Source: Acidimicrobiales bacterium (GTDB lineage: Bacteria > Actinomycetota > Acidimicrobiia > Acidimicrobiales > Acidimicrobilacustridaceae). Taken from it: 56,575 bases of DNA. The stretch is taken from contig JAURMR010000042.1 in NCBI GenBank assembly GCA_030830565.1, positions 98,072 through 154,646 on the forward strand. The letters run 5' to 3'. The translations under genes were made by a program, and so were the position numbers. The notes under the pieces are model-generated. The model had not been told where the DNA came from. It ran no database searches and saw only the letters and a program-made list of their open reading frames with translations. Below, piece after piece: positions 1 to 56,575 of the stretch (positions are counted from its first letter, which is position 1; each line of letters begins with the position of its first letter).

Positions 1-3
1 GGG

Positions 4-26
4 CTAGAGAGGACCTCTCCTAGGCT
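4..26 (+). promoter_or_regulatory. Probable -10 box and overlapping inverted repeat for a leaderless MFS gene
   Basis: TAGGCT at 21-26 lies six bases before the ATG at 33, the geometry of a leaderless actinobacterial transcript. No ribosome binding site is visible between them. An imperfect palindrome at 4-23 (CTAGAGAGG, centre A, CCTCTCCTAG) runs into the -10 box and could be an operator. No convincing -35 can be judged because the window starts here. Confidence 0.45.
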
Positions 27-32
27 CATCAC

Positions 33-1712
33 ATGGCTGTGCATCGCCCCGAACCGCGGGACGACGCCGATCCCCCCGAGGATGCAACGCCCGTCGAGGC
101 CTCTGGCCACGACGCTGACGCGACCATTCCCGGCTGGACTCGGGCCTCGCTCTTTGGTGAAGACACCGAAACGATCTTCACCAAGGACCCTTCCGATCGT
201 CCCGGGTTCCACGTTCGGTTGTTCGGCAGCCATGAGTTCTTCCGCCTCTGGCTCGTTCAGGTTGTCTCGGCAACCGGTGACTGGCTCGGGTTTTCGGCGA
301 TCATCCTTTTGGCCGCCACGATCGGCGGCGGCGCGGGTGCTGGTGCAATTTCACTCGTGATGGCCGCACGCATCGTGCCGGGGTTCTTCTTCGGCCCACT
401 AGCTGGCGTGCTCGTCGACCGCTGGGACCGAAAGAAGGTCATGGTCTCGTGCGATATCGGTCGCGCAATCGTGATGATGTTGCTTCCGTTCGTGAGCGAC
501 GTCATCGGTCTCGTGCTTGCGTCGCTTGTACTCGAAGTCCTCACGCTTTTGTGGGGGCCTGCGAAAGATTCGGAAGTTCCGAACCTGGTTCCGCACGAGC
601 ACCTCACAACTGCGAATTCACTTTCGCTTGCAGCGGCCTACGGAACCTTCCCGTTTGCATCGTTGCTGTTTGCATTGCTTGCCGGTCTGTCGGTGTGGAT
701 CGGTCACGTTCCAGGTCTCGGATGGCTTGAGAACAATCAGATGGCTTTTGCGTTCTATGTGGACGCGATGACGTTTGTTTTCTCTGCATGGATGATCAGT
801 CGCTTGCCACTACCAAAACGTGAACGCCGAGTGAAGTCCACTGCCGACGACGAACGACGCGTCGATCTCAAAGCAACCTTTGAGGAACTGCGCGAAGGCT
901 GGAATGAGATTTGGAAGAACCACACTGTTCGTGCGGTGAATCTCGGTCTCGCCACTGGTCTCATCGGCGGCGGCATGTTGATTCCGCTCGGCGCGGTGTT
1001 CTCCACTGAAGTTCTTGATGCCGGAGCTGCGGGTTACGGACTGTTCACCACTGCGCTTGGTTTCGGCGTTGCCATTGGTGTCGTTGGCGTTTCGGCGTTC
1101 CAGAAGCGATTGCCACAAACCACAACCTTTACTGCGGCGTTGTTTGCTGCAGGCATTTCGTTGTTCTGTGCCGCGTCGTCATCTTCACTGTGGGCTGCAG
1201 TGATCTTCGTCGGCCTGATGGGCATCGCCGTTGGGCCGGTGTATGTCCTTGGTTTCGCGATGCTGCAGCAAGAAGTGGCCGATGACCTGCGCGGCCGCGT
1301 GTTCAGTTCACTCAACACGTTGGTTCGAATGTGCGTCTTGATTGCAATGGTTGCTGGTCCATTGCTTGCCGCGATTCTGGGTCGCGTTGCTTCGACGCTT
1401 ATCAACAACCGAATTGATGTTGCGGGAAAGACCGTGGAACTCCCGGGCGTTCGACTTGCGCTGTGGCTTGCTGCGGCAATCATCATCGCTGCAGGTTTTG
1501 CTGCGGGTGCATCGTTGCGAGCTGGTCAACGTGCGAAGCGGGCCGATGAATCCGATCATCCATCGCGTCCGAATCCGCCCGATCCTCAAGCATTGGATTT
1601 CACGCCGATTGATTTGCGACCCACCGGCCCTCTTCCAGAACCACACCCGGACGATGTCAATCCCGAGGGGCCGACGTTTCTTCCCCCTCCGCCACTCGGA
1701 GAACAGTCATGA
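33..1712 (+). CDS. MFS transporter (macrolide-efflux-like)
   Basis: A 559-residue integral membrane protein of the major facilitator superfamily, presumed to be an inner-membrane drug or metabolite exporter. An acidic cytoplasmic N-terminal region of about 75 residues precedes the first helices. The loop after helix 2 carries the MFS signature-like GVLVDRWDRKKVM (about residues 124-136). Roughly a dozen hydrophobic segments follow, and the protein ends in a proline-rich tail of about 50 residues. Its stop overlaps the start of the thymidylate kinase gene by four bases, so the two are probably co-transcribed and translationally coupled. The substrate cannot be told from sequence. The ATG at 33 is favoured because a -10-like box sits six bases upstream. 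Confidence 0.85.
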   Translation: MAVHRPEPRDDADPPEDATPVEASGHDADATIPGWTRASLFGEDTETIFTKDPSDRPGFHVRLFGSHEFFRLWLVQVVSATGDWLGFSAIILLAATIGGGAGAGAISLVMAARIVPGFFFGPLAGVLVDRWDRKKVMVSCDIGRAIVMMLLPFVSDVIGLVLASLVLEVLTLLWGPAKDSEVPNLVPHEHLTTANSLSLAAAYGTFPFASLLFALLAGLSVWIGHVPGLGWLENNQMAFAFYVDAMTFVFSAWMISRLPLPKRERRVKSTADDERRVDLKATFEELREGWNEIWKNHTVRAVNLGLATGLIGGGMLIPLGAVFSTEVLDAGAAGYGLFTTALGFGVAIGVVGVSAFQKRLPQTTTFTAALFAAGISLFCAASSSSLWAAVIFVGLMGIAVGPVYVLGFAMLQQEVADDLRGRVFSSLNTLVRMCVLIAMVAGPLLAAILGRVASTLINNRIDVAGKTVELPGVRLALWLAAAIIIAAGFAAGASLRAGQRAKRADESDHPSRPNPPDPQALDFTPIDLRPTGPLPEPHPDDVNPEGPTFLPPPPLGEQS

Positions 1713-2320
1713 CCCGCGGCAAGTTCATCGCATTCGAAGGCGGGGAGGCCTGCGGAAAGTCAACCCAATCAGCACGGCTCGCTAAGGCACTAGATGCAGT
1801 GCTGACCCGTGAACCGGGTGGCACCGTGATCGGCGCGCAATTGCGTGCCGTTCTGCTTGATCGGAAAACTGTTGATCTGTCTGACCGAGCCGAAGCATTG
1901 CTGATGGCCGCCGATCGAGCCCAGCATGTAGCGGAACTGATTGAACCGGCCCTCGCCTCTGGTCGACATGTGGTGACCGACCGGTTCGCTGGTTCTTCGA
2001 TCGCCTATCAAGGACATGGTCGAGGATTGCCGATTACCGAGATCCGCGACCTTTCGCTATGGGCTACTGCCGGAGTATGGCCCGACCTGATCATTCTCTT
2101 GGACGTTCCCGAAGCCGAGGCCGATCGTCGCCTTGGTTCCGCTCGGGACCGCATGGAGGCTGAACCCGCTGCGTTCCACAACGCAGTCATTGAAGGCTTC
2201 CGAGCGCAGGCCGCTGCGGAACCCGAACGTTGGGTGGTCATCGACGGCACACCTTCGATTGAAGAAGTGTCGGCGGCAGTGTCCGCCGCGGTCGCTGAGC
2301 GGCTACAACTGCCTCTGTGA
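1709..2320 (+). CDS. tmk: Thymidylate kinase
   Basis: Phosphorylates dTMP to dTDP in dTTP synthesis; cytoplasmic. The P-loop EGGEACGKST lies near residues 9-18, followed by the DR(F/Y) substrate motif DRFAGSSIAYQG and a lid region (DRMEAEPAAF) typical of bacterial Tmk. The length of 203 residues is normal for the family. It overlaps the upstream MFS gene (ATGA) and its own stop overlaps the next gene's GTG (GTGA), giving a tight three-gene unit with holB. The tmk-holB pairing is common in bacteria. Confidence 0.95.
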   Translation: MTRGKFIAFEGGEACGKSTQSARLAKALDAVLTREPGGTVIGAQLRAVLLDRKTVDLSDRAEALLMAADRAQHVAELIEPALASGRHVVTDRFAGSSIAYQGHGRGLPITEIRDLSLWATAGVWPDLIILLDVPEAEADRRLGSARDRMEAEPAAFHNAVIEGFRAQAAAEPERWVVIDGTPSIEEVSAAVSAAVAERLQLPL

Positions 2321-3408
2321 CATCTCGCACCGACTACCCGCCGTTGTCGGCGGAACTCGCTGGCATCGAACTTTGGGCCAACGTCGTAGGGCAGGACGAT
2401 GCCCTACGCGAATTGCGCGCAGCAGTTGACGCACCGGTGCATGCCTATTTGCTGGTTGGTCCGCGCGGAAGTGGCAAGCGCGAAATCGCGCGCGCTTTTG
2501 CTGCGGCGCTGGTGAGTCGCGATCGAACTGGTGACGATGCAGTTCGCCAGGCGCGAATGGCGCTGACACAAAATCATGCGGACATCACGGAGTTTGAACG
2601 CGTTGGCGCTTCGATCACTGCCGAACAAGCCGACACGATCATTGCGACTGCAGCGCGTTCTTCAATTGAGAACGGACCAAAGGTGTTGATCCTCGACGAG
2701 TTTCATCTCGTCACAACCGCTGCACCCAAGTTGCTGAAGACGATTGAGGAACCACCCGACGGCACTGTGTTTGTTGTACTTGCTGATGACGTTCCAAATG
2801 ATCTCATTACGATTGCTAGCCGTTGTGTGCGTATTGATCTTGCGACAATCACTGACGAACTCATTACCGAGCGTCTGATTGCGGAAGGCATTTCACCTGA
2901 ACGCGCAGCCGATGCCGCCGCAGCAGCAGTTGGCGATCTCGGCCGTGCGCGTTTGCTGGCAACTGATGATCGACTCTCATTGCGACGTGCGGCATGGCGT
3001 GCAGTTCCCGATCGACTCGATGGAACCGGTGCTCGCGCAATCGAAACCGCCGACAACTTGCTGGCGATGATTGACGACGCGATGGCCCCCTTGGCTGAAG
3101 CGCATGCGGCGGAAGTTGCAGAGTTCGCAGAACTCGTGGCTGCGCGCGGCGAACGCGGTTCTGGTCGCAAACAGTTCGAAGACCGCCACAAGCGTGAAGT
3201 CCGCCGGTATCGAACCGACGAAATCAGGGCCGGCCTTACCGAATTGTCTCGTCGATACCGAGACGACCTCGCCAGTTCGCCCCGCCCTGCTGATGTTGCC
3301 GCCGCAATTGATGACATCGCAGGCCTCGCCGGAAACCTTGTGCGCAACCCCAACGAACGACTGCAACTTGTGGCGCTGTTTTCAAAACTGGGTCGCCCTC
3401 GCCGCTAG
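2317..3408 (+). CDS. holB: DNA polymerase III, delta' subunit
   Basis: Clamp-loader AAA+ subunit of the replicative polymerase. The N-terminal ATPase-like domain shows a P-loop variant GPRGSGKRE near residue 49, a Walker-B-like LILDEFH, and the SRC sensor motif (ASRCVRIDL) that marks clamp-loader subunits. The DnaX-type four-cysteine zinc motif is not evident, which supports delta' rather than gamma/tau. The length of 363 residues is slightly above the E. coli protein. The GTG start overlaps the tmk stop. The C-terminal half is helical and rich in Arg and Ala, as expected for the collar domain. Confidence 0.85.
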   Translation: MTSRTDYPPLSAELAGIELWANVVGQDDALRELRAAVDAPVHAYLLVGPRGSGKREIARAFAAALVSRDRTGDDAVRQARMALTQNHADITEFERVGASITAEQADTIIATAARSSIENGPKVLILDEFHLVTTAAPKLLKTIEEPPDGTVFVVLADDVPNDLITIASRCVRIDLATITDELITERLIAEGISPERAADAAAAAVGDLGRARLLATDDRLSLRRAAWRAVPDRLDGTGARAIETADNLLAMIDDAMAPLAEAHAAEVAEFAELVAARGERGSGRKQFEDRHKREVRRYRTDEIRAGLTELSRRYRDDLASSPRPADVAAAIDDIAGLAGNLVRNPNERLQLVALFSKLGRPRR

Positions 3409-3484
3409 GTGGACCCCAACGAACCGGTCCTGATTGGAGCCGAGTGGGTCGGATCGGAGCCGGCGGCTAACCTCATCGCTTCCC

Positions 3485-3557
3485 GCCCGGGTAGCTCAGA
3501 CGGCAGAGCAGCTCACTCGTAATGAGCAGGTCAGGAGTTCGATTCTCCTCTCGGGCT
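3485..3557 (+). tRNA. tRNA-Thr (anticodon CGT)
   Basis: A complete cloverleaf of 73 bases. The acceptor stem is GCCCGGG/CTCGGGC (one G-U), the D-arm GCTC/GAGC, the anticodon stem GCTCA/TGAGC around loop CTCGTAA with anticodon CGT, and the T-arm AGGAG/CTCCT around TTCGATT. The discriminator is T and CCA is not encoded. A possible -10 (TAACCT) lies at 3468-3473. The 3' end sits only three bases before the ATG of the sigma-factor gene. Confidence 0.96.
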
Positions 3558-3560
3558 CTG

Positions 3561-4139
3561 ATGGCTGATCAAGATGCGTTTGCCCAACAGGCGATGGAGT
3601 ACATGCCGCAGCTGTATTCCACCGCGCTGCGAATGACGCATAACGCGTCCGATGCAGAGGATCTTGTTCAGGAGACCTACCTCAAGGCCTACAAAGGCTT
3701 TGCTGGTTTCGAACAGGGAACCAATCTGCGGGCCTGGATGTTCCGCATCCTCACCAACACCTACATCAACTCCTATCGGTCAAAAAAGCGCCGCCCCGAC
3801 GAAACCGAGTTGGATGACGTCGAAGACTTCTACCTGTATCGCCGTATGGGCGGTCTTGAAGCGGCTCGCGCCTCTCGCAGCGCCGAGGACGAGCTCATGG
3901 ACTATTTCACCGACGCCGATGTCCAGGCGGCGATTGATGATTTACCTGAGTCCTATCGCCTTGCTGTTCTCTTGAGCGATGTCGAGGGTCTCTCGTACAA
4001 GGAAATCGCCGAAGATCTCGATATTCCGATCGGAACCGTGATGAGTCGGCTCCATCGTGGAAGAAAAGCGCTCCAGAAGCAGTTACATACCTTCGCCATT
4101 GAGAAGGGACTGGCCGATGCCGTCCCCGATGCCCCCTGA
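3561..4139 (+). CDS. sigR: RNA polymerase sigma factor, SigR/SigH-type ECF
   Basis: A group IV sigma factor of the thiol-oxidative-stress type (Streptomyces SigR, Mycobacterium SigH). Region 2 is clear ([17 protein letters not shown] and [16 protein letters not shown]) and region 4 carries the helix-turn-helix [23 protein letters not shown]. It has 192 residues from the ATG at 3561. An open frame extends upstream to 3522 but lies within tRNA-Thr and is not used. No Shine-Dalgarno fits, so the message is probably leaderless or is released by cleavage at the tRNA 3' end. The anti-sigma gene follows eight bases later. The expected role is control of thiol redox and protein-quality genes. Confidence 0.92.
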
Positions 4140-4147
4140 GACTCACC

Positions 4148-4480
4148 ATGACCCACGACCACGACTCCCATCCTGAACCGCCATTTGCCGCGACACCTGA
4201 CTGCGAACGGGCCTTGGCCGAGGTCTACACATTCCTCGATCAGGAACTGAACGAGACCCAGCGGGTCGAAATCATGGCGCATCTTGAGGCCTGTAGCCCC
4301 TGTTTCGAGGCCTTTGATTTCGAGGCGGAGCTCCGCATGGTCATCACGACCAAGACCCATTCGGTGGAGTTACCTGATTCGCTCCGAATCCGCATCGAAG
4401 AGCAACTCACCTACCTCCGAATCGAAGCATCGGGTGGCGTTGGCCCCGACAATGGCGGAGAACCCACTCGCGGGGCATAG
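4148..4480 (+). CDS. rsrA: Zinc-binding anti-sigma factor, RsrA-type
   Basis: A cytoplasmic redox-sensitive anti-sigma factor of 110 residues. The zinc motif HLEACSPC (H-x3-C-x2-C, about residues 41-48) and an upstream Cys in the N-terminal helix (DCERALAEVYTFLD) match the ZAS family, in which disulfide formation releases zinc and frees the sigma factor. It lies directly after the SigR-type gene, the standard arrangement. It is named RsrA by family and context. The C-terminal tail is Gly/Pro-rich and probably unstructured. Confidence 0.9.
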   Translation: MTHDHDSHPEPPFAATPDCERALAEVYTFLDQELNETQRVEIMAHLEACSPCFEAFDFEAELRMVITTKTHSVELPDSLRIRIEEQLTYLRIEASGGVGPDNGGEPTRGA

Positions 4481-4490
4481 GATCACGGCT

Positions 4491-4625
4491 ATGGAACTTC
4501 TGTTCGCACAGGTTTGGGCGTTTTGGATTGCGCCGGCGCTTCTGCTCCCGACGATCCTCATTTTGTTGGCCATCGTTGGCCTGTACCTGAAGAAGGTCGT
4601 CGCTCCCCGCTATCCCAAGCGCTGA
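4491..4625 (+). CDS. Small single-pass membrane protein
   Basis: A 44-residue open frame starting at the ATG at 4491, with one long hydrophobic segment (about residues 9-33) and a basic tail (KKVVAPRYPKR). It fits exactly between rsrA (10 bases upstream) and the DUF2342 gene (5 bases downstream). That tight packing, with no other gene able to fill the space, is the main support. The predicted topology is N-out, basic C-terminus in the cytoplasm. The function is unknown. Confidence 0.6.
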   Translation: MELLFAQVWAFWIAPALLLPTILILLAIVGLYLKKVVAPRYPKR

Positions 4626-4630
4626 GCAAC

Positions 4631-5704
4631 GTGGCCGCAGCGGTCGATTGGGGTGTGGCCGAAAAGGTCGCGACCCGCACCGCCAAGAAGGATCCCTTCG
4701 CCGCCAGCTATCACTATCAATCGCTTCAGCCCGACTTTGATCGGCTGACTGCGGTTGCGGAAGAACTGGTTGCACAAGAGACTGGTCTTCGCTCTCTTGC
4801 TGGTCCTGCTCGCGCGCGCGTGACTGATCGATCGGGCTGGATCCGAGCAAACATCGCGTCGTTCCAGCGGTTGCTGGCGCCAATGCTCGAAAAGTTTGGC
4901 GACCGCGTGTCGTCGAGCCGTGTTGCTCCAGTGACAGCGAAACTCGCCGGTGCGGAACTCGGCGTCGTCCTGGGATGGATGTCAGCGCGCGTCCTGGGCC
5001 AGTACGACTTGCTCGTCATCGAAGAGGAAAATCCTCAAGATCAAGACATCGTCTATTACGTCGGTCCCAACGTTCTTGCGCTGGAAAAGCAGTTTGCATT
5101 TCCTCCTGAAGAGTTCCGCATGTGGCTGGCGTTGCATGAAGTCACGCACCGAGCGCAATTCACTGGTGTTCCGTGGTTGCGGGAGCACTTCCTTGGACTC
5201 GTGCATGAAACGATGAATACGATCGACCCCGATCCCGCGCGAATGAGCGAAACGCTTTCTCGCGTGACTGCCGCGATCCGTTCGGGTCAGAAACCTCTGG
5301 CCGACGGTGGAGTAATGAATCTCATCGCGAGCCCTGAACAACGCGCAGTTCTCGATCAGGTGAGCGGAATGATGAGCCTTCTCGAGGGACATGGCGACAT
5401 CACGATGGATCGCGCTGGTCACAACCTTGTTCCCAGCGCCGATCGATTCGGGAAGGTCTTGCGCGAGCGACGCGAGTCAGCTCGTGGTTTGGCCCGTGTG
5501 TTTCAGCAACTGATTGGTTTGCAGGCGAAATTGGCGCAGTATGCGCAAGGTGAAGCATTCATTACTGACGTCGAGCGAGCTGGTGGCCAGCAGTTGTTGT
5601 CCCGTGCGTGGGAAAGTCCTGAGAACCTCCCGAGCATTTTGGAGATTCGTGATCCTCAACTCTGGATCGATCGCATGGGTGCCGCACTTCCGGTTGCAGG
5701 CTGA
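4631..5704 (+). CDS. DUF2342 zinc-metalloprotease-like, F420-associated protein
   Basis: A member of the actinobacterial DUF2342 family, often described as a coenzyme F420 biosynthesis-associated putative hydrolase. It has a zincin signature HEVTH followed by RAQF (about residues 177-185), typical of zinc-dependent peptidases. The GTG at 4631 gives 357 residues beginning MAAAVDWGVAEKVA, the family's usual N-terminus. Longer upstream starts overlap the small membrane protein. No signal peptide is seen, so it is cytoplasmic. The substrate is unknown. It precedes tilS by 14 bases, an arrangement usual in actinobacteria. Confidence 0.85.
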   Translation: MAAAVDWGVAEKVATRTAKKDPFAASYHYQSLQPDFDRLTAVAEELVAQETGLRSLAGPARARVTDRSGWIRANIASFQRLLAPMLEKFGDRVSSSRVAPVTAKLAGAELGVVLGWMSARVLGQYDLLVIEEENPQDQDIVYYVGPNVLALEKQFAFPPEEFRMWLALHEVTHRAQFTGVPWLREHFLGLVHETMNTIDPDPARMSETLSRVTAAIRSGQKPLADGGVMNLIASPEQRAVLDQVSGMMSLLEGHGDITMDRAGHNLVPSADRFGKVLRERRESARGLARVFQQLIGLQAKLAQYAQGEAFITDVERAGGQQLLSRAWESPENLPSILEIRDPQLWIDRMGAALPVAG

Positions 5705-5718
5705 ACAATCGACTGACT

Positions 5719-6612
5719 GTGAATTCACTCACTGAACGTCATGCTGGGTTCCTCGCCCGTTGTACGTTCCCTGCGCCGGGATCTGCGTTGGTGTGTGGTG
5801 TTTCCGGTGGTGCCGATTCGATGGCGCTCTTGATCCTTGCCGTCGCCGCAGGCTGTGATGTCACTGCGGTGCACGTTGATCACGGATTGCGATCTGGTTC
5901 CGAACACGAAGCCGATCGCGTTCGTGAAGTTGCCGAACGCCTTGGCGCAGAGTTTCGCGCTGAAACGGTTGTTATCGAACCCGGCACGAATCTCGAAGCC
6001 CGAGCTCGTTCGGCCCGTCACGCAATTCTCGGACCAGATGCCGCCCTAGGACACACCGCGGATGACCGCGCTGAAACCATGATCATGAATTTGATGCGTG
6101 GTGCCGGCCCGGACGGTTTGGCATCAATTCGCTCTGGTACCCGGCATCCGATCTTGGATCTTCGAAGGGCAGAGACTGAGCAAGTCTGCGAACGAGAGGG
6201 GATTGAACCGTTCCAGGATCCAAGCAATGTGGACCCGATGTTCGTGCGCAATCGCATTCGCCATGAACTCCTTCCACTCTTTGCCGATATCGCAGGCCGC
6301 GACCTTGTGCCGATCCTTGATCGCCAGGCCGATGTCTTCGCAGTAGTTGCCGATTACCTGCGGTCGGAAGCGGCCGAGATTGATCCGACCGATGCGCGAG
6401 TGCTTCGAACCATCCCTGAAGCGATCGCTCGCGTTGCGCTTCGTGAATGGTTGCGTGGTGGAATTGCCGAACGTCATCCGCCCGATGCCGCCACGGTTGA
6501 TCGCGTCATGGCGGTTGTTCGAGGAGAGTCGCTCGCGACCGATGTCGGAGGAAACCGACGGGTTGAACGGACCGCGGGAAAACTTCGGATCGTGACGACA
6601 CCGAAGGCCTGA
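5719..6612 (+). CDS. tilS: tRNA(Ile)-lysidine synthase
   Basis: An N-type ATP pyrophosphatase that modifies C34 of tRNA-Ile(CAU) to lysidine. The PP-loop SGGADSMAL (about residues 30-38) and the following AVHVDHGLRSGSEHEADRV block are diagnostic, and the downstream MFVRNRIRHELLP motif is also typical. At 297 residues it has only the short C-terminal part seen in actinobacterial TilS. It starts with GTG. The gene is 21 bases before hpt. Function is essential in most bacteria. Confidence 0.93.
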   Translation: MNSLTERHAGFLARCTFPAPGSALVCGVSGGADSMALLILAVAAGCDVTAVHVDHGLRSGSEHEADRVREVAERLGAEFRAETVVIEPGTNLEARARSARHAILGPDAALGHTADDRAETMIMNLMRGAGPDGLASIRSGTRHPILDLRRAETEQVCEREGIEPFQDPSNVDPMFVRNRIRHELLPLFADIAGRDLVPILDRQADVFAVVADYLRSEAAEIDPTDARVLRTIPEAIARVALREWLRGGIAERHPPDAATVDRVMAVVRGESLATDVGGNRRVERTAGKLRIVTTPKA

Positions 6613-6621
6613 GGACTGCAC

Positions 6622-6627
6622 TACATT
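6622..6627 (+). promoter_or_regulatory. -10 box for leaderless hpt
   Basis: TACATT ends six bases before the GTG start of hpt, so transcription is expected to begin at or very near the first base of the start codon. No Shine-Dalgarno and no clear -35 were found. Confidence 0.45.
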
Positions 6628-6633
6628 CGCCGC

Positions 6634-7215
6634 GTGACCCAAAGCGCGTCCGCTCACGAACATCCGCATCCCGATGCTGATCCCCATCTTGGCCAGATCC
6701 TCGTCACGCACGAAGCAATTCAGCAACGCGTTGCTGAACTCGGCAAAGAGATCACTGCTGACTACGCCGGTCGCGCTCCGCTCCTCATCGCGGTTCTCAA
6801 GGGTGCGGTCATGTTTATGGCCGATATTTCTCGGGCGATCTCATTGCCGGTCGAACTCGATTTCATGGCGGTGTCTTCGTATGGCACAGCAACAAAGACC
6901 AGCGGTGTGGTGCGCATCGTCAAAGATCTCGATATCGACCTCACCGGTCGCGATGTCATCATCGTCGAGGACATTGTCGACAGCGGCCTGACGCTGAATT
7001 ACCTTCGCAAGAACTTGGCTGCTCGCCACCCAGCCAGCCTTGAGGTGTGTGCACTTCTTCTGAAAGAGGGCATGCAGAAGGTGGAACCTGATCTTCGCTA
7101 CGTAGGCTTCCGTCTTCCCGATGAGTTCGTTGTCGGGTACGGCCTTGATGTCGCCGAGCGCTACCGCAACCTCGATGATCTTCGGGTCTACGTGGGCCCC
7201 GGAAGTGGTCATTGA
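6634..7215 (+). CDS. hpt: Hypoxanthine phosphoribosyltransferase
   Basis: A purine salvage enzyme joining hypoxanthine (or guanine) to PRPP. The PRPP-binding signature VIIVEDIVDSGLTL is intact (about residues 108-121). The flexible-loop region with SSYGTATKTSG and the C-terminal DEFVVGYGLDVAERYRNL are both typical of bacterial HPRT. The length of 193 residues is normal. Start codon GTG at 6634 with a -10-like box just upstream. In most actinobacteria ftsH follows hpt; here folE does. Confidence 0.95.
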   Translation: MTQSASAHEHPHPDADPHLGQILVTHEAIQQRVAELGKEITADYAGRAPLLIAVLKGAVMFMADISRAISLPVELDFMAVSSYGTATKTSGVVRIVKDLDIDLTGRDVIIVEDIVDSGLTLNYLRKNLAARHPASLEVCALLLKEGMQKVEPDLRYVGFRLPDEFVVGYGLDVAERYRNLDDLRVYVGPGSGH

Positions 7216-7294
7216 TCTTTTGCCAATCTGGGAATCACTACGATTTCCCATTAGTTGAACCTTCTTGTTCTTTCTTCTTCGTCAGGAGACCGTG

Positions 7295-7867
7295 ATGGAG
7301 CCCGTCGATCTGCCCCGAATCTCAGCTGCTGTGAAAGAGATCCTCATCGCTATTGGTGAGGATCCTGATCGCGACGGTCTGCAGGACACGCCTGATCGTG
7401 TGGCGCGCATGTACGCCGAAGTCTTTTCCGGACTTCGCGACGATCCCCGCAGCCACTTGCAGGTGATGTTCGAAGCGAACCACGACGAAATGGTGATGGT
7501 TCGTGACATCGCGCTCACTTCAATGTGTGAGCACCACCTCGTTCCGTTCATGGGCAAGGCGCATGTTGCCTACATCCCTGGAAGTGACGGTCGCGTGACA
7601 GGACTTTCAAAGATCGCCCGCCTTGTGGATGCTTACGCAAAGCGTCCTCAGGTGCAGGAGCGTCTTACTGCGCAGATCGCCGATGAACTTGAAGCAACGC
7701 TTCAACCGCGAGGCGTACTTGTCGTGATTGAGGCGGAGCATCTCTGCATGTCTATGCGGGGGGTTCGAAAGCCTGGTTCGACCACAGTGACGTCTGCAGT
7801 TCGCGGACTCTTCCGGGAAAGCACAGCCACTCGATTCGAAGCGATGCGATTCATCGCTCGCGACTAA
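7295..7867 (+). CDS. folE: GTP cyclohydrolase I
   Basis: The first committed enzyme of folate synthesis, GTP to 7,8-dihydroneopterin triphosphate. Zinc and catalytic motifs are present: [11 protein letters not shown] (about residues 70-80), and the second Cys ligand in [12 protein letters not shown]. The ATG at 7295 is chosen because AGGAG at 7284-7288 is spaced six bases from it; the in-frame GTG at 7292 would be too close. The length is 190 residues, normal for the family. It opens the folate block folE-folP-x-folB-folK, with only a two-base gap to folP. Confidence 0.95.
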
Positions 7868-7869
7868 AC

Positions 7870-8691
7870 GTGGCCGACGTCGTTCCTCGAGTCGGGGTTG
7901 GTACTCCGAAATCGGTTCCGCTTGTTATGGGAATCGTCAATGTCACGCCTGATTCCTTCAGCGATGGCGGAAAGTTTCTGGAACCCGCCTCTGCAATTGC
8001 TCACGGAGTGGCATTGATTGAAGAAGGCGCATCGATTCTTGATATCGGGGGAGAGTCGACACGCCCAGGAGCGACACCGGTTGATGTCGAGACGGAACTG
8101 TCTCGTGTCATCCCTGTTCTCGAAGGTTTGAACGGAAGGTGTCGTCTCAGCATTGACACCCGCCATGCCGAAGTCGCGCGCGCTGCGGTCGCTGCGGGGG
8201 CCACGTTGATCAATGATGTGTCGGCATCGCTTTGGCCGGTTGCGGCCGAACTTGGTGTGGGTTGGATTGCCATGCATATGCAGGGCGAGCCCGGCACGAT
8301 GCAGGCCGATCCGCACTACGAAGATGTCGTTGCTGAGGTGTGTGAGTTCCTTCGCGAGCGCGCAACGGCCGCTTCTGAGGCTGGCGTCAAAGAAATTTGG
8401 GTCGATCCCGGATTCGGATTCGGGAAGACCGATGCACACAATCTGGCGCTGCTCGCGCACCTCGATCGCATCGTCGAGATGGGTTGGCCGGTGATGGTGG
8501 GAACCTCCAGAAAAGCAATGCTGGGCAGGCTCCTCGCCACTTCCGATGGATCGACTGAACCCGTGCCCGCCGACGATCGTTTGGCTGGTTCTATTGCGAC
8601 CGAAGTGTGGGCAATGCACGCCGGAGCGAGCATGATTCGGGCTCACGACGTCAGAAGCGCCCTCCAAGCGGCCAAAGTCGTGGCAGCATGA
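7870..8691 (+). CDS. folP: Dihydropteroate synthase
   Basis: Condenses hydroxymethyl-dihydropterin diphosphate with p-aminobenzoate; the sulfonamide target. The signature MGIVNVTPDSFSDGG is near the N-terminus, followed by DIGGESTRPGA and INDVSA, and the C-terminal GTSRKAMLG substrate loop is present. It has 273 residues. Start GTG at 7870 is two bases after the folE stop, and the stop overlaps the next gene (ATGA), showing an operon. Confidence 0.95.
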   Translation: MADVVPRVGVGTPKSVPLVMGIVNVTPDSFSDGGKFLEPASAIAHGVALIEEGASILDIGGESTRPGATPVDVETELSRVIPVLEGLNGRCRLSIDTRHAEVARAAVAAGATLINDVSASLWPVAAELGVGWIAMHMQGEPGTMQADPHYEDVVAEVCEFLRERATAASEAGVKEIWVDPGFGFGKTDAHNLALLAHLDRIVEMGWPVMVGTSRKAMLGRLLATSDGSTEPVPADDRLAGSIATEVWAMHAGASMIRAHDVRSALQAAKVVAA

Positions 8692-9209
8692 GCGCCGTGG
8701 CCAGTAAAGGGAAGTGGGCGCAGGGGATCCGACCCCGCAATTTTCACTGGGTGATCGCTGAGCGACTCGCCGTCTGTGAGCGACCCGGTGGCTACGGCGC
8801 CAACCATCGCAAGGTTCGCCGCCAAGAAGAAATTATCTGGGTTCGCGAACAGGGCTTTACCTGTGTGATCTCGATGATCACCGCCCCACTGAACCTGCAC
8901 AATTACGACGAACTCGGTGTGGTGTGGCGTCATCGGCCGGTTCCTGAGGACGACCTCGGCATTTTTGAAACGGCATTCTTTGCCGAACTGCGCATGCTTC
9001 TCGAACGTGGCGAGCGAATTCTCATTCACGCTGAAGAACTCAGCGACCGAGTGTGTGGCCTCATTGCTGGGTACTTGCTCTGGAACGGGCTGGTCGAAAG
9101 TCCTCCTCGTGTTGTTACCGTGATTGAGCAATTGACCCAGCGCCAACTCGGCCCCCTCGGCCGTGAGTTGGTAGCAATTTCACAGACGATTCCCCCGCCG
9201 TCTGCCTGA
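8688..9209 (+). CDS. Dual-specificity-phosphatase-fold protein lacking the catalytic cysteine
   Basis: A 173-residue protein embedded between folP and folB. Its C-terminal half reads like a dual-specificity phosphatase: strand-helix GFTCVISMI, an acid-loop-like WRHRPVPEDDLG, a helix, then RILIHAEELSDRVCGLIAGYLL. In active enzymes the last stretch is HCx5R; here it is H-A-x5-R (Ala at about residue 113), so the cysteine nucleophile is missing while His and Arg remain. This fold call is my reading of the motif, not a search result. It could be a pseudophosphatase or pterin-phosphate-binding protein. The start overlaps folP (ATGA), so it is co-expressed with folate synthesis genes. Confidence 0.65.
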   Translation: MSAVASKGKWAQGIRPRNFHWVIAERLAVCERPGGYGANHRKVRRQEEIIWVREQGFTCVISMITAPLNLHNYDELGVVWRHRPVPEDDLGIFETAFFAELRMLLERGERILIHAEELSDRVCGLIAGYLLWNGLVESPPRVVTVIEQLTQRQLGPLGRELVAISQTIPPPSA

Positions 9210-9224
9210 ACCGGAGCACCCCCC

Positions 9225-9590
9225 ATGGCCCCGACTGATCGAATCGAACTTCGTGGACTTGTCGTCACTGGCATTTGTGGCGCGCTTCCTGAAGAACGCG
9301 AACGAGCACAACCGCTCGAGGTTGACCTTGACGTCGTTGCGGACCTATCTGCCGCTGGCACGTCGGACAATCTTGAGGACACGCTCGATTACGGAGCCAT
9401 CACCGCGACTGTCGAAAACGTCATCCTCAGCGGAACGCCGCAATTGCTCGAACACCTTGCGCAGAAACTTGCCGATGCTGTGCTCGCAGATCCTCGTGCA
9501 CTTTCGGTCACTATCTCTGTGCGGAAGTTGCGCCCACCGGTGCCGCAGGCACTGGCTACTTCGGGCGTCACCATTACTCGGGGACGCTGA
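9225..9590 (+). CDS. folB: Dihydroneopterin aldolase
   Basis: Converts 7,8-dihydroneopterin to 6-hydroxymethyl-7,8-dihydropterin and glycolaldehyde. It begins DRIELRGLVVTGICGALPEER, matching the family N-terminus (usually ...G.hGv...E...), and contains DTLDYGAI and LEHLAQKLAD. The length of 121 residues is typical. It directly abuts folK (next base), so both are in one operon. Confidence 0.92.
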   Translation: MAPTDRIELRGLVVTGICGALPEERERAQPLEVDLDVVADLSAAGTSDNLEDTLDYGAITATVENVILSGTPQLLEHLAQKLADAVLADPRALSVTISVRKLRPPVPQALATSGVTITRGR

Positions 9591-10055
9591 ATGTCGCGTG
9601 CTTTTCTGAGCCTCGGCTCAAACATGGGCGATTCATGGTCGCTGCTGCGCGAAGCAGTGAGCTCACTTGATTCAGTTGTAGCGGTGTCGCCGGTGTACCG
9701 AACTGAACCAGTTGGTGGGCCCGACCAAGAACCGTTTCTTAATATCGTGATTGAGCTCGACACCGATCTCAGCGCACGAGAACTGTTGGGTGTCTGTCAC
9801 CGTTTGGAATCTGCAGCCAACCGGGTGCGCACCATTCGTTGGGGACCTCGCACACTCGATGTCGACATCATTTGGATCGATGGCGTCACGGTGAACGAAC
9901 CGGATCTTGAAGTGCCGCATCCACGCATGCGTCTGCGTCGTTTCGTGATGGCCCCCCTTGCTGATCTTGCACCTGATGTAGTTGGCCCCGACTGGGCCGA
10001 CCGCGCAGAGGGGCATGTGGATCGCGTCGGTCCGCTCGACGCCGAACCGGGATGA
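9591..10055 (+). CDS. folK: HPPK, 6-hydroxymethyl-7,8-dihydropterin pyrophosphokinase
   Basis: Pyrophosphorylates hydroxymethyl-dihydropterin for FolP. The N-terminal FLSLGSNMGD and the metal-binding signature WGPRTLDVDIIW (about residues 84-95), followed by PHPRMRLRRFVMAPL, are diagnostic. The length of 154 residues is normal. The stop overlaps the DUF2520 gene's ATG by four bases. Confidence 0.95.
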   Translation: MSRAFLSLGSNMGDSWSLLREAVSSLDSVVAVSPVYRTEPVGGPDQEPFLNIVIELDTDLSARELLGVCHRLESAANRVRTIRWGPRTLDVDIIWIDGVTVNEPDLEVPHPRMRLRRFVMAPLADLAPDVVGPDWADRAEGHVDRVGPLDAEPG

Positions 10056-10837
10056 ACTCGAACCACTCGGTCCGCATCATTGGACCGGGTCGCGCTGGCG
10101 GTGCTCTTGTGAGTGCGCTGGCGCAGGTGGGCTGGACTGTTGCCTTGCCGATTCGTCACGGTGAATCTGTTGAAGCGGCTGCGCGCGATGTTGACCTTCT
10201 CCTTATTGCGACGCCCGACGGGGCGATTGCAGAGATTGCATCGTCGATCACGCCAGTGCCAACGACTGTTGTTGCCCATCTTTCAGGGGCGCGCGGACTC
10301 GATGTGTTGGCCTCGCACCCGCTTCGAGCGGCGATTCATCCATTGACCTCAATGCCAACCGCAACGGTTGGTGCCGAACGCCTGGCACGTGGAGCCTGGT
10401 TTGCACTTGATGCAAATTCTCAAGATGCAATGGCCCTCCTTGAATCCTTGGTCGCATCGCTCGGCGGCCGTTCGTTTGTTGTCAACGATGAACACCGAGC
10501 GACCTATCACGCAGCTGCGGCGATTGCGTCGAATCACGTGGTTGCATTGCTCGGTTCGGCCGAACGAATTGCGGCGTCGGCGGGTGTGCCGATCGAGGCG
10601 TATCTCGAACTCGTTCGCGCCACGATCGACAACATTGAAGACCTCGGAGTTATCGATGCGCTGACTGGTCCCGTTGCCCGAGGCGACTGGGAAACGGTCG
10701 CTCGCCATCGAGAAGCCATCGACCCTTCAGAACTCAAGTTGTACGACGCATTGGTCGAAGCCGCTCAACGCGTGGTGGAATCTCGAACCGCAGATACTGA
10801 CTCCACTAGCGACGCAAACCCCCGAACGGATTCTTGA
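10052..10837 (+). CDS. Rossmann-like DUF2520 oxidoreductase-like protein
   Basis: A 261-residue protein with an N-terminal NAD(P)-binding Rossmann motif GPGRAGGAL (about residues 11-19) and a helical DUF2520 C-terminal part with the conserved HAAAAIASNH. It resembles ketopantoate-reductase-type dehydrogenases in layout. In actinobacteria this family commonly lies directly before panC, as here (the stop TGA shares a base with the panC ATG). A role in pantothenate synthesis is an inference from position; no substrate is established by sequence. Confidence 0.8.
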   Translation: MNSNHSVRIIGPGRAGGALVSALAQVGWTVALPIRHGESVEAAARDVDLLLIATPDGAIAEIASSITPVPTTVVAHLSGARGLDVLASHPLRAAIHPLTSMPTATVGAERLARGAWFALDANSQDAMALLESLVASLGGRSFVVNDEHRATYHAAAAIASNHVVALLGSAERIAASAGVPIEAYLELVRATIDNIEDLGVIDALTGPVARGDWETVARHREAIDPSELKLYDALVEAAQRVVESRTADTDSTSDANPRTDS

Positions 10838-11691
10838 TGTTGGTCTTGTCCACAAAGTCTGAGTTTCGTGAGCATCTTGAAACGGTGCGCGCGCTTGGGC
10901 GAACGGTTGGGCTTGTGCCGACCATGGGAGCGTTGCATGAGGGACATCTCTCCCTCATTCGTGCGGCAGTAGCCGATTGCGATGTTGTTGCTCTCACGAT
11001 CTTTGTGAATCCTTTGCAGTTCGGTGCCGGCGAGGACCTCAGCGCATATCCGCGTCCCCTTGAGCGCGACCTTGAACTCGCCGAAGATGCAGGTGCCGAT
11101 GTCGTTTTCACGCCAAGCACCGATGAGATGTACCCAGAGCCGACCCTCAGCAACGTGCATGTCGAAGAACTCACTGCTGGGATGGAAGGCGCCAGCCGCC
11201 CGACTCATTTCGACGGAGTCACCACTGTCGTCACAAAGTTGTTCAACATCGCGGGACCGAGCCGGGCCTATTTCGGTGAAAAAGACTTTCAGCAGTTGGC
11301 TGTTGTTCGTCGAATGACGATGGACCTCGATCAGCCGGTGACAGTGATTGGGTGCCCCATCGTTCGTGAAGCCGATGGCCTGGCGATGTCGAGCCGCAAC
11401 GTCTACTTGTCGGCCTCGGAGCGTGAAGCCGCCACCGTTATCAACCGTGCGCTTCGTGCCGGTGCGGCGATGATCTCGGCTGGCGAGCGTGATCCTTCTG
11501 TTGTCGAGACCCACATGGCCTCGATTATTGAGGCCGAGCCGCTCGCCGAACTCGATTATGCGGTCGTTGTCGATCCCGATTCGCTGGAAACTCCGGCGGA
11601 ATTGGTCAGCGGCACCACCGCCCGACTGTTGATGGTGGCAAAGGTCGGTACACCTCGATTGCTCGACAACCTCGGTGTCGACGTACCGTAG
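10837..11691 (+). CDS. panC: Pantothenate synthetase
   Basis: ATP-dependent condensation of pantoate and beta-alanine. The HxGH adenylation motif is seen in [14 protein letters not shown] (about residues 29-42), with [14 protein letters not shown] and [14 protein letters not shown] downstream. I start it at the ATG at 10837, which overlaps the DUF2520 stop (TGATG); a TTG one codon earlier is the alternative. It has 284 residues. panD follows, so beta-alanine supply and use are encoded together. Confidence 0.94.
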
Positions 11692-11732
11692 GGGGATACA
11701 CCCGCACGGTGACCGCACGCGGCGCCAAGCTG

Positions 11733-11747
11733 AAGGAGCACACGTTG
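11733..11747 (+). promoter_or_regulatory. Ribosome binding site fixing a TTG start for panD
   Basis: AAGGAG at 11733-11738 is spaced six bases from the TTG at 11745. Starting there gives the family-typical N-terminus [11 protein letters not shown]. The upstream GTG at 11709 would add 12 residues that are not found in this family. Confidence 0.7.
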
Positions 11748-12143
11748 CATCGTCGAATGATGAAGTCAAAGATCCATCGCGCTCGGATTACTGACGCCAA
11801 TCTTCATTACGTGGGTTCGATCACCCTTGATACCGAACTCATGGAACAGGCCGACATCCGTGAATGGGAGCAGGTGCAAGTCGTCGATATCGACAACGGC
11901 GCTCGCTTCGAGACCTATGCGATCCCCGGTGGCCCAGGCACCGTTTGTCTCAACGGCGCTGCGGCGCGTTTGGTGCAACCAGGGGATCGGATCATCATCA
12001 TCACCTATGCCGATTACGAAGACGCAGAGCTCGCGGACTACACACCTCGTGTTGTGCATGTCGATGGAACGAATCGCATCATCGATGAATTCGAGGCCGT
12101 GACCATCGCCGCCGAAGAATCTCCTGTTCGATTCCGGGCCTAA
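11745..12143 (+). CDS. panD: Aspartate 1-decarboxylase proenzyme
   Basis: Makes beta-alanine for pantothenate. It is a pyruvoyl enzyme that self-cleaves at Gly-Ser; the site is visible as YVGSITLD (G24-S25 class position). [17 protein letters not shown] near the start and the [19 protein letters not shown] block are typical. The length from TTG at 11745 is 132 residues. The C-terminal tail of about 15 residues past the core is somewhat acidic. It sits 53 bases after panC in the same direction. Confidence 0.93.
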
Positions 12144-12171
12144 GGCAGTTCTTCGGTCAGACTGAACATCT

Positions 12172-13734
12172 GTGACCGCCGACCTCGATCTTCTTGTAGT
12201 GGGTTCCGGCGTAGCCGGACTCTCTGCTGCGGTGCGGGCAGCAGCCCAACCCGGAGTTCGCGTTGGCGTCCTCACCAAGGGACCGCTTGAGCAGTCCACG
12301 ACTCGGTGGGCCCAAGGCGGCGTCGCTGCGGTGCTTGGCGGGGATCCAGATTCCACCGACCTTCACTTGGCCGACACCTTGGCCGCAGGCGCGGGACTTT
12401 GTGACGTTGACGCCGTGCGCGTGTTGGTTGAAGAAGGTCCCGTTCGCGTTCGTGATCTCGTTGCCCTTGGTGCTCGCTTCGACCGAGATGCCGACGGAAA
12501 GTTTGAACTTGCTCGTGAAGGAGGACATTCGCTCCCTCGAATTGTTCATGCCGGTGGCGTGGCAACTGGTGCGGAAATCGAACGCGCTCTTGTTGCTGCA
12601 GTGCGCAGCGAAGCGACTGAAATCCACGAGCACGCGTTTGCTCTCGACCTAGTAATTGAGAACGGCCGCTGCGTTGGTGTTCGCGCTGCATTGGCTGACG
12701 GAACTGTTGAATTTGTTCGGGCACGCAATGTGCTGCTTGCTTCAGGTGGCGCGGGCCAAATTTTCTCGGTCACTACGAATCCGCTTGAAGCAACAGGCGA
12801 TGGAATTGCGATGGCTCTGCGCGCAGGTGCGGCCGTTGCTGACGTTGAGTTTGTGCAGTTCCATCCGACTGCCCTGCATCATCCGCGAATGCCGCGGCCG
12901 TTGTTGTCGGAGGCCTTGCGTGGACACGGTGCACTCATTCGCGACGTCAACGGCGAACGATTTGTCGATGAAATGCTTCCGCGCGATCAAGTGAGCCGCG
13001 CCATGGTTCGACGAATGATCGAACTTCACACCGATCATTGTCTGCTTGATGTCACTGGTCTCGATCAGTTCGATATTCGATTCCCGACAATCGCAGCAAT
13101 GCTTTCTGGTCTCGATTTCAATCCGGCAACGGATCTCCTTCCCATCGCGCCCGCAGCGCACTACTTGTGTGGCGGAGTAGTTACTGATCTCAAGGGCGCG
13201 AGCAGCCTTCCCGGTTTGTGGGCTGCCGGGGAGGTCGCGTGTTCTGGTGTGCATGGCGCGAATCGTTTGGCGTCGAACTCATTGTTGGAAGGCATGGTGT
13301 TTGGCGCACGGGTTGTCGAAGCCATCGAAGCCGGCACCGAAGGTCCGCAACGGTCGGGCGCAATGCGTGCACTTCATGGCGAAGGTGGTCGTCGACTCGA
13401 TGGGTGGCAGGCCCCCGAGGCGTTGTCGGCTACAACGCCCGGAGATGATTCGGCGATAGCCACCGCCCGAGATGACATGCAATGGGCGATGACGGTTGGC
13501 GCTGGCGTCGTTCGCGATGCGACGTCATTGACCGCCACCGAACGCAAGGTGGAACTGGCCCGAACAATTGCCGATGGCTCGGGAGTGGCTTCTTGGGAAC
13601 TGGCGAACCTCGCCGCTGTGGCCTCAGCCCTCCTGCTTGCGGCCCACGCTCGCACGGAGAGTCGTGGCGCCCACACCCGTGATGACTGGCCCGAGACAGA
13701 CCCAGATCTGGCCCTGCGAATGGTGATCGCCTGA
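12172..13734 (+). CDS. nadB: L-aspartate oxidase
   Basis: A flavoenzyme oxidising aspartate to iminoaspartate for de novo NAD synthesis. The FAD motif VVGSGVAGLSAAVRAA lies at the N-terminus. HAGGVATGAEIERALV, FVQFHPTALHHP and the C-terminal GEVACSGVHGANRLASNSLLEG are signatures of the NadB/succinate dehydrogenase flavoprotein family; the free amino-acid pathway context selects NadB. The length is 520 residues, start GTG. nadC follows, but quinolinate synthase (nadA), which normally uses its product, is not in this window. Confidence 0.93.
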   Translation: MTADLDLLVVGSGVAGLSAAVRAAAQPGVRVGVLTKGPLEQSTTRWAQGGVAAVLGGDPDSTDLHLADTLAAGAGLCDVDAVRVLVEEGPVRVRDLVALGARFDRDADGKFELAREGGHSLPRIVHAGGVATGAEIERALVAAVRSEATEIHEHAFALDLVIENGRCVGVRAALADGTVEFVRARNVLLASGGAGQIFSVTTNPLEATGDGIAMALRAGAAVADVEFVQFHPTALHHPRMPRPLLSEALRGHGALIRDVNGERFVDEMLPRDQVSRAMVRRMIELHTDHCLLDVTGLDQFDIRFPTIAAMLSGLDFNPATDLLPIAPAAHYLCGGVVTDLKGASSLPGLWAAGEVACSGVHGANRLASNSLLEGMVFGARVVEAIEAGTEGPQRSGAMRALHGEGGRRLDGWQAPEALSATTPGDDSAIATARDDMQWAMTVGAGVVRDATSLTATERKVELARTIADGSGVASWELANLAAVASALLLAAHARTESRGAHTRDDWPETDPDLALRMVIA

Positions 13735-13775
13735 CCAGTTCGCCCCGATCGGGCTCGGCAGGGCAGGCTTTCGGA

Positions 13776-14636
13776 ATGTCCGATTTGCTCCAGCCGCCCC
13801 GAGTCGTTGTCGTCGACGCGGTCGAACGCGCCCTTGCCGAGGATCTCACCCCTCTCGGCGATCTCACCTCCGCACTCCTTCCTCAAGATCTCGTCGCAAC
13901 GGCTCGCTTTGTTGCACGTGCCACCGGTGTCATTGCCGGTCGTGAATGCGCGGCCGAAACGTTTGAACAGGTCGATCCCACGGTGTCGCTTGTTTGGGCA
14001 GTCGAAGATGGCAATTGCGTTAGCCCCGACACTGTGATCGCCAGCGCAACCGGTCGTCTCGCTTCCATCCTCACCGCTGAACGCACGGCACTGAATTTCC
14101 TCGGTCATCTTTCGGGGATTGCAACGCGAACCAGTGAGTACGTCGCCGAAGCCGCAAAGGGCGGTAGCGCCTATGTGTGGGATACGCGAAAGACCACACC
14201 TGGTCTTCGCGTTCTTGAAAAAGCAGCGGTTCGCGCTGGAGGCGGCCGCAATCATCGCGGCAACCTTTCCGATTGGATCTTGTTGAAGGACAACCACATC
14301 GCGCTGTTTGGGATCACCGACGCGGTCGCTCGCTCTCGTTCTATGTGGCCAGCGCGCACCGTTCATGTCGAATGCGACACAATCGAACAGGTGCACGAAG
14401 CATTGGCTGCTGGTGCCGATGCGTTGCTGCTCGACAACATGACACCGGATCAGATTCGCGAGTGCGTCGCGGTTGCATCTGCTTCGCATCGTCGCCCGCT
14501 TCTTGAAGCATCTGGTGGCATCACACTCGAAACCATCGCCGCCTACAGCGCAGCTGGTGTCGACTGCATTTCGGTTGGTGGTCTAACCAATTCCGCTCCG
14601 GTGCTCGACATCGGTCTTGATATCGATCCCGCGTGA
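13776..14636 (+). CDS. nadC: Nicotinate-nucleotide diphosphorylase (carboxylating)
   Basis: Quinolinate phosphoribosyltransferase, forming nicotinate mononucleotide. The motifs LNFLGHLSGIAT, DTRKTTPGLRVLEK, GGGRNHR and LLKDNH line up in the family order, with the C-terminal VDCISVGGLT. It has 286 residues. It lies 41 bases after nadB and just ahead of coaX. Confidence 0.95.
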   Translation: MSDLLQPPRVVVVDAVERALAEDLTPLGDLTSALLPQDLVATARFVARATGVIAGRECAAETFEQVDPTVSLVWAVEDGNCVSPDTVIASATGRLASILTAERTALNFLGHLSGIATRTSEYVAEAAKGGSAYVWDTRKTTPGLRVLEKAAVRAGGGRNHRGNLSDWILLKDNHIALFGITDAVARSRSMWPARTVHVECDTIEQVHEALAAGADALLLDNMTPDQIRECVAVASASHRRPLLEASGGITLETIAAYSAAGVDCISVGGLTNSAPVLDIGLDIDPA

Positions 14637-14637
14637 C

Positions 14638-14653
14638 GGAGGATCAGCGAATG
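14638..14653 (+). promoter_or_regulatory. Ribosome binding site fixing the coaX start
   Basis: GGAGG at 14638-14642 is eight bases from the ATG at 14651. The alternative GTG at 14633 overlaps nadC and has no such site, and the family N-terminus (MLLAVDAGNT) starts at 14651. Confidence 0.6.
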
Positions 14654-15445
14654 CTTCTCGCAGTTGATGCTGGAAATACACAAACCGTTGTTGGTTTGTA
14701 CGAACTTGATGGTGGAACTGCTGCCGGGCGACGTCCCGAGGCGGGCCTGCTTGATCACTGGCGCATCTCAACTGCCGCCGATCGAACCAGCGATGAGTAC
14801 GCAGTTATGTTGCAGGGATTCCTTGCGCTTCGTCGCAACAGCTTCAGCGACATCGACGGCATCGTGATTTCTTCCGGTGTACCTCGTGTTACCGCAACGC
14901 TTCGCCAGGTTGCTGCACGTCATTTGGATTTTGAACCGATCGTTATTGGACCAGGTGTTCGTTCAGGAATCCGAATTGATTACGACAACCCCAAAGAGGT
15001 TGGTGCTGATCGCATTGCCAATGCGGTTGGCGCGTACGACCTTTACGGAGGACCAACCATCATTGCTGACTTCGGTACCGCCACGACGTGCGATGCTGTA
15101 TCGGACGACGGCGTGTATCTCGGCGGTGCAATTGCACCCGGTATCGAAATCTCCATGGACGCACTTGTGGGCCGTGCATCAGCACTGCGTGCTGTCGAAC
15201 TCAAAGAACCCCGAAATGTGTTGGGTAAATCAACAGTCGAATCGATTCAGTCTGGTGCGGTCTATGGATTCGCTGCGCAGGTCGATGGGCTCTGCGATCG
15301 CATCGAAGCCGAACTCGGAACGTGCACTGTCATTTCAACGGGCGGACTCGCCGAAACGATCACGCCGTTTTCAAAGCGCATTCAACACACCGAACCGTGG
15401 CTCACACTGCACGGTCTCCGGTTGATTTACGAAAAGAACATCTGA
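14651..15445 (+). CDS. coaX: Type III pantothenate kinase
   Basis: ATP-dependent first step of coenzyme A synthesis from pantothenate; ASKHA fold. The phosphate-1 motif LLAVDAGNTQTVVGL is at the N-terminus, the pantothenate/phosphate-2 motif is in GADRIANAVGAYDLYG, and IIADFGTATTCDAV follows. The length of 264 residues is normal. It closes a vitamin block (folate, pantothenate, NAD), so pantothenate made by PanC/PanD is channelled to CoA from the same locus. Confidence 0.93.
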   Translation: MLLAVDAGNTQTVVGLYELDGGTAAGRRPEAGLLDHWRISTAADRTSDEYAVMLQGFLALRRNSFSDIDGIVISSGVPRVTATLRQVAARHLDFEPIVIGPGVRSGIRIDYDNPKEVGADRIANAVGAYDLYGGPTIIADFGTATTCDAVSDDGVYLGGAIAPGIEISMDALVGRASALRAVELKEPRNVLGKSTVESIQSGAVYGFAAQVDGLCDRIEAELGTCTVISTGGLAETITPFSKRIQHTEPWLTLHGLRLIYEKNI

Positions 15446-15462
15446 GTTCTTTTTGTTGGGCG

Positions 15463-16488
15463 TTAAGCCGCAGCGCGTACCGTTCCGAGGAGATGCTCGG
15501 CAGCTGCTTCAAGCGCAGTGACAGCTTCAGTGCCCTCGTAAGGCGCCAATGCGCGCTGACCGGCTTCGACGTAGGCGCGGGCCGTGTCGAGAGAACTACG
15601 CACAGATGCCGAGGAACGCAACAGTGTGCGAGCAAGCGCAAGAGTGTCGGGATCGTCAACGGGTTCGATGGAACCGTCGGTGGGGGCAAGCTTCACAAGA
15701 AGTGAACGAAGTTCTTCGGCTTCGGATCCACCAGCAGCAAGCGTGCGAATCACCGGAAGGGTGTAGGTGCCTTCGACAAGGTCATGGCCAGCGGGCTTGC
15801 CAAGTTCTTCGTCGGTCGAGGTGACATCGAGAAGATCATCGACAATCTGGAAGGCCATGCCAAAGGAATTGCCGAATGTCGTCAGCGCATCGATTTGTGG
15901 ACGGGGGAGTCCGGCAACAATTGCGCCAACACGGCATGACGTGCCGAGCAATGAAGCGGTCTTGCCATCGATGGAGCGCAGGTAGGCATCTTCGGTGCGC
16001 TGCTGGTTGAACGCGTGCTGCAGTTCAAGTATTTGTCCTTCGCACAGCTTGGCGATGGTGGCTGCAAGAAGTCCGGCAACTTCCGTACCAAGAGATGCCG
16101 CAATTTCAGACGCCTTGGCCAACAAATAGTCGCCGGCGAGAATTGCTTTGAGGTTGCCCCATCGAGCATTCACGCTTTCGACAGTTCGTCGTGTCGTTGC
16201 GTCGTCCATGACGTCGTCGTGGTAGAGCGAGCCGAGATGAACGAGTTCAACGGACACCGCTCCCATGATCACCTCAGGAGAGGCTGCACCCATCACGAGA
16301 TCCGATGTCGCTGCGGACGTGATGCCGAAAGCAGGGCGAACCCGCTTTCCGCCGGCGAGAATCAGGTGGCTGGCGACTTCCGTAAGGAATGAGTCCTCGG
16401 CAACAACCGAGGCCTGAAGTGCATCCTCAACTCGCGCGAGATCTGCCTGCAGAACTGGCAACTGGAGAAGGGGAGAGGCGCTGGCCAT
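15463..16488 (-). CDS. Polyprenyl diphosphate synthase
   Basis: A trans-isoprenyl diphosphate synthase making long-chain prenyl diphosphate, probably for menaquinone side chains. The first aspartate-rich motif is in [13 protein letters not shown], the second in [24 protein letters not shown]. The two residues just before the first DDxxD are small or Tyr-containing, in line with long-chain products, but chain length is not settled by sequence. It has 341 residues, reads on the minus strand, is convergent with coaX, and is divergent from clpC with 162 bases between starts. Confidence 0.9.
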
Positions 16489-16633
16489 GGCGCCACGTTA
16501 GGCCCGCAGCCGGTTCGAACCTCAACCCGGGGACAAGGTCGCGGACCTCTTGTGACAAAGGCACTTCGAACGTTCATTTCCGACGAGGCGATTGCGATGG
16601 TCGTGGGTACACTCGCTCCACGTATCCCCGTCT

Positions 16634-16653
16634 GGGAGGCAGGTCACAAAGTG
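16634..16653 (+). promoter_or_regulatory. Ribosome binding site fixing the clpC start
   Basis: GGGAGG at 16634-16639 precedes a GTG at 16651 by eleven bases. From there the protein begins [20 protein letters not shown], the invariant ClpC N-terminus. The frame stays open to 16552, but those 33 extra residues are not seen in the family. Confidence 0.6.
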
Positions 16654-19170
16654 TTTGAACGGTTCACCGATAGGGCCCGCAGGGTCGTCGTGCTTGCGCA
16701 AGAAGAAGCACGCCTTTTGAACCACAACTACATCGGCACTGAGCACATCCTGCTCGGGCTGATTCACGAAGGCGAAGGCGTCGCCGCCAAAGCCCTCGAG
16801 TCTTTGGGCATTTCGCTCGAGGCAGTGCGTTCGCAGGTCGAGGAAATCATTGGCCAGGGCGGCTCATCGCCCAGCGGTCACATCCCCTTCACGCCTCGTG
16901 CCAAGAAGGTGCTCGAACTGTCGCTGCGCGAAGCACTGCAGCTCGGTCACAACTACATCGGTACCGAACACATCCTTCTTGGACTCATCCGTGAAGGCGA
17001 GGGTGTTGCTGCGCAGGTGCTGGTCAAGCTTGGCGCCGATCTTTCCCGTGTTCGTCAACAGGTCATCCAGTTGCTTTCGGGCTACTCCGGTCCTGGCCCG
17101 CAGCAGGGCGAGAAAGCCGGAGCCACTAGCGGTGGCTCGGGCGAAGCTTCGCCGAGCGGTTCGGCTGTGCTCGATCAGTTCGGTCGCAACCTCACCCAAC
17201 TCGCTCGCGAAAAGAAGCTCGACCCCGTTATCGGTCGTGCACGCGAAACCGAGCGGGTCATGCAGGTGCTCAGCCGCCGCACCAAGAACAATCCTGTTCT
17301 TATCGGTGAACCCGGTGTCGGCAAGACCGCCATTGTGGAAGGTCTCGCACAAGCAATTGCTGCCGATCAGGTTCCCGAAACCATTCACAACAAGCAGCTC
17401 TACACGCTTGATCTCGGAGCACTTGTTGCCGGTTCGCGTTACCGCGGTGATTTCGAAGAACGGCTCAAGAAGGTTCTCAAGGAAATCAAGACCCGCGGCG
17501 ACATCATCCTGTTCATTGACGAGATCCACACGCTCGTTGGTGCTGGTGCAGCCGAAGGCGCAATTGACGCCGCAAGCATCCTCAAGCCGATGCTTGCTCG
17601 CGGCGAACTGCAAACCATTGGTGCAACCACGCTTGAGGAATACCGCAAGCATCTTGAAAAGGACGCTGCACTCGAACGTCGCTTCCAGCCGATCAAGGTT
17701 GAGGAACCAACCGTTGCCCACACCATCGAAATCCTGAAGGGCCTGCGTGATCGGTACGAGACCCATCACCGCGTAACCATCACCGATCAAGCACTCGTTG
17801 CGGCGGCCAACATGGCCGATCGTTACATCGCCGATCGTTTCCTTCCTGACAAGGCCATCGATCTCATTGACGAGGCCGGCTCACGTCTGCGCATTAAGCG
17901 CATGGAAACACCGCCCGATTTCAAAGAACTTGAAAACGAAATCGCCAAGGTTGTTTCCGAAAAGAAAGAGGCCGTCGAGTCGCAGCAGTTCGAAGAAGCT
18001 GGTCGCTTGCGCGATCGCGAAAAGGAACTGCTTGCGCAGAAGGAAGCCAAAGAGCAGGAAATGAAGGACTCCGGCATCGATCTCTTCGATGAGGTCGATG
18101 AAGAAGCGATCGCCGATGTGCTTTCGCTCTGGACCGGCATTCCCGTTTACAAGCTCACCGAAGAAGAAACGGCTCGTCTTCTGCGCATGGAAGACGAATT
18201 GCACAAGCGTGTCATTGGTCAAGAAAACGCCATCAAGGCAGTGAGCCAGGCTATTCGACGCACGCGCGCCGGTCTCAAAGATCCCAAGCGTCCTTCGGGT
18301 TCGTTCATCTTCCTCGGCCCATCGGGCGTTGGTAAGACCGAACTCGCCAAGACGCTCGCCGAGTTCTTGTTTGGCGATGAAGACTCGCTCATCTCGCTCG
18401 ACATGTCCGAGTACATGGAGAAGCACACCGTCAGTCGTCTTGTCGGTTCGCCTCCCGGATACGTCGGTTACGAAGAAGGCGGCCAGCTCACCGAAGCTGT
18501 GCGTCGTAAGCCGTTCTCGGTGGTGCTTTTCGACGAAATCGAAAAGGCACACCCCGACGTCTTCAACACGTTGCTGCAGATTCTTGAAGAAGGTCGACTC
18601 ACCGACTCACAGGGTCGTTCGGTTGACTTCCGCAACACCGTGCTGATCATGACCTCGAACCTCGGCACCGCCGATCTGCGCAAGGCCAACATTGGTTTCG
18701 GTAAAGCCGACGAAGCCGTGTCGTATGAGCGCATGAAAGAAAAGGTCAACGACGCACTCAAGGCGCATTTCCGTCCTGAGTTCCTCAACCGCATCGACGA
18801 CACCATCGTGTTCCACGAGCTTTCCAAGCCCGAGGTCACGACAATCGTCGACCTGCTCATGAAGCGCATCACCAAGCAGCTTGAAGGTCTGGGCATTGGC
18901 CTCGAACTCACCGAAGCTGCCAAATTGCTGCTTGCCGACAAGGGCTACGACCCAACGCTGGGTGCTCGTCCGCTGCGTCGTGCCATTCAGCGCATGGTGG
19001 AAGATCCACTTTCGGAACGTCTGTTGTGGAAGGAATTCCGTGCCGGCCAGAACATCGTGGTTGACGCCGAACCCGATCCCGAAACGGGCGATCGCATCAT
19101 CGTGTTCCATGCCACCGAGGGCTTCGAGCCCCCGCCCATGGAACTGGCCGAAGCAGGCGCTCCCGAGTAG
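16651..19170 (+). CDS. clpC: ATP-dependent Clp protease ATP-binding subunit ClpC
   Basis: A Hsp100 unfoldase that feeds ClpP. Two Clp-N repeats (about residues 1-145, each with [14 protein letters not shown]) are followed by a Gly/Ser-rich linker, AAA-1 with GEPGVGKT and [14 protein letters not shown], a UVR/middle domain ([13 protein letters not shown]), and AAA-2 with [10 protein letters not shown] and FDEIEKAH. The ClpP-docking tripeptide IGF is present (ANIGFGK). The length of 839 residues from GTG at 16651 is usual. A strong hairpin terminator follows. Proteolysis of stress regulators is the expected role. Confidence 0.96.
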
Positions 19171-19194
19171 CGCCGAGTGCTCTCCGAACTTCAC

Positions 19195-19230
19195 GATCCC
19201 CGGGCGTTGGGCCCGGGGATCGTTGGTTTT
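19195..19230 (+). terminator. Rho-independent terminator after clpC
   Basis: A perfect 11-bp stem (19195-19205 with 19211-19221, GATCCCCGGGC) around loop GTTGG, followed by GTTGGTTTT. A sequence-related terminator sits after the first secreted-protein gene, consistent with a duplication that included this region. Confidence 0.85.
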
Positions 19231-19244
19231 GCGCCGATCAAGGC

Positions 19245-19274
19245 TTGGAGCGCTCCTTAGAACTTCGCTATAGT
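19245..19274 (+). promoter_or_regulatory. Promoter of secreted paralogue 1
   Basis: -35 TTGGAG (19245-19250), 18-base spacer, -10 TATAGT (19269-19274). The same arrangement recurs before paralogues 2 and 3. Confidence 0.65.
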
Positions 19275-19280
19275 GGTCGG

Positions 19281-19344
19281 CGGTCGGGCGGAGAATCCGG
19301 CTTCATCATCCTCGGCACGTTTGTGCCCTTTTCGGGAGACCTTC
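19281..19344 (+). promoter_or_regulatory. Conserved 5' leader of secreted paralogue 1
   Basis: The leader begins close to the predicted transcription start with GGTCGGGCGGAGAATCCG and contains a short hairpin GGCAC/GTGCC (19314-19318 and 19323-19327) with loop GTTT. The ribosome site is GGGAG at 19334-19338. The block is nearly identical before paralogue 2, where the stem is kept and the loop differs (GCCA). The TCGGGCGGAG core is also kept before paralogue 3. Confidence 0.55.
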
Positions 19345-20160
19345 ATGTTTCGAACTCTTGGTCGCATCGCCGCGGCTGTTGCATTTCTTGTTGCCACGGT
19401 TGCAATCGCTACCGTCGCGACGAACTCCACCGCCGGTGCAGCAAATACCGCCGTGACTGCCAACTGCAGCGCGTCCGCTTCGCCCCAGACGATCAACAAC
19501 AGCGACACCATCACCTTTACGATCGGCACGGGTTGTGGTGCCGTCATCCTGATGGCCGGCAGCGGTTCATCTGGATCCGCGGTTTGGACGCAGCTGCCTT
19601 TGACGCTGCAGACAGGGTCTCCCATTGGTGGCCTTTCGCAGGGAAATACTGTCGTGTTCACCGCCCCCGCCAGCGGCTCGGGTTCAATGTCGCTTGGATT
19701 CATGGCGAATGCCCAGTCACCTCCGCAGATCACGTTCACGGTGAACTATCCCACCCAAGCTCCTCCAACGCCCCGCAACGATTCAATCGTTGACAACGGC
19801 AATGGATCAATGACGATCACCTACGACCCGACTTCGCCAAATGAAAACATGTGGGTGTCGATTTTCCCGAGTGGTACGACCTGCGCCTCGGTTCCGGCAA
19901 GCCCAACCGGTCGCGTCTATGTGCTGACCCCTGACGCGCCTTACAGCCCAATTGGCGCAAGCCCCGTTGTGGTTGCGGCCGGTTCTCCGGCAATGACGGG
20001 CGTATCGCCCTATGCATCGGCAACGATCGCTGCGGGTTCGTACCAAGCGTGCATGTACTTCTCGCTCAATGGTCAAGGCACCCTTGTCCAGGCCCTGCCC
20101 ATCACCTTTAGCGAGGTCGCTCCTACCCCTGATCCAGTTGCCCCTGCTTTCACTGGCTGA
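19345..20160 (+). CDS. Secreted two-module protein with C-terminal PAFTG tag (paralogue 1)
   Basis: A 271-residue exported protein of unknown function. A Sec signal peptide (about residues 1-33: FRTLGRIAAAVAF then Ala/Val-rich, ending near TAGAA) is followed by two beta-rich modules. Each module has one Cys pair: NCSAS with TGCGA, then TTCAS with QACMY, so two disulfides are likely. The modules are joined by QAPPTPRNDS. The protein ends DPVAPAFTG and has no membrane helix after it. It is 67% or so alike by eye to paralogue 2 and shares the second module and tag with paralogue 3. It has its own promoter and terminator. Confidence 0.85.
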   Translation: MFRTLGRIAAAVAFLVATVAIATVATNSTAGAANTAVTANCSASASPQTINNSDTITFTIGTGCGAVILMAGSGSSGSAVWTQLPLTLQTGSPIGGLSQGNTVVFTAPASGSGSMSLGFMANAQSPPQITFTVNYPTQAPPTPRNDSIVDNGNGSMTITYDPTSPNENMWVSIFPSGTTCASVPASPTGRVYVLTPDAPYSPIGASPVVVAAGSPAMTGVSPYASATIAAGSYQACMYFSLNGQGTLVQALPITFSEVAPTPDPVAPAFTG

Positions 20161-20204
20161 AGCAGGCGCTCCCCAAGAGGGAATCCGCATTTGGTTGAAA
20201 CTCA

Positions 20205-20240
20205 CAGACCCCGGGCACTGTGCCCGGGGTCTGTTGTTTT
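20205..20240 (+). terminator. Rho-independent terminator after paralogue 1
   Basis: A 13-bp perfect stem (20205-20217 with 20221-20233, CAGACCCCGGGCA) around a three-base loop, followed by TTGTTTTTGG. It resembles the clpC terminator in core sequence (CCCCGGGC). Confidence 0.88.
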
Positions 20241-20267
20241 TGGGCCTTCATTGGGAATACGAGAACT

Positions 20268-20296
20268 TTGCAAGAGTGCTAGAAGTTCTTTATATT
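20268..20296 (+). promoter_or_regulatory. Promoter of secreted paralogue 2
   Basis: -35 TTGCAA (20268-20273), 17-base spacer, -10 TATATT (20291-20296). This is the strongest consensus-like promoter of the three paralogues. Confidence 0.7.
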
Positions 20297-20302
20297 TGAA
20301 GG

Positions 20303-20366
20303 CGGTCGGGCGGAGAATCCGACTTCACAATCCTCGGCACGCCAGTGCCCACCTAGGGAGACCTTC
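20303..20366 (+). promoter_or_regulatory. Conserved 5' leader of secreted paralogue 2
   Basis: Near-identical to the leader of paralogue 1: TCGGGCGGAG at 20306-20315, hairpin GGCAC/GTGCC (20336-20340 and 20345-20349) with loop GCCA, and ribosome site GGGAG ahead of the ATG at 20367. Confidence 0.55.
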
Positions 20367-21197
20367 ATGTTTCGCACTTTTGGTCGCATTGCCGCGGCTG
20401 CTGTCCTTCTTGCTGCCACCGTTGCAATTGCCACGGTGGCCTCGAGCTCTTCCGCTGGCGCAGCGAACACCAACGTGACTGCCAATTGCAGCGTGATCCC
20501 TCCGATTGAAACCATCGGTAACAACGACACGCTCACGATCACGGTGGGTGCAGGTTGTGGCGCTGTGATTGTTATGGATAACGCAGGTGGCACGTCGCGT
20601 TGGGAGCCAATGTCGATGTACATCAGCCAGGGAGCTCCCACCGGCGGTCTTTCGCAAGGCGACACCATCACCTACACCGCTCCTGCCAGTGGTTCAGGCA
20701 GCGCGGCAATCGGATTCATGGGAACAGCCCAGGACCCACCGGCGATCACGTTCACGATCAACTTTCCTGCCCAGGCTCCTCCCACGCCTCGCAATGATTC
20801 GCTTACTGACAATGGCGATGGCTCAATGACCGTTACGTATTCGTCAATAACGTTTCCTCAAGTTGTCGGCCTGAACCTTTTTGCTTCAGGTACTACGTGC
20901 GATCCCAATGGCAATCCGACGAATCGACTCTTCGGTATTGCGACGGCCTCTTCTCAGGCATTGCCGGTACTCGCCGCGAGCCCTGCAGTCCTTTCCGCCG
21001 GTAGCCCGATGCGATCAGGTTGGGCGAATACGACCGCTGCCAGCACTCTCGTGGCTGGGTCGTACCAAGCGTGTCTCTACTATTTCGACGGAGTGACATC
21101 GAACGTATTGGTGCAGTCGTTGGCTGTCACCATCGGGACCGTTACGCCGACGACTGCCCCCTCGGGCGATCCGGTGGTTCCAGCCTTCACCGGCTGA
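20367..21197 (+). CDS. Secreted two-module protein with C-terminal PAFTG tag (paralogue 2)
   Basis: A 276-residue close relative of the preceding protein. It has the same signal peptide type (FRTFGRIAAAAVLLAATVAI, mature start near SAGAA), the same two modules with paired cysteines (NCSVI/GCGAV and TTCDP/QACLY), the same linker QAPPTPRNDS, and the terminal tag DPVVPAFTG. The second module repeats D-N-G-D-G-S-M-T-V-T-Y. Function is unknown; an extracellular or surface role is inferred from the signal peptide and disulfides. Promoter, leader and terminator are its own. Confidence 0.85.
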   Translation: MFRTFGRIAAAAVLLAATVAIATVASSSSAGAANTNVTANCSVIPPIETIGNNDTLTITVGAGCGAVIVMDNAGGTSRWEPMSMYISQGAPTGGLSQGDTITYTAPASGSGSAAIGFMGTAQDPPAITFTINFPAQAPPTPRNDSLTDNGDGSMTVTYSSITFPQVVGLNLFASGTTCDPNGNPTNRLFGIATASSQALPVLAASPAVLSAGSPMRSGWANTTAASTLVAGSYQACLYYFDGVTSNVLVQSLAVTIGTVTPTTAPSGDPVVPAFTG

Positions 21198-21223
21198 TAT
21201 CTCAGTTCTTTGTCGGTTTTTGA

Positions 21224-21257
21224 AGAGGGCCGTGCTTTCGGGCACGGCCCTCTTTGC
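21224..21257 (+). terminator. Rho-independent terminator after paralogue 2
   Basis: A 12-bp stem (21224-21235 with 21242-21253, AGAGGGCCGTGC) around TTTCGG, followed by a short T run. Its sequence is unrelated to the terminators of clpC and paralogue 1. Confidence 0.8.
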
Positions 21258-21304
21258 GTTGTGCGCGATCAGCACTGTGCACTTGCGCTGGTAGGTTGCG
21301 CGCT

Positions 21305-22072
21305 GTGCTGAGGAACCGTCGACTGCCGCGAGTGTTCGCGTTCCTCGCGCTCGTTGTCTTCGCTGCTGCCGGTTGTCGCGTGCAGATTGAAACCAAGATC
21401 GATGTTGGTCTCGATGGCAAAGGAACGATCACCCAAGGCATTGGTTTCGACGATGCTGCATTGAAGCGTGTTGGCGATCCAGCGCAAGCATTGCGCGCCG
21501 ATGATCTTGTGCAAGCGGGTTGGGAAGTTGACGAAGCTTCAAGAGAAGGCGACCTCACCTGGATACGTGTGCACCAGTCGTTCGAGACACCTGAAGAAGG
21601 AACGGCGCTGCTCGCGCAATTGAGCGGTCCCGATGGTCCCTATCGCAACATGCTCATCAAACGTTCCGACGGTTTGTTGTCGACCTCGGTGAAAGTGACC
21701 GGAGAGGTCGACACCACCGCCGGCCTTCAAATGTTCGGTGATCAACAGTTAGCCACAACACTCGGTGGCGACGCGTCCGGTGGGTTACTCGCAAAGATTG
21801 AAGCCGAAGAGAAGGCTCCGCCAGCATCGATGGTGGATCTCGATCTCGTGGTGACGGCTGGCGGTTCCACAAAGACTTACAACGCGTCATTCACGGACAC
21901 CGACACTCAAAAGGTGAAGGTCAGTTCCTCAAAGGACAAGTTCCTCCAGATACTTGAAGCGCTCGTTGTGTTTGCATTAGCTGCTCTCACGGCCACGGTG
22001 ATTGGCCTCCGGTATCGCAAGCGTCGCCTGCGCACTCGACGCCTGATGCATTCTCGGCGCCGGCGCTGGTAA
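21305..22072 (+). CDS. LppM-like (DUF3153) lipoprotein with C-terminal membrane anchor
   Basis: A 255-residue exported protein beginning with basic residues and a hydrophobic stretch that ends in the lipobox-like AAAGC (Cys about residue 23). The body (QIETKIDVGLDGKGTI... and SFETPEEGTALL) matches the DUF3153/LppM family of actinobacterial lipoproteins. A single transmembrane helix near residues 217-235 is followed by an Arg-rich cytoplasmic tail (RYRKRRLRTRRL). I chose GTG at 21305; the frame is open from 21254. It lies between paralogues 2 and 3, so a link with them is possible but unproven. Confidence 0.75.
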   Translation: MLRNRRLPRVFAFLALVVFAAAGCRVQIETKIDVGLDGKGTITQGIGFDDAALKRVGDPAQALRADDLVQAGWEVDEASREGDLTWIRVHQSFETPEEGTALLAQLSGPDGPYRNMLIKRSDGLLSTSVKVTGEVDTTAGLQMFGDQQLATTLGGDASGGLLAKIEAEEKAPPASMVDLDLVVTAGGSTKTYNASFTDTDTQKVKVSSSKDKFLQILEALVVFALAALTATVIGLRYRKRRLRTRRLMHSRRRRW

Positions 22073-22120
22073 GCATCCCCACTAGGTGAGCGTTGCGTCG
22101 TTCCCCAAGGGCCCGGCGAA

Positions 22121-22150
22121 TTGTGCGGCCCAAATTCGATTGTCTACAAT
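22121..22150 (+). promoter_or_regulatory. Promoter of secreted paralogue 3
   Basis: -35 TTGTGC (22121-22126), 18-base spacer, -10 TACAAT (22145-22150). TCGGGCGGAG (22162-22171) follows, the same initial transcribed sequence as in paralogues 1 and 2. The rest of the leader is shorter and different. Confidence 0.65.
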
Positions 22151-22200
22151 CCTTAGAGCGATCGGGCGGAGGGTTCGATCTCGTTCCCAAGGGAGTTTGG

Positions 22201-22716
22201 ATGTCTCGTCTTTCGCAATCGGTGCGAATCTCAGTCGCCGGTCTTCTCGCAGTTTCTGCGCTCACCGTCTTTGGTGCGTCACCGGCTAGCGCTGCTGGCA
22301 CCGGATCGCTTGTGGATGATGGTAACGGTGGTTTGGTTGTGACCTATTCGAGTCCTACTAATCAGGATTACGTCGTTCTTGAGATTCACACAATTGCGTC
22401 AAACTGCAATAGTCCACAAAACGCTCTCGCTATTCTCACTAACGATCCGAGTGCCCCGCAGCTGGCGCAGATTGCTGCGAGTCCCGTAACCATCGTTGCA
22501 GGTACAACTGCCTTTGGTATCCAGACACAGGGGGCGTACACGATGGGTGCGACTTCGTACCTATTTTGTCTTATGCCTTTCGGCATGATGATGCAACCGA
22601 CTCCTCTTGCCCAATTGACCATGACAATTGGTCAGGGGTCGCCGACCACGACCACAGCGCCGTCAACCACGACGGCCCCGGCTGCTGATCCGGTGGCGCC
22701 GGCCTTCACTGGCTGA
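22201..22716 (+). CDS. Secreted one-module protein with C-terminal PAFTG tag (paralogue 3)
   Basis: A 171-residue exported protein. It has a different signal peptide (SQSVRISVAGLLAVSALTVFG, cleaved near ASPASA) joined to only the second module of the paralogues (DDGNGGLVVTYSS, one Cys pair NCNS/FCLM). A Thr/Pro/Ala-rich spacer follows, then the tag DPVAPAFTG at the end. The ATG at 22201 is supported by AAGGGAG at 22189-22195. The gene has its own promoter and terminator. The shared tag on an otherwise divergent protein suggests the tag is functional. Confidence 0.82.
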   Translation: MSRLSQSVRISVAGLLAVSALTVFGASPASAAGTGSLVDDGNGGLVVTYSSPTNQDYVVLEIHTIASNCNSPQNALAILTNDPSAPQLAQIAASPVTIVAGTTAFGIQTQGAYTMGATSYLFCLMPFGMMMQPTPLAQLTMTIGQGSPTTTTAPSTTTAPAADPVAPAFTG

Positions 22717-22741
22717 GTTATTCACACTCTCGATGTGTTCG

Positions 22742-22769
22742 GTGCCGCTCCTTCGGGGGCGGCACTTTT
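22742..22769 (+). terminator. Rho-independent terminator after paralogue 3
   Basis: A 10-bp stem with one G-T pair (22742-22751 with 22756-22765) around a TTCG tetraloop, followed by TTTT. Confidence 0.85.
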
Positions 22770-22802
22770 CGTTTCGGGGCCATGAGTGTCTCGCCCGATG
22801 CG

Positions 22803-22808
22803 TAGGGT
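22803..22808 (+). promoter_or_regulatory. -10 box for leaderless radA
   Basis: TAGGGT ends six bases before the GTG of radA. No Shine-Dalgarno is present, so a leaderless message is likely. The site lies 33 bases after the preceding terminator. Confidence 0.45.
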
Positions 22809-22814
22809 GTCGCG

Positions 22815-24191
22815 GTGGCCAAGCTCCGAGCAGTGTTCCGTTGCACCGAATGCGGCACGAGTGTGCCCAAGTGGGTGGGCCGTTGTCCGGGCTGCGAGGG
22901 CTGGAACACGCTGGTTGAAGAACTCGACGACGTATCGAAAGTTTCGTCTGCGGCGTTGTTAGGCAAGCGAGATGCGCCCGTTCCTATCTCTGAAGTCGAC
23001 GCGCACGAATGGCAGCCGAAGCCCACTGGTATCGGCGAACTCGATCGCGTGTTGAGCGGCGGACTTGTACCTGGTTCGGTCACGTTGGTTGGCGGCGAGC
23101 CCGGTATTGGCAAGTCCACGTTGCTGCTGCAAGCGGTAGCATCAATTGCAGCGTCGGGTTCGAAAGTTCTCTATGTGTCGGCCGAGGAATCGAAACAGCA
23201 AGTTCGGTTGCGCGCTGAACGATTGAATGCGCTGCAACCCGATTTGTGGCTTGCTTCTGAAACCGCCGTGCCGCACATTTTGGCGTCGGTCGATGAAATC
23301 GATCCTGCGGTTTTGGTCGTCGACTCCATTCAAACGGTGCATACGCCCGACATCAGTTCTGCCTCGGGTTCTGTGTCGCAGGTTCGAGAAAGTGCCGCAC
23401 GATTGGTGACAACAGCGAAAGAGCGCGGTCTGTCAGTTGTGCTTGTTGGCCACGTCACCAAAGAAGGTGGGCTTGCTGGTCCGCGTGTGCTCGAACACAT
23501 TGTCGATACTGTGCTTGCGTTCGAAGGCGATCGTCATCATGCATTGCGCTTGTTGCGCGCTGTCAAGCATCGCTTCGGTGCAACCGATCAACTCGGTTTG
23601 TTCGAAATGACCGAACAGGGGCTGCTCGGCGTCCCCGACCCCAGTCGATTGTTCTTGGCCGATCGGCGCAAGGGCGTCGCTGGTTCGGTCATCGTTCCAA
23701 CAATGGAAGGTGATCGTCCGCTGTTGGTTGAAGTGCAGGCGTTGGTCGCGCATTCCGAACTGCCGTCGCCGCGTCGCAGCGCCCAAGGTCTCGACTCCGG
23801 TCGTTTGTCGCTGTTGCTCGCTGTGTTGTCCGAGCGTGCCGGCGTCACATTTGAAAAGCGCGATGTGTACGCACTTGCGGTTGGTGGCGTGAAGATTGTT
23901 GAGCCCGCCGCCGATCTCGGTGTTGCGCTTGCTCTTGCATCCTCACGATTCAATACGCCGATTCCTGAAGATCTTGTGGTGTGCGGCGAAATTGGTTTGG
24001 GTGGAGAACTTCGTCAGGTTGCTCACGGTGAACGTCGCTTGGCCGAAGCCGCGCGCCTTGGCTTTACGCGAGCGCTGGTTCCACGGCTAGCGCCCGATGC
24101 GCCCGAGGGCATGAAGACCATTCGCGTTGGCACACTCGCTGAAGCCGTGGCTGCCGTGGGTATTGGCGACAGTAACTCCTCGGAGTTCTGA
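22815..24191 (+). CDS. radA: DNA repair protein RadA (Sms)
   Basis: A RecA-like helicase for branch migration in recombinational repair. The N-terminal C4 zinc finger (CTECG...CPGCEGW), the Walker A GGEPGIGKST (about residues 93-102), and the C-terminal Lon-protease-like domain are all present. The RadA-specific motif usually written KNRFG reads KHRFG here (about residues 253-257). The length is 458 residues. It lies directly upstream of disA, the usual actinobacterial neighbour, 25 bases away. Confidence 0.94.
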   Translation: MAKLRAVFRCTECGTSVPKWVGRCPGCEGWNTLVEELDDVSKVSSAALLGKRDAPVPISEVDAHEWQPKPTGIGELDRVLSGGLVPGSVTLVGGEPGIGKSTLLLQAVASIAASGSKVLYVSAEESKQQVRLRAERLNALQPDLWLASETAVPHILASVDEIDPAVLVVDSIQTVHTPDISSASGSVSQVRESAARLVTTAKERGLSVVLVGHVTKEGGLAGPRVLEHIVDTVLAFEGDRHHALRLLRAVKHRFGATDQLGLFEMTEQGLLGVPDPSRLFLADRRKGVAGSVIVPTMEGDRPLLVEVQALVAHSELPSPRRSAQGLDSGRLSLLLAVLSERAGVTFEKRDVYALAVGGVKIVEPAADLGVALALASSRFNTPIPEDLVVCGEIGLGGELRQVAHGERRLAEAARLGFTRALVPRLAPDAPEGMKTIRVGTLAEAVAAVGIGDSNSSEF

Positions 24192-24204
24192 AACAACCCA
24201 CGGG

Positions 24205-24210
24205 TAGACT
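24205..24210 (+). promoter_or_regulatory. -10 box for leaderless disA
   Basis: TAGACT ends six bases before the ATG of disA at 24217, with no ribosome site between. Transcription could start at the A of the ATG. Confidence 0.5.
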
Positions 24211-24216
24211 CGCCGA

Positions 24217-25287
24217 ATGGCTCGGCGTCGAAGTCCCGCAATGTTGCATGCACTCGGAATGGTGGCTCCGGGTACGCCGTTGCGTGAAGGCTTCGATCGG
24301 ATCCTGCAGTCCGGCATGGGCGCGCTCATCGTCATTGGCGACGGTCCCGATGTTCTCAACATCTGCTCAGGCGGCTTCTTGCTCGATGCCGCCTTCAGTC
24401 CTCAGCGCCTTTCCGAACTGGCCAAAATGGACGGCGCCATCGTGCTCGCCTCCAACGCCAGCCGCATTGCCCGGGCCAATGTTCATCTGGTGCCCAAGCC
24501 CAACGTGCCCACTTCCGAAACGGGCACCCGTCACCGCACTGCCGAGCGAGTTGCTCGCTCCATCACGGTCCCGGTGATTTCGGTATCGGAAGACATGTCG
24601 ATCATCGCGGTGTACGTCGGCGATGAGAAGCATCAGCTCATGCCGATTCCGCGATTGCTCGACCGCGCCAACCAGGCCATGAAAACGCTTGAGCGTTACA
24701 AAGAGCGTCTCGTTGAAGTGTCGAACAATCTCAACGCACTCGAAGTGCAGGGCGCGGTCACTGTTCGCGATGTTGTGGTCATGCTGCAGCGCACAGAAAT
24801 GGTGTTGCGCATTGCTGAAGAAATCGAATTCGACATCGTTGAACTTGGCGTCGATGGCCGACTCTTTCGACTTCAACTCGAAGAAGTGATCGCCGGCGTT
24901 GCGAACGATCGTCGCTCTGTTGTGCTCGACTATTTACACGAGGACAACGACTGGCACTTTGCGGAAGCATCCGCTGGATTGTCGGGGCTCGACATGGAAC
25001 AACTCCTCGACCTCACCGCAGTGGCGAGTGTGTTGCATCTCGAAGACGCCGACGATCTGAAAGCTTCCGTGCAACCCAAGGGCTATCGCATGCTTTCGCG
25101 CATCCCTCGTTTACCGGAATCGATTGTCGGTCGCATCGTGGCCAAGTTTGGTTCGCTCGATGTTGTGATGAGCGCGACGGAAGCCGAACTTGAAACGGTG
25201 GAAGGTGTAGGCGATCAGCGTGCTCGTTCCATCAAGGATGGGCTGTCGCGCTTGGCCGAAACCAGCATTCTCGATACCTATAACTGA
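24217..25287 (+). CDS. disA: DNA integrity scanning diadenylate cyclase
   Basis: Makes cyclic di-AMP from two ATP. The DAC domain (about residues 1-150) keeps both catalytic motifs: DGAIVLASN and GTRHRTAERVA. A linking helical spine follows, and a helix-hairpin-helix DNA-binding domain lies at the C-terminus (LPESIVGRIVAKFGS, VEGVGDQRARSI). The length of 356 residues is normal. No c-di-AMP riboswitch or receptor is evident in this window. Confidence 0.95.
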   Translation: MARRRSPAMLHALGMVAPGTPLREGFDRILQSGMGALIVIGDGPDVLNICSGGFLLDAAFSPQRLSELAKMDGAIVLASNASRIARANVHLVPKPNVPTSETGTRHRTAERVARSITVPVISVSEDMSIIAVYVGDEKHQLMPIPRLLDRANQAMKTLERYKERLVEVSNNLNALEVQGAVTVRDVVVMLQRTEMVLRIAEEIEFDIVELGVDGRLFRLQLEEVIAGVANDRRSVVLDYLHEDNDWHFAEASAGLSGLDMEQLLDLTAVASVLHLEDADDLKASVQPKGYRMLSRIPRLPESIVGRIVAKFGSLDVVMSATEAELETVEGVGDQRARSIKDGLSRLAETSILDTYN

Positions 25288-25303
25288 GTCCAGCGAGGGT
25301 TCA

Positions 25304-25963
25304 ATGCGCATCACATTGCCGAATGGCGTTCCCACTGAACTTGCTCAGCCTTCAGTGGTTGACGAGAACACTCTCGGTGTCGTTCTCTTTCCTGACATCA
25401 TGGGTTTGCGCCCGTTGTTTGACGACATGTGTGCGCAACTTGCTGCCGATCACGGTTGGGTGGTGTGCGCGCCAGAACCGTTCCCTGGTCGTGAAGAACT
25501 CACGGTGGACGAACGCCTTGGAGTGATGGCCGATTTCGACGATGACGAACTTCGTGCCACTGCCGAGTTAGCTGCCGATGCAACAGGATGCAGCCGAGTC
25601 GTCGCCACTGGTTTCTGTATGGGCGGCATGCTGGCGTTCAAGGCTGCAGCATCAGGTCGTTTCGAACGTGCGGCGGGGTTTTACGGAATGATTCGCCTCC
25701 CGGAAACCTGGGCCAGTGGCCGCTTGCAACAGCCGATCGAAGCGTTGGCCTCGCCCGATCGTTGTCCGACTCTTGCCATCATCGGAACCGCTGATCACTT
25801 CACGCCGCCGCACGATGTTGCTGATGCCGAAGCGCTTGGTGTCGTTGTTGTTTCGTATGAAGGCGCTGAGCACGGATTTGTGCATGACGCTTCACGTCCA
25901 GTTCATCGTGCTGATGACGCCGCAGATGCGTGGCGACACGTCGTCGATTTTCTGCAGAGTTGA
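25304..25963 (+). CDS. Dienelactone hydrolase family protein
   Basis: An alpha/beta hydrolase of 219 residues. The nucleophile elbow is GFCMGG (Cys about residue 106), the Cys-type nucleophile of dienelactone hydrolases. The acid appears in IGTADHFTPP and the His in EGAEHGFVHD. The ATG at 25304 is preceded by GCGAGGG; upstream frame extension lies in disA. Cytoplasmic. The true substrate is unknown. Its stop is one base from the convergent TetR gene. Confidence 0.85.
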   Translation: MRITLPNGVPTELAQPSVVDENTLGVVLFPDIMGLRPLFDDMCAQLAADHGWVVCAPEPFPGREELTVDERLGVMADFDDDELRATAELAADATGCSRVVATGFCMGGMLAFKAAASGRFERAAGFYGMIRLPETWASGRLQQPIEALASPDRCPTLAIIGTADHFTPPHDVADAEALGVVVVSYEGAEHGFVHDASRPVHRADDAADAWRHVVDFLQS

Positions 25964-25964
25964 T

Positions 25965-27209
25965 TCAGATTTTTCCGAGTTCACGCAATGGCGCGAGCGT
26001 CGTTTCGTTCGCAATCTGATTCGCGATTTCGCCGATGGGCGCCCAATTGATTTCGGAAAAGCAATTTGTGAGAAGCGAGAGCGACACCATGCCGATCCCA
26101 TGCGCATTCGTGAGGTACCAGAACGAGGTCGATGGTTCGATGACTGCGGTGTCTTTTGTTCCGAACATCTCTGGGATCCAGGAGAGAGCCTGCGCGATGC
26201 GCTTTTGGCCTGCCGCTGCAAGATCTTGATGGTGTCGAGTTGCGACTGTCGTTTCGACACGCAATTGGCGCAGTGGCCGGTTTTCTTCCGCAATCAATCC
26301 TCGTTGAAGTGCAACGACTGACCGGATATACGAATCTCTTTCAAGGTTCACAAACGCTGTAGTGCCGGTTCGCCAGATCTGATCAATCATCTGCGAGATG
26401 GCGGTATGCATCAGTTCGTCTTTTGTGCCGACGTGAGTGTAGGCAGAACTGAATGAGTGACCGGCTGCGCGAGCAACTCGGTGCGCAGTTGTCTTTTCGA
26501 ATCCAACCTTTGAAACGACGGCCATGACTGCAGCGACGAATTCGTCAAGACCGGCATCGCCTGTAGCGGGCACCGGCATCTCAAGCTGCGTCGGTTCTGG
26601 CGAAGCGATTGAGAGATCCCAGTTCTGCGGATTAAGTGCCGCATCCCGAATTCGAATGAGGATGTTGCGCCAGGGTGGGCGCGACTTGGGAACCATCCGC
26701 GACGTGAGAACGGCCCCAGTCGGAATTGTCATTCGAACTGTGGCGAGGGCTGGAGGCAGGAACGGGCTGTTTTCGCAAATCTTCGCAAACAACGAATCAA
26801 TGTCGGATCGAATCGTGTCAGCAAGAAGCGGAAGGCGACGAGCGACTGCGACAACCTCAACTGCTGCTGCGGTGAGAGTTGATGGTTTTGTGAGTTCGCT
26901 AAGCAACCATTCCGATGGTTCAGCGTCAGGCGAAGATGCGAACTCGTCGAAAGCAAGGATCAGTTTTCGATAGTGGTCGCTGAGCGTAGATTCCCAAAGT
27001 TCGAGGGCAACGTCTTCGGCAGAGTCATATCGTCCATAGAGCGGACCGTTCGACATTCCCGCGTGTGCTGCGATTTTGGTGAGGGCAAGGCCGTCGACCC
27101 CGTTGGCGGCAAGGAGAGCCAGCGCCGAAGCCGTAATCGCCTCTTGAACCTCCCGAGTCTTTTGTGCTCGAGAGACTTTCGGTCGTGCCGTTTCTCTCGT
27201 CTTTGCCAT
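25965..27209 (-). CDS. Double TetR-family regulator (two HTH domains in one chain)
   Basis: A 414-residue protein about twice the normal TetR length. The first TetR N-terminal domain spans about residues 20-72 (VQEAITASALALLAANGVDG, then KIAAHAGMSNGPLYGRY). The second spans about 221-275 (LDEFVAAVMAVVSKVGFEKT, then RVARAAGHSFSSAYTHVGTKDEL). Each is followed by a helical ligand-domain-like segment. The arrangement suggests a single-chain pseudo-dimer. It is divergent from an LLM oxidoreductase gene with 169 bases between, so it likely controls that catabolic set. The ligand is unknown. Confidence 0.82.
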   Translation of the reverse strand: MAKTRETARPKVSRAQKTREVQEAITASALALLAANGVDGLALTKIAAHAGMSNGPLYGRYDSAEDVALELWESTLSDHYRKLILAFDEFASSPDAEPSEWLLSELTKPSTLTAAAVEVVAVARRLPLLADTIRSDIDSLFAKICENSPFLPPALATVRMTIPTGAVLTSRMVPKSRPPWRNILIRIRDAALNPQNWDLSIASPEPTQLEMPVPATGDAGLDEFVAAVMAVVSKVGFEKTTAHRVARAAGHSFSSAYTHVGTKDELMHTAISQMIDQIWRTGTTAFVNLERDSYIRSVVALQRGLIAEENRPLRQLRVETTVATRHHQDLAAAGQKRIAQALSWIPEMFGTKDTAVIEPSTSFWYLTNAHGIGMVSLSLLTNCFSEINWAPIGEIANQIANETTLAPLRELGKI

Positions 27210-27378
27210 GTGGCGGTCCTATGCCTTTTGTCGTCCAGCAACAATTTACATTATTGGCACAAGAATTATTCGCTAGAGCGATACCTCGAACTGCGGCTCC
27301 GCGGAGGCTTGGGGGCGAGGGGTTGTGTTTTAGGGGCTAGAACAATTGCTCTGTGTCCGAGACTGCCCTGGAGGAATC

Positions 27379-28404
27379 ATGAAGGTCGATATTTCACTTG
27401 CCATGTCCGGACCGCTTGATGCCGTGCCTCGGGCAGCTGAACTTCAGGCACTCGGAGCCGATGGTCTGTTCAGCTTTGAGAACGCCCACGACGCCTTCTT
27501 TCCGCTGGTGCTTGCCAGTACATCGTGCCAGATCGATCTGATGACGAATGCGGCGATGGCGTTCCCTCGCAGTCCATTGCATCTCGCTTACGCGGCGAAC
27601 GATTTACAGCTTCTGACGGGTGGCAAGTTTCGTTTAGGCCTTGCTTCGCAGATTCGTCCGCATATTCAGAAGCGCTACGGGTCGGTCTGGGAAAAGCCGG
27701 TTGCGCAGATGCGTGAATGGGTGAGCGCAACGAAGGCGATCCTTGCTCACTTTGCTGGCGAAGGTCCGTTCGACTTCAAGGGGCAGTGGACAACGCACAC
27801 GCTGATGACGCCGAACTTCAATCCGGGCCCGAATCCATATGGAAAGGCTCCGGTACTCGTTGGTGCACTTGGACCGAAGATGTGTGAAATGTCGGCCGAA
27901 GTTGCCGACGGTATTTTGGTGATGCCGTTCAACTCTGAACGACACTTCGCTGAGCGAACGATGCCTGCGCTTGAACGTGGCTTCGCGAAGGCGGGTCGTG
28001 ATCGCAAGGACTTCGAAATCATTCTCGAAGTGATTTGTGCTGTTGGACAGACCGACGAGGAGATTGCTGCAGCAGCAACCGGTGTGAAAACACTTCTTGG
28101 TTTCTACGGTTCAACGCCTTCGTATAAGCCCGTGCTGGACGTTGAAGGTTGGGGCGAACTTCAGCCCGAACTCAACGCGCTTTCGAAGCAAGGTGACTGG
28201 GCTGGTATGGCCAAGAAGATTGACGAAGATGTTCTTCGAACGATTGCCGTGGTCGGAACGCCGAAGGAAGTTGCTGCGGAAATCGTTCGTCGTTACGGGC
28301 ACGAGGCCGATCGCGTGTGCCTGTACTTCCCTGGTTATCCGATTACCGATGAATGCATTGCAGAAACAATTCGTGAAATCAAGGATGCCTCGGGAGAAGT
28401 TTGA
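27379..28404 (+). CDS. LLM-class F420-dependent oxidoreductase
   Basis: A luciferase-like TIM-barrel enzyme of 341 residues, probably using coenzyme F420 (or FMN). It begins MKVDISLAMSGPL and keeps the barrel motif of the family with FRLGLASQIRPHIQKRYG and VLVGALGPKMCEMSAEVADG. Start ATG at 27379 follows GGAGG. The gene is overlapped by the enoyl-CoA hydratase gene (ATGA), then an SDR gene, so the three form a probable catabolic operon under the divergent TetR protein. The substrate is unknown. Confidence 0.88.
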   Translation: MKVDISLAMSGPLDAVPRAAELQALGADGLFSFENAHDAFFPLVLASTSCQIDLMTNAAMAFPRSPLHLAYAANDLQLLTGGKFRLGLASQIRPHIQKRYGSVWEKPVAQMREWVSATKAILAHFAGEGPFDFKGQWTTHTLMTPNFNPGPNPYGKAPVLVGALGPKMCEMSAEVADGILVMPFNSERHFAERTMPALERGFAKAGRDRKDFEIILEVICAVGQTDEEIAAAATGVKTLLGFYGSTPSYKPVLDVEGWGELQPELNALSKQGDWAGMAKKIDEDVLRTIAVVGTPKEVAAEIVRRYGHEADRVCLYFPGYPITDECIAETIREIKDASGEV

Positions 28405-29252
28405 TGACTCGCACCATCGACACCGGTACCACCGATCTATTGGCGGAGCTGCACGAAGACGGAGTTCTGCTCGCCACGCTCAACCGTCCGGACACCCGAA
28501 ATGCGTTTAGCGGTGAAATGGGTCGTGCGCTTGGCGACATCTATCGGATGGCCGATACCGATGACGACGTGCGCGTCGTTGTGCTCACGGGAACACCACC
28601 AGCGTTCTGCGCTGGTGCGGATTTCTCCAACGGTTCCAATGTTTTTGAACGTTCCGATGCGCCCGCCTTTAGTGCGAATCCGGTGAATCCTCCAGCATGG
28701 CGAATCCGCAAGCCCGTCATTGCTGCGGTGAATGGCCATGCAATTGGCGTTGGCTTCACACTTACGTTGCATTGCGATCTTCGTTTCATGGCACAGGACG
28801 CGAAATATGGAATCGTGCAGGTTCGTCGGGGCGTGATGCCCGATGCCATGAGTCACTGGACCCTTCCCCGCCTTGTCGGGTTGGCGAACGCAGCAGACAT
28901 TCTTCTGACCGGCCGAACCTTCACTGGGGCCGAAGCCCGAGACCTTGGCGTCGCATCACGAGTTCTTCCGAACGACGACGTCTTGCCGCACGCACTCGAA
29001 GTTGCCCATGACATGGCCGTCAACACCGCACCGGTTTCTGTTGCAGTGAGTAAGCGCCTTCTTTGGGGAACCTTTTCGATGACGCCGGATGAAATCGATC
29101 GGGCCGAAACTGATCTTCATCACCACCTCATGGGCGAAGCTGACGCACGTGAAGGTGTCATGGCATTTCTTGAACGACGTGATCCGCAGTGGTCGCTTTC
29201 CGTCAATGACAACTGGCCAACCGACTGGCCGACACCGGGGGACATCACATGA
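28404..29252 (+). CDS. Enoyl-CoA hydratase/isomerase family protein
   Basis: A crotonase-fold enzyme of 282 residues acting on an acyl-CoA. The CoA-binding start LLATLNRPDTRNAFSGEM, the oxyanion segment FCAGADFSNG and VIAAVNGHAIGVGFTLTLHCDLRF are typical. The segment after that (GIVQVRRGVMPDAMSHWTLP) has family spacing. The ATG at 28404 overlaps the preceding stop. Its stop overlaps the SDR gene. A role in degrading an alicyclic or branched substrate is inferred from neighbours only. Confidence 0.9.
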   Translation: MTRTIDTGTTDLLAELHEDGVLLATLNRPDTRNAFSGEMGRALGDIYRMADTDDDVRVVVLTGTPPAFCAGADFSNGSNVFERSDAPAFSANPVNPPAWRIRKPVIAAVNGHAIGVGFTLTLHCDLRFMAQDAKYGIVQVRRGVMPDAMSHWTLPRLVGLANAADILLTGRTFTGAEARDLGVASRVLPNDDVLPHALEVAHDMAVNTAPVSVAVSKRLLWGTFSMTPDEIDRAETDLHHHLMGEADAREGVMAFLERRDPQWSLSVNDNWPTDWPTPGDIT

Positions 29253-30175
29253 ACGAAGGCCTGACAATTACGACCAGCGATGTTCTGAACGGCTTTGATC
29301 TTTCGGGAACGGTCGTCCTCATTACCGGTGGAACGACTGGCCTGGGCAAAGAGTCCGCACGAGCGCTCGGCGCAGCGGGCGCCACCGTGGTCATCACGGC
29401 ACGGAACGAGGAAAAGGGAAGCACAGCCGTTGCGCAACTCACCGAACTTGTTCCCAATGGTGATTTTTCTTTTGAAGTGATGGAACTTGGATCACTCGAA
29501 AGTGTTCGAGCATTCACCGATCGGTTCCTTGCTTCGAACGATCGACTCGATGTGCTGCTTGCCAACGCAGGAATCATGGCCGTTCCGTATGGCAAGACTG
29601 ACGATGGTTTTGAATTGCAGTTCGGCACGAATCATCTCGGTCACTTCGTTTTGGTGAACCGATTACTGCCGCTGCTCAAGGCCAGCGCTCCGTCGCGAAT
29701 TGTGAACCTGAGTTCGGCAGGCCACTTTGCGTCTGGAATTCTTTGGGACGACCCCAACTTTGAAACCAACGAGTATTCAAAGATGGAGGCCTACGGTCAG
29801 TCCAAAACGGCGAACATCCTCTTCACTGTGGAGCTTGAACGTCGATACGGCGATGCGGGAGTGCACGCATGGGCAGTGCATCCGGGAATGGTGATGACCG
29901 ATCTCGCACGGAGCTTTACCAAGGATGACTTTGGCGACCTTGCCTCACGAGCCAAGAAGTCGGGCATGAAGATGCCAACTCTTGTGAATGTTGACGTTGG
30001 TGCGTCAACGCAAGTGTGGGCGTGTGTTAGCGCCGAAGCGCTTGAAAAGCCTGGTTCCTATTGTGCTGACCGCACATTTGCCGAGCCTTCTGAGTACGCG
30101 AATGATCCCGAATCAGCGAAGCGTCTTTGGGCACTTTCGGAACAACTTGTTGGGGAACAATTCCCCGAGAGCTGA
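29249..30175 (+). CDS. Short-chain dehydrogenase/reductase
   Basis: A classical-type SDR of 308 residues, similar in layout to retinol-dehydrogenase/WWOX-like members. The cofactor loop is TGGTTGLGKES (about residues 27-37), the structural NAG is in LLANAGIM, the active-site pair is YGQSKTANILF, and the PG motif is HPGMVMTDLA. The ATG overlaps the enoyl-CoA hydratase stop. It converges on the CRP gene with two bases between them. The substrate is unknown. Confidence 0.9.
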   Translation: MNEGLTITTSDVLNGFDLSGTVVLITGGTTGLGKESARALGAAGATVVITARNEEKGSTAVAQLTELVPNGDFSFEVMELGSLESVRAFTDRFLASNDRLDVLLANAGIMAVPYGKTDDGFELQFGTNHLGHFVLVNRLLPLLKASAPSRIVNLSSAGHFASGILWDDPNFETNEYSKMEAYGQSKTANILFTVELERRYGDAGVHAWAVHPGMVMTDLARSFTKDDFGDLASRAKKSGMKMPTLVNVDVGASTQVWACVSAEALEKPGSYCADRTFAEPSEYANDPESAKRLWALSEQLVGEQFPES

Positions 30176-30177
30176 AC

Positions 30178-30837
30178 TCAGCGAGCGCGCAGTTCAAGTT
30201 GTTCGCGGTTGGTAATGCGATAGCGACGCTCTGACTGTTCGATCCAGCCAAGTCGCACAAAACTCGCAATTGCCTTGTTGACACGTTCACGTGATGCACC
30301 GACCATGCCAGCAAGTTCTTCCTGCGTAATCGGCAACGAGAATTCATCGGCCGCGCCAGCGAGTTCAAGAAGACGTTTTGCGGTGCGGCCAGTCACGTCG
30401 AGGAACACAGAATCAGCAAGTTGCTCGTCGGTGTTACGCAGGCGGTTGGCCAGCATCTCGACCACGTTCCAGAGAAGCTCCGGCTGATCGCGGTAGATGG
30501 TGCGCAGCGGGGCATACGGAATTGCAATGACCTCAGAGGGCTCAAGCGCTCGGGCTTCAGCAGAGCGGGCGAGTCCATCGAACAGCGGCATTTCGCCGAG
30601 GAGATCGCCACGCTCCATAAGAGCGACGACGGACTCGCGACCATCGATGGATCGATTGGCTATGGCGATTCGGCCAGAGACGACAACGAAGAGTTCGGTT
30701 GCTGCGTCGTTCTCGGTGAAAAGGACACCGCCACGAGCGAAGGCGCGCTGTTCAGCAGCAGCAACAACGGTATCGAGGGGAGTTCCGTCGAATCCTTTGA
30801 AGAACTCGATGGTGGTGAGGAGTTCGCGATCAGTCAC
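30178..30837 (-). CDS. CRP/FNR-family transcriptional regulator
   Basis: A 219-residue regulator. The N-terminal cyclic-nucleotide-binding beta roll ends in GEMPLFDGLARSAEARAL (about residues 77-94), close to the phosphate-binding cassette of CRP proteins (GE...R[ST]A). The C-terminal winged helix has the recognition motif ITQEELAGMVGASRERVNKAIASF. No FNR-type Fe-S cysteines are visible. The likely ligand is cAMP or a relative. It sits between the SDR and ispD on the minus strand; targets are unknown. Confidence 0.9.
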   Translation of the reverse strand: MTDRELLTTIEFFKGFDGTPLDTVVAAAEQRAFARGGVLFTENDAATELFVVVSGRIAIANRSIDGRESVVALMERGDLLGEMPLFDGLARSAEARALEPSEVIAIPYAPLRTIYRDQPELLWNVVEMLANRLRNTDEQLADSVFLDVTGRTAKRLLELAGAADEFSLPITQEELAGMVGASRERVNKAIASFVRLGWIEQSERRYRITNREQLELRAR

Positions 30838-30913
30838 AGCGCCGACTCTAGCGGCGTGAAGCGTGGTGTGACGTCGGTCCCGTGTTCGATGACGATGAGG
30901 GGGTGACCTCGCC

Positions 30914-30953
30914 TAGCCTCTCCAACATGGTTGCGAAGTGGTCAGCGCGATGA
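30914..30953 (+). promoter_or_regulatory. -10 box and possible leaderless mini-ORF before ispD
   Basis: TAGCCT (30914-30919) is followed after seven bases by an ATG at 30927. That ATG opens an eight-codon frame (M-V-A-K-W-S-A-R) whose TGA (30951-30953) overlaps the ispD ATG at 30950 as ATGA. This could be a leaderless leader peptide that couples translation to ispD. Confidence 0.4.
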
Positions 30954-31651
30954 TGATCAACGAATCGGTACCGACCGATGGTCCGGTCTGGACAATCGTG
31001 CTTGCTGCCGGATCCGGTCGTAGGTTTGGTGTGACCCCAAAGCAATACGAACTGCTTGGAAACGATCGAGTGATTGATCATTCACTTGCCGTGAGCCGTG
31101 CTGCTGCAGATCATATTGTTGTGGTGCTTGCGCCGGGACAGGAGCGCGAAGGCGAAGAACTCGTCGAATCGGGCGCAGCCGATGTCGCAGTAACCGGCGG
31201 GAGCGAGCGAGCTGATTCGGTTCGGGCTGCGCTTGCGGTGATCGATGAAGAGGCGGCCGTGATCGTTGTGCACGATGCAGCACGACCTCTTGCGTCTGGT
31301 GAATTGCATCAAGCGGTCGTCGCCGCGATTCATGGCGGCGCGGACGCAGTCATTCCTGCACTCCCGGTGACGGACACAATTAAGCGAATTTCTCATGACC
31401 ACGAGGGTCGATCGGTGGTGCGAGAAACGCCCGATCGTTCGACTCTCGTGGCCGTTCAGACTCCACAAGCATTCCGAGCCGACATTCTTCGTGCCGCCCA
31501 TGCCAGTTCTGCGGGAGCAACCGACGATGCTGCGCTTGTGGAAGCAATCGGTGGGACCGTCATCGTGATTGATGGAGAACCAACCAATATCAAGATCACC
31601 GGCCCCAACGATTTGGCCATCGCCGCAATTCTCTTCGACGCCCTCGGGTAG
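30950..31651 (+). CDS. ispD: 2-C-methyl-D-erythritol 4-phosphate cytidylyltransferase
   Basis: The third step of the MEP isoprenoid pathway. The nucleotide-binding motif LAAGSGRRFG...PKQYE is near the N-terminus; VHDAARPL and VRETPDRSTLVAVQTPQAF follow. The length is 233 residues from the ATG at 30950; an in-frame GTG at 30938 and ATG at 30953 are alternatives, and no good ribosome site distinguishes them. ispF follows after nine bases, so the two consecutive-pathway genes are in one unit. Confidence 0.92.
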   Translation: MMINESVPTDGPVWTIVLAAGSGRRFGVTPKQYELLGNDRVIDHSLAVSRAAADHIVVVLAPGQEREGEELVESGAADVAVTGGSERADSVRAALAVIDEEAAVIVVHDAARPLASGELHQAVVAAIHGGADAVIPALPVTDTIKRISHDHEGRSVVRETPDRSTLVAVQTPQAFRADILRAAHASSAGATDDAALVEAIGGTVIVIDGEPTNIKITGPNDLAIAAILFDALG

Positions 31652-31660
31652 GTTGAGGGA

Positions 31661-32134
31661 ATGACGGTACGAGTCGGACAAGGTTTCGACGTGCACGCGT
31701 TCTCCGACGATCCGGCTCGAAAACTGGTTCTCGGTGGCGTGGTGTTCGACGGTGAACCCGGGTTAATTGGCCACAGCGATGCTGATGTGGTGGCCCATGC
31801 ATGTGCCGACGCACTTCTCGGCGCTGCGGGACTTGGCGATATCGGGCAGCACTTCCCTGACACCGATCCGAAGTGGGCTGGTGCCGACAGCATTGGACTC
31901 CTCACCGAAGTCGCTCGACTTGTTCGCGAATCTGGATTCGAACCAGGAAATGTTGACGCCGCAGTGGTGTGCGAGCGTCCGAAGTTGGCGCCTCGTCGTG
32001 ACGAAATGTGTCAGCGACTCTCGAGCGCGGTTGGCGCGCCAGTCACCGTGAAGGGCAATCGTGCCGAGGGGCTTGGCGCAATTGGTCGCGGCGAAGGCAT
32101 TGCGTGTTTCGCAGTTGCGGTGGTTGAACGATGA
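31661..32134 (+). CDS. ispF: 2-C-methyl-D-erythritol 2,4-cyclodiphosphate synthase
   Basis: The fifth MEP pathway enzyme, a trimer. The metal-ligand signature VGQGFDVHAF (Asp and His) is at the N-terminus and GHSDADVVAHACADALLGA follows. The C-terminal GLGAIGRGEGIACFAVAVV is normal. It has 157 residues. The stop overlaps the rRNA methyltransferase gene. In many actinobacteria cysS lies between ispF and the methyltransferase; it is missing here. Confidence 0.95.
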   Translation: MTVRVGQGFDVHAFSDDPARKLVLGGVVFDGEPGLIGHSDADVVAHACADALLGAAGLGDIGQHFPDTDPKWAGADSIGLLTEVARLVRESGFEPGNVDAAVVCERPKLAPRRDEMCQRLSSAVGAPVTVKGNRAEGLGAIGRGEGIACFAVAVVER

Positions 32135-33273
32135 GCCCGGCACGCGGAGGTCGCGGCGGCGCAAAGTCGTCAGGTTCCAAGTCATCGGGACCGAAGTCCG
32201 GTAAGGGTGGTCCGCGCGGAAAGTCGGGTGGACCAAAGTCCAGTCGTAAACCCTCAGCGCCACGCGGCGGCACCAAACGCGCACCTGCTGCCAAGCGAGG
32301 TGCTTCACCCAAGTCCTCTGCTCCTGTAAAGGCAAAGGCTGGGGCAAAGGTCGGCAAGCCCATGTCGTCAGCGGCGAAGAAGGCGGTTGAGGCAAAGCAG
32401 GCTCGTCATGCTGCGGCGTCAGTGCGGAAGGCCGATCGTCCGGGAGGCACGCGTCGTGCTCGCGGCGAAGGTGATCGTCCGATTGCAAGAGGCCAAGCGA
32501 TTCCGCGCGGGCTTGGTGGCGATCAGGTTGAAGGTCGCCAGGCTGTTCGCGAACTATTGCTCGCTGGCCGTCGCCGTGTTCGCGAGGTGATGGTTGCAGA
32601 AGAGCAGGACAACAACGACACGCTGCTTGACATCATTGAGCTCGCGCAGGATATGAAAATTCCGGTTCGTGAAGTGACGCGTACCAAGTTGTTCAGCGTT
32701 GCTCGTACCGAATCACCGCAAGGAGTTGTTGCTCGCGCTGATGAACTTGAAGATCACGATCTTCTTGATCTCGCCAAGCGCAAGAGTGCCAGTGGTGCAC
32801 CTCCGTTCCTACTTGCAATGGACGGCGTCACCGATCCCGGCAATCTCGGAGCACTTCTTCGCTCCGCGGAATGCGCAGGTGTCACGGGAGTTGTTCTTCC
32901 GAAACACCGCGCAGTTCACATCACGCCGACGGTTACGAAGTCTGCTGCTGGTGCTGTTGAGTATTTGCCGATGGCATTGGTCGGCGGTCTTCCGAACGCG
33001 ATTAGCGAACTTCGGGCTGCCGGCGTTTGGGTTGTGGGCCTCGACATGGGCGGCGACACCGACCTGTTCAACCTCACCGTTGCCGACGAACCGGTCTGCC
33101 TCGTAATGGGTGCGGAAGGAAAGGGCCTTTCACGCCTCGTTCGAGAGCGTTGCGATGCCGTCGCCGGCATTCCGCTTCTCGGTGAAGTTGCGTCGCTCAA
33201 CGTTTCGGCAGCAGGCGCGCTTGCGTGTTACGAAGTCACCCGACGTCGACTGGCAGCAACGATCGTTGACTAA
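32131..33273 (+). CDS. rlmB: 23S rRNA (guanosine-2'-O-)-methyltransferase, RlmB type, with long basic tail
   Basis: A SPOUT-family 2'-O-methyltransferase. The catalytic domain (residues from about 131) contains the substrate-binding N-terminal subdomain (GRQAVRELL), then the SPOUT motifs DPGNLGALLRSAECAGV, VCLVMGAEGKGLSRLV and ASLNVSAAGALACYEV. The first 130 residues are an unusual low-complexity extension rich in Lys, Ser, Gly, Arg and Pro, likely disordered and RNA-binding. The total length is 380. The start overlaps ispF. Precise target (G2251 class) is inferred from family. Confidence 0.88.
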   Translation: MSPARGGRGGAKSSGSKSSGPKSGKGGPRGKSGGPKSSRKPSAPRGGTKRAPAAKRGASPKSSAPVKAKAGAKVGKPMSSAAKKAVEAKQARHAAASVRKADRPGGTRRARGEGDRPIARGQAIPRGLGGDQVEGRQAVRELLLAGRRRVREVMVAEEQDNNDTLLDIIELAQDMKIPVREVTRTKLFSVARTESPQGVVARADELEDHDLLDLAKRKSASGAPPFLLAMDGVTDPGNLGALLRSAECAGVTGVVLPKHRAVHITPTVTKSAAGAVEYLPMALVGGLPNAISELRAAGVWVVGLDMGGDTDLFNLTVADEPVCLVMGAEGKGLSRLVRERCDAVAGIPLLGEVASLNVSAAGALACYEVTRRRLAATIVD

Positions 33274-34262
33274 GAGCGGTTTGCTTGAGCGAGTTTCGCC
33301 AAAAGCTGGCGAGTTCGTTCGAGATTCTCGGCTCGCTCAGCGTCACTGTCTCCCACGGCAAACGTCATCGCCGAGAGGTCGGTGACACCTGAGGCTTCGT
33401 ACGACGCGAGCCGCTCGGTGACCTCTTCTTCTGTGCCGATGACGGCAACTTCAGACGGAGCACCGCTTTCGCCGAGCTCAAGCATTCGGGCGTAGTTCGG
33501 CATGTGGCGGTACATACCGAACTTGAGTTCCGCGACTTCCTTGCCCTTCGCCGTGTCATCACACACAGCAAGGGGAAGTCCCGCGATGACGCGAGGCGTT
33601 GGACGACCGACTGCTTCAGCCGCTGCCGAAAGCTTCGGCAGCACATGCGTTGAGTGTGTCTTCTCATCGCACATCCACGTAATGGTTCCCGCAGCTCGCT
33701 CCCCAGCAAGTTTGAGCATGAGCGGCGCGAGTGCAGCAAGGAAGACGGGAACAGGCGTTGCGCCGGGTACATCGAGAATGGACTGCACGGAATAACGATC
33801 GCCCTGGAACGACACCGTTCCGCCCATTCCGCCAGGACCACCGTTGGTTTCATTCGCTTCGACCTGCGCAGCGGAACATGCATCAAGAACACTTACGTAG
33901 TCACGGACGTGATGAATGGCGCCGTCGTAGTCAGCGCCGTACCAGTTCTCGGCAACGTTTCGGTGTGACGGACCAATACCAAACGCTAAGCGGCCATTGC
34001 AGGCTGCCTGAGTGGTGAATGCGTGCTGTGCCATCCCGTACGGGTGATGAGACCACGTTGGAACGACTGCAGTACCGAGCTCAATACGCGAGGTCTCTCG
34101 GCCAACAATCGCAAGAGCTGTCAGCGCGTCGAGGCTCCATGGAATGTGCGGCACCCATCCGGTGTCGATGCCGTTTTCTTCCGCCCATACAGCGCGAGCT
34201 ACGAGATCATCGATGGTTGAACCGTGAACTCCGGTTTCGGAGATGAAGAGTCCGATGCGCAT
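33270..34262 (-). CDS. LLM-class F420-dependent oxidoreductase
   Basis: A luciferase-like flavin/F420 enzyme of 330 residues. The N-terminal MRIGLFISETGVHGSTIDD and the SRIELGTAVVPTWSHHPYGMAQHA segment fit the family, with LAFGIGPSHR following. It is one base downstream of the CoxL-like gene on the same strand, so the two are probably co-transcribed. The substrate is unknown. Confidence 0.87.
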   Translation of the reverse strand: MRIGLFISETGVHGSTIDDLVARAVWAEENGIDTGWVPHIPWSLDALTALAIVGRETSRIELGTAVVPTWSHHPYGMAQHAFTTQAACNGRLAFGIGPSHRNVAENWYGADYDGAIHHVRDYVSVLDACSAAQVEANETNGGPGGMGGTVSFQGDRYSVQSILDVPGATPVPVFLAALAPLMLKLAGERAAGTITWMCDEKTHSTHVLPKLSAAAEAVGRPTPRVIAGLPLAVCDDTAKGKEVAELKFGMYRHMPNYARMLELGESGAPSEVAVIGTEEEVTERLASYEASGVTDLSAMTFAVGDSDAERAENLERTRQLLAKLAQANRS

Positions 34263-34263
34263 G

Positions 34264-36519
34264 TCAGTTCGCGTTGATCGCGCGCCACACCCGTTCTGGG
34301 GTGAGCGGCATATCGATATGGCGAATGCCGAGATGCGAAACGGCGTCGATCACAGCGTTCTGCACCGCCGGCGTGGAGCCAATGGTTCCGGATTCTCCGA
34401 TTCCCTTTGCTCCGAGTGGATTGATCGGTGAAGGAGTCTCGAGTTCAACACGTTCAAAGAGCGGGAACTCGGCAGCTGACGGCATGAGGTAGTCGAGCAA
34501 TGTCGTGCTCAACGGATTTCCGTCCTCGTCATAACGAACTTCTTCGAACAACGCTTGCGAGATGCCCTGCGCGAGACCACCGTGCACCTGGCCATCGACC
34601 AACAATGGATTGAGGATGACGCCTGCATCATCGCAAGCGATGATGCGTCGAAGTTCAACTTTTCCAGTGTCAGAGTCAATGTCGACCACTGCAACATGCG
34701 TACCGAACGGAAAGGTTGGTCCGCTTGCGGTGAAATCGGAAAGCGCGAACAACGCGTTTGCTTCTTCGCTGGAGGTCGCTCCGATGTCTTCCCAGCCAAG
34801 GCTGACGGCGGGAGTTCCGGCGACATGGAAACGGGCAGTGTCGACATCGAGCACGACATCAGCGGGGTTGGCTTCAAGGAGATCAGCGGCGCGTTGGAGG
34901 GCAATCTCGACAACCTTGCTGGTTGCGTCGAAGACCGCACTGCCGGCGATCTGCAGCGATCGTGATCCGCCGGTGGTTTCGCCAGTCGGAACGAAATCGG
35001 TGTCGCCGTAGACGACTTCGATCCGATCAAGAGGAATACCGGTTTGATCCGAGACGAGCATCGACCATGAGGTGACGTGGCCTTGGCCGTAGGGGTTTGA
35101 GCCAGTAACAACTCGTGCACTTCCATCGGCCAGTACCTCGACTGATCCGTACTCACTTCCGAGTCCGGCTCCGGTGATTTCGACATAGGTGGCAATCCCA
35201 ATTCCCATGAGTTGGCGGTCGCCATTGGCCCGTCGACGAGCTTGTTCTGCGAGAAGGTCTTCGTAGCCCGCTGCAGCGAGGGCCCGGTTCAACGATTCTT
35301 CGTAGTTGCCGCTGTCATAGGTGGTTCCGGTTGGAGTCGTGAAGGGGAACGCGTCCGGTTGCACGAAGTTGCGTCGGCGAACTTCGGAGGGATCAAGGCC
35401 GGCTTCATCGGCGAAGAGGTCAACTGCGCGTTCAAGAGCGGCGCTTGCTTCGGGTCGACCTGCACCGCGGTACGCGCCGGTTGGTGTGGTGTTGGTTGCG
35501 ACTGATTTGGATGACACCTCAACGGCAGGAATGTCGTAAACGCCAGTCGCCATGATGCGCGTCGCATAGGGGAGCACTGCGCCCATATTCGGATAGCCGC
35601 CCGCATCTTGGAGGATTTCGATCTTGTAGGCGAGAAGGTTGCCTTCCTTGGTTCCGCCCAACGTGACGGTTTGAACCTGACCCCGGCCGTGGCCCATGCC
35701 GGTCATGTTCTCGGAACGAGTTTCCGTCCATCGCACGGGTCGACCAGTGCGGCGAGACAACTCACCAAGTACCACCGCTTCAGGTGCCGCATGAGCTTTT
35801 GCTCCAAAGCCGCCACCGACGTCGGGACAAATCACGCGCATCTGGTCGTGCTCGAGTCCGTAAATCTCCGAGACAGTATTGCGAACTGGATGGGTTCCTT
35901 GGCAACCGAGTTCGAGAATCAAGCGACCGTCTTCCCACCAGGCAATTGCACTTCGGTTTTCAATCGGCGCTGGTGCAAGACGTTGATTCACTGTGGTTTG
36001 GGTTACGACGACATCGCAGTTCTCGAATGAAATTGGTTCACCATGGTGGTCTGACTGCATTGCGATGTTCGTTGCGACGTGAGGAAACAAATAGATTGCG
36101 TCGTCCGCGAGTGCATCGCGCGGGTCGATGATCGCTGGAAGCGGATCGATGTCAACAATGACAAGCTCAGCAGCATCGACTGCGGCGGCTCGCGTTTCTG
36201 CCACCACAGCAACGATCGGTTCGCCGACATATCGGACTCGATCGCGCGCCAGCACCGGCCGGGTGATCGATTGATTGATCAACATAAACGGTTTGATGTC
36301 GCCGATCGTGAGGTCGGCACTCGTCACGACGTCGACGACTCCGGGCGCAGTGAGAGCCTCGGTGATATCAATCGATGCAATGTCGCCGTGGGCGACCATT
36401 GATCGGACATAGACCACGTGAAGGGCGCCGTCGACACTGATGTCGTCGACGTACTGGCCCCCTGTTGTAAGCAGTGCCGGATCTTCTTTCCGTACGACTC
36501 GATTCCCCAAAATGCTCAT
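34264..36519 (-). CDS. CoxL-like molybdopterin-binding subunit of xanthine dehydrogenase/CO-dehydrogenase family
   Basis: A 751-residue large subunit of a molybdenum hydroxylase. The active-site loop reads AYRGAGRPEA, the form II (non-CO) signature of this family rather than the AYxCSFR of true CO dehydrogenase. VCPDVGGGFGAK and the C-terminal KGIGESGTIGSTPAVQNAV Mo-cofactor contacts are present. The usual small Fe-S and medium FAD subunits are not adjacent (neighbours are LLM and acyl-CoA synthetase genes), so partners lie elsewhere or are replaced. The substrate is unknown, probably an aldehyde or N-heterocycle. Confidence 0.88.
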   Translation of the reverse strand: MSILGNRVVRKEDPALLTTGGQYVDDISVDGALHVVYVRSMVAHGDIASIDITEALTAPGVVDVVTSADLTIGDIKPFMLINQSITRPVLARDRVRYVGEPIVAVVAETRAAAVDAAELVIVDIDPLPAIIDPRDALADDAIYLFPHVATNIAMQSDHHGEPISFENCDVVVTQTTVNQRLAPAPIENRSAIAWWEDGRLILELGCQGTHPVRNTVSEIYGLEHDQMRVICPDVGGGFGAKAHAAPEAVVLGELSRRTGRPVRWTETRSENMTGMGHGRGQVQTVTLGGTKEGNLLAYKIEILQDAGGYPNMGAVLPYATRIMATGVYDIPAVEVSSKSVATNTTPTGAYRGAGRPEASAALERAVDLFADEAGLDPSEVRRRNFVQPDAFPFTTPTGTTYDSGNYEESLNRALAAAGYEDLLAEQARRRANGDRQLMGIGIATYVEITGAGLGSEYGSVEVLADGSARVVTGSNPYGQGHVTSWSMLVSDQTGIPLDRIEVVYGDTDFVPTGETTGGSRSLQIAGSAVFDATSKVVEIALQRAADLLEANPADVVLDVDTARFHVAGTPAVSLGWEDIGATSSEEANALFALSDFTASGPTFPFGTHVAVVDIDSDTGKVELRRIIACDDAGVILNPLLVDGQVHGGLAQGISQALFEEVRYDEDGNPLSTTLLDYLMPSAAEFPLFERVELETPSPINPLGAKGIGESGTIGSTPAVQNAVIDAVSHLGIRHIDMPLTPERVWRAINAN

Positions 36520-36626
36520 ACTCGGACGCTACCGGGCGCACGGGCTTGGGGTCGGGGTGGTTGGTAGTTGCGAAAACATCGCAGGGCGATAACCATCACC
36601 GGACTCATGACTTTGGGGGGAACACA

Positions 36627-38315
36627 ATGGCTGGAACGACATGGATCTGGGAACCTCCGGCGGGAGCCGATGTTCTGTTTGCGCCAGGCGCGCCATTCGA
36701 AATCACGACAGAACCGGTCCTCGGCGTTGAATGCAAAGTCTTCAAGAACCGATTGAGCAATGTCCGCGAAGTTCTGACGACGTACACATCTCGTCATGGC
36801 GATCTTCCCAATCTGGTCTTCCCTGATATCACCTTGACCTTCAACGATGTACAGGCGTCGACTGCTCGAGTCGCAGCGTGGTTCGCTGAGCGCGGCGTCG
36901 TGAAGGGTGATCGCGTCGCCTTTGCGTCGGCGAACGTTGCGTCATATGTCATCGGGTGGTGGGCGACGCTTGCGAGCGGAGCCATCGTTTCCAGCCTCAA
37001 TGGGTGGTGGACTCCTTCGGAACTTCTCCATGGCATCGAATTGTCGAAGCCTCGACTCGTATTCGCTGATGGGCCCCGAATGAAGCGACTTCTCGAGGCT
37101 GGACTTCCTGCTGATGTCGAAGTCCATGACCTTTCCGAACTTGAACATTTGCTTGGTCCCGCTAGGGCCGATGACCCTGCGCTTCCTTCGGTTGCGATCG
37201 ACGAAGATGATCCTGCGGTGTTGTTGTTCACGAGTGGAACGACTGGGCGACCGAAGGCTGCGTGTCTTTCGCATCGCAACTTTGTGCATTTCCCGTTGGC
37301 CGCAACGCTTGCTGGTGCGATTGGTGCGGTACTCACTCCGCAGCCAGCTCCTGGTCCCGAAGCGCCAGCACCAAAGCAGCCGTCGAGCATCATGGTGGGC
37401 CCGCTTTTCCATGTTTCAGGTGTTGTGCCGTTGATTACTGCGCACTACACGGGTTCGAAGTTGGTGTTTCCGCCGGTTGGTTCATGGAGCGAAACGACAC
37501 ATCTCGAACTTACGCAGGAACATTCAGTTGGTGGCTGGAGTGCTGTGCCGACGCAGTTCTGGCGCTTGCTGGAACATCCCGACTTCGACAAGTACGACAC
37601 GTCAAGCGTCACTGTCGTCGGCGGAGGCGGTGCAACCTATTCGCCTGAACTTCTCCGACTGATGGCGCGCAAACTTCCTCAGGCTCGACTCGGAGTTGGC
37701 TACGGCATGAGCGAGACCCTTGGATCTGGTTCGCGACTCGGTGGCCTCGCAATGAACGAATGGCCAGCTTCGGTGGGCACAGTCGAAACCATGTGTGAAC
37801 TCGAGATTCGTGATGAAAACGACAATGTCGTTGAAGATGGCGAAGTTGGGGAGATCTGCATCAGAGGTGCAGTGGTGTTCCTTGGGTATTGGGACAATCC
37901 AGAGGCTTCGGCCAAAGCTCTCGATGACCGCCGTTGGTACCGCACAGGCGATTACGGCCGTATTTCCGATGGCGTGTTGTTCCTTGAAAGCCGCATGCGC
38001 GACATGATCATCCGTGGTGGCGAGAACATTTACCCGATTGAAATTGAACACCGCCTCGAAGAACACCCAGAGGTTGCCGAAGTTGCTGTTGTCGGCGTTC
38101 CGCATCATCAACTTGGCCAAGAAGTTGCTGCAGTCATTGTGCTCAAGCCCGGTTCGGAACTCGATCGTGAAGGCGTGAAGGCGTGGGTCGGGGACGAACT
38201 TTCTCGTTACAAGGTCCCGACACATGTGCTCTTCCGTGACGCCCTCCCCTACAACGCCACGGGTAAAGTCTTGAAGCACGAACTTGAAGCAGAGATTTCT
38301 GCAGAATTGAGTTGA
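36627..38315 (+). CDS. Acyl-CoA synthetase (AMP-forming)
   Basis: A 562-residue ANL-superfamily ligase activating a carboxylic acid with ATP and CoA. The P-loop is LLFTSGTTGRPKAACLSH, the A5 motif is GYGMSETLG, the A8 hinge is RDMIIRGGENIYPIEIE, and the A10 Lys is in NATGKVLKHEL. The ATG at 36627 follows GGGGGG; the frame extends upstream without a site. The chain-length preference is not evident. It is followed after six bases by an esterase lipoprotein gene. Confidence 0.92.
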   Translation: MAGTTWIWEPPAGADVLFAPGAPFEITTEPVLGVECKVFKNRLSNVREVLTTYTSRHGDLPNLVFPDITLTFNDVQASTARVAAWFAERGVVKGDRVAFASANVASYVIGWWATLASGAIVSSLNGWWTPSELLHGIELSKPRLVFADGPRMKRLLEAGLPADVEVHDLSELEHLLGPARADDPALPSVAIDEDDPAVLLFTSGTTGRPKAACLSHRNFVHFPLAATLAGAIGAVLTPQPAPGPEAPAPKQPSSIMVGPLFHVSGVVPLITAHYTGSKLVFPPVGSWSETTHLELTQEHSVGGWSAVPTQFWRLLEHPDFDKYDTSSVTVVGGGGATYSPELLRLMARKLPQARLGVGYGMSETLGSGSRLGGLAMNEWPASVGTVETMCELEIRDENDNVVEDGEVGEICIRGAVVFLGYWDNPEASAKALDDRRWYRTGDYGRISDGVLFLESRMRDMIIRGGENIYPIEIEHRLEEHPEVAEVAVVGVPHHQLGQEVAAVIVLKPGSELDREGVKAWVGDELSRYKVPTHVLFRDALPYNATGKVLKHELEAEISAELS

Positions 38316-38321
38316 TTCACT

Positions 38322-39515
38322 GTGTCTGAAGTTCTGAGCTCGCGACGCGGACGCCTTTTTGCAATTGTTGTGCTGTCTTCAGCCCTGCTGATAGTGACGG
38401 CCTGCGGTTCGAAAAGTTCCTCGTCGACGTCCACGACATCTCGTTCAGCGTCATCCGCGCCATCGTCGACCTTGGTGCCGAATGCGCCTGTCGCAGTTCC
38501 TGCCTGGACTCCACCTGTGCAGGCCACCGATCTCATGACCGACGCGTCGACGCCCAAGGTTGTGTCGTACGGGTCTGACCCAAACCAGAACCTTGAGGTG
38601 TTTCAGTCCTCGGGGGATCCTCAAGGAACAATCGTCTACATCCATGGTGGTGCGTGGGAGGGCGGTTCAATGCAACAGAACACCTCCGCCATCATTCAGG
38701 CTCAGGAAGAACAAGAGCGCGCTGCCGAACTCACGCAGTTAACTCAAGTGGCATCCAATGGCGTCCTCGACGAATTGAAGCCGCAACTTACGACCGGCTG
38801 GGACATTGTTTCCATTAACTACCGCCTCGCGACAGCGACGGCCGGCCCCGGTATTCGCGCAACGCAACTTATGAACGACGTCGACCACGCAATGCGCTAC
38901 ATCGTGGCGAATGCAAAGCAACTTGGGCTGGACATGTCGACCTTCGTCATCTCTGGCGGGTCGGCAGGCGGCCACCTGGTGTTGATGGAAGCGCTCACTG
39001 CTGCATCGGGTCAGTTCATGGATCCATCACTTCCGTCTGATTTGAAGAACGTGAAACTTTCGTTCGACGGCGTCATTGCGATGGTCGCGCCTTCTGATCT
39101 CAACACGCTCTATCTCGCCGGTGGTATTGCCCCGCCAGGTCAAGAAGCGTTGCTGGGTTGCTCGCTGCAGAATCCGCCGTACGTTGCCGGAATGCCGCAG
39201 TGCGATGAGGCAGTTGTGAATCAGTTCTCGCCGATCACCTACACAAAGGCTGCGAGTGCAAATGGGGTGACGCTGCCACCGGCGTACTTCGCCTACGGCG
39301 GTCTCGACACGCTGGTGCTCATCTCCACCCAGGGCATGCCCGAGATCAACGCGTGGGCAGCGGCGTCTGGTCCAAACCAAACTTGGTACGACCTTCCGCC
39401 GCAGGGAACGCACAACATCGACGACAACGTCAACGAGCTGGCTCTTGATAACTGGCTTGACAATGTCGCGAATGCAACCTGGACCGGGCCGAACGCCAAG
39501 ACTCCGACGAACTAG
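38322..39515 (+). CDS. Lipoprotein alpha/beta-hydrolase (esterase)
   Basis: A 397-residue exported esterase. The signal peptide ends with the lipobox VTAC (Cys about residue 28), and a Ser/Thr-rich spacer follows. The hydrolase core has the oxyanion motif IHGGAWEGG, the nucleophile elbow GGSAGGH (Ser), an acid in YGGLDTLVL, and a His in PQGTHNI. It is probably anchored on the outer face of the membrane. Its position after the acyl-CoA synthetase gene suggests it releases an acid that is then activated, an inference only. Confidence 0.85.
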   Translation: MSEVLSSRRGRLFAIVVLSSALLIVTACGSKSSSSTSTTSRSASSAPSSTLVPNAPVAVPAWTPPVQATDLMTDASTPKVVSYGSDPNQNLEVFQSSGDPQGTIVYIHGGAWEGGSMQQNTSAIIQAQEEQERAAELTQLTQVASNGVLDELKPQLTTGWDIVSINYRLATATAGPGIRATQLMNDVDHAMRYIVANAKQLGLDMSTFVISGGSAGGHLVLMEALTAASGQFMDPSLPSDLKNVKLSFDGVIAMVAPSDLNTLYLAGGIAPPGQEALLGCSLQNPPYVAGMPQCDEAVVNQFSPITYTKAASANGVTLPPAYFAYGGLDTLVLISTQGMPEINAWAAASGPNQTWYDLPPQGTHNIDDNVNELALDNWLDNVANATWTGPNAKTPTN

Positions 39516-39550
39516 TGCTTACCGGTGTGGAGCGGTGCGGGCGCGTCGCC

Positions 39551-39556
39551 TAGCCT
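39551..39556 (+). promoter_or_regulatory. Possible -10 box of tRNA-Thr(TGT)
   Basis: TAGCCT lies eleven bases upstream of the mature tRNA 5' end. No clear -35 is visible. Confidence 0.4.
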
Positions 39557-39566
39557 TTTCGTTTCC

Positions 39567-39639
39567 GCCCGGGTAGCTCAGTCGGCAGAGCACCTGTCTT
39601 GTAAACAGGATGTCGAGGGTTCGATTCCCTCCTCGGGCT
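39567..39639 (+). tRNA. tRNA-Thr (anticodon TGT)
   Basis: A 73-base cloverleaf with the same acceptor stem as the tRNA-Thr near 3485 (GCCCGGG/CTCGGGC). The anticodon stem is CCTGT/ACAGG around loop CTTGTAA with anticodon TGT; the T-arm is GAGGG/CCCTC. The discriminator is T and CCA is not encoded. The 3' end lies one base from the stop codon of the convergent CaiB-type gene. Confidence 0.96.
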
Positions 39640-39640
39640 C

Positions 39641-40789
39641 TCACCAAGCGATAACGCTGTTCGCGGCGAGGGCACTGATCGCGTCGTCGCCAATACCGAA
39701 TTCGGCGAGCACCGATGGTGTATCGCAACCGGGATAGGCATAGGTCGGTCGTAGCTCACCCGGAGTTCGGCTCAGGCGTGGGGCAGGCAACAGTTGCGGT
39801 ACCGAGCCTTCGACAGGAACGAAATTGCCGCGAGCAACATTGTGCGGATGTTGTTCCGCTTCGGCGAAGGAAAGCACCGGCGCGTAGCAAACGTCGGTTC
39901 CTTCGAGAAGCGCTGACCATTCATCGCGAGTTTTTGTGCGGAAAACCTGACTGAACCGAGCGCGAATTTCGGGCCAACCATTCATATCGTTTTGGTCGGG
40001 AAGCGATTCGGGATCGATTTCGAGTTTCTCGAGGAGTTGCGCGTAGAACTTCGCTTCAATGGGTGCAACGGTGACGTGTTTGCCGTCGGCTGTTTCGTAC
40101 ACGTTGTAGAACGGTGCGCCGCCGTCGAAAAGGTTGGTGCCGACCGGACCGGTATGGAAACCAGTGCGCGTCATTCCGTAGAAGACCTGGAAGATCGACA
40201 TCACGCCATCGACCATTGCGGCATCGATGACCTGTCCCTTCCCCGAGCGCTGCGCTTCAAGCAGCGCGCATACGACGCCAAAGGCCAGATGAAGTCCTCC
40301 GCCGGCAAAATCGCCGAAGACCTGCAACATCGGCACGAGGGGCATCCCCTCGGCTCCGATGGAACCGATTGCTCCGGTCATTGCCTCATAATTCAGTGAA
40401 TGGCCTGCAGTGTGTGAGAGTGGTCCATCTTGACCCCAGCCGGTGAGGCGGCCGTAGACGAGCTTCGGGTTGCGAGCCATGAGATCTTCGGGGCCGATAC
40501 CGAGGCGTTCACACACGCCGGGACGAAATGCTTCGCAGAAGACGTCGGCTTTCTCGACGAGTGTCTTAAGGAGCTCGACACCTTCGGGAGATTTAAGGTC
40601 AATGGCGATCGACCTGCGGCCACGATCGAATTCGCTATGGCGCTCCGTCGGCTTCTCGCCTGCAGGGACTTCGTACAGCGGATGGACGCGAATGATGTCT
40701 GCACCCATATCGGCAAGTTTGAGAGTGCCGTACGGCAACGCCCCTAGCCCCGCGAGTTCAATAATTGTGACGCCTTCGAGTGGTCCCAT
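39641..40789 (-). CDS. CaiB/BaiF-family CoA transferase
   Basis: A family III CoA transferase (or alpha-methylacyl-CoA racemase relative) of 382 residues. The N-terminal VTIIELAGLGALPYGTLKLADMGADIIRV, DRGRRSIAIDLKSPEG and ADVFCEAFRPGVCERLG are diagnostic; the catalytic Asp of the family appears in the mid-chain INYEAM/TGAIG region only approximately. It belongs with the acyl-CoA catabolic set upstream. A good ribosome site (GGGGGAG) precedes the ATG. Racemase versus transferase activity is not decidable here. Confidence 0.87.
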   Translation of the reverse strand: MGPLEGVTIIELAGLGALPYGTLKLADMGADIIRVHPLYEVPAGEKPTERHSEFDRGRRSIAIDLKSPEGVELLKTLVEKADVFCEAFRPGVCERLGIGPEDLMARNPKLVYGRLTGWGQDGPLSHTAGHSLNYEAMTGAIGSIGAEGMPLVPMLQVFGDFAGGGLHLAFGVVCALLEAQRSGKGQVIDAAMVDGVMSIFQVFYGMTRTGFHTGPVGTNLFDGGAPFYNVYETADGKHVTVAPIEAKFYAQLLEKLEIDPESLPDQNDMNGWPEIRARFSQVFRTKTRDEWSALLEGTDVCYAPVLSFAEAEQHPHNVARGNFVPVEGSVPQLLPAPRLSRTPGELRPTYAYPGCDTPSVLAEFGIGDDAISALAANSVIAW

Positions 40790-40925
40790 GACTCCCCCTT
40801 GCTGAGCGCAGGTGACCCTATCGGTTGAGCGAAATGCCCGGTCAGACGCGTGCTCTCGTTGTCAACTGAAATTTGGACCTGAGGGTGCTTGCGTTGGAGC
40901 GTTTTGGCGACGAACATCAGCGCCG

Positions 40926-41192
40926 ATGGAACTCACAGAACGCGATAGGGCAATCCTCGATTTCGAGCGCAGCTGGTGGCACGAAACCGGACCCAAGGAG
41001 ACGCTCATCCAAGAGCGCTTTGAGTTGTCAGCCAGTCGCTATTACGAGATCCTCGGCCAACTGCTTGAAAGCCCCGAGGCCTACGACTACGACCCGCTCG
41101 GTGTTCGTCGTCTTCGTCGCCTTCGTGACCGTCGCCGTCGCGCTCGCCAAGAGACTGCTCAGCAGCAAGCCAGCGAACCGTCTGGCCCCTGA
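40926..41192 (+). CDS. DUF3263 protein
   Basis: An 88-residue cytoplasmic protein of the actinobacterial DUF3263 family. It begins MELTERDRAILDFERSWW and contains a helix-turn-helix-like FELSASRYYEILGQLLESPEA. It ends in a strongly basic tail (RRLRRLRDRRRRAR). It is two bases before the LytR_C gene, a pairing common in actinobacteria. A DNA-binding or cell-envelope-linked role is possible but not shown. Confidence 0.8.
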   Translation: MELTERDRAILDFERSWWHETGPKETLIQERFELSASRYYEILGQLLESPEAYDYDPLGVRRLRRLRDRRRRARQETAQQQASEPSGP

Positions 41193-41194
41193 AA

Positions 41195-41695
41195 ATGACC
41201 GCTGACACTCCCGCACCCGACGACCAACACAATGGTCGCGGCACACGGACTGGTGTCATCATCGTCGCTGTTGCAGTTCTGGTTGGACTGATCCTTCTCA
41301 CAAAGGGCTACGGATCGGGCCAATCGGAGGTTTCGCCCTCGACCGAAGGTTCTTCTAAAACTTCGGTTGTCGTCACGACCACGACAACGTTGGTGGCTAA
41401 TGCCCCCGCCAGCGTCAAGGTCAAAGTTGTCAACGCGACCAACGTGGCGGGCTTGGCGACCAAGACTCGTGATCGTCTGCAAACCGCGGGCTACACGCAG
41501 GTTGCGGTTGGTGATTCGCCAAAACCTCAAGAGAAGACCACGGTGTATTACGCCGTGGGATCCGAAGCCGACGGTCAAGCAGTCGGAAAGGCCCTCGGCC
41601 TCAACGCCGATCAGGTGTTGCAGATGCCGGAACCTCCGCCAGCAGAACTCGCTGGTGCAACCGTTTTGGTCATGGCGGGACTCGATCTCAGTTAA
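41195..41695 (+). CDS. LytR C-terminal domain protein
   Basis: A 166-residue membrane-anchored protein. One N-terminal transmembrane helix (VIIVAVAVLVGLILL, about residues 25-39) is followed by a Ser/Thr linker and a LytR_C domain (VKVKVVNATNVAGLATKTRD and TTVYYAVGSEADGQAVG). The domain is predicted to face outside. The ATG is two bases after DUF3263. Cell-wall-associated function is inferred from the family. Confidence 0.85.
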   Translation: MTADTPAPDDQHNGRGTRTGVIIVAVAVLVGLILLTKGYGSGQSEVSPSTEGSSKTSVVVTTTTTLVANAPASVKVKVVNATNVAGLATKTRDRLQTAGYTQVAVGDSPKPQEKTTVYYAVGSEADGQAVGKALGLNADQVLQMPEPPPAELAGATVLVMAGLDLS

Positions 41696-41713
41696 TCCAG
41701 TTGGAACGTTGCG

Positions 41714-42715
41714 CTAGGACAACGCAACCTGATCAAGCGTTTCACCCGTGCGAGCGATAGCTGTGAGTGTGAGCGTCGATGATGTCGCCTCAATCCCGAG
41801 AAAATGATGTCGTTGCGCCGATGCCATTAGTGCAGGTGTGGCAACGCAACTCGTGATCGGGTAGGTCGGCATTCCGCCGCCACCCGTCACCACAAATGTC
41901 GTGGTTGCTTGTTGGAATCGCTGATAGTTGTGGTCGTGTCCGGTAATCACGAGATCGACATTGTGTGCTGTCAACACCGGTAACCATGAGTTAATCACTT
42001 CCTGTGTGTTTCCGTGTTTGCTGCATGACCACACTGGATGATGAAACATCACGACTCTCCAACGCGGCGTGCCACTAGAAAGTTTTGATTCAAGCCATGC
42101 TGTTTGCGTTGCTGAAACGTTGTTTGAATCGAGGACGAGTAGCTGCAGGGTTACACCACCACTGGTGATGAGTTTCTCGTAGGAGCGATCAGGTAGAGAG
42201 ATGTAGGACATCAAGTCGTTCCCGTTGTTCCACATCACGTCGTGATTTCCGAGCGCAGCCCAAAACGGCATGGACGAGCGCAGCGTTGCGTACGGAGTAT
42301 CGATGGTCGCAGCGAAACGCGAAGGGGAACCGTCGGGATACACAATGTCTCCCGCCTCAAGGAGCGCATCGACATGACGGGTGCTGGCCCAGTTCTGCAT
42401 TTGTTGGGCAACTTGTGTCTGTGTGATGTCTCCTGATCCAGCGTCGCCAAAAGCGAGAAGCCCGATGGGGGGTGCTGTCGGGGTGGTGATCGTGGTTGTT
42501 GTCGCCGGAAGGGAACTCGTGGTTGACGAGGTGGAAGTCACCCGGGTGGTTGTGGTTATCGACGTTGGTGGGGTCGGCTCTGGTGGTGTTGTTGCGGTCG
42601 TCGATGTGCTCGTCGTTGATACGGGCGTTGATTCGGTCGTTGGAAGCAACGCGCAACTTGTACTGAGAGCAAGCAAAATCGCCAGGCCAGAAAGGAAAGC
42701 GTGACGGTTCTTCAT
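41714..42715 (-). CDS. Exported calcineurin-like metallophosphoesterase
   Basis: A 333-residue secreted phosphoesterase. A lipoprotein-type signal ends near STSC (about residue 21), and a long Thr/Ser/Pro linker follows. The metal-binding motifs are in order: FGDAG, EAGDIVYPD, ALGNHDVMW, VMFHHPVWS and ITGHDHNYQRF (purple-acid-phosphatase-like spacing). It likely acts at the cell surface on a phosphate ester. It converges on the LytR_C gene. Confidence 0.88.
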   Translation of the reverse strand: MKNRHAFLSGLAILLALSTSCALLPTTESTPVSTTSTSTTATTPPEPTPPTSITTTTRVTSTSSTTSSLPATTTTITTPTAPPIGLLAFGDAGSGDITQTQVAQQMQNWASTRHVDALLEAGDIVYPDGSPSRFAATIDTPYATLRSSMPFWAALGNHDVMWNNGNDLMSYISLPDRSYEKLITSGGVTLQLLVLDSNNVSATQTAWLESKLSSGTPRWRVVMFHHPVWSCSKHGNTQEVINSWLPVLTAHNVDLVITGHDHNYQRFQQATTTFVVTGGGGMPTYPITSCVATPALMASAQRHHFLGIEATSSTLTLTAIARTGETLDQVALS

Positions 42716-42780
42716 GCTTTGGCTACCGACAAGCCGCCTGTGATCGTTACAGGGGTCGGAGAGCCTGCTTCACTTAAGGA

Positions 42781-43773
42781 ATGCGGGTTGTCGTAGCTCC
42801 GGACAAGTTCAAAGGAACGGTAAGCGCATCGGACCTCGCTGGAGCGATCGGAACTGCACTCATCGCAGCCGGCCACGAGGCCGATCTGTGCCCGATGGCC
42901 GACGGCGGAGAAGGGTTTCTCGAGGTGCTTGGTGGCTCGAATCGGATCACGACGGTGACGGGCCCTCTGGGCGCACCGGTGGATGCCGGTTGGCGGTTAG
43001 CGAAGGGAACCGCAGTCATTGAAATGGCATCGGCATCTGGACTCGTGCTTGCTGGCGGTGCCGAAGAGAACGATGCAATCGAAGCGACGACTCGCGGTGT
43101 TGGCGAATTGCTCATGAGCGCTGTCGAAGCTGGAGCACGTCGCATCGTTGTTGGTGTCGGCGGATCCGCGACGACTGATGGCGGTCTCGGCGCACTGAAG
43201 GCTATGCATCCAACACAAAAGTTTCGCGGCATCGACCTTTCGGTTGCATGTGATGTGCGCACAACATTTGTCGACGCCGCCGAAGTCTTCGCGCCGCAGA
43301 AAGGCGCATCGCCATCACAAGTTGCGTTACTGCGTCGTCGACTCGAACGTTTAGCGCAGGTCTACAAAATGGAATCTGGCGTTGACGTCACCGAGGTCGA
43401 AGGTTCGGGAGCGGCCGGCGGACTTGCGGGCGGGCTACTCACCGTGGGAGCGAAACTCGTCAGCGGTTTCGATTTCATCGCTGATGAAGTTGGACTCGAT
43501 GAACTGATCGAAGGCGCAGACATTGTCATTACAGGCGAAGGATTTCTTGACGAGGAATCTTTCGACGGAAAAGTTGTCGGCGGCGTAGCAGCGCTTTGCG
43601 CCGACCTCAATGTTCCATGTCTTGCGATTGTCGGGGAAGTTATCGAACCATTACCGACGTTCCCACCAGGGTTCACTGTGGTGTCATTGGTCGATCGATT
43701 TGGCAACGATCGCTCGATGAACGAACCGATTGATTGTGCGATTGAAGTCGTGCTTGAGTTTGTCGAGCACTGA
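42781..43773 (+). CDS. Glycerate kinase
   Basis: A type I (GarK-like) glycerate kinase of 330 residues. The N-terminal VVVAPDKFKGTVSASDLA and DLCPMADGGEGFLEVLGG are family signatures, with VGVGGSATTDGGLGALKAM and the GAAGGLAGGLLTVGAKL block downstream. It makes phosphoglycerate from glycerate. Nearby gpgS uses 3-phosphoglycerate, so the pair may share an osmolyte route, if this kinase gives the 3-phospho form. No ribosome site fits before the ATG, so it may be leaderless. Confidence 0.9.
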   Translation: MRVVVAPDKFKGTVSASDLAGAIGTALIAAGHEADLCPMADGGEGFLEVLGGSNRITTVTGPLGAPVDAGWRLAKGTAVIEMASASGLVLAGGAEENDAIEATTRGVGELLMSAVEAGARRIVVGVGGSATTDGGLGALKAMHPTQKFRGIDLSVACDVRTTFVDAAEVFAPQKGASPSQVALLRRRLERLAQVYKMESGVDVTEVEGSGAAGGLAGGLLTVGAKLVSGFDFIADEVGLDELIEGADIVITGEGFLDEESFDGKVVGGVAALCADLNVPCLAIVGEVIEPLPTFPPGFTVVSLVDRFGNDRSMNEPIDCAIEVVLEFVEH

Positions 43774-43823
43774 TTTCGGTAACTGAACTCGATAGTTGAA
43801 TTCGAGAACTTAAAGAGAATCGA

Positions 43824-44675
43824 TCAGAATTTCGAGATTACGTCGTCGGCAAATTTCGCCATTGCCTCGGGCAACTTCTTTGGGCTCATTGCCAACGGCG
43901 GGACAAGCATTCGTGTCACGCCGAAATCGGCGAGCATCTTGATTGTCTCGGCGTTCGGTGCACCACCAGTCGTGATTTCAATCGTGTTCGGGTCTCGACC
44001 AGCGGCTTCGGCGGCAGTGCGCATCACTGGAAGAAGCTCAGGAAGTTTGCGCGGATCGGCAGGAAAGAATCCATCGCCAAACTTTCCGGCACGTCGGGCG
44101 GCCGGTTTCGAATGGCCGCCGACGACAACAGGAATGTTCCCGTTTGCTGGCTTTGGAAACGAGTAGATGTCACTGAAGGAACTGTGGGTGCCCTGATAAC
44201 TCGCTACCTCGCTATGCCAGAGTGCGCGCAGCGCGTGAATGGAATCGTCGGTATGTGCACCACGGTCATCCCAGCCAACACCGATGGCATCAAACTCTTC
44301 GTGCAGCCAACCGACACCAACGCCGAGAATGAAGCGTCCGCCGGTGAGCATGTCGAGCGTTGCGCATTCCTTCGCAAATACCACTGGATTGCGCAGCGGA
44401 AGAATCATGACACCGGTTGCCAGTTTCAGCGTTGTGGTGTGCGCGCCAACCCAAGTGAGCCACATGAGGGGATCAGGAACTGGCGCGGTTTCGTCGCCGG
44501 GCATCTTCCCGTCACGTGAGTACGGGTACTCACTTTCGTAACCCTTGGGGATCGCCGGGTGCTCCACGGTCCAAACGCTTTCAAAGCCGTTTTGTTCGGC
44601 GCATTGGCCCATGGTGATTGCGCCTTCGGGGGTTGTGTAGGCGCCGGTGTTCGCAAAGATGATTCCAAAATCCAT
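43824..44675 (-). CDS. LLM-class F420-dependent oxidoreductase
   Basis: A short luciferase-like protein of 283 residues. MDFGIIFANTGAYTTPEG, LKLATGVMILPLRNPVVFAKECAT and FILGVGVGWLHEEF match the F420-type LLM family. The third such gene in the window. It lies between glycerate kinase and gpgS on the minus strand. The substrate is unknown. Confidence 0.88.
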   Translation of the reverse strand: MDFGIIFANTGAYTTPEGAITMGQCAEQNGFESVWTVEHPAIPKGYESEYPYSRDGKMPGDETAPVPDPLMWLTWVGAHTTTLKLATGVMILPLRNPVVFAKECATLDMLTGGRFILGVGVGWLHEEFDAIGVGWDDRGAHTDDSIHALRALWHSEVASYQGTHSSFSDIYSFPKPANGNIPVVVGGHSKPAARRAGKFGDGFFPADPRKLPELLPVMRTAAEAAGRDPNTIEITTGGAPNAETIKMLADFGVTRMLVPPLAMSPKKLPEAMAKFADDVISKF

Positions 44676-44717
44676 TGACGAAACGTAGGTCAGATTTTTT
44701 TGAGACGACGGACGAAA

Positions 44718-45626
44718 TCAGTCTGAAAGCCGGGGATGCATCTGTCGATAGGAATCGATTGATGCAAGGGCTGGACGCTCGGCATAGGAGATCTCGTGTG
44801 AATCGAGATCGGGCGGGCTCAGCGTGAACGAGTCGGGAACAAGTCCCGATTGAATTCGGCGCATCGCGGCCTGCATGACCTGCGCGGCCATCGGGGACAA
44901 CTCGTGAAGTGGCCGGTTGCGATGGATGCGTTCGCCGAGGTCAACCTGCGCGATTGATTTGGCACCAAATTGCTTCACAATGTCGATGAGCATTGCGATA
45001 TCGACGCCGTATCCCTCAACAAATGGCAATTGCTCAAGAACGGTTCGACGTCCGCCGTATTCACCTGAAAGTGGTTGAACGATTTCACCCAATTCGGGAA
45101 AGCACATTGTGAGTAGCGGCCGCGCAACAAGTTCGGTAACGCGACCGCCACCTCGAACGTGGCCGTCGACCGGTCGCTCATAGAAGCCCTTTACAAACCC
45201 AACCGATGAGTCGGTGAGAAGCGGCCCGAGCATTCCTGAAATGAAACGAGTGCTGAAGTCGCGAACGTCGGCATCGCACCACACAACAACGTCACCACTT
45301 GATGCGTAGAGCGACTTCCAAAGTGCTTCTCCTTTGCCGTGACCACGGCCGAATTCAACAAGCACCGTTGACGCGTCGACAACCGTTGCACCCGCGGTGC
45401 GTGCTTCGTCGGCTGTGCGATCTGTTGAGTGATCATCGACAACGATGATTTCGTCAACGAGCGGGCGGGCCTCGACCAACTTGGTACGAATCCGTTCGAC
45501 GATCTGTCCCACCGTTGGTTCTTCGTTTCGAGCGGGGATGCACACCGACACCGTTGTCGTGCCTTTGATCGCGACGAGCTCATCGAGATCGAACGCGCTG
45601 GCAACGTGGGTGCGGGTGGTGCTCAC
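44718..45626 (-). CDS. gpgS: Glucosyl-3-phosphoglycerate synthase
   Basis: A GT81-type glycosyltransferase of 302 residues joining a nucleotide-activated glucose to 3-phosphoglycerate, the first step to glucosylglycerate or methylglucose lipopolysaccharide. The N-terminal VSVCIPARNEEPTVGQIV, IIVVDDHSTDRTADEA and the metal-binding VVWCDADVRDFS are typical; PLSGEYGGRRTVLEQLPFVEGYGVD is a family signature. The phosphatase partner (gpgP) was not found here. Confidence 0.88.
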   Translation of the reverse strand: MSTTRTHVASAFDLDELVAIKGTTTVSVCIPARNEEPTVGQIVERIRTKLVEARPLVDEIIVVDDHSTDRTADEARTAGATVVDASTVLVEFGRGHGKGEALWKSLYASSGDVVVWCDADVRDFSTRFISGMLGPLLTDSSVGFVKGFYERPVDGHVRGGGRVTELVARPLLTMCFPELGEIVQPLSGEYGGRRTVLEQLPFVEGYGVDIAMLIDIVKQFGAKSIAQVDLGERIHRNRPLHELSPMAAQVMQAAMRRIQSGLVPDSFTLSPPDLDSHEISYAERPALASIDSYRQMHPRLSD

Positions 45627-45751
45627 GCCTCCATCGTTGGCGAGACCGGCCCCGGGGGCAAGGCGAAACGGGAACTTGTTTCAATAGGTGTCACCGAGCG
45701 GCTGGTCGCTAGGCTTGCAGCTGTTCGATACCCACGTCCGAGGTTTCTGTC

Positions 45752-46030
45752 ATGAGCGTTTCCGTCCGAGTTCCCCCCGTCTTCCGTCCGCTGACCTCAG
45801 GTCAGTCGACCGTGTCGGTCGAGGGCGCCACGGTTGCACAGGTCCTGGCCAGCCTCGACGCTGCCTATCCGGGTTTTTCCGAGAAACTCCTTTCAGACGA
45901 CGGCAGCCTCGTGCGCTATGTCAACGTGTTCGTCGACGATGATGATGTCCGCTTCATGGAGGGTCTCGACACTGTCGTACCCGATGGCGTCACCGTCTCA
46001 ATCATGCAGGCCGTGGCCGGCGGGGCCTGA
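45752..46030 (+). CDS. CysO-like ubiquitin-fold sulfur carrier (MoaD/ThiS family)
   Basis: A 92-residue protein close in layout to mycobacterial CysO: VSVRVPPVFRPLTSGQ, YVNVFVDDDDVRF and a C-terminus of VSIMQAVAGGA. CysO, MoaD and ThiS end in a free Gly-Gly that is thiocarboxylated; here an extra Ala follows the Gly-Gly, so trimming would be needed before use. No cysM, mec or adenylating enzyme is next to it. A RimK-like ATP-grasp gene follows after 87 bases. Confidence 0.82.
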   Translation: MSVSVRVPPVFRPLTSGQSTVSVEGATVAQVLASLDAAYPGFSEKLLSDDGSLVRYVNVFVDDDDVRFMEGLDTVVPDGVTVSIMQAVAGGA

Positions 46031-46117
46031 GCCCGCTCACGAACTTTCGGTGCGTGCTTAGTCCCACGCAGACCCCACGGTCGGAATCAGATTGGTCCTT
46101 GTGCGGTTGTAGAGGAC

Positions 46118-47020
46118 ATGCCTCCCGAACTTCTGGTCATCGGCTACGAAGACCGCCTCCTCCAAGATCACCAAGCCCTTCTCAATGCTGCACGTGAGGA
46201 AGGTTTCGGCGTTGAGCTCGTCGACCCCTCTCGACTCACTATCGACATTCGGGCCGATGCCACTGAGGTCCTCGTCGACGGCATCCCCCGCACCCCGGCA
46301 GTGGCGCTGCCTCGTGGTGTGAACAGGCCATGGCCGTTCGTGCGACAAGTGCTTGAGGTGTGGGCGGGATATGGCACCCGCGTGCTTCCATCCGTCGACG
46401 CCGCTGATCGATGCGCCGACAAACTTGCGACTCTCCGGGTGCTCGCAGCCCGAGGCGTGCCGACGCTCCCCACCCTCGGTGTGCTGGCCGGACCGGGCAC
46501 CACCATTAACGATCACTCGTTCTCTGACGAGGTACTCGTCACCAAACCGGCACGGGCCTCAAAGGGTCGCGGAGTCAGGGCTGCGACGCGTTCGGAGACG
46601 CTCGACGAGTTGTGCTCGCGTCTCCCCCTTGTCGATGGACTGGTCGACCATCAAATCGTGCAGCCCCGAGCCGACCAGTGGGGAATTGATCATCGAGTCG
46701 TGGTCGCCGATGGGGAGGTGGTGGCGATGACGCGTCGCCACGGCGCACCGGGCGCTATCACCACCAACACGCGAGGCTCCACCGTCGTCGATGTGGATGA
46801 ACCGTGGTCGGAAGATCCCGAGGTGGCGCGTGTTGCAGTCGCGGCATGCGCGGCACTCGGACTTGAGTTCGGTGGCATCGACGTGATCGTTCACGAAGGT
46901 CGCGCCGTCGTGCTCGAGGCGAACGCCTGGCCGGGCCTGGCCGCCCATGTACGTGGACCGCACATTGCGCAGGCCTTGGTGCGGTGTGCCGTGCGTTCGG
47001 GGGCTCCGCAACCGGCGTGA
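46118..47020 (+). CDS. RimK-like ATP-grasp ligase
   Basis: A 300-residue ATP-grasp protein. The lid/ATP motifs DKLATLRVLAARGVPTLPTLG and KPARASKGRGV, and the metal-binding end VVLEANAWPGL, match RimK/LysX-like amino-acid ligases that join a carboxylate to an amine via an acyl phosphate. The N-terminal 100 residues (pre-ATP-grasp) are unassigned. The substrate is unknown. Neighbours are a CysO-like carrier and groEL. A ubiquitin-fold carrier as substrate is a hypothesis only. Confidence 0.82.
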   Translation: MPPELLVIGYEDRLLQDHQALLNAAREEGFGVELVDPSRLTIDIRADATEVLVDGIPRTPAVALPRGVNRPWPFVRQVLEVWAGYGTRVLPSVDAADRCADKLATLRVLAARGVPTLPTLGVLAGPGTTINDHSFSDEVLVTKPARASKGRGVRAATRSETLDELCSRLPLVDGLVDHQIVQPRADQWGIDHRVVVADGEVVAMTRRHGAPGAITTNTRGSTVVDVDEPWSEDPEVARVAVAACAALGLEFGGIDVIVHEGRAVVLEANAWPGLAAHVRGPHIAQALVRCAVRSGAPQPA

Positions 47021-47037
47021 ATCGACCCAACCGGTCG

Positions 47038-48840
<1,803 letters not shown>

Positions 48841-48863
48841 TCGTCTTTCGGTTCTCAGTTTGA

Positions 48864-48896
48864 AAACGGGCGCCCTTCGGGGCGCCCGTTTCGCGT
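48864..48896 (+). terminator. Hairpin terminator after groEL
   Basis: A 12-bp perfect stem (48864-48875 with 48880-48891, AAACGGGCGCCC) around TTCG. The T run is short (TTTCGCG). Confidence 0.75.
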
Positions 48897-48901
48897 GCGG
48901 G

Positions 48902-48907
48902 TACCGT
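48902..48907 (+). promoter_or_regulatory. -10 box deciding the fdhD start (leaderless)
   Basis: TACCGT ends seven bases before the ATG at 48915 and overlaps the alternative GTG at 48906. If it is the promoter, only the ATG at 48915 can be the start. Confidence 0.45.
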
Positions 48908-48914
48908 GTCACCC

Positions 48915-49727
48915 ATGGCTCGCCGGCGATCAGACAATGTTCTTGCTCGTCGTTTGAGCGACGGCGGGCGAATCGACGAGGGTCGTCGTCCAGAAGAACT
49001 CATTGTCGAAGAGCCTCTTGAGATTCGTCTTGACGGAACCGTTGTCGCTACGACGATGCGCACGCCTGGTCATGACTTTGAGTTGGCGGCGGGTCTTTGT
49101 TTCACCGACGGTTTGTTGGGTGATGCGCCGATCGAAACCTGTCGCTATTGCGGAACCGGCAGTGCGGTGGAAACCGAATTCAACGTTGTGAGCATCGACA
49201 CCGGTGGGAAAGCACCCACGCCGACTCCTCGACTTTCGACAACCTCTTCGTCATGCGGGATCTGTGGTTCAACGCAGATCGATGAACTGACCGAGCGCCT
49301 TTCGCCGCTGTCTGCGTATGAACCTTGGTCTATTGAAGTGATGCTTGATGCCATCGATCGTGTTCGCGCTGAGCAGGAACTCTTTGCTCGCACCGGTGGC
49401 GTGCATGCTGCAGCCGCGTTTGATCGAGATGGTCAACTCTTGTTGGTGCGAGAAGACATCGGCCGTCATAACGCCGTCGACAAAGTTGTCGGAACGTTGT
49501 TCTTGGAAGCGAAACTTCCCGCTTCGGATCTCGCGCTTTTCGTGAGCGGGCGCGCATCATTCGAAATTGTGCAGAAAGCGTGGGCCGCAGGTTTCGAAGC
49601 AATGATTGCGGTTTCGGCACCGTCGGCACTGGCGGTTGAAACTGCACGCGCCGCCGGCATGACGTTGGCAGGTTTTGTGCGCGATGGTGGCTGCAATATC
49701 TACTGCGGACCAGGAGTGGCCGACTGA
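48915..49727 (+). CDS. fdhD: Formate dehydrogenase accessory sulfurtransferase
   Basis: Transfers sulfur to the molybdenum cofactor of formate dehydrogenase-type enzymes. The catalytic CxxC is in SSCGICGST (about residue 115). LRDG-type motif RLDGTVVATTMRTPGHDFELAAG and GRHNAVDKVVG, RASFEIVQKAWAAGFE are family features. The length is 270 residues from the ATG at 48915. Its stop overlaps the start of the molybdopterin oxidoreductase gene (TGATG), so the client is almost certainly the next protein. Confidence 0.93.
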   Translation: MARRRSDNVLARRLSDGGRIDEGRRPEELIVEEPLEIRLDGTVVATTMRTPGHDFELAAGLCFTDGLLGDAPIETCRYCGTGSAVETEFNVVSIDTGGKAPTPTPRLSTTSSSCGICGSTQIDELTERLSPLSAYEPWSIEVMLDAIDRVRAEQELFARTGGVHAAAAFDRDGQLLLVREDIGRHNAVDKVVGTLFLEAKLPASDLALFVSGRASFEIVQKAWAAGFEAMIAVSAPSALAVETARAAGMTLAGFVRDGGCNIYCGPGVAD

Positions 49728-51961
49728 TGCGCCGCATTAATCCGAAGTTCTGGGTGAGCCCACGTCCAAATGGCATTGGGCTCGACAAGCCGTTTCACCA
49801 CATCGATATGGCGAAACTGGCGTGGGCAAATAGACGCCATGGGCGTTACGCCTGGAAGGTGCTCACGCAGGGCGTTTGCGATGGCTGTGCGCTGGGCGTT
49901 GCGGGTCTGCATGACTGGACGATGGATGACATTCATCTTTGCTTGACACGGTTGCGACTTCTCGAAATGAATTGTGCCGATCCCATCTCGGATTCGGCAT
50001 TCAAAGATGTCGCGACATTGCGATTGAAATCGGGCAAGGAACTTCGCGACCTCGGACGTCTTGCGCACCCCATGCGGCGGCGACGCGGCGAGCGCGGATT
50101 CACACGGATCTCATGGGAAGAAGCGCTTGGAGAAATCTCCGACCGATTGCGTACGACCGATCCCGATCGCGTTGGCATGTTCCTGACGAGTCGGGGAATT
50201 ACGAACGAGACCTATTACGCAGCCGGTAAAGCAGCGCGCTCCATGGGGATTGCCAACGTCGATTCTGCGGCGCGCATTTGTCATGCGCCGTCGACGACTG
50301 CGCTTAAGGCAACGATTGGCGTGGCGGCGACCACGTGTTCGTTGTCTGATGTCATGAAGACAGATTTGCTCGTTATTTGGGGAGCGAACCCGGCCAACAA
50401 CCAGCCGGTCTTTATGAAGTACCTGTACAAGGCTCGGATGTCGGGAACTCGAGTCGTCGTCATCAATCCGTTCCTTGAGCCCGGGCTTGAGCACTACTGG
50501 GTGCCCTCAACAACTGAATCGGCGCTGTTCGGCACGAAGATGTGCGATCTGCATGTACCGGTTCGTCCGGGTGGTGACGTTGCCTTCGCTGATGCAGCGT
50601 TGAAGCGGTTGATTGAGCGCGATGCGGTCGATCACGCATTCATCGCAGAGCACACTGACCATTGGGACAACGTTGTCGCCCACCTCTCCGATCTCACCTA
50701 CGAAGAACTGCTCGACGACGCCGGCCTCTCCATGGCGCAACTCGATGCATTTGTCGATGAATACGCAAACGCGAGCTCCGCAATCCTGCTTTGGTCGATG
50801 GGTATCACGCAGCACAAACATGCCGGCGCCGGAGTTCGCGGCATCGTGAATCTTGCACTTGCTCGCGGCAATGTTGGTCGCGATGGCGCAGGCCTTATGC
50901 CGATTCGTGGCCATAGCGGCGTGCAGGGTGGTGCGGAGATGGGTGCCTATGCCACGGCACTTCCGGGTGGTCTTGAACCGAACGAATCGAATGCCGCAGT
51001 GATTGCGAAGCAATGGGGATTCGATGTTCCCGCGCGCGCTGGTCTGACGGCAGCGGAAATGCCCGAGGCCGCGCTTGCCGGTGAACTCGACATCTTGTGG
51101 ATGTCGGGTGGCAACTTCCTTGAAGCGCTTCCCGATCCGCGCGCGGTTGAGCGTTCACTCAAACACGTACCGTTGCGAGTGCATCAGGACATCGTGCTGA
51201 GTTCGCAAATGCTGATTCCTGGTGATGACGTGATCGTGCTTCCTGTGAACACGAGATACGAACAAGAAGGCGGTGGCACCGAAACCACAACCGAACGTCG
51301 CGTCGTGTATTCGCCAGAAATCCCACGCGTCGTCGGCGAAGCGCGAAGCGAGTGGCGATTGTTTGCCGAAATCGCGGCACGCGTGAATCCCGAACTCGCT
51401 GAGTCGTTTGCGTGGAGCGATAATCAACAACTTCGTCAAGAAATTGCTCGTGTGGTTCCGAGTTACGCCGGAATTGAAACGTTGGAGAAAACAGGCGATC
51501 AGATCCAATGGGGCGGGCCGCATCTTTGCGAGGGCGGGGTGTTTCCCACGAGCGATGGTCGCGGTCGTTTCAGTGTTCTCGAACGCCCGGAGCTTGATAT
51601 CCCTGAAGGGATGTTCACCGTGGCCACTCGACGGGGCAAACAGTTCAACACCATGGTGCAGAGCGAACTCGACCCGTTTACGGGAACGGGCCGCGACGCA
51701 ATCTTCATCGATGCCGCCGATGCTGCCGCACGCGGGTTTCTTGATGGCGACCTTGTGACGCTCCGGTCAGAAACCGGCGAGTTCACCGGCCACCTCCATG
51801 TGACCCGGCTCGCACGGAGGTCGCTACAGGTGTTTTGGCCTGAGGGGAATGTGCTGATTCCGTCGGGACCTGAGCATCGAGAAGCCGCCTCGAGGGTGCC
51901 CGATTACAACGCTGTAGTCACGATTTCTCCTGCTGACACGTCCTTGCCTGCCGCACACTGA
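49727..51961 (+). CDS. FdhF/YdeP-family molybdopterin oxidoreductase
   Basis: A 744-residue molybdopterin enzyme of the YdeP type (formate-dehydrogenase-alpha-like). The N-terminal part has a Cys pair GVCDGCALG, not the full four-cysteine 4Fe-4S signature. The molybdopterin domains follow (GMFLTSRGITNETYYAAGK, SAARICHAPSTTALK, LLVIWGANPANNQPVF, WMSGGNFLEALPDP), and a C-terminal molydopterin-binding barrel includes NTMVQSELDPFTGTGRD. The physiological reaction of YdeP proteins is not settled. It follows fdhD in one transcription unit. Confidence 0.9.
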   Translation: MRRINPKFWVSPRPNGIGLDKPFHHIDMAKLAWANRRHGRYAWKVLTQGVCDGCALGVAGLHDWTMDDIHLCLTRLRLLEMNCADPISDSAFKDVATLRLKSGKELRDLGRLAHPMRRRRGERGFTRISWEEALGEISDRLRTTDPDRVGMFLTSRGITNETYYAAGKAARSMGIANVDSAARICHAPSTTALKATIGVAATTCSLSDVMKTDLLVIWGANPANNQPVFMKYLYKARMSGTRVVVINPFLEPGLEHYWVPSTTESALFGTKMCDLHVPVRPGGDVAFADAALKRLIERDAVDHAFIAEHTDHWDNVVAHLSDLTYEELLDDAGLSMAQLDAFVDEYANASSAILLWSMGITQHKHAGAGVRGIVNLALARGNVGRDGAGLMPIRGHSGVQGGAEMGAYATALPGGLEPNESNAAVIAKQWGFDVPARAGLTAAEMPEAALAGELDILWMSGGNFLEALPDPRAVERSLKHVPLRVHQDIVLSSQMLIPGDDVIVLPVNTRYEQEGGGTETTTERRVVYSPEIPRVVGEARSEWRLFAEIAARVNPELAESFAWSDNQQLRQEIARVVPSYAGIETLEKTGDQIQWGGPHLCEGGVFPTSDGRGRFSVLERPELDIPEGMFTVATRRGKQFNTMVQSELDPFTGTGRDAIFIDAADAAARGFLDGDLVTLRSETGEFTGHLHVTRLARRSLQVFWPEGNVLIPSGPEHREAASRVPDYNAVVTISPADTSLPAAH

Positions 51962-51990
51962 GGCCCTGACCGGCCCCAGCAGACAGGCCG

Positions 51991-51996
51991 TAGACT
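51991..51996 (+). promoter_or_regulatory. -10 box for leaderless hemQ
   Basis: TAGACT ends seven bases before the GTG of hemQ at 52004, with no ribosome site between. The same box occurs before disA. Confidence 0.45.
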
Positions 51997-52003
51997 CACG
52001 GAT

Positions 52004-52687
52004 GTGACTGACATTGTTTCCCCCAACATCGGCATGGCCGTCGTTCACCTCTTTTGCAAGGTGACCCCATTGGCCGATGCTGAGGCCATCACCGCTGCGG
52101 TTCAGAAGGCACAAGCCGAGGGCGATCAGGTCGTCACCGTTGCGATTCTTGGCCACAAGGCCGACCTCGCGTTCATGGCCCTTGGCTACGACATGTGGCG
52201 CATTCGCCGGCTTCAGGCTGCGTTGCAGAATGCCGGCCTCGACATTGTCGATTCCTATGTGTCGCTCACCGAGTTGTCCGAGTACGCACAGGGCGTTCCC
52301 GAACCCCAGCGATCCGCGCGCCTCACCCCAGAGCTTCCGCCTGAGGACAAGCCGGCGTGGTGCTTCTACCCAATGTCGAAACAGCGTGGCGATGTGAACA
52401 ACTGGTTCACACTGCCTTACGACGATCGCAAAGAGCTCATGTACGAACACGGCGCTTCGGGCCGCAAGTTCGCTGGTCGTGTGATCCAGGTTGTTACCGG
52501 TTCAACTGGTCTTGACGATTACGAGTGGGGCGTCACGTTGTTCGCAACTGCACCGGACGATCTCAAAGAGGTTGTCTACACAATGCGATTCGATACCGCA
52601 TCCGCGCTCTATGCCGAATTCGGTCCGTTCTACACGGGTATGGTCGCACCGGTCACCGAAGTTCTTTCGCAACTCGGTATCGACTGA
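52004..52687 (+). CDS. hemQ: Coproheme decarboxylase (HemQ, chlorite-dismutase family)
   Basis: The last enzyme of the Gram-positive coproporphyrin-dependent heme pathway. YPMSKQRGDVNNWF and the heme-pocket block MYEHGASGRKFAGRV with GLDDYEWGVTLFA match HemQ; the arginine of true chlorite dismutases is not in place, so decarboxylase is favoured. The length is 227 residues. It stands apart from other heme genes, followed seven bases later by larE. Confidence 0.9.
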   Translation: MTDIVSPNIGMAVVHLFCKVTPLADAEAITAAVQKAQAEGDQVVTVAILGHKADLAFMALGYDMWRIRRLQAALQNAGLDIVDSYVSLTELSEYAQGVPEPQRSARLTPELPPEDKPAWCFYPMSKQRGDVNNWFTLPYDDRKELMYEHGASGRKFAGRVIQVVTGSTGLDDYEWGVTLFATAPDDLKEVVYTMRFDTASALYAEFGPFYTGMVAPVTEVLSQLGID

Positions 52688-52694
52688 GCATTCG

Positions 52695-53519
52695 ATGACT
52701 GCAATCGAAGGTCGCGATGAAATTGACGTCGCCCTTGACCGATTGCGCGAAGAACTTCGCGAACTTGAATCAGTCGTCGTCGCGTTTAGCGGTGGTGCGG
52801 ATTCTGCATTTCTCGCCTACGTCGCGAACGAGACGCTCGGGAGCGATCGATGCACGGTCGTGACGGCGCTTTCTCCGTCGCTCGCGACGAGCGAGTACGA
52901 CGATTGTCGAGCACTCGTTGCGGAGTGGGGACTTACGTGGCTTGAGTTAGAGACTTCAGAACTTGAAAGCCTCGACTATCAGCGCAACGACGCTGACCGC
53001 TGTTTTCACTGCAAAACCGCGCTTATGGACGTGGTTGAACCAATCGCTGCCGATCACGGTGCCGTTGCTGTTCTTGGTGTGAATCTCGATGATCTTGACG
53101 ATCATCGTCCCGGTCAACGCGCGGCTTCAGAACGAGGTGCGAAGTTTCCACTCGTCGATTCGGGATTCACGAAACAGATGGTTCGCAACGCGTCAGCCAA
53201 ACTTGGCTTGCGGACTTGGGATAAGCCTGCGGCGGCATGTTTGTCATCTCGTGTTCCCTATGGAACATCAGTAACTCTTTCGGTGCTTTCGCGTGTAGAA
53301 CGCGCCGAAGCGGCACTCCACGAATTGGGCTTTCGCGAACTCCGAGTCCGGCATTACGACGACACCGCGCGCATCGAAGTTCCTCTTTCAGCGATGAACG
53401 ATCTCATTGATCGTCGTGGCGAGGTCGTCGATGCAGTTTCAGCATGCGGCTATCGCTATGTCACGCTGGACCTCGAAGGGTTGCGTTCGGGGAATCTAAA
53501 TGCGGCACTTGAATCATGA
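52695..53519 (+). CDS. larE: ATP-dependent sulfur transferase LarE
   Basis: A PP-loop enzyme that makes the nickel-pincer cofactor precursor by adding sulfur to pyridinium biscarboxylate. The PP-loop is FSGGADSAFLA. Cysteines appear as CFHCK and in AAACLSS, a three-Cys pattern linked with [4Fe-4S] LarE enzymes rather than the single sacrificial Cys of L. plantarum LarE; this assignment is by motif. The length is 274 residues from the ATG at 52695. larB and larC are not in this window. The next gene overlaps its stop. Confidence 0.88.
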   Translation: MTAIEGRDEIDVALDRLREELRELESVVVAFSGGADSAFLAYVANETLGSDRCTVVTALSPSLATSEYDDCRALVAEWGLTWLELETSELESLDYQRNDADRCFHCKTALMDVVEPIAADHGAVAVLGVNLDDLDDHRPGQRAASERGAKFPLVDSGFTKQMVRNASAKLGLRTWDKPAAACLSSRVPYGTSVTLSVLSRVERAEAALHELGFRELRVRHYDDTARIEVPLSAMNDLIDRRGEVVDAVSACGYRYVTLDLEGLRSGNLNAALES

Positions 53520-54013
53520 ACGACACAGCAACTGGGCCATCCTCTTCCGATCTTGAAGCGCTCGCTGGTTATGCCGCCGTGCTTGCCGACGGAATCGAAC
53601 TTGCGATCGGACCGTGGGTCGAGCGCTCTGTCGAGAGTGTGTGCGCCAGCGCCGGTGTGATGGTCACCGGGAACCTGCGGCAGAAGGCTCGCGCCGCGGG
53701 GGCTGAGGCCACCGCCGAAATCGCCCCTCAGGTGCGCACGTTGTTACTGCTTGATATCGACGAGCAACGCGGGGGCCCGCTTGAACTGTTGCGCCAAGCG
53801 GTGCGCTGGCCAACCGAGGTGCTGAGTGATGCGGGAGTTCCCGAGGTGAATCGGGATGAGTCGGCGAAGGTGATGTTCCCTGCCGATCTCTATGACCTGA
53901 CCCCCGGTTCGTTTCGAGATATCGATTCCTCGCTCCACGAGCCGGGACTGGTCTGGGGCGCAGCAAAGGCCCACGTTCGTCTAGCTCGTCGTCGGGCGAT
54001 GGACGCTTCGTAA
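53516..54013 (+). CDS. Unknown cytoplasmic protein coupled to larE
   Basis: A 165-residue protein that I do not recognise. No signal peptide or membrane helix is seen. The first half is helical (LEALAGYAAVLADGIELAIG), and a mid-segment LLLLDIDEQRGGPLELLRQAV precedes a more acidic, Pro-containing C-terminal half. The ATG overlaps the larE stop by four bases, so translation is coupled. Context suggests a link to LarE or to sulfur/nickel handling, but no function can be claimed. Confidence 0.7.
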   Translation: MNDTATGPSSSDLEALAGYAAVLADGIELAIGPWVERSVESVCASAGVMVTGNLRQKARAAGAEATAEIAPQVRTLLLLDIDEQRGGPLELLRQAVRWPTEVLSDAGVPEVNRDESAKVMFPADLYDLTPGSFRDIDSSLHEPGLVWGAAKAHVRLARRRAMDAS

Positions 54014-54039
54014 GCCCGTCAGCGTCGAAGAAGTCATCG

Positions 54040-54077
54040 TTCACACAACCGAAACAAATGGGGAACGGTCAAGAAAC
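54040..54077 (+). promoter_or_regulatory. GlnR-box-like nitrogen operator upstream of amt
   Basis: Four half-sites with exact six-base spacers: TTCAC (54040-54044), GAAAC (54051-54055), GGAAC (54062-54066) and GAAAC (54073-54077). The Streptomyces GlnR consensus is gTnAC-n6-GaAAC repeated. Both GAAAC halves are perfect and the other two differ by one base each. The site is 68 bases before the amt start. Confidence 0.7.
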
Positions 54078-54144
54078 AACCTGACGGCATTCTTTCGCTG
54101 TCCTTGCGCCGAACTGGCGTGAACGAGCAGCGAAGGGAACAGCG

Positions 54145-55416
54145 GTGATTGCTTCAGAGATCAATACCGGTGACACAGCGTGGATGCTGATTTCGACCGG
54201 CTTGGTGTTGTTCATGACACCTGGTTTGGCGTTTTTCTATGGCGGCATGGTCCGGGCCAAGAACGTGCTGGGCATGCTCATGCAGAACTTCTTCGCGATG
54301 GGCCTCATGGCCATCATCTGGGTGACTATCGCCTTTTCGTTGGCCTTCGGCAACTTCGGCGACGGTGGCTTTATCGGCAACCTCGACTTCGCCTGGATGC
54401 GCAACATTACGGCGACGACAGGGAATGAGGCGTTCGCTCTCTCCATTCCCTTCGTGTTGTTCTGCGCCTATCAAATGACGTTCGCTGTCATCACGCCAGC
54501 ACTCATCACCGGAGCTACTGCTGATCGATTCAAGTTCAAGGCCTACGGCATCTTCATTGCGCTTTGGCTCGTTCTTGTCTATGCGCCCGTTGCTCACTGG
54601 GTCTTTGGTGGCGGCTGGTTGGCCAAACTCGGCGCTCTCGATTTCGCCGGTGGCGCCGTTGTGCACATCAACGCCGGTGCAGCAGCCCTCGCCGTCATCA
54701 TCGTGCTCGGCAAGCGCAAGGGATGGCCGCGAGAAGGTATGCACCCGCACAACCTTCCCTTCACCCTTCTCGGCACAGGCATCTTGTGGTTCGGCTGGTT
54801 CGGTTTCAACGCAGGTTCCGCACTCGGAGCGAATGGCATCGCTGCAACAGCACTTATGAACACGTTCCTTGCCGCATCTGCGGGAATGCTCGGTTGGTTG
54901 TTGTTTGAACGCATTAAGGACGGCAAGCCCACGACTCTCGGCGCTGCGTCAGGCGCAGTTGCTGGTCTTGTGGCCATCACCCCCTGTGCAGGATTTGTTG
55001 GCGGGATGGCACCGATCATCATCGGCTTCCTCGCTGGCGTGTTGTGTGTGCTCGCCATTCAGCTCAAGTTCAAGTTCGGCTACGACGACAGTCTCGATGT
55101 CATCGGCGTCCACTTGGTCGGCGGTTTGATCGGCGCACTGTTGCTTGGTTTCTTCGCAGACGCAGCAGTGAATCCCCTCGTTGAGCACGAAGGGCTCTTC
55201 ATGGGCGGTGATGCCAAGTTGCTTTGGTTCCAGTTCGTCGCATCGGTTGTGACCATGGTCTTCTCATTCGTTGTCTCGTTCATCATCGCCAAGGCGATCG
55301 ACAAGACGATCGGAATGCGTGTGACCGAAGAAGAAGAAAACGAAGGTCTCGATTACAGCCAGCATGCGGAAACGGCCTACAGCTTCGGTAGCACCGGAAG
55401 CATGGACCGCATCTAA
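54145..55416 (+). CDS. amt: Ammonium transporter
   Basis: An integral membrane channel of 423 residues for ammonium uptake. The N-terminal GLAFFYGGMVRAKNVLGMLMQNFF and about eleven membrane helices are typical. The pore twin-His pair is present, in YAPVAHWVFGG and in VIGVHLVGGLIGALLLG. The GTG at 54145 follows GAAGGGA at 54132-54138. glnK and glnD follow, and a GlnR-like box lies upstream, so nitrogen limitation should induce it. The cytoplasmic tail is short and acidic. Confidence 0.95.
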   Translation: MIASEINTGDTAWMLISTGLVLFMTPGLAFFYGGMVRAKNVLGMLMQNFFAMGLMAIIWVTIAFSLAFGNFGDGGFIGNLDFAWMRNITATTGNEAFALSIPFVLFCAYQMTFAVITPALITGATADRFKFKAYGIFIALWLVLVYAPVAHWVFGGGWLAKLGALDFAGGAVVHINAGAAALAVIIVLGKRKGWPREGMHPHNLPFTLLGTGILWFGWFGFNAGSALGANGIAATALMNTFLAASAGMLGWLLFERIKDGKPTTLGAASGAVAGLVAITPCAGFVGGMAPIIIGFLAGVLCVLAIQLKFKFGYDDSLDVIGVHLVGGLIGALLLGFFADAAVNPLVEHEGLFMGGDAKLLWFQFVASVVTMVFSFVVSFIIAKAIDKTIGMRVTEEEENEGLDYSQHAETAYSFGSTGSMDRI

Positions 55417-55422
55417 ATCAGC

Positions 55423-55833
<411 letters not shown>

Positions 55834-55859
55834 GCCACTCGTCACCTCGCGAACCATTC

Positions 55860-56575
55860 ATGACCCCCAAACTCGATCGCAAGGCACTACTTGATGATTC
55901 GTCGAATCGCGGCGTGTCGTTTTGCACCTTGCTTTCGGACAAGGTCGATACATGGATGCGCGAATTGTGGACCAACGCTGGTGGCCCCGAGTCAGGTGCT
56001 GCCCTTGTAGCTGTGGGTGGCTACGGCCGGGCAGAACTTTCTCCCGGTAGCGATATTGACGTCTACCTCATTCATGATCCCAAACGTGATGTAGGTGCTC
56101 TCGCTGAAAGCATCTGGTATCCGATTTGGGATGAAGGTGTGAAACTTGGCCACGCGGTTCGATCGGTCAAGGAAACGCTTTCGTTGGCGTCAGATGATCT
56201 CGACACAGCAACGGCGATTCTCTCGGTCCGCCATCTTGCGGGCGATCAGCGATTGTCTGAGGAACTTTCGACCAAGGGTCGAGACCTCTGGCAGAAGCGT
56301 TCGAAGCGTTGGCTCGACGAAATGGATGTTCGTGTTCGTGCACGCCATCTCGAATCAGGCGAGGTTGCGTTTCTTCTTGAGCCTGATCTCAAGAATGGGC
56401 GCGGTGGTCTTCGTGACGTTCACGCTATTGGCTGGGCGCAATTAGCTGGAGTTCCGCTCCTGCCAGGCGACCACGATGCAATTGCTGAAGCGTACGAAGT
56501 CGTGCTGTCGGCCCGCGTCGAATTGCAACGTAGAACTGGTCGACACTCCGACATCTTGTTACTTGAAGAACAAGA
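55860..56575 (+). CDS. glnD: [Protein-PII] uridylyltransferase, 5' part
   Basis: An open frame runs from the ATG at 55860 past the window end, 238 codons seen. The nucleotidyltransferase motif GGYGRAELSPGSDIDVY (about residues 55-71) and the GlnD-specific EPDLKNGRGGLRDVH are present. The HD and ACT domains expected downstream are outside the window. It follows glnK by 26 bases, completing amt-glnK-glnD. In actinobacteria the P-II modification is usually adenylylation; which nucleotide is used cannot be read here. Confidence 0.93.
   Translation, partial: MTPKLDRKALLDDSSNRGVSFCTLLSDKVDTWMRELWTNAGGPESGAALVAVGGYGRAELSPGSDIDVYLIHDPKRDVGALAESIWYPIWDEGVKLGHAVRSVKETLSLASDDLDTATAILSVRHLAGDQRLSEELSTKGRDLWQKRSKRWLDEMDVRVRARHLESGEVAFLLEPDLKNGRGGLRDVHAIGWAQLAGVPLLPGDHDAIAEAYEVVLSARVELQRRTGRHSDILLLEEQ

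Follow-up and report, generated by a model that had tools for sequence, protein, structure and literature searches.

The PEP-CTERM/exosortase, GlyGly-CTERM/rhombosortase and MYXO-CTERM/myxosortase systems each involve a C-terminal signal that is the sole feature which a genome's otherwise unrelated exported proteins have in common. Two sources (PMC3237569 and PMC11980579) describe these signals as tripartite--that is, as a motif, a helix and a cluster of basic residues--and describe CTERM proteins whose homologues bear other tails. In LPXTG/sortase anchoring the signal likewise lies at the C-terminus, often after a Pro/Thr-rich linker, whereas anchoring through SLH domains relies on folded repeats of ~44 residues each. 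In another context, a few extreme C-terminal residues with a free carboxylate, such as the peroxisomal PTS1 tripeptide or the ligands of PDZ domains, are read by a receptor.

Here a C-terminal peptide, P-x-F-T-G followed directly by a stop codon, is compared with these systems. It resembles the CTERM signals in being common to unrelated exported proteins (21 matches versus 2 for the reversed pattern in its own genome; 208 tagged frames read from many genomes, falling into 65 sequence clusters, of which 41 are singletons), but of the three parts it has only the motif; no partner enzyme was found. It resembles LPXTG signals in its location, its linker, its T-G end, the kinds of passenger that carry it and its interchangeability with them on homologous proteins; it differs from them in having neither membrane helix nor basic tail, in reading P-x-F-T-G rather than L-P-x-T-G, in that the chain stops at the glycine, and in that no dedicated sortase was found for it. 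Unlike an SLH domain it is a short peptide. PTS1 and PDZ ligands are alike in principle, but these are eukaryotic or intracellular and have other motifs, and no kinship is claimed.

Three tagged paralogues

The window (i.e., the whole stretch of 56,575 nucleotides that was analysed) encodes three exported paralogues, whose features are collected in Table 1. According to the preliminary description, all three end in the same kind of peptide with nothing beyond it, the codons of these peptides differ synonymously, and the third paralogue lacks the first module and yet is tagged. Each of these points is confirmed: the stop directly follows the glycine, and hairpins lie downstream of the genes, though terminator-like hairpins of this sort are barely commoner than chance (6 found versus 3.8 +/- 2.2 in shuffles). 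P-A-F-T-G followed by a stop occurs three times in the window and not once in 100 dinucleotide shuffles of it.

Table 1. Tagged genes of the window, their tags and the hairpins 3' of them
Feature	Position	Strand	Description
Tagged exported protein 1	19345..20160	+	271 aa; signal peptide, N-terminal module, beta-rich C-terminal module, tag
Tag of protein 1, DPVAPAFTG, then TGA	20131..20157	+	
Terminator-like hairpin and T run 3' of gene 1	20204..20241	+	terminator scan; starts 44 nt past gene 1
Tagged exported protein 2	20367..21197	+	276 aa; two modules as in protein 1; 55% identity to protein 1
Tag of protein 2, DPVVPAFTG, then TGA	21168..21194	+	
Hairpin 3' of gene 2	21224..21254	+	read by eye, ~27 nt past gene; absent from terminator scan
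Tagged exported protein 3	22201..22716	+	171 aa; signal peptide, second module only, Thr/Pro linker, tag
Tag of protein 3, DPVAPAFTG, then TGA	22687..22713	+	
Terminator-like hairpin 3' of gene 3	22741..22770	+	terminator scan; starts 25 nt past gene 3

Searches with protein 1 gave no match in Pfam at E 0.01 and none in NCBIfam at E 1. The predicted fold of the paralogues (overall pLDDT 63.8) has a beta-rich second module and places the tag at lower confidence; a PDB search returned weak Ig/FnIII-like matches alone, none at E 0.001 or better. The stretch upstream of the paralogues is common to them and was aligned. An Rfam scan of the window at gathering scores found two tRNAs and nothing else.

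Motif, context and distribution of the tag

Across the 208 tagged frames the last five residues amount to 15 peptides, which are encoded by 139 different 15-nucleotide strings; it is thus the peptide and not the DNA that is conserved, as had been proposed from the three paralogues. In 186 of these frames position -7 holds V, A, L or I, and the consensus is hydrophobic-x-P-x-[F/Y]-T-G, its carboxyl end free, where the residue after the proline is free and the aromatic residue before the threonine is fixed. Among the 1508 distinct genes in the fetched regions--a set in which counts are enriched because the regions were fetched for holding tags or sortase genes, only the whole-genome pattern counts being unselected--115 end in P.[FY]TG, versus 1, 1, 3 and 2 that end in single-position near misses and none that end in the reversed motif or in either of two permuted motifs. 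Within proteins the motif occurs at chance level (12 internal occurrences versus 10 for the reversed motif). The free terminal glycine is not absolute, since the variant ends FTA, FTR and FAG occur and one gene runs one residue beyond the motif.

By a crude test, an export signal is present in 143 of 181 complete tagged frames versus 414 of 1295 untagged genes, and a linker of which at least half is Pro, Thr, Ser or Ala occurs in 128/208 tagged frames versus 43/1393 untagged genes. Five full-length ubiquitin-domain proteins bear the tag with no visible export signal. When sixteen tagged proteins (7 + 9) were scanned against NCBIfam, none of the best stretches listed covered the last five residues. 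A tail hidden behind readthrough or a frameshift was considered and rejected: helix-encoding frames directly 3' of the stop show no excess, being rarer for tagged genes (12/204) than for other genes (214/1341), and the stop is TGA in 171 of 208 tagged frames versus 1083 of 1393 untagged genes.

In whole-genome counts, the 37 genomes of the window's family together contain 552 matches to P-x-F-T-G-stop versus 35 to the reversed pattern, whereas 61 genomes from other families of the order show no excess (106 versus 101). One genome outside the window's family, G041, the single genome of its own family in the sample, has 17 matches versus 0. In a phylum-wide sample of 396 genomes, the four members of the window's family have 11-25 matches each and the other 392 all have 8 or fewer. 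Genome G025 has 27 ends of the form P-x-Y-[T/A]-G (control 4) and 3 of the form P-x-F-T-G (control 1): one genus has moved, genome-wide, from P-x-F-T-G to P-x-Y-T-G, as would be expected if a single reader had changed its preference. In genome G007 neither form exceeds its control (3 versus 2; 3 versus 7). The preliminary description had named confinement to close paralogues as the outcome that would speak against a general signal; instead, the tag occurs on clusters of unrelated proteins, which by the crude test are mostly exported, and extends to the whole family and to one genome outside it.

This distribution also bears on the notion that the tag is a functionless remnant spread by gene duplication. 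Some tagged genes are indeed tandem paralogues (in the window and at locus L241), but the many clusters and singletons, the synonymous drift beneath a fixed peptide, the tagging of orthologues across genera and the genome-wide shift from F to Y leave such a remnant scarcely credible.

Anchor exchange and candidate partners

The strongest functional evidence for the tag comes from the exchange of tails between homologous proteins. Within one passenger family, for which 30 loci were read, 26 members bear the tag (25 exactly and one as a variant), while one member, in genome G024, ends with SLH domains (L334; PF00395, 121 bits, three stretches). Outside the window's family, a single orthologue (L339, in genome G046) ends in IPETG, a helix and basic residues, a sortase-like end as judged by eye that has no NCBIfam LPXTG match at E 0.1. 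Membership of the passenger family is confirmed for both the SLH-ended and the IPETG-ended protein. Similarly, each of the five tagged beta-helix proteins scanned has the NCBIfam choice-of-anchor Q domain directly N-terminal of the tag, and the domain recurs in a paralogue that ends in LPVTG, a helix and a basic tail. Among seven untagged homologues of tagged proteins, three end, by eye, in LPxTG, a helix and basic residues; with the NCBIfam LPXTG model these score 16.4 bits (L308; cut-off 15.9), 14.7 bits (L065) and no match at E 0.1 (L054). In another three, all from G041, no C-terminal anchor was recognised; one of these ends in RFTS, and, by eye, one has a lipobox-like start and another a membrane-helix start. 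Since homologous passengers carry either the tag or, in its place, a sortase-type signal or SLH domains, the earlier proposal of a new sorting, anchoring or processing signal is supported, and sorting or anchoring in particular.

These observations weigh against the idea that a C-terminal protease, a chaperone or a secretion factor reads the tag for processing, folding or release rather than for anchoring. PDZ-type proteases typically bind short C-terminal peptides whose carboxylate is free, and some enzyme-like passengers (with kumamolisin-type and subtilase matches, or a PhoD-type phosphatase) could act free in the medium; however, homologous passengers have anchors where the tag stands, a choice-of-anchor domain precedes it in the beta-helix family, and linkers resembling wall spanners often do so elsewhere, so that this reading appears quite improbable.

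The exchange is also what would be seen were the tag a minimal, tail-less sortase signal, such that the class E-like sortase of the family would cleave the T-G bond and attach the protein to the wall, with the terminal glycine as the sole leaving group. Here the T-G end is that of LPXTG, and the tag occupies the position of sortase signals on homologues; a sortase was detected in 34 of the 37 family genomes (the other three genomes are 71-85% complete), the window's own genome has a copy that by eye retains His, Cys and Arg and that reaches 157.1 bits against a class E cut-off of 160, and genome G027, with 25 tag matches, has one detected sortase. Moreover, as described in PMC3929722, S. aureus SrtA incorporates synthetic LPETG peptides supplied from outside. 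Yet the conserved positions differ, in that an aromatic residue adjoins the threonine and the residue after the proline is free; LPXTG-type signals persist alongside the tag (0-10 HMM matches per genome at E 0.1); and sortases do not track the tag. PF04203 sortases occur in 90, and class E-like sortases in 86, of 99 genomes of the order, in tag-bearing and tag-less families alike, and the best match in G041 is weaker than in many tag-less families. A sortase dedicated to the tag is accordingly rejected, and a tail-less sortase signal seems unlikely. A sortase gene with a mid-gene TAG in G019, a genome without an LPXTG match, was set aside, since another gene of that assembly also has a stop.

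A second sortase homologue (L291:7948-9111 and its relatives), catalytically degenerate as judged by eye, might instead bind the tag as a receptor without enzymatic activity. None of the ten aligned copies retains the catalytic Cys and nine have the His replaced, and the gene is kept in many family genomes despite this degeneracy; but in tag-bearing G023, G026, G027 and G041 the best matches coincide with the ordinary sortase, and strong matches occur in four tag-less families (f2, f4, f55 and f10), which makes such a role highly improbable. Nor did the neighbourhoods of tagged genes yield adjacent machinery: no machinery-like untagged neighbour recurs across genera (in 5 genomes, and then in 20 genomes among the first 45 clusters listed), and the recurrent neighbours look, by eye, like housekeeping enzymes or synteny. 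The co-occurring transpeptidase or protease that the preliminary description had pointed to was thus looked for and none was identified.

Proposed mode of action and its significance

Related proteins bear known cell-wall anchors at the place of the tag, which for this reason looks like an undescribed means of holding proteins at the surface; in the open-access library searched, no paper turned up on Acidimicrobiia sorting signals, the Microthrix sortase or pseudosortases, and no listed title concerned such a tag. As judged from these sequence patterns, the tag would be a dedicated C-terminal signal that retains exported proteins at the cell surface and that is read non-covalently by one trans-acting factor, an explanation that we consider somewhat better than an even bet. 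The motif, its position, its occurrence on unrelated exported proteins, its exchange with known wall anchors and the F-to-Y shift of one genus are observed; we infer three parts of this best explanation, namely surface retention, a single reader and non-covalent capture. Several observations count against it: the ubiquitin-domain proteins that are tagged but show no export signal, the three G041 homologues in which no anchor was recognised, the variant ends, the absence of either form above control in G007, and the single orthologue on which the exchange outside the family depends. In such a scheme, passengers would be exported by Sec or Tat; the linker, often rich in Pro, Thr, Ser and Ala, would extend the last ~seven residues away from the folded domain; and one trans-acting surface factor would read the end as an extended strand, with the side chains at -7, -5 and -3 on one face and the carboxylate of the terminal glycine at its end. 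That factor would then hold the protein, most likely with neither a membrane-bound precursor nor a canonical sortase reaction.

A bolder claim, to which we would give a little less than an even chance, is that this is a categorically new bacterial sorting route, in which a five-residue C-terminal peptide with neither membrane helix nor tail may be captured after export either by one dedicated receptor at the surface or by a transpeptidase. Such an enzyme would recognise the free carboxylate and release the final glycine much as transpeptidases do with the terminal D-Ala of peptidoglycan stems. In one actinobacterial family, anchoring by sortase may in part have given way to this route.

The C-terminal signals compared here hold the precursor in the membrane through a helix and a basic tail until it is cut enzymatically; a signal that works with neither would, if true, represent another principle of surface display, and a tag of five residues that can be moved between proteins may find use in protein display. 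The clear phyletic pattern of the tag provides a handle for finding its partner, and the tag itself gives a prediction of the surface proteome for a family among whose NCBI titles Candidatus Microthrix appears.

The tag in the window and across genomes

The preliminary description had three secreted paralogues ending in DPV[A/V]PAFTG, with the chain stopping there, and this holds: TGA directly follows the tag in all three, and the window has three occurrences of P-A-F-T-G-stop versus none in 100 shuffles. By alignment, paralogues 1 and 2 contain two modules and paralogue 3 the second module alone; a 14-sequence alignment that contains all three bears out the earlier view that paralogue 3 lost its first module while retaining the tag. 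Mean column identity in this alignment is 39% and the linker ahead of the tag is very variable in length; the C-terminal residues are almost invariant nonetheless. The second module is predicted by AlphaFold2 to be beta-rich, with the tag at lower confidence (overall pLDDT 63.8); PDB matches to the predicted structure are limited to weak, Ig/FnIII-like ones, and searches of the three proteins against Pfam (E 0.01) and NCBIfam (E 1) matched no model. A common stretch, GGTCGGGCGGAG or similar, lies upstream of the three paralogues (window 19280-19344, 20300-20366 and 22160-22200) and of some relatives, and has no Rfam match upstream of the three. Between paralogues 2 and 3 (21332-22072) is an untagged, lipoprotein-like gene whose product has a C-terminal helix of its own with a very basic tail.

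Coordinates of tagged paralogues (window) and of riboswitches and degenerate sortase homologues (fetched loci, L)
Feature	Location	Strand	Remarks
Paralogue 1, exported	19345-20160	+	ends DPVAPAFTG, then TGA
Paralogue 2, exported	20367-21197	+	ends DPVVPAFTG, then TGA
Paralogue 3, exported	22201-22716	+	ends DPVAPAFTG, then TGA
AdoCbl/cobalamin riboswitch	L397:8636-8789	-	Rfam; upstream of SCO2321-like gene
AdoCbl/cobalamin riboswitch	L326:1163-1296		Rfam; upstream of SCO2321-like gene
AdoCbl/cobalamin riboswitch	L334:2790-2937	-	Rfam; upstream of SLH-ended passenger gene
Degenerate sortase homologue	L291:7948-9111, L292:7678-8796, L293, L294, L296-L299, L301, L302		catalytic residues read by eye

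The tag also extends beyond close paralogues, being borne by many unrelated exported proteins throughout the family and in one genome outside it. The pattern search covered 99 genomes: 37 of the family, 61 of the order's other families, and G041, the sole representative of another family. Because the pattern also admits TGG as an end, all counts contain noise. The 37 family genomes yield 552 matches versus 35 for the reversed pattern (3-36 per genome), the 61 others 106 versus 101, and G041 17 versus 0; the window's own genome (2.0 Mb, 71% complete) has 21 P-x-F-T-G-stop ends versus 2 reversed. An excess of at least 3 over a genome's own control occurs in 35 of 37 family genomes (the exceptions being G025 and G007) versus 4 of 61 others. 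Within a phylum-wide sample of 396 genomes, four family members have 11, 12, 21 and 25 matches, and each of the remaining 392 at most 8. Tag-bearing public contigs are titled 'uncultured Candidatus Microthrix sp.' (CAIKHC010000346.1, CAIPQK010000047.1), Microthrixaceae or Acidimicrobiia; the assemblies CAMCTY, CAMCTW and CAMAYJ, with several tags each, are titled Bifidobacterium breve, apparently by mislabelling. Many of 84 stretches from a named-collection search come from unrelated bacteria and are apparently chance matches; these do not enter the counts.

A strict terminal motif on exported proteins

The fetched regions (which were picked for tags or sortase genes) hold 1508 distinct genes, of which 115 end in P.[FY]TG; ends that depart from the motif at one position number 1 for P, 1 for the aromatic residue, 3 for T and 2 for G, and the reversed and two permuted motifs end no gene. 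At position -7, V, A, L or I is found in 186 of the 208 tagged frames; -6 and -4 are freer. Inside tagged proteins the motif occurs 12 times versus 10 for the reversed motif, so that its enrichment is confined to the terminus; of these 12 internal copies, 5 are no more than 60 residues from the end: 3 belong to the sequence of a single beta-helix family, and in one the gene reads a single residue past the motif. The C-terminal peptide is shown, at the sequence level, to be conserved for itself; a free C-terminal end is nearly, though not wholly, obligatory.

BLAST groups the 208 distinct tagged frames (at least 80 residues, read from regions fetched around tags) into 65 clusters, of which 41 are singletons. 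Most, judging by predicted signals, are shown to be exported: a crude test looks in the first 110 residues of the open frame for a basic residue followed by an uncharged hydrophobic stretch, and 143 of 181 tagged frames with a complete 5' end pass it--probably too low a figure, since many failing frames open far upstream of the likely start--versus 414 of 1295 untagged genes. The 38 residues ahead of -7 are at least half P, T, S or A in 128/208 tagged versus 43/1393 other cases. Profile scans of tagged proteins (16 with NCBIfam, 17 with Pfam) left some without a match and otherwise gave hits that include beta-helix with choice-of-anchor Q, beta-propeller (YVTN and PD40), neocarzinostatin, PhoD-type phosphatase, kumamolisin activation, subtilase, collagen-repeat and ubiquitin domains. 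Three tagged proteins (L193:394-1329, L199:1820-2719, L227:7398-8018) have a weakly PqqD-like N-terminus (for L193, E 0.008, below cut-off) followed by an internal Tat signal; their genes adjoin glycosyltransferase-like genes and, in L227, also an HPr-kinase-like gene.

Exchange of the tag with known anchors

An SCO2321-like family of passengers, as tag-bearing exported proteins are termed here, is present in 33 of the 99 genomes (in G018, L205:8633-9817, which scores 97 bits against the NCBIfam model, below its cut-off of 300). Of the members at 30 loci read, 25 carry a terminal P-x-[FY]-T-G and another has PRYAG in its place. Two copies are broken: in G019 an in-frame stop precedes a tag, and in G036 the gene is fragmented, with PKFTG at the end of a different frame there. 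The G024 member (L334) instead ends in SLH domains (PF00395, 121 bits), and that of G046 (L339), outside the family, in IPETG followed by a hydrophobic stretch and then a basic tail, read by eye as a sortase-type signal, which the NCBIfam LPXTG model did not match at E 0.1; against the SCO2321 model these two score 173 and 188 bits. Cobalamin-class riboswitches upstream of three of six loci (two tagged and the SLH-ended one; at the Rfam gathering score L205, L315 and L339 have none) suggest that this passenger is a cobalamin-related surface protein.

Seven untagged homologues of tagged proteins occur within the fetched regions. Three, two of them from the window's own genome, finish with LPxTG followed by a hydrophobic stretch and then a basic tail (NCBIfam LPXTG model: L308, 16.4 bits against a cut-off of 15.9; L065, 14.7 bits; L054, unmatched); one ends in FTA, one in RFTS, and two lack a C-terminal anchor, starting, by eye, with a lipobox-like sequence and a membrane helix, respectively. 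The NCBIfam domain choice-of-anchor Q directly precedes the tails of all five tagged beta-helix proteins scanned and of the L054 protein; by naming custom, members of a 'choice-of-anchor' model use different anchors.

This exchange with known anchor types supports, on sequence grounds, a function of the tag in surface retention. Of the new sorting, anchoring or processing signal proposed earlier, sorting or anchoring is thereby strengthened; no partner enzyme was found among sortases or the neighbours of tags. For GlyGly-CTERM, Haft and Varghese (PMC3237569) likewise drew on an exchange of tails.

Proposed recognition and capture

In G025, P-x-F-T-G ends number 3 (control 1) and P-x-Y-[T/A]-G ends 27 (control 4), the reverse of most family genomes, where F ends exceed Y ends; G026 has F ends plus some Y ends near control level, and G007 neither form above control. 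Because a single residue has changed genome-wide on many proteins, the G025 shift is best explained by one reader of the tag with a changed preference; the pattern thus supports a single putative reader.

No reader was found among sortases, a second sortase homologue or recurrent neighbours of tags. The main rival to the non-covalent capture favoured here is a sortase-type reaction at the tag. Of the 37 family genomes, 34 have a detected sortase, but so do genomes throughout the order, and LPXTG-type anchors coexist with the tag (at E 0.1, each family genome has 0-10 matches); the co-occurring transpeptidase envisaged earlier did not materialize, none tracking the tag. The second homologue, retained in many family genomes and lying amid phosphate-uptake-like genes in both neighbourhoods read, lacks the catalytic Cys in all ten aligned copies and mostly His and Arg (by eye). 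It was rejected as the reader: tag-bearing G023, G026, G027 and G041 have no strong match of their own, and strong matches occur in tag-less families. Untagged neighbours do not recur across genera in a machinery-like manner within the fetched regions.

Counting against this reading as a whole are the terminal variants, G007, those untagged homologues that lack an anchor at the C-terminus, and five full-length tagged ubiquitin-domain proteins without a visible export signal; moreover, the exchange evidence outside the family depends on one orthologue, that of G046. The ubiquitin-domain proteins (L192:7031-7717 and 7739-8425, in the window's own genome, contig C42; L249:406-1095; L036; L307:8552-9235) comprise an N-terminal ubiquitin domain, a further domain and P-x-F-T-G. 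Two copies match Pfam at E 5e-32 and 2e-22, and one is, by eye, identical to human polyubiquitin-C at 68 of 74 residues; such eukaryote-like ubiquitin in tag-bearing bacteria is worth separate study.

The conserved face (-7, -5, -3) and the fixed end suggest that the tag may adopt an extended strand whose terminal carboxylate is bound; on the reading favoured here, the tagged protein would be captured non-covalently at the cell surface. The open-access literature searched yielded no description of a tail-less C-terminal tag of this type. C-terminal surface sorting is a known functional class; the known systems compared include no form of it that lacks helix and tail, and the tag may even represent a categorically new route.
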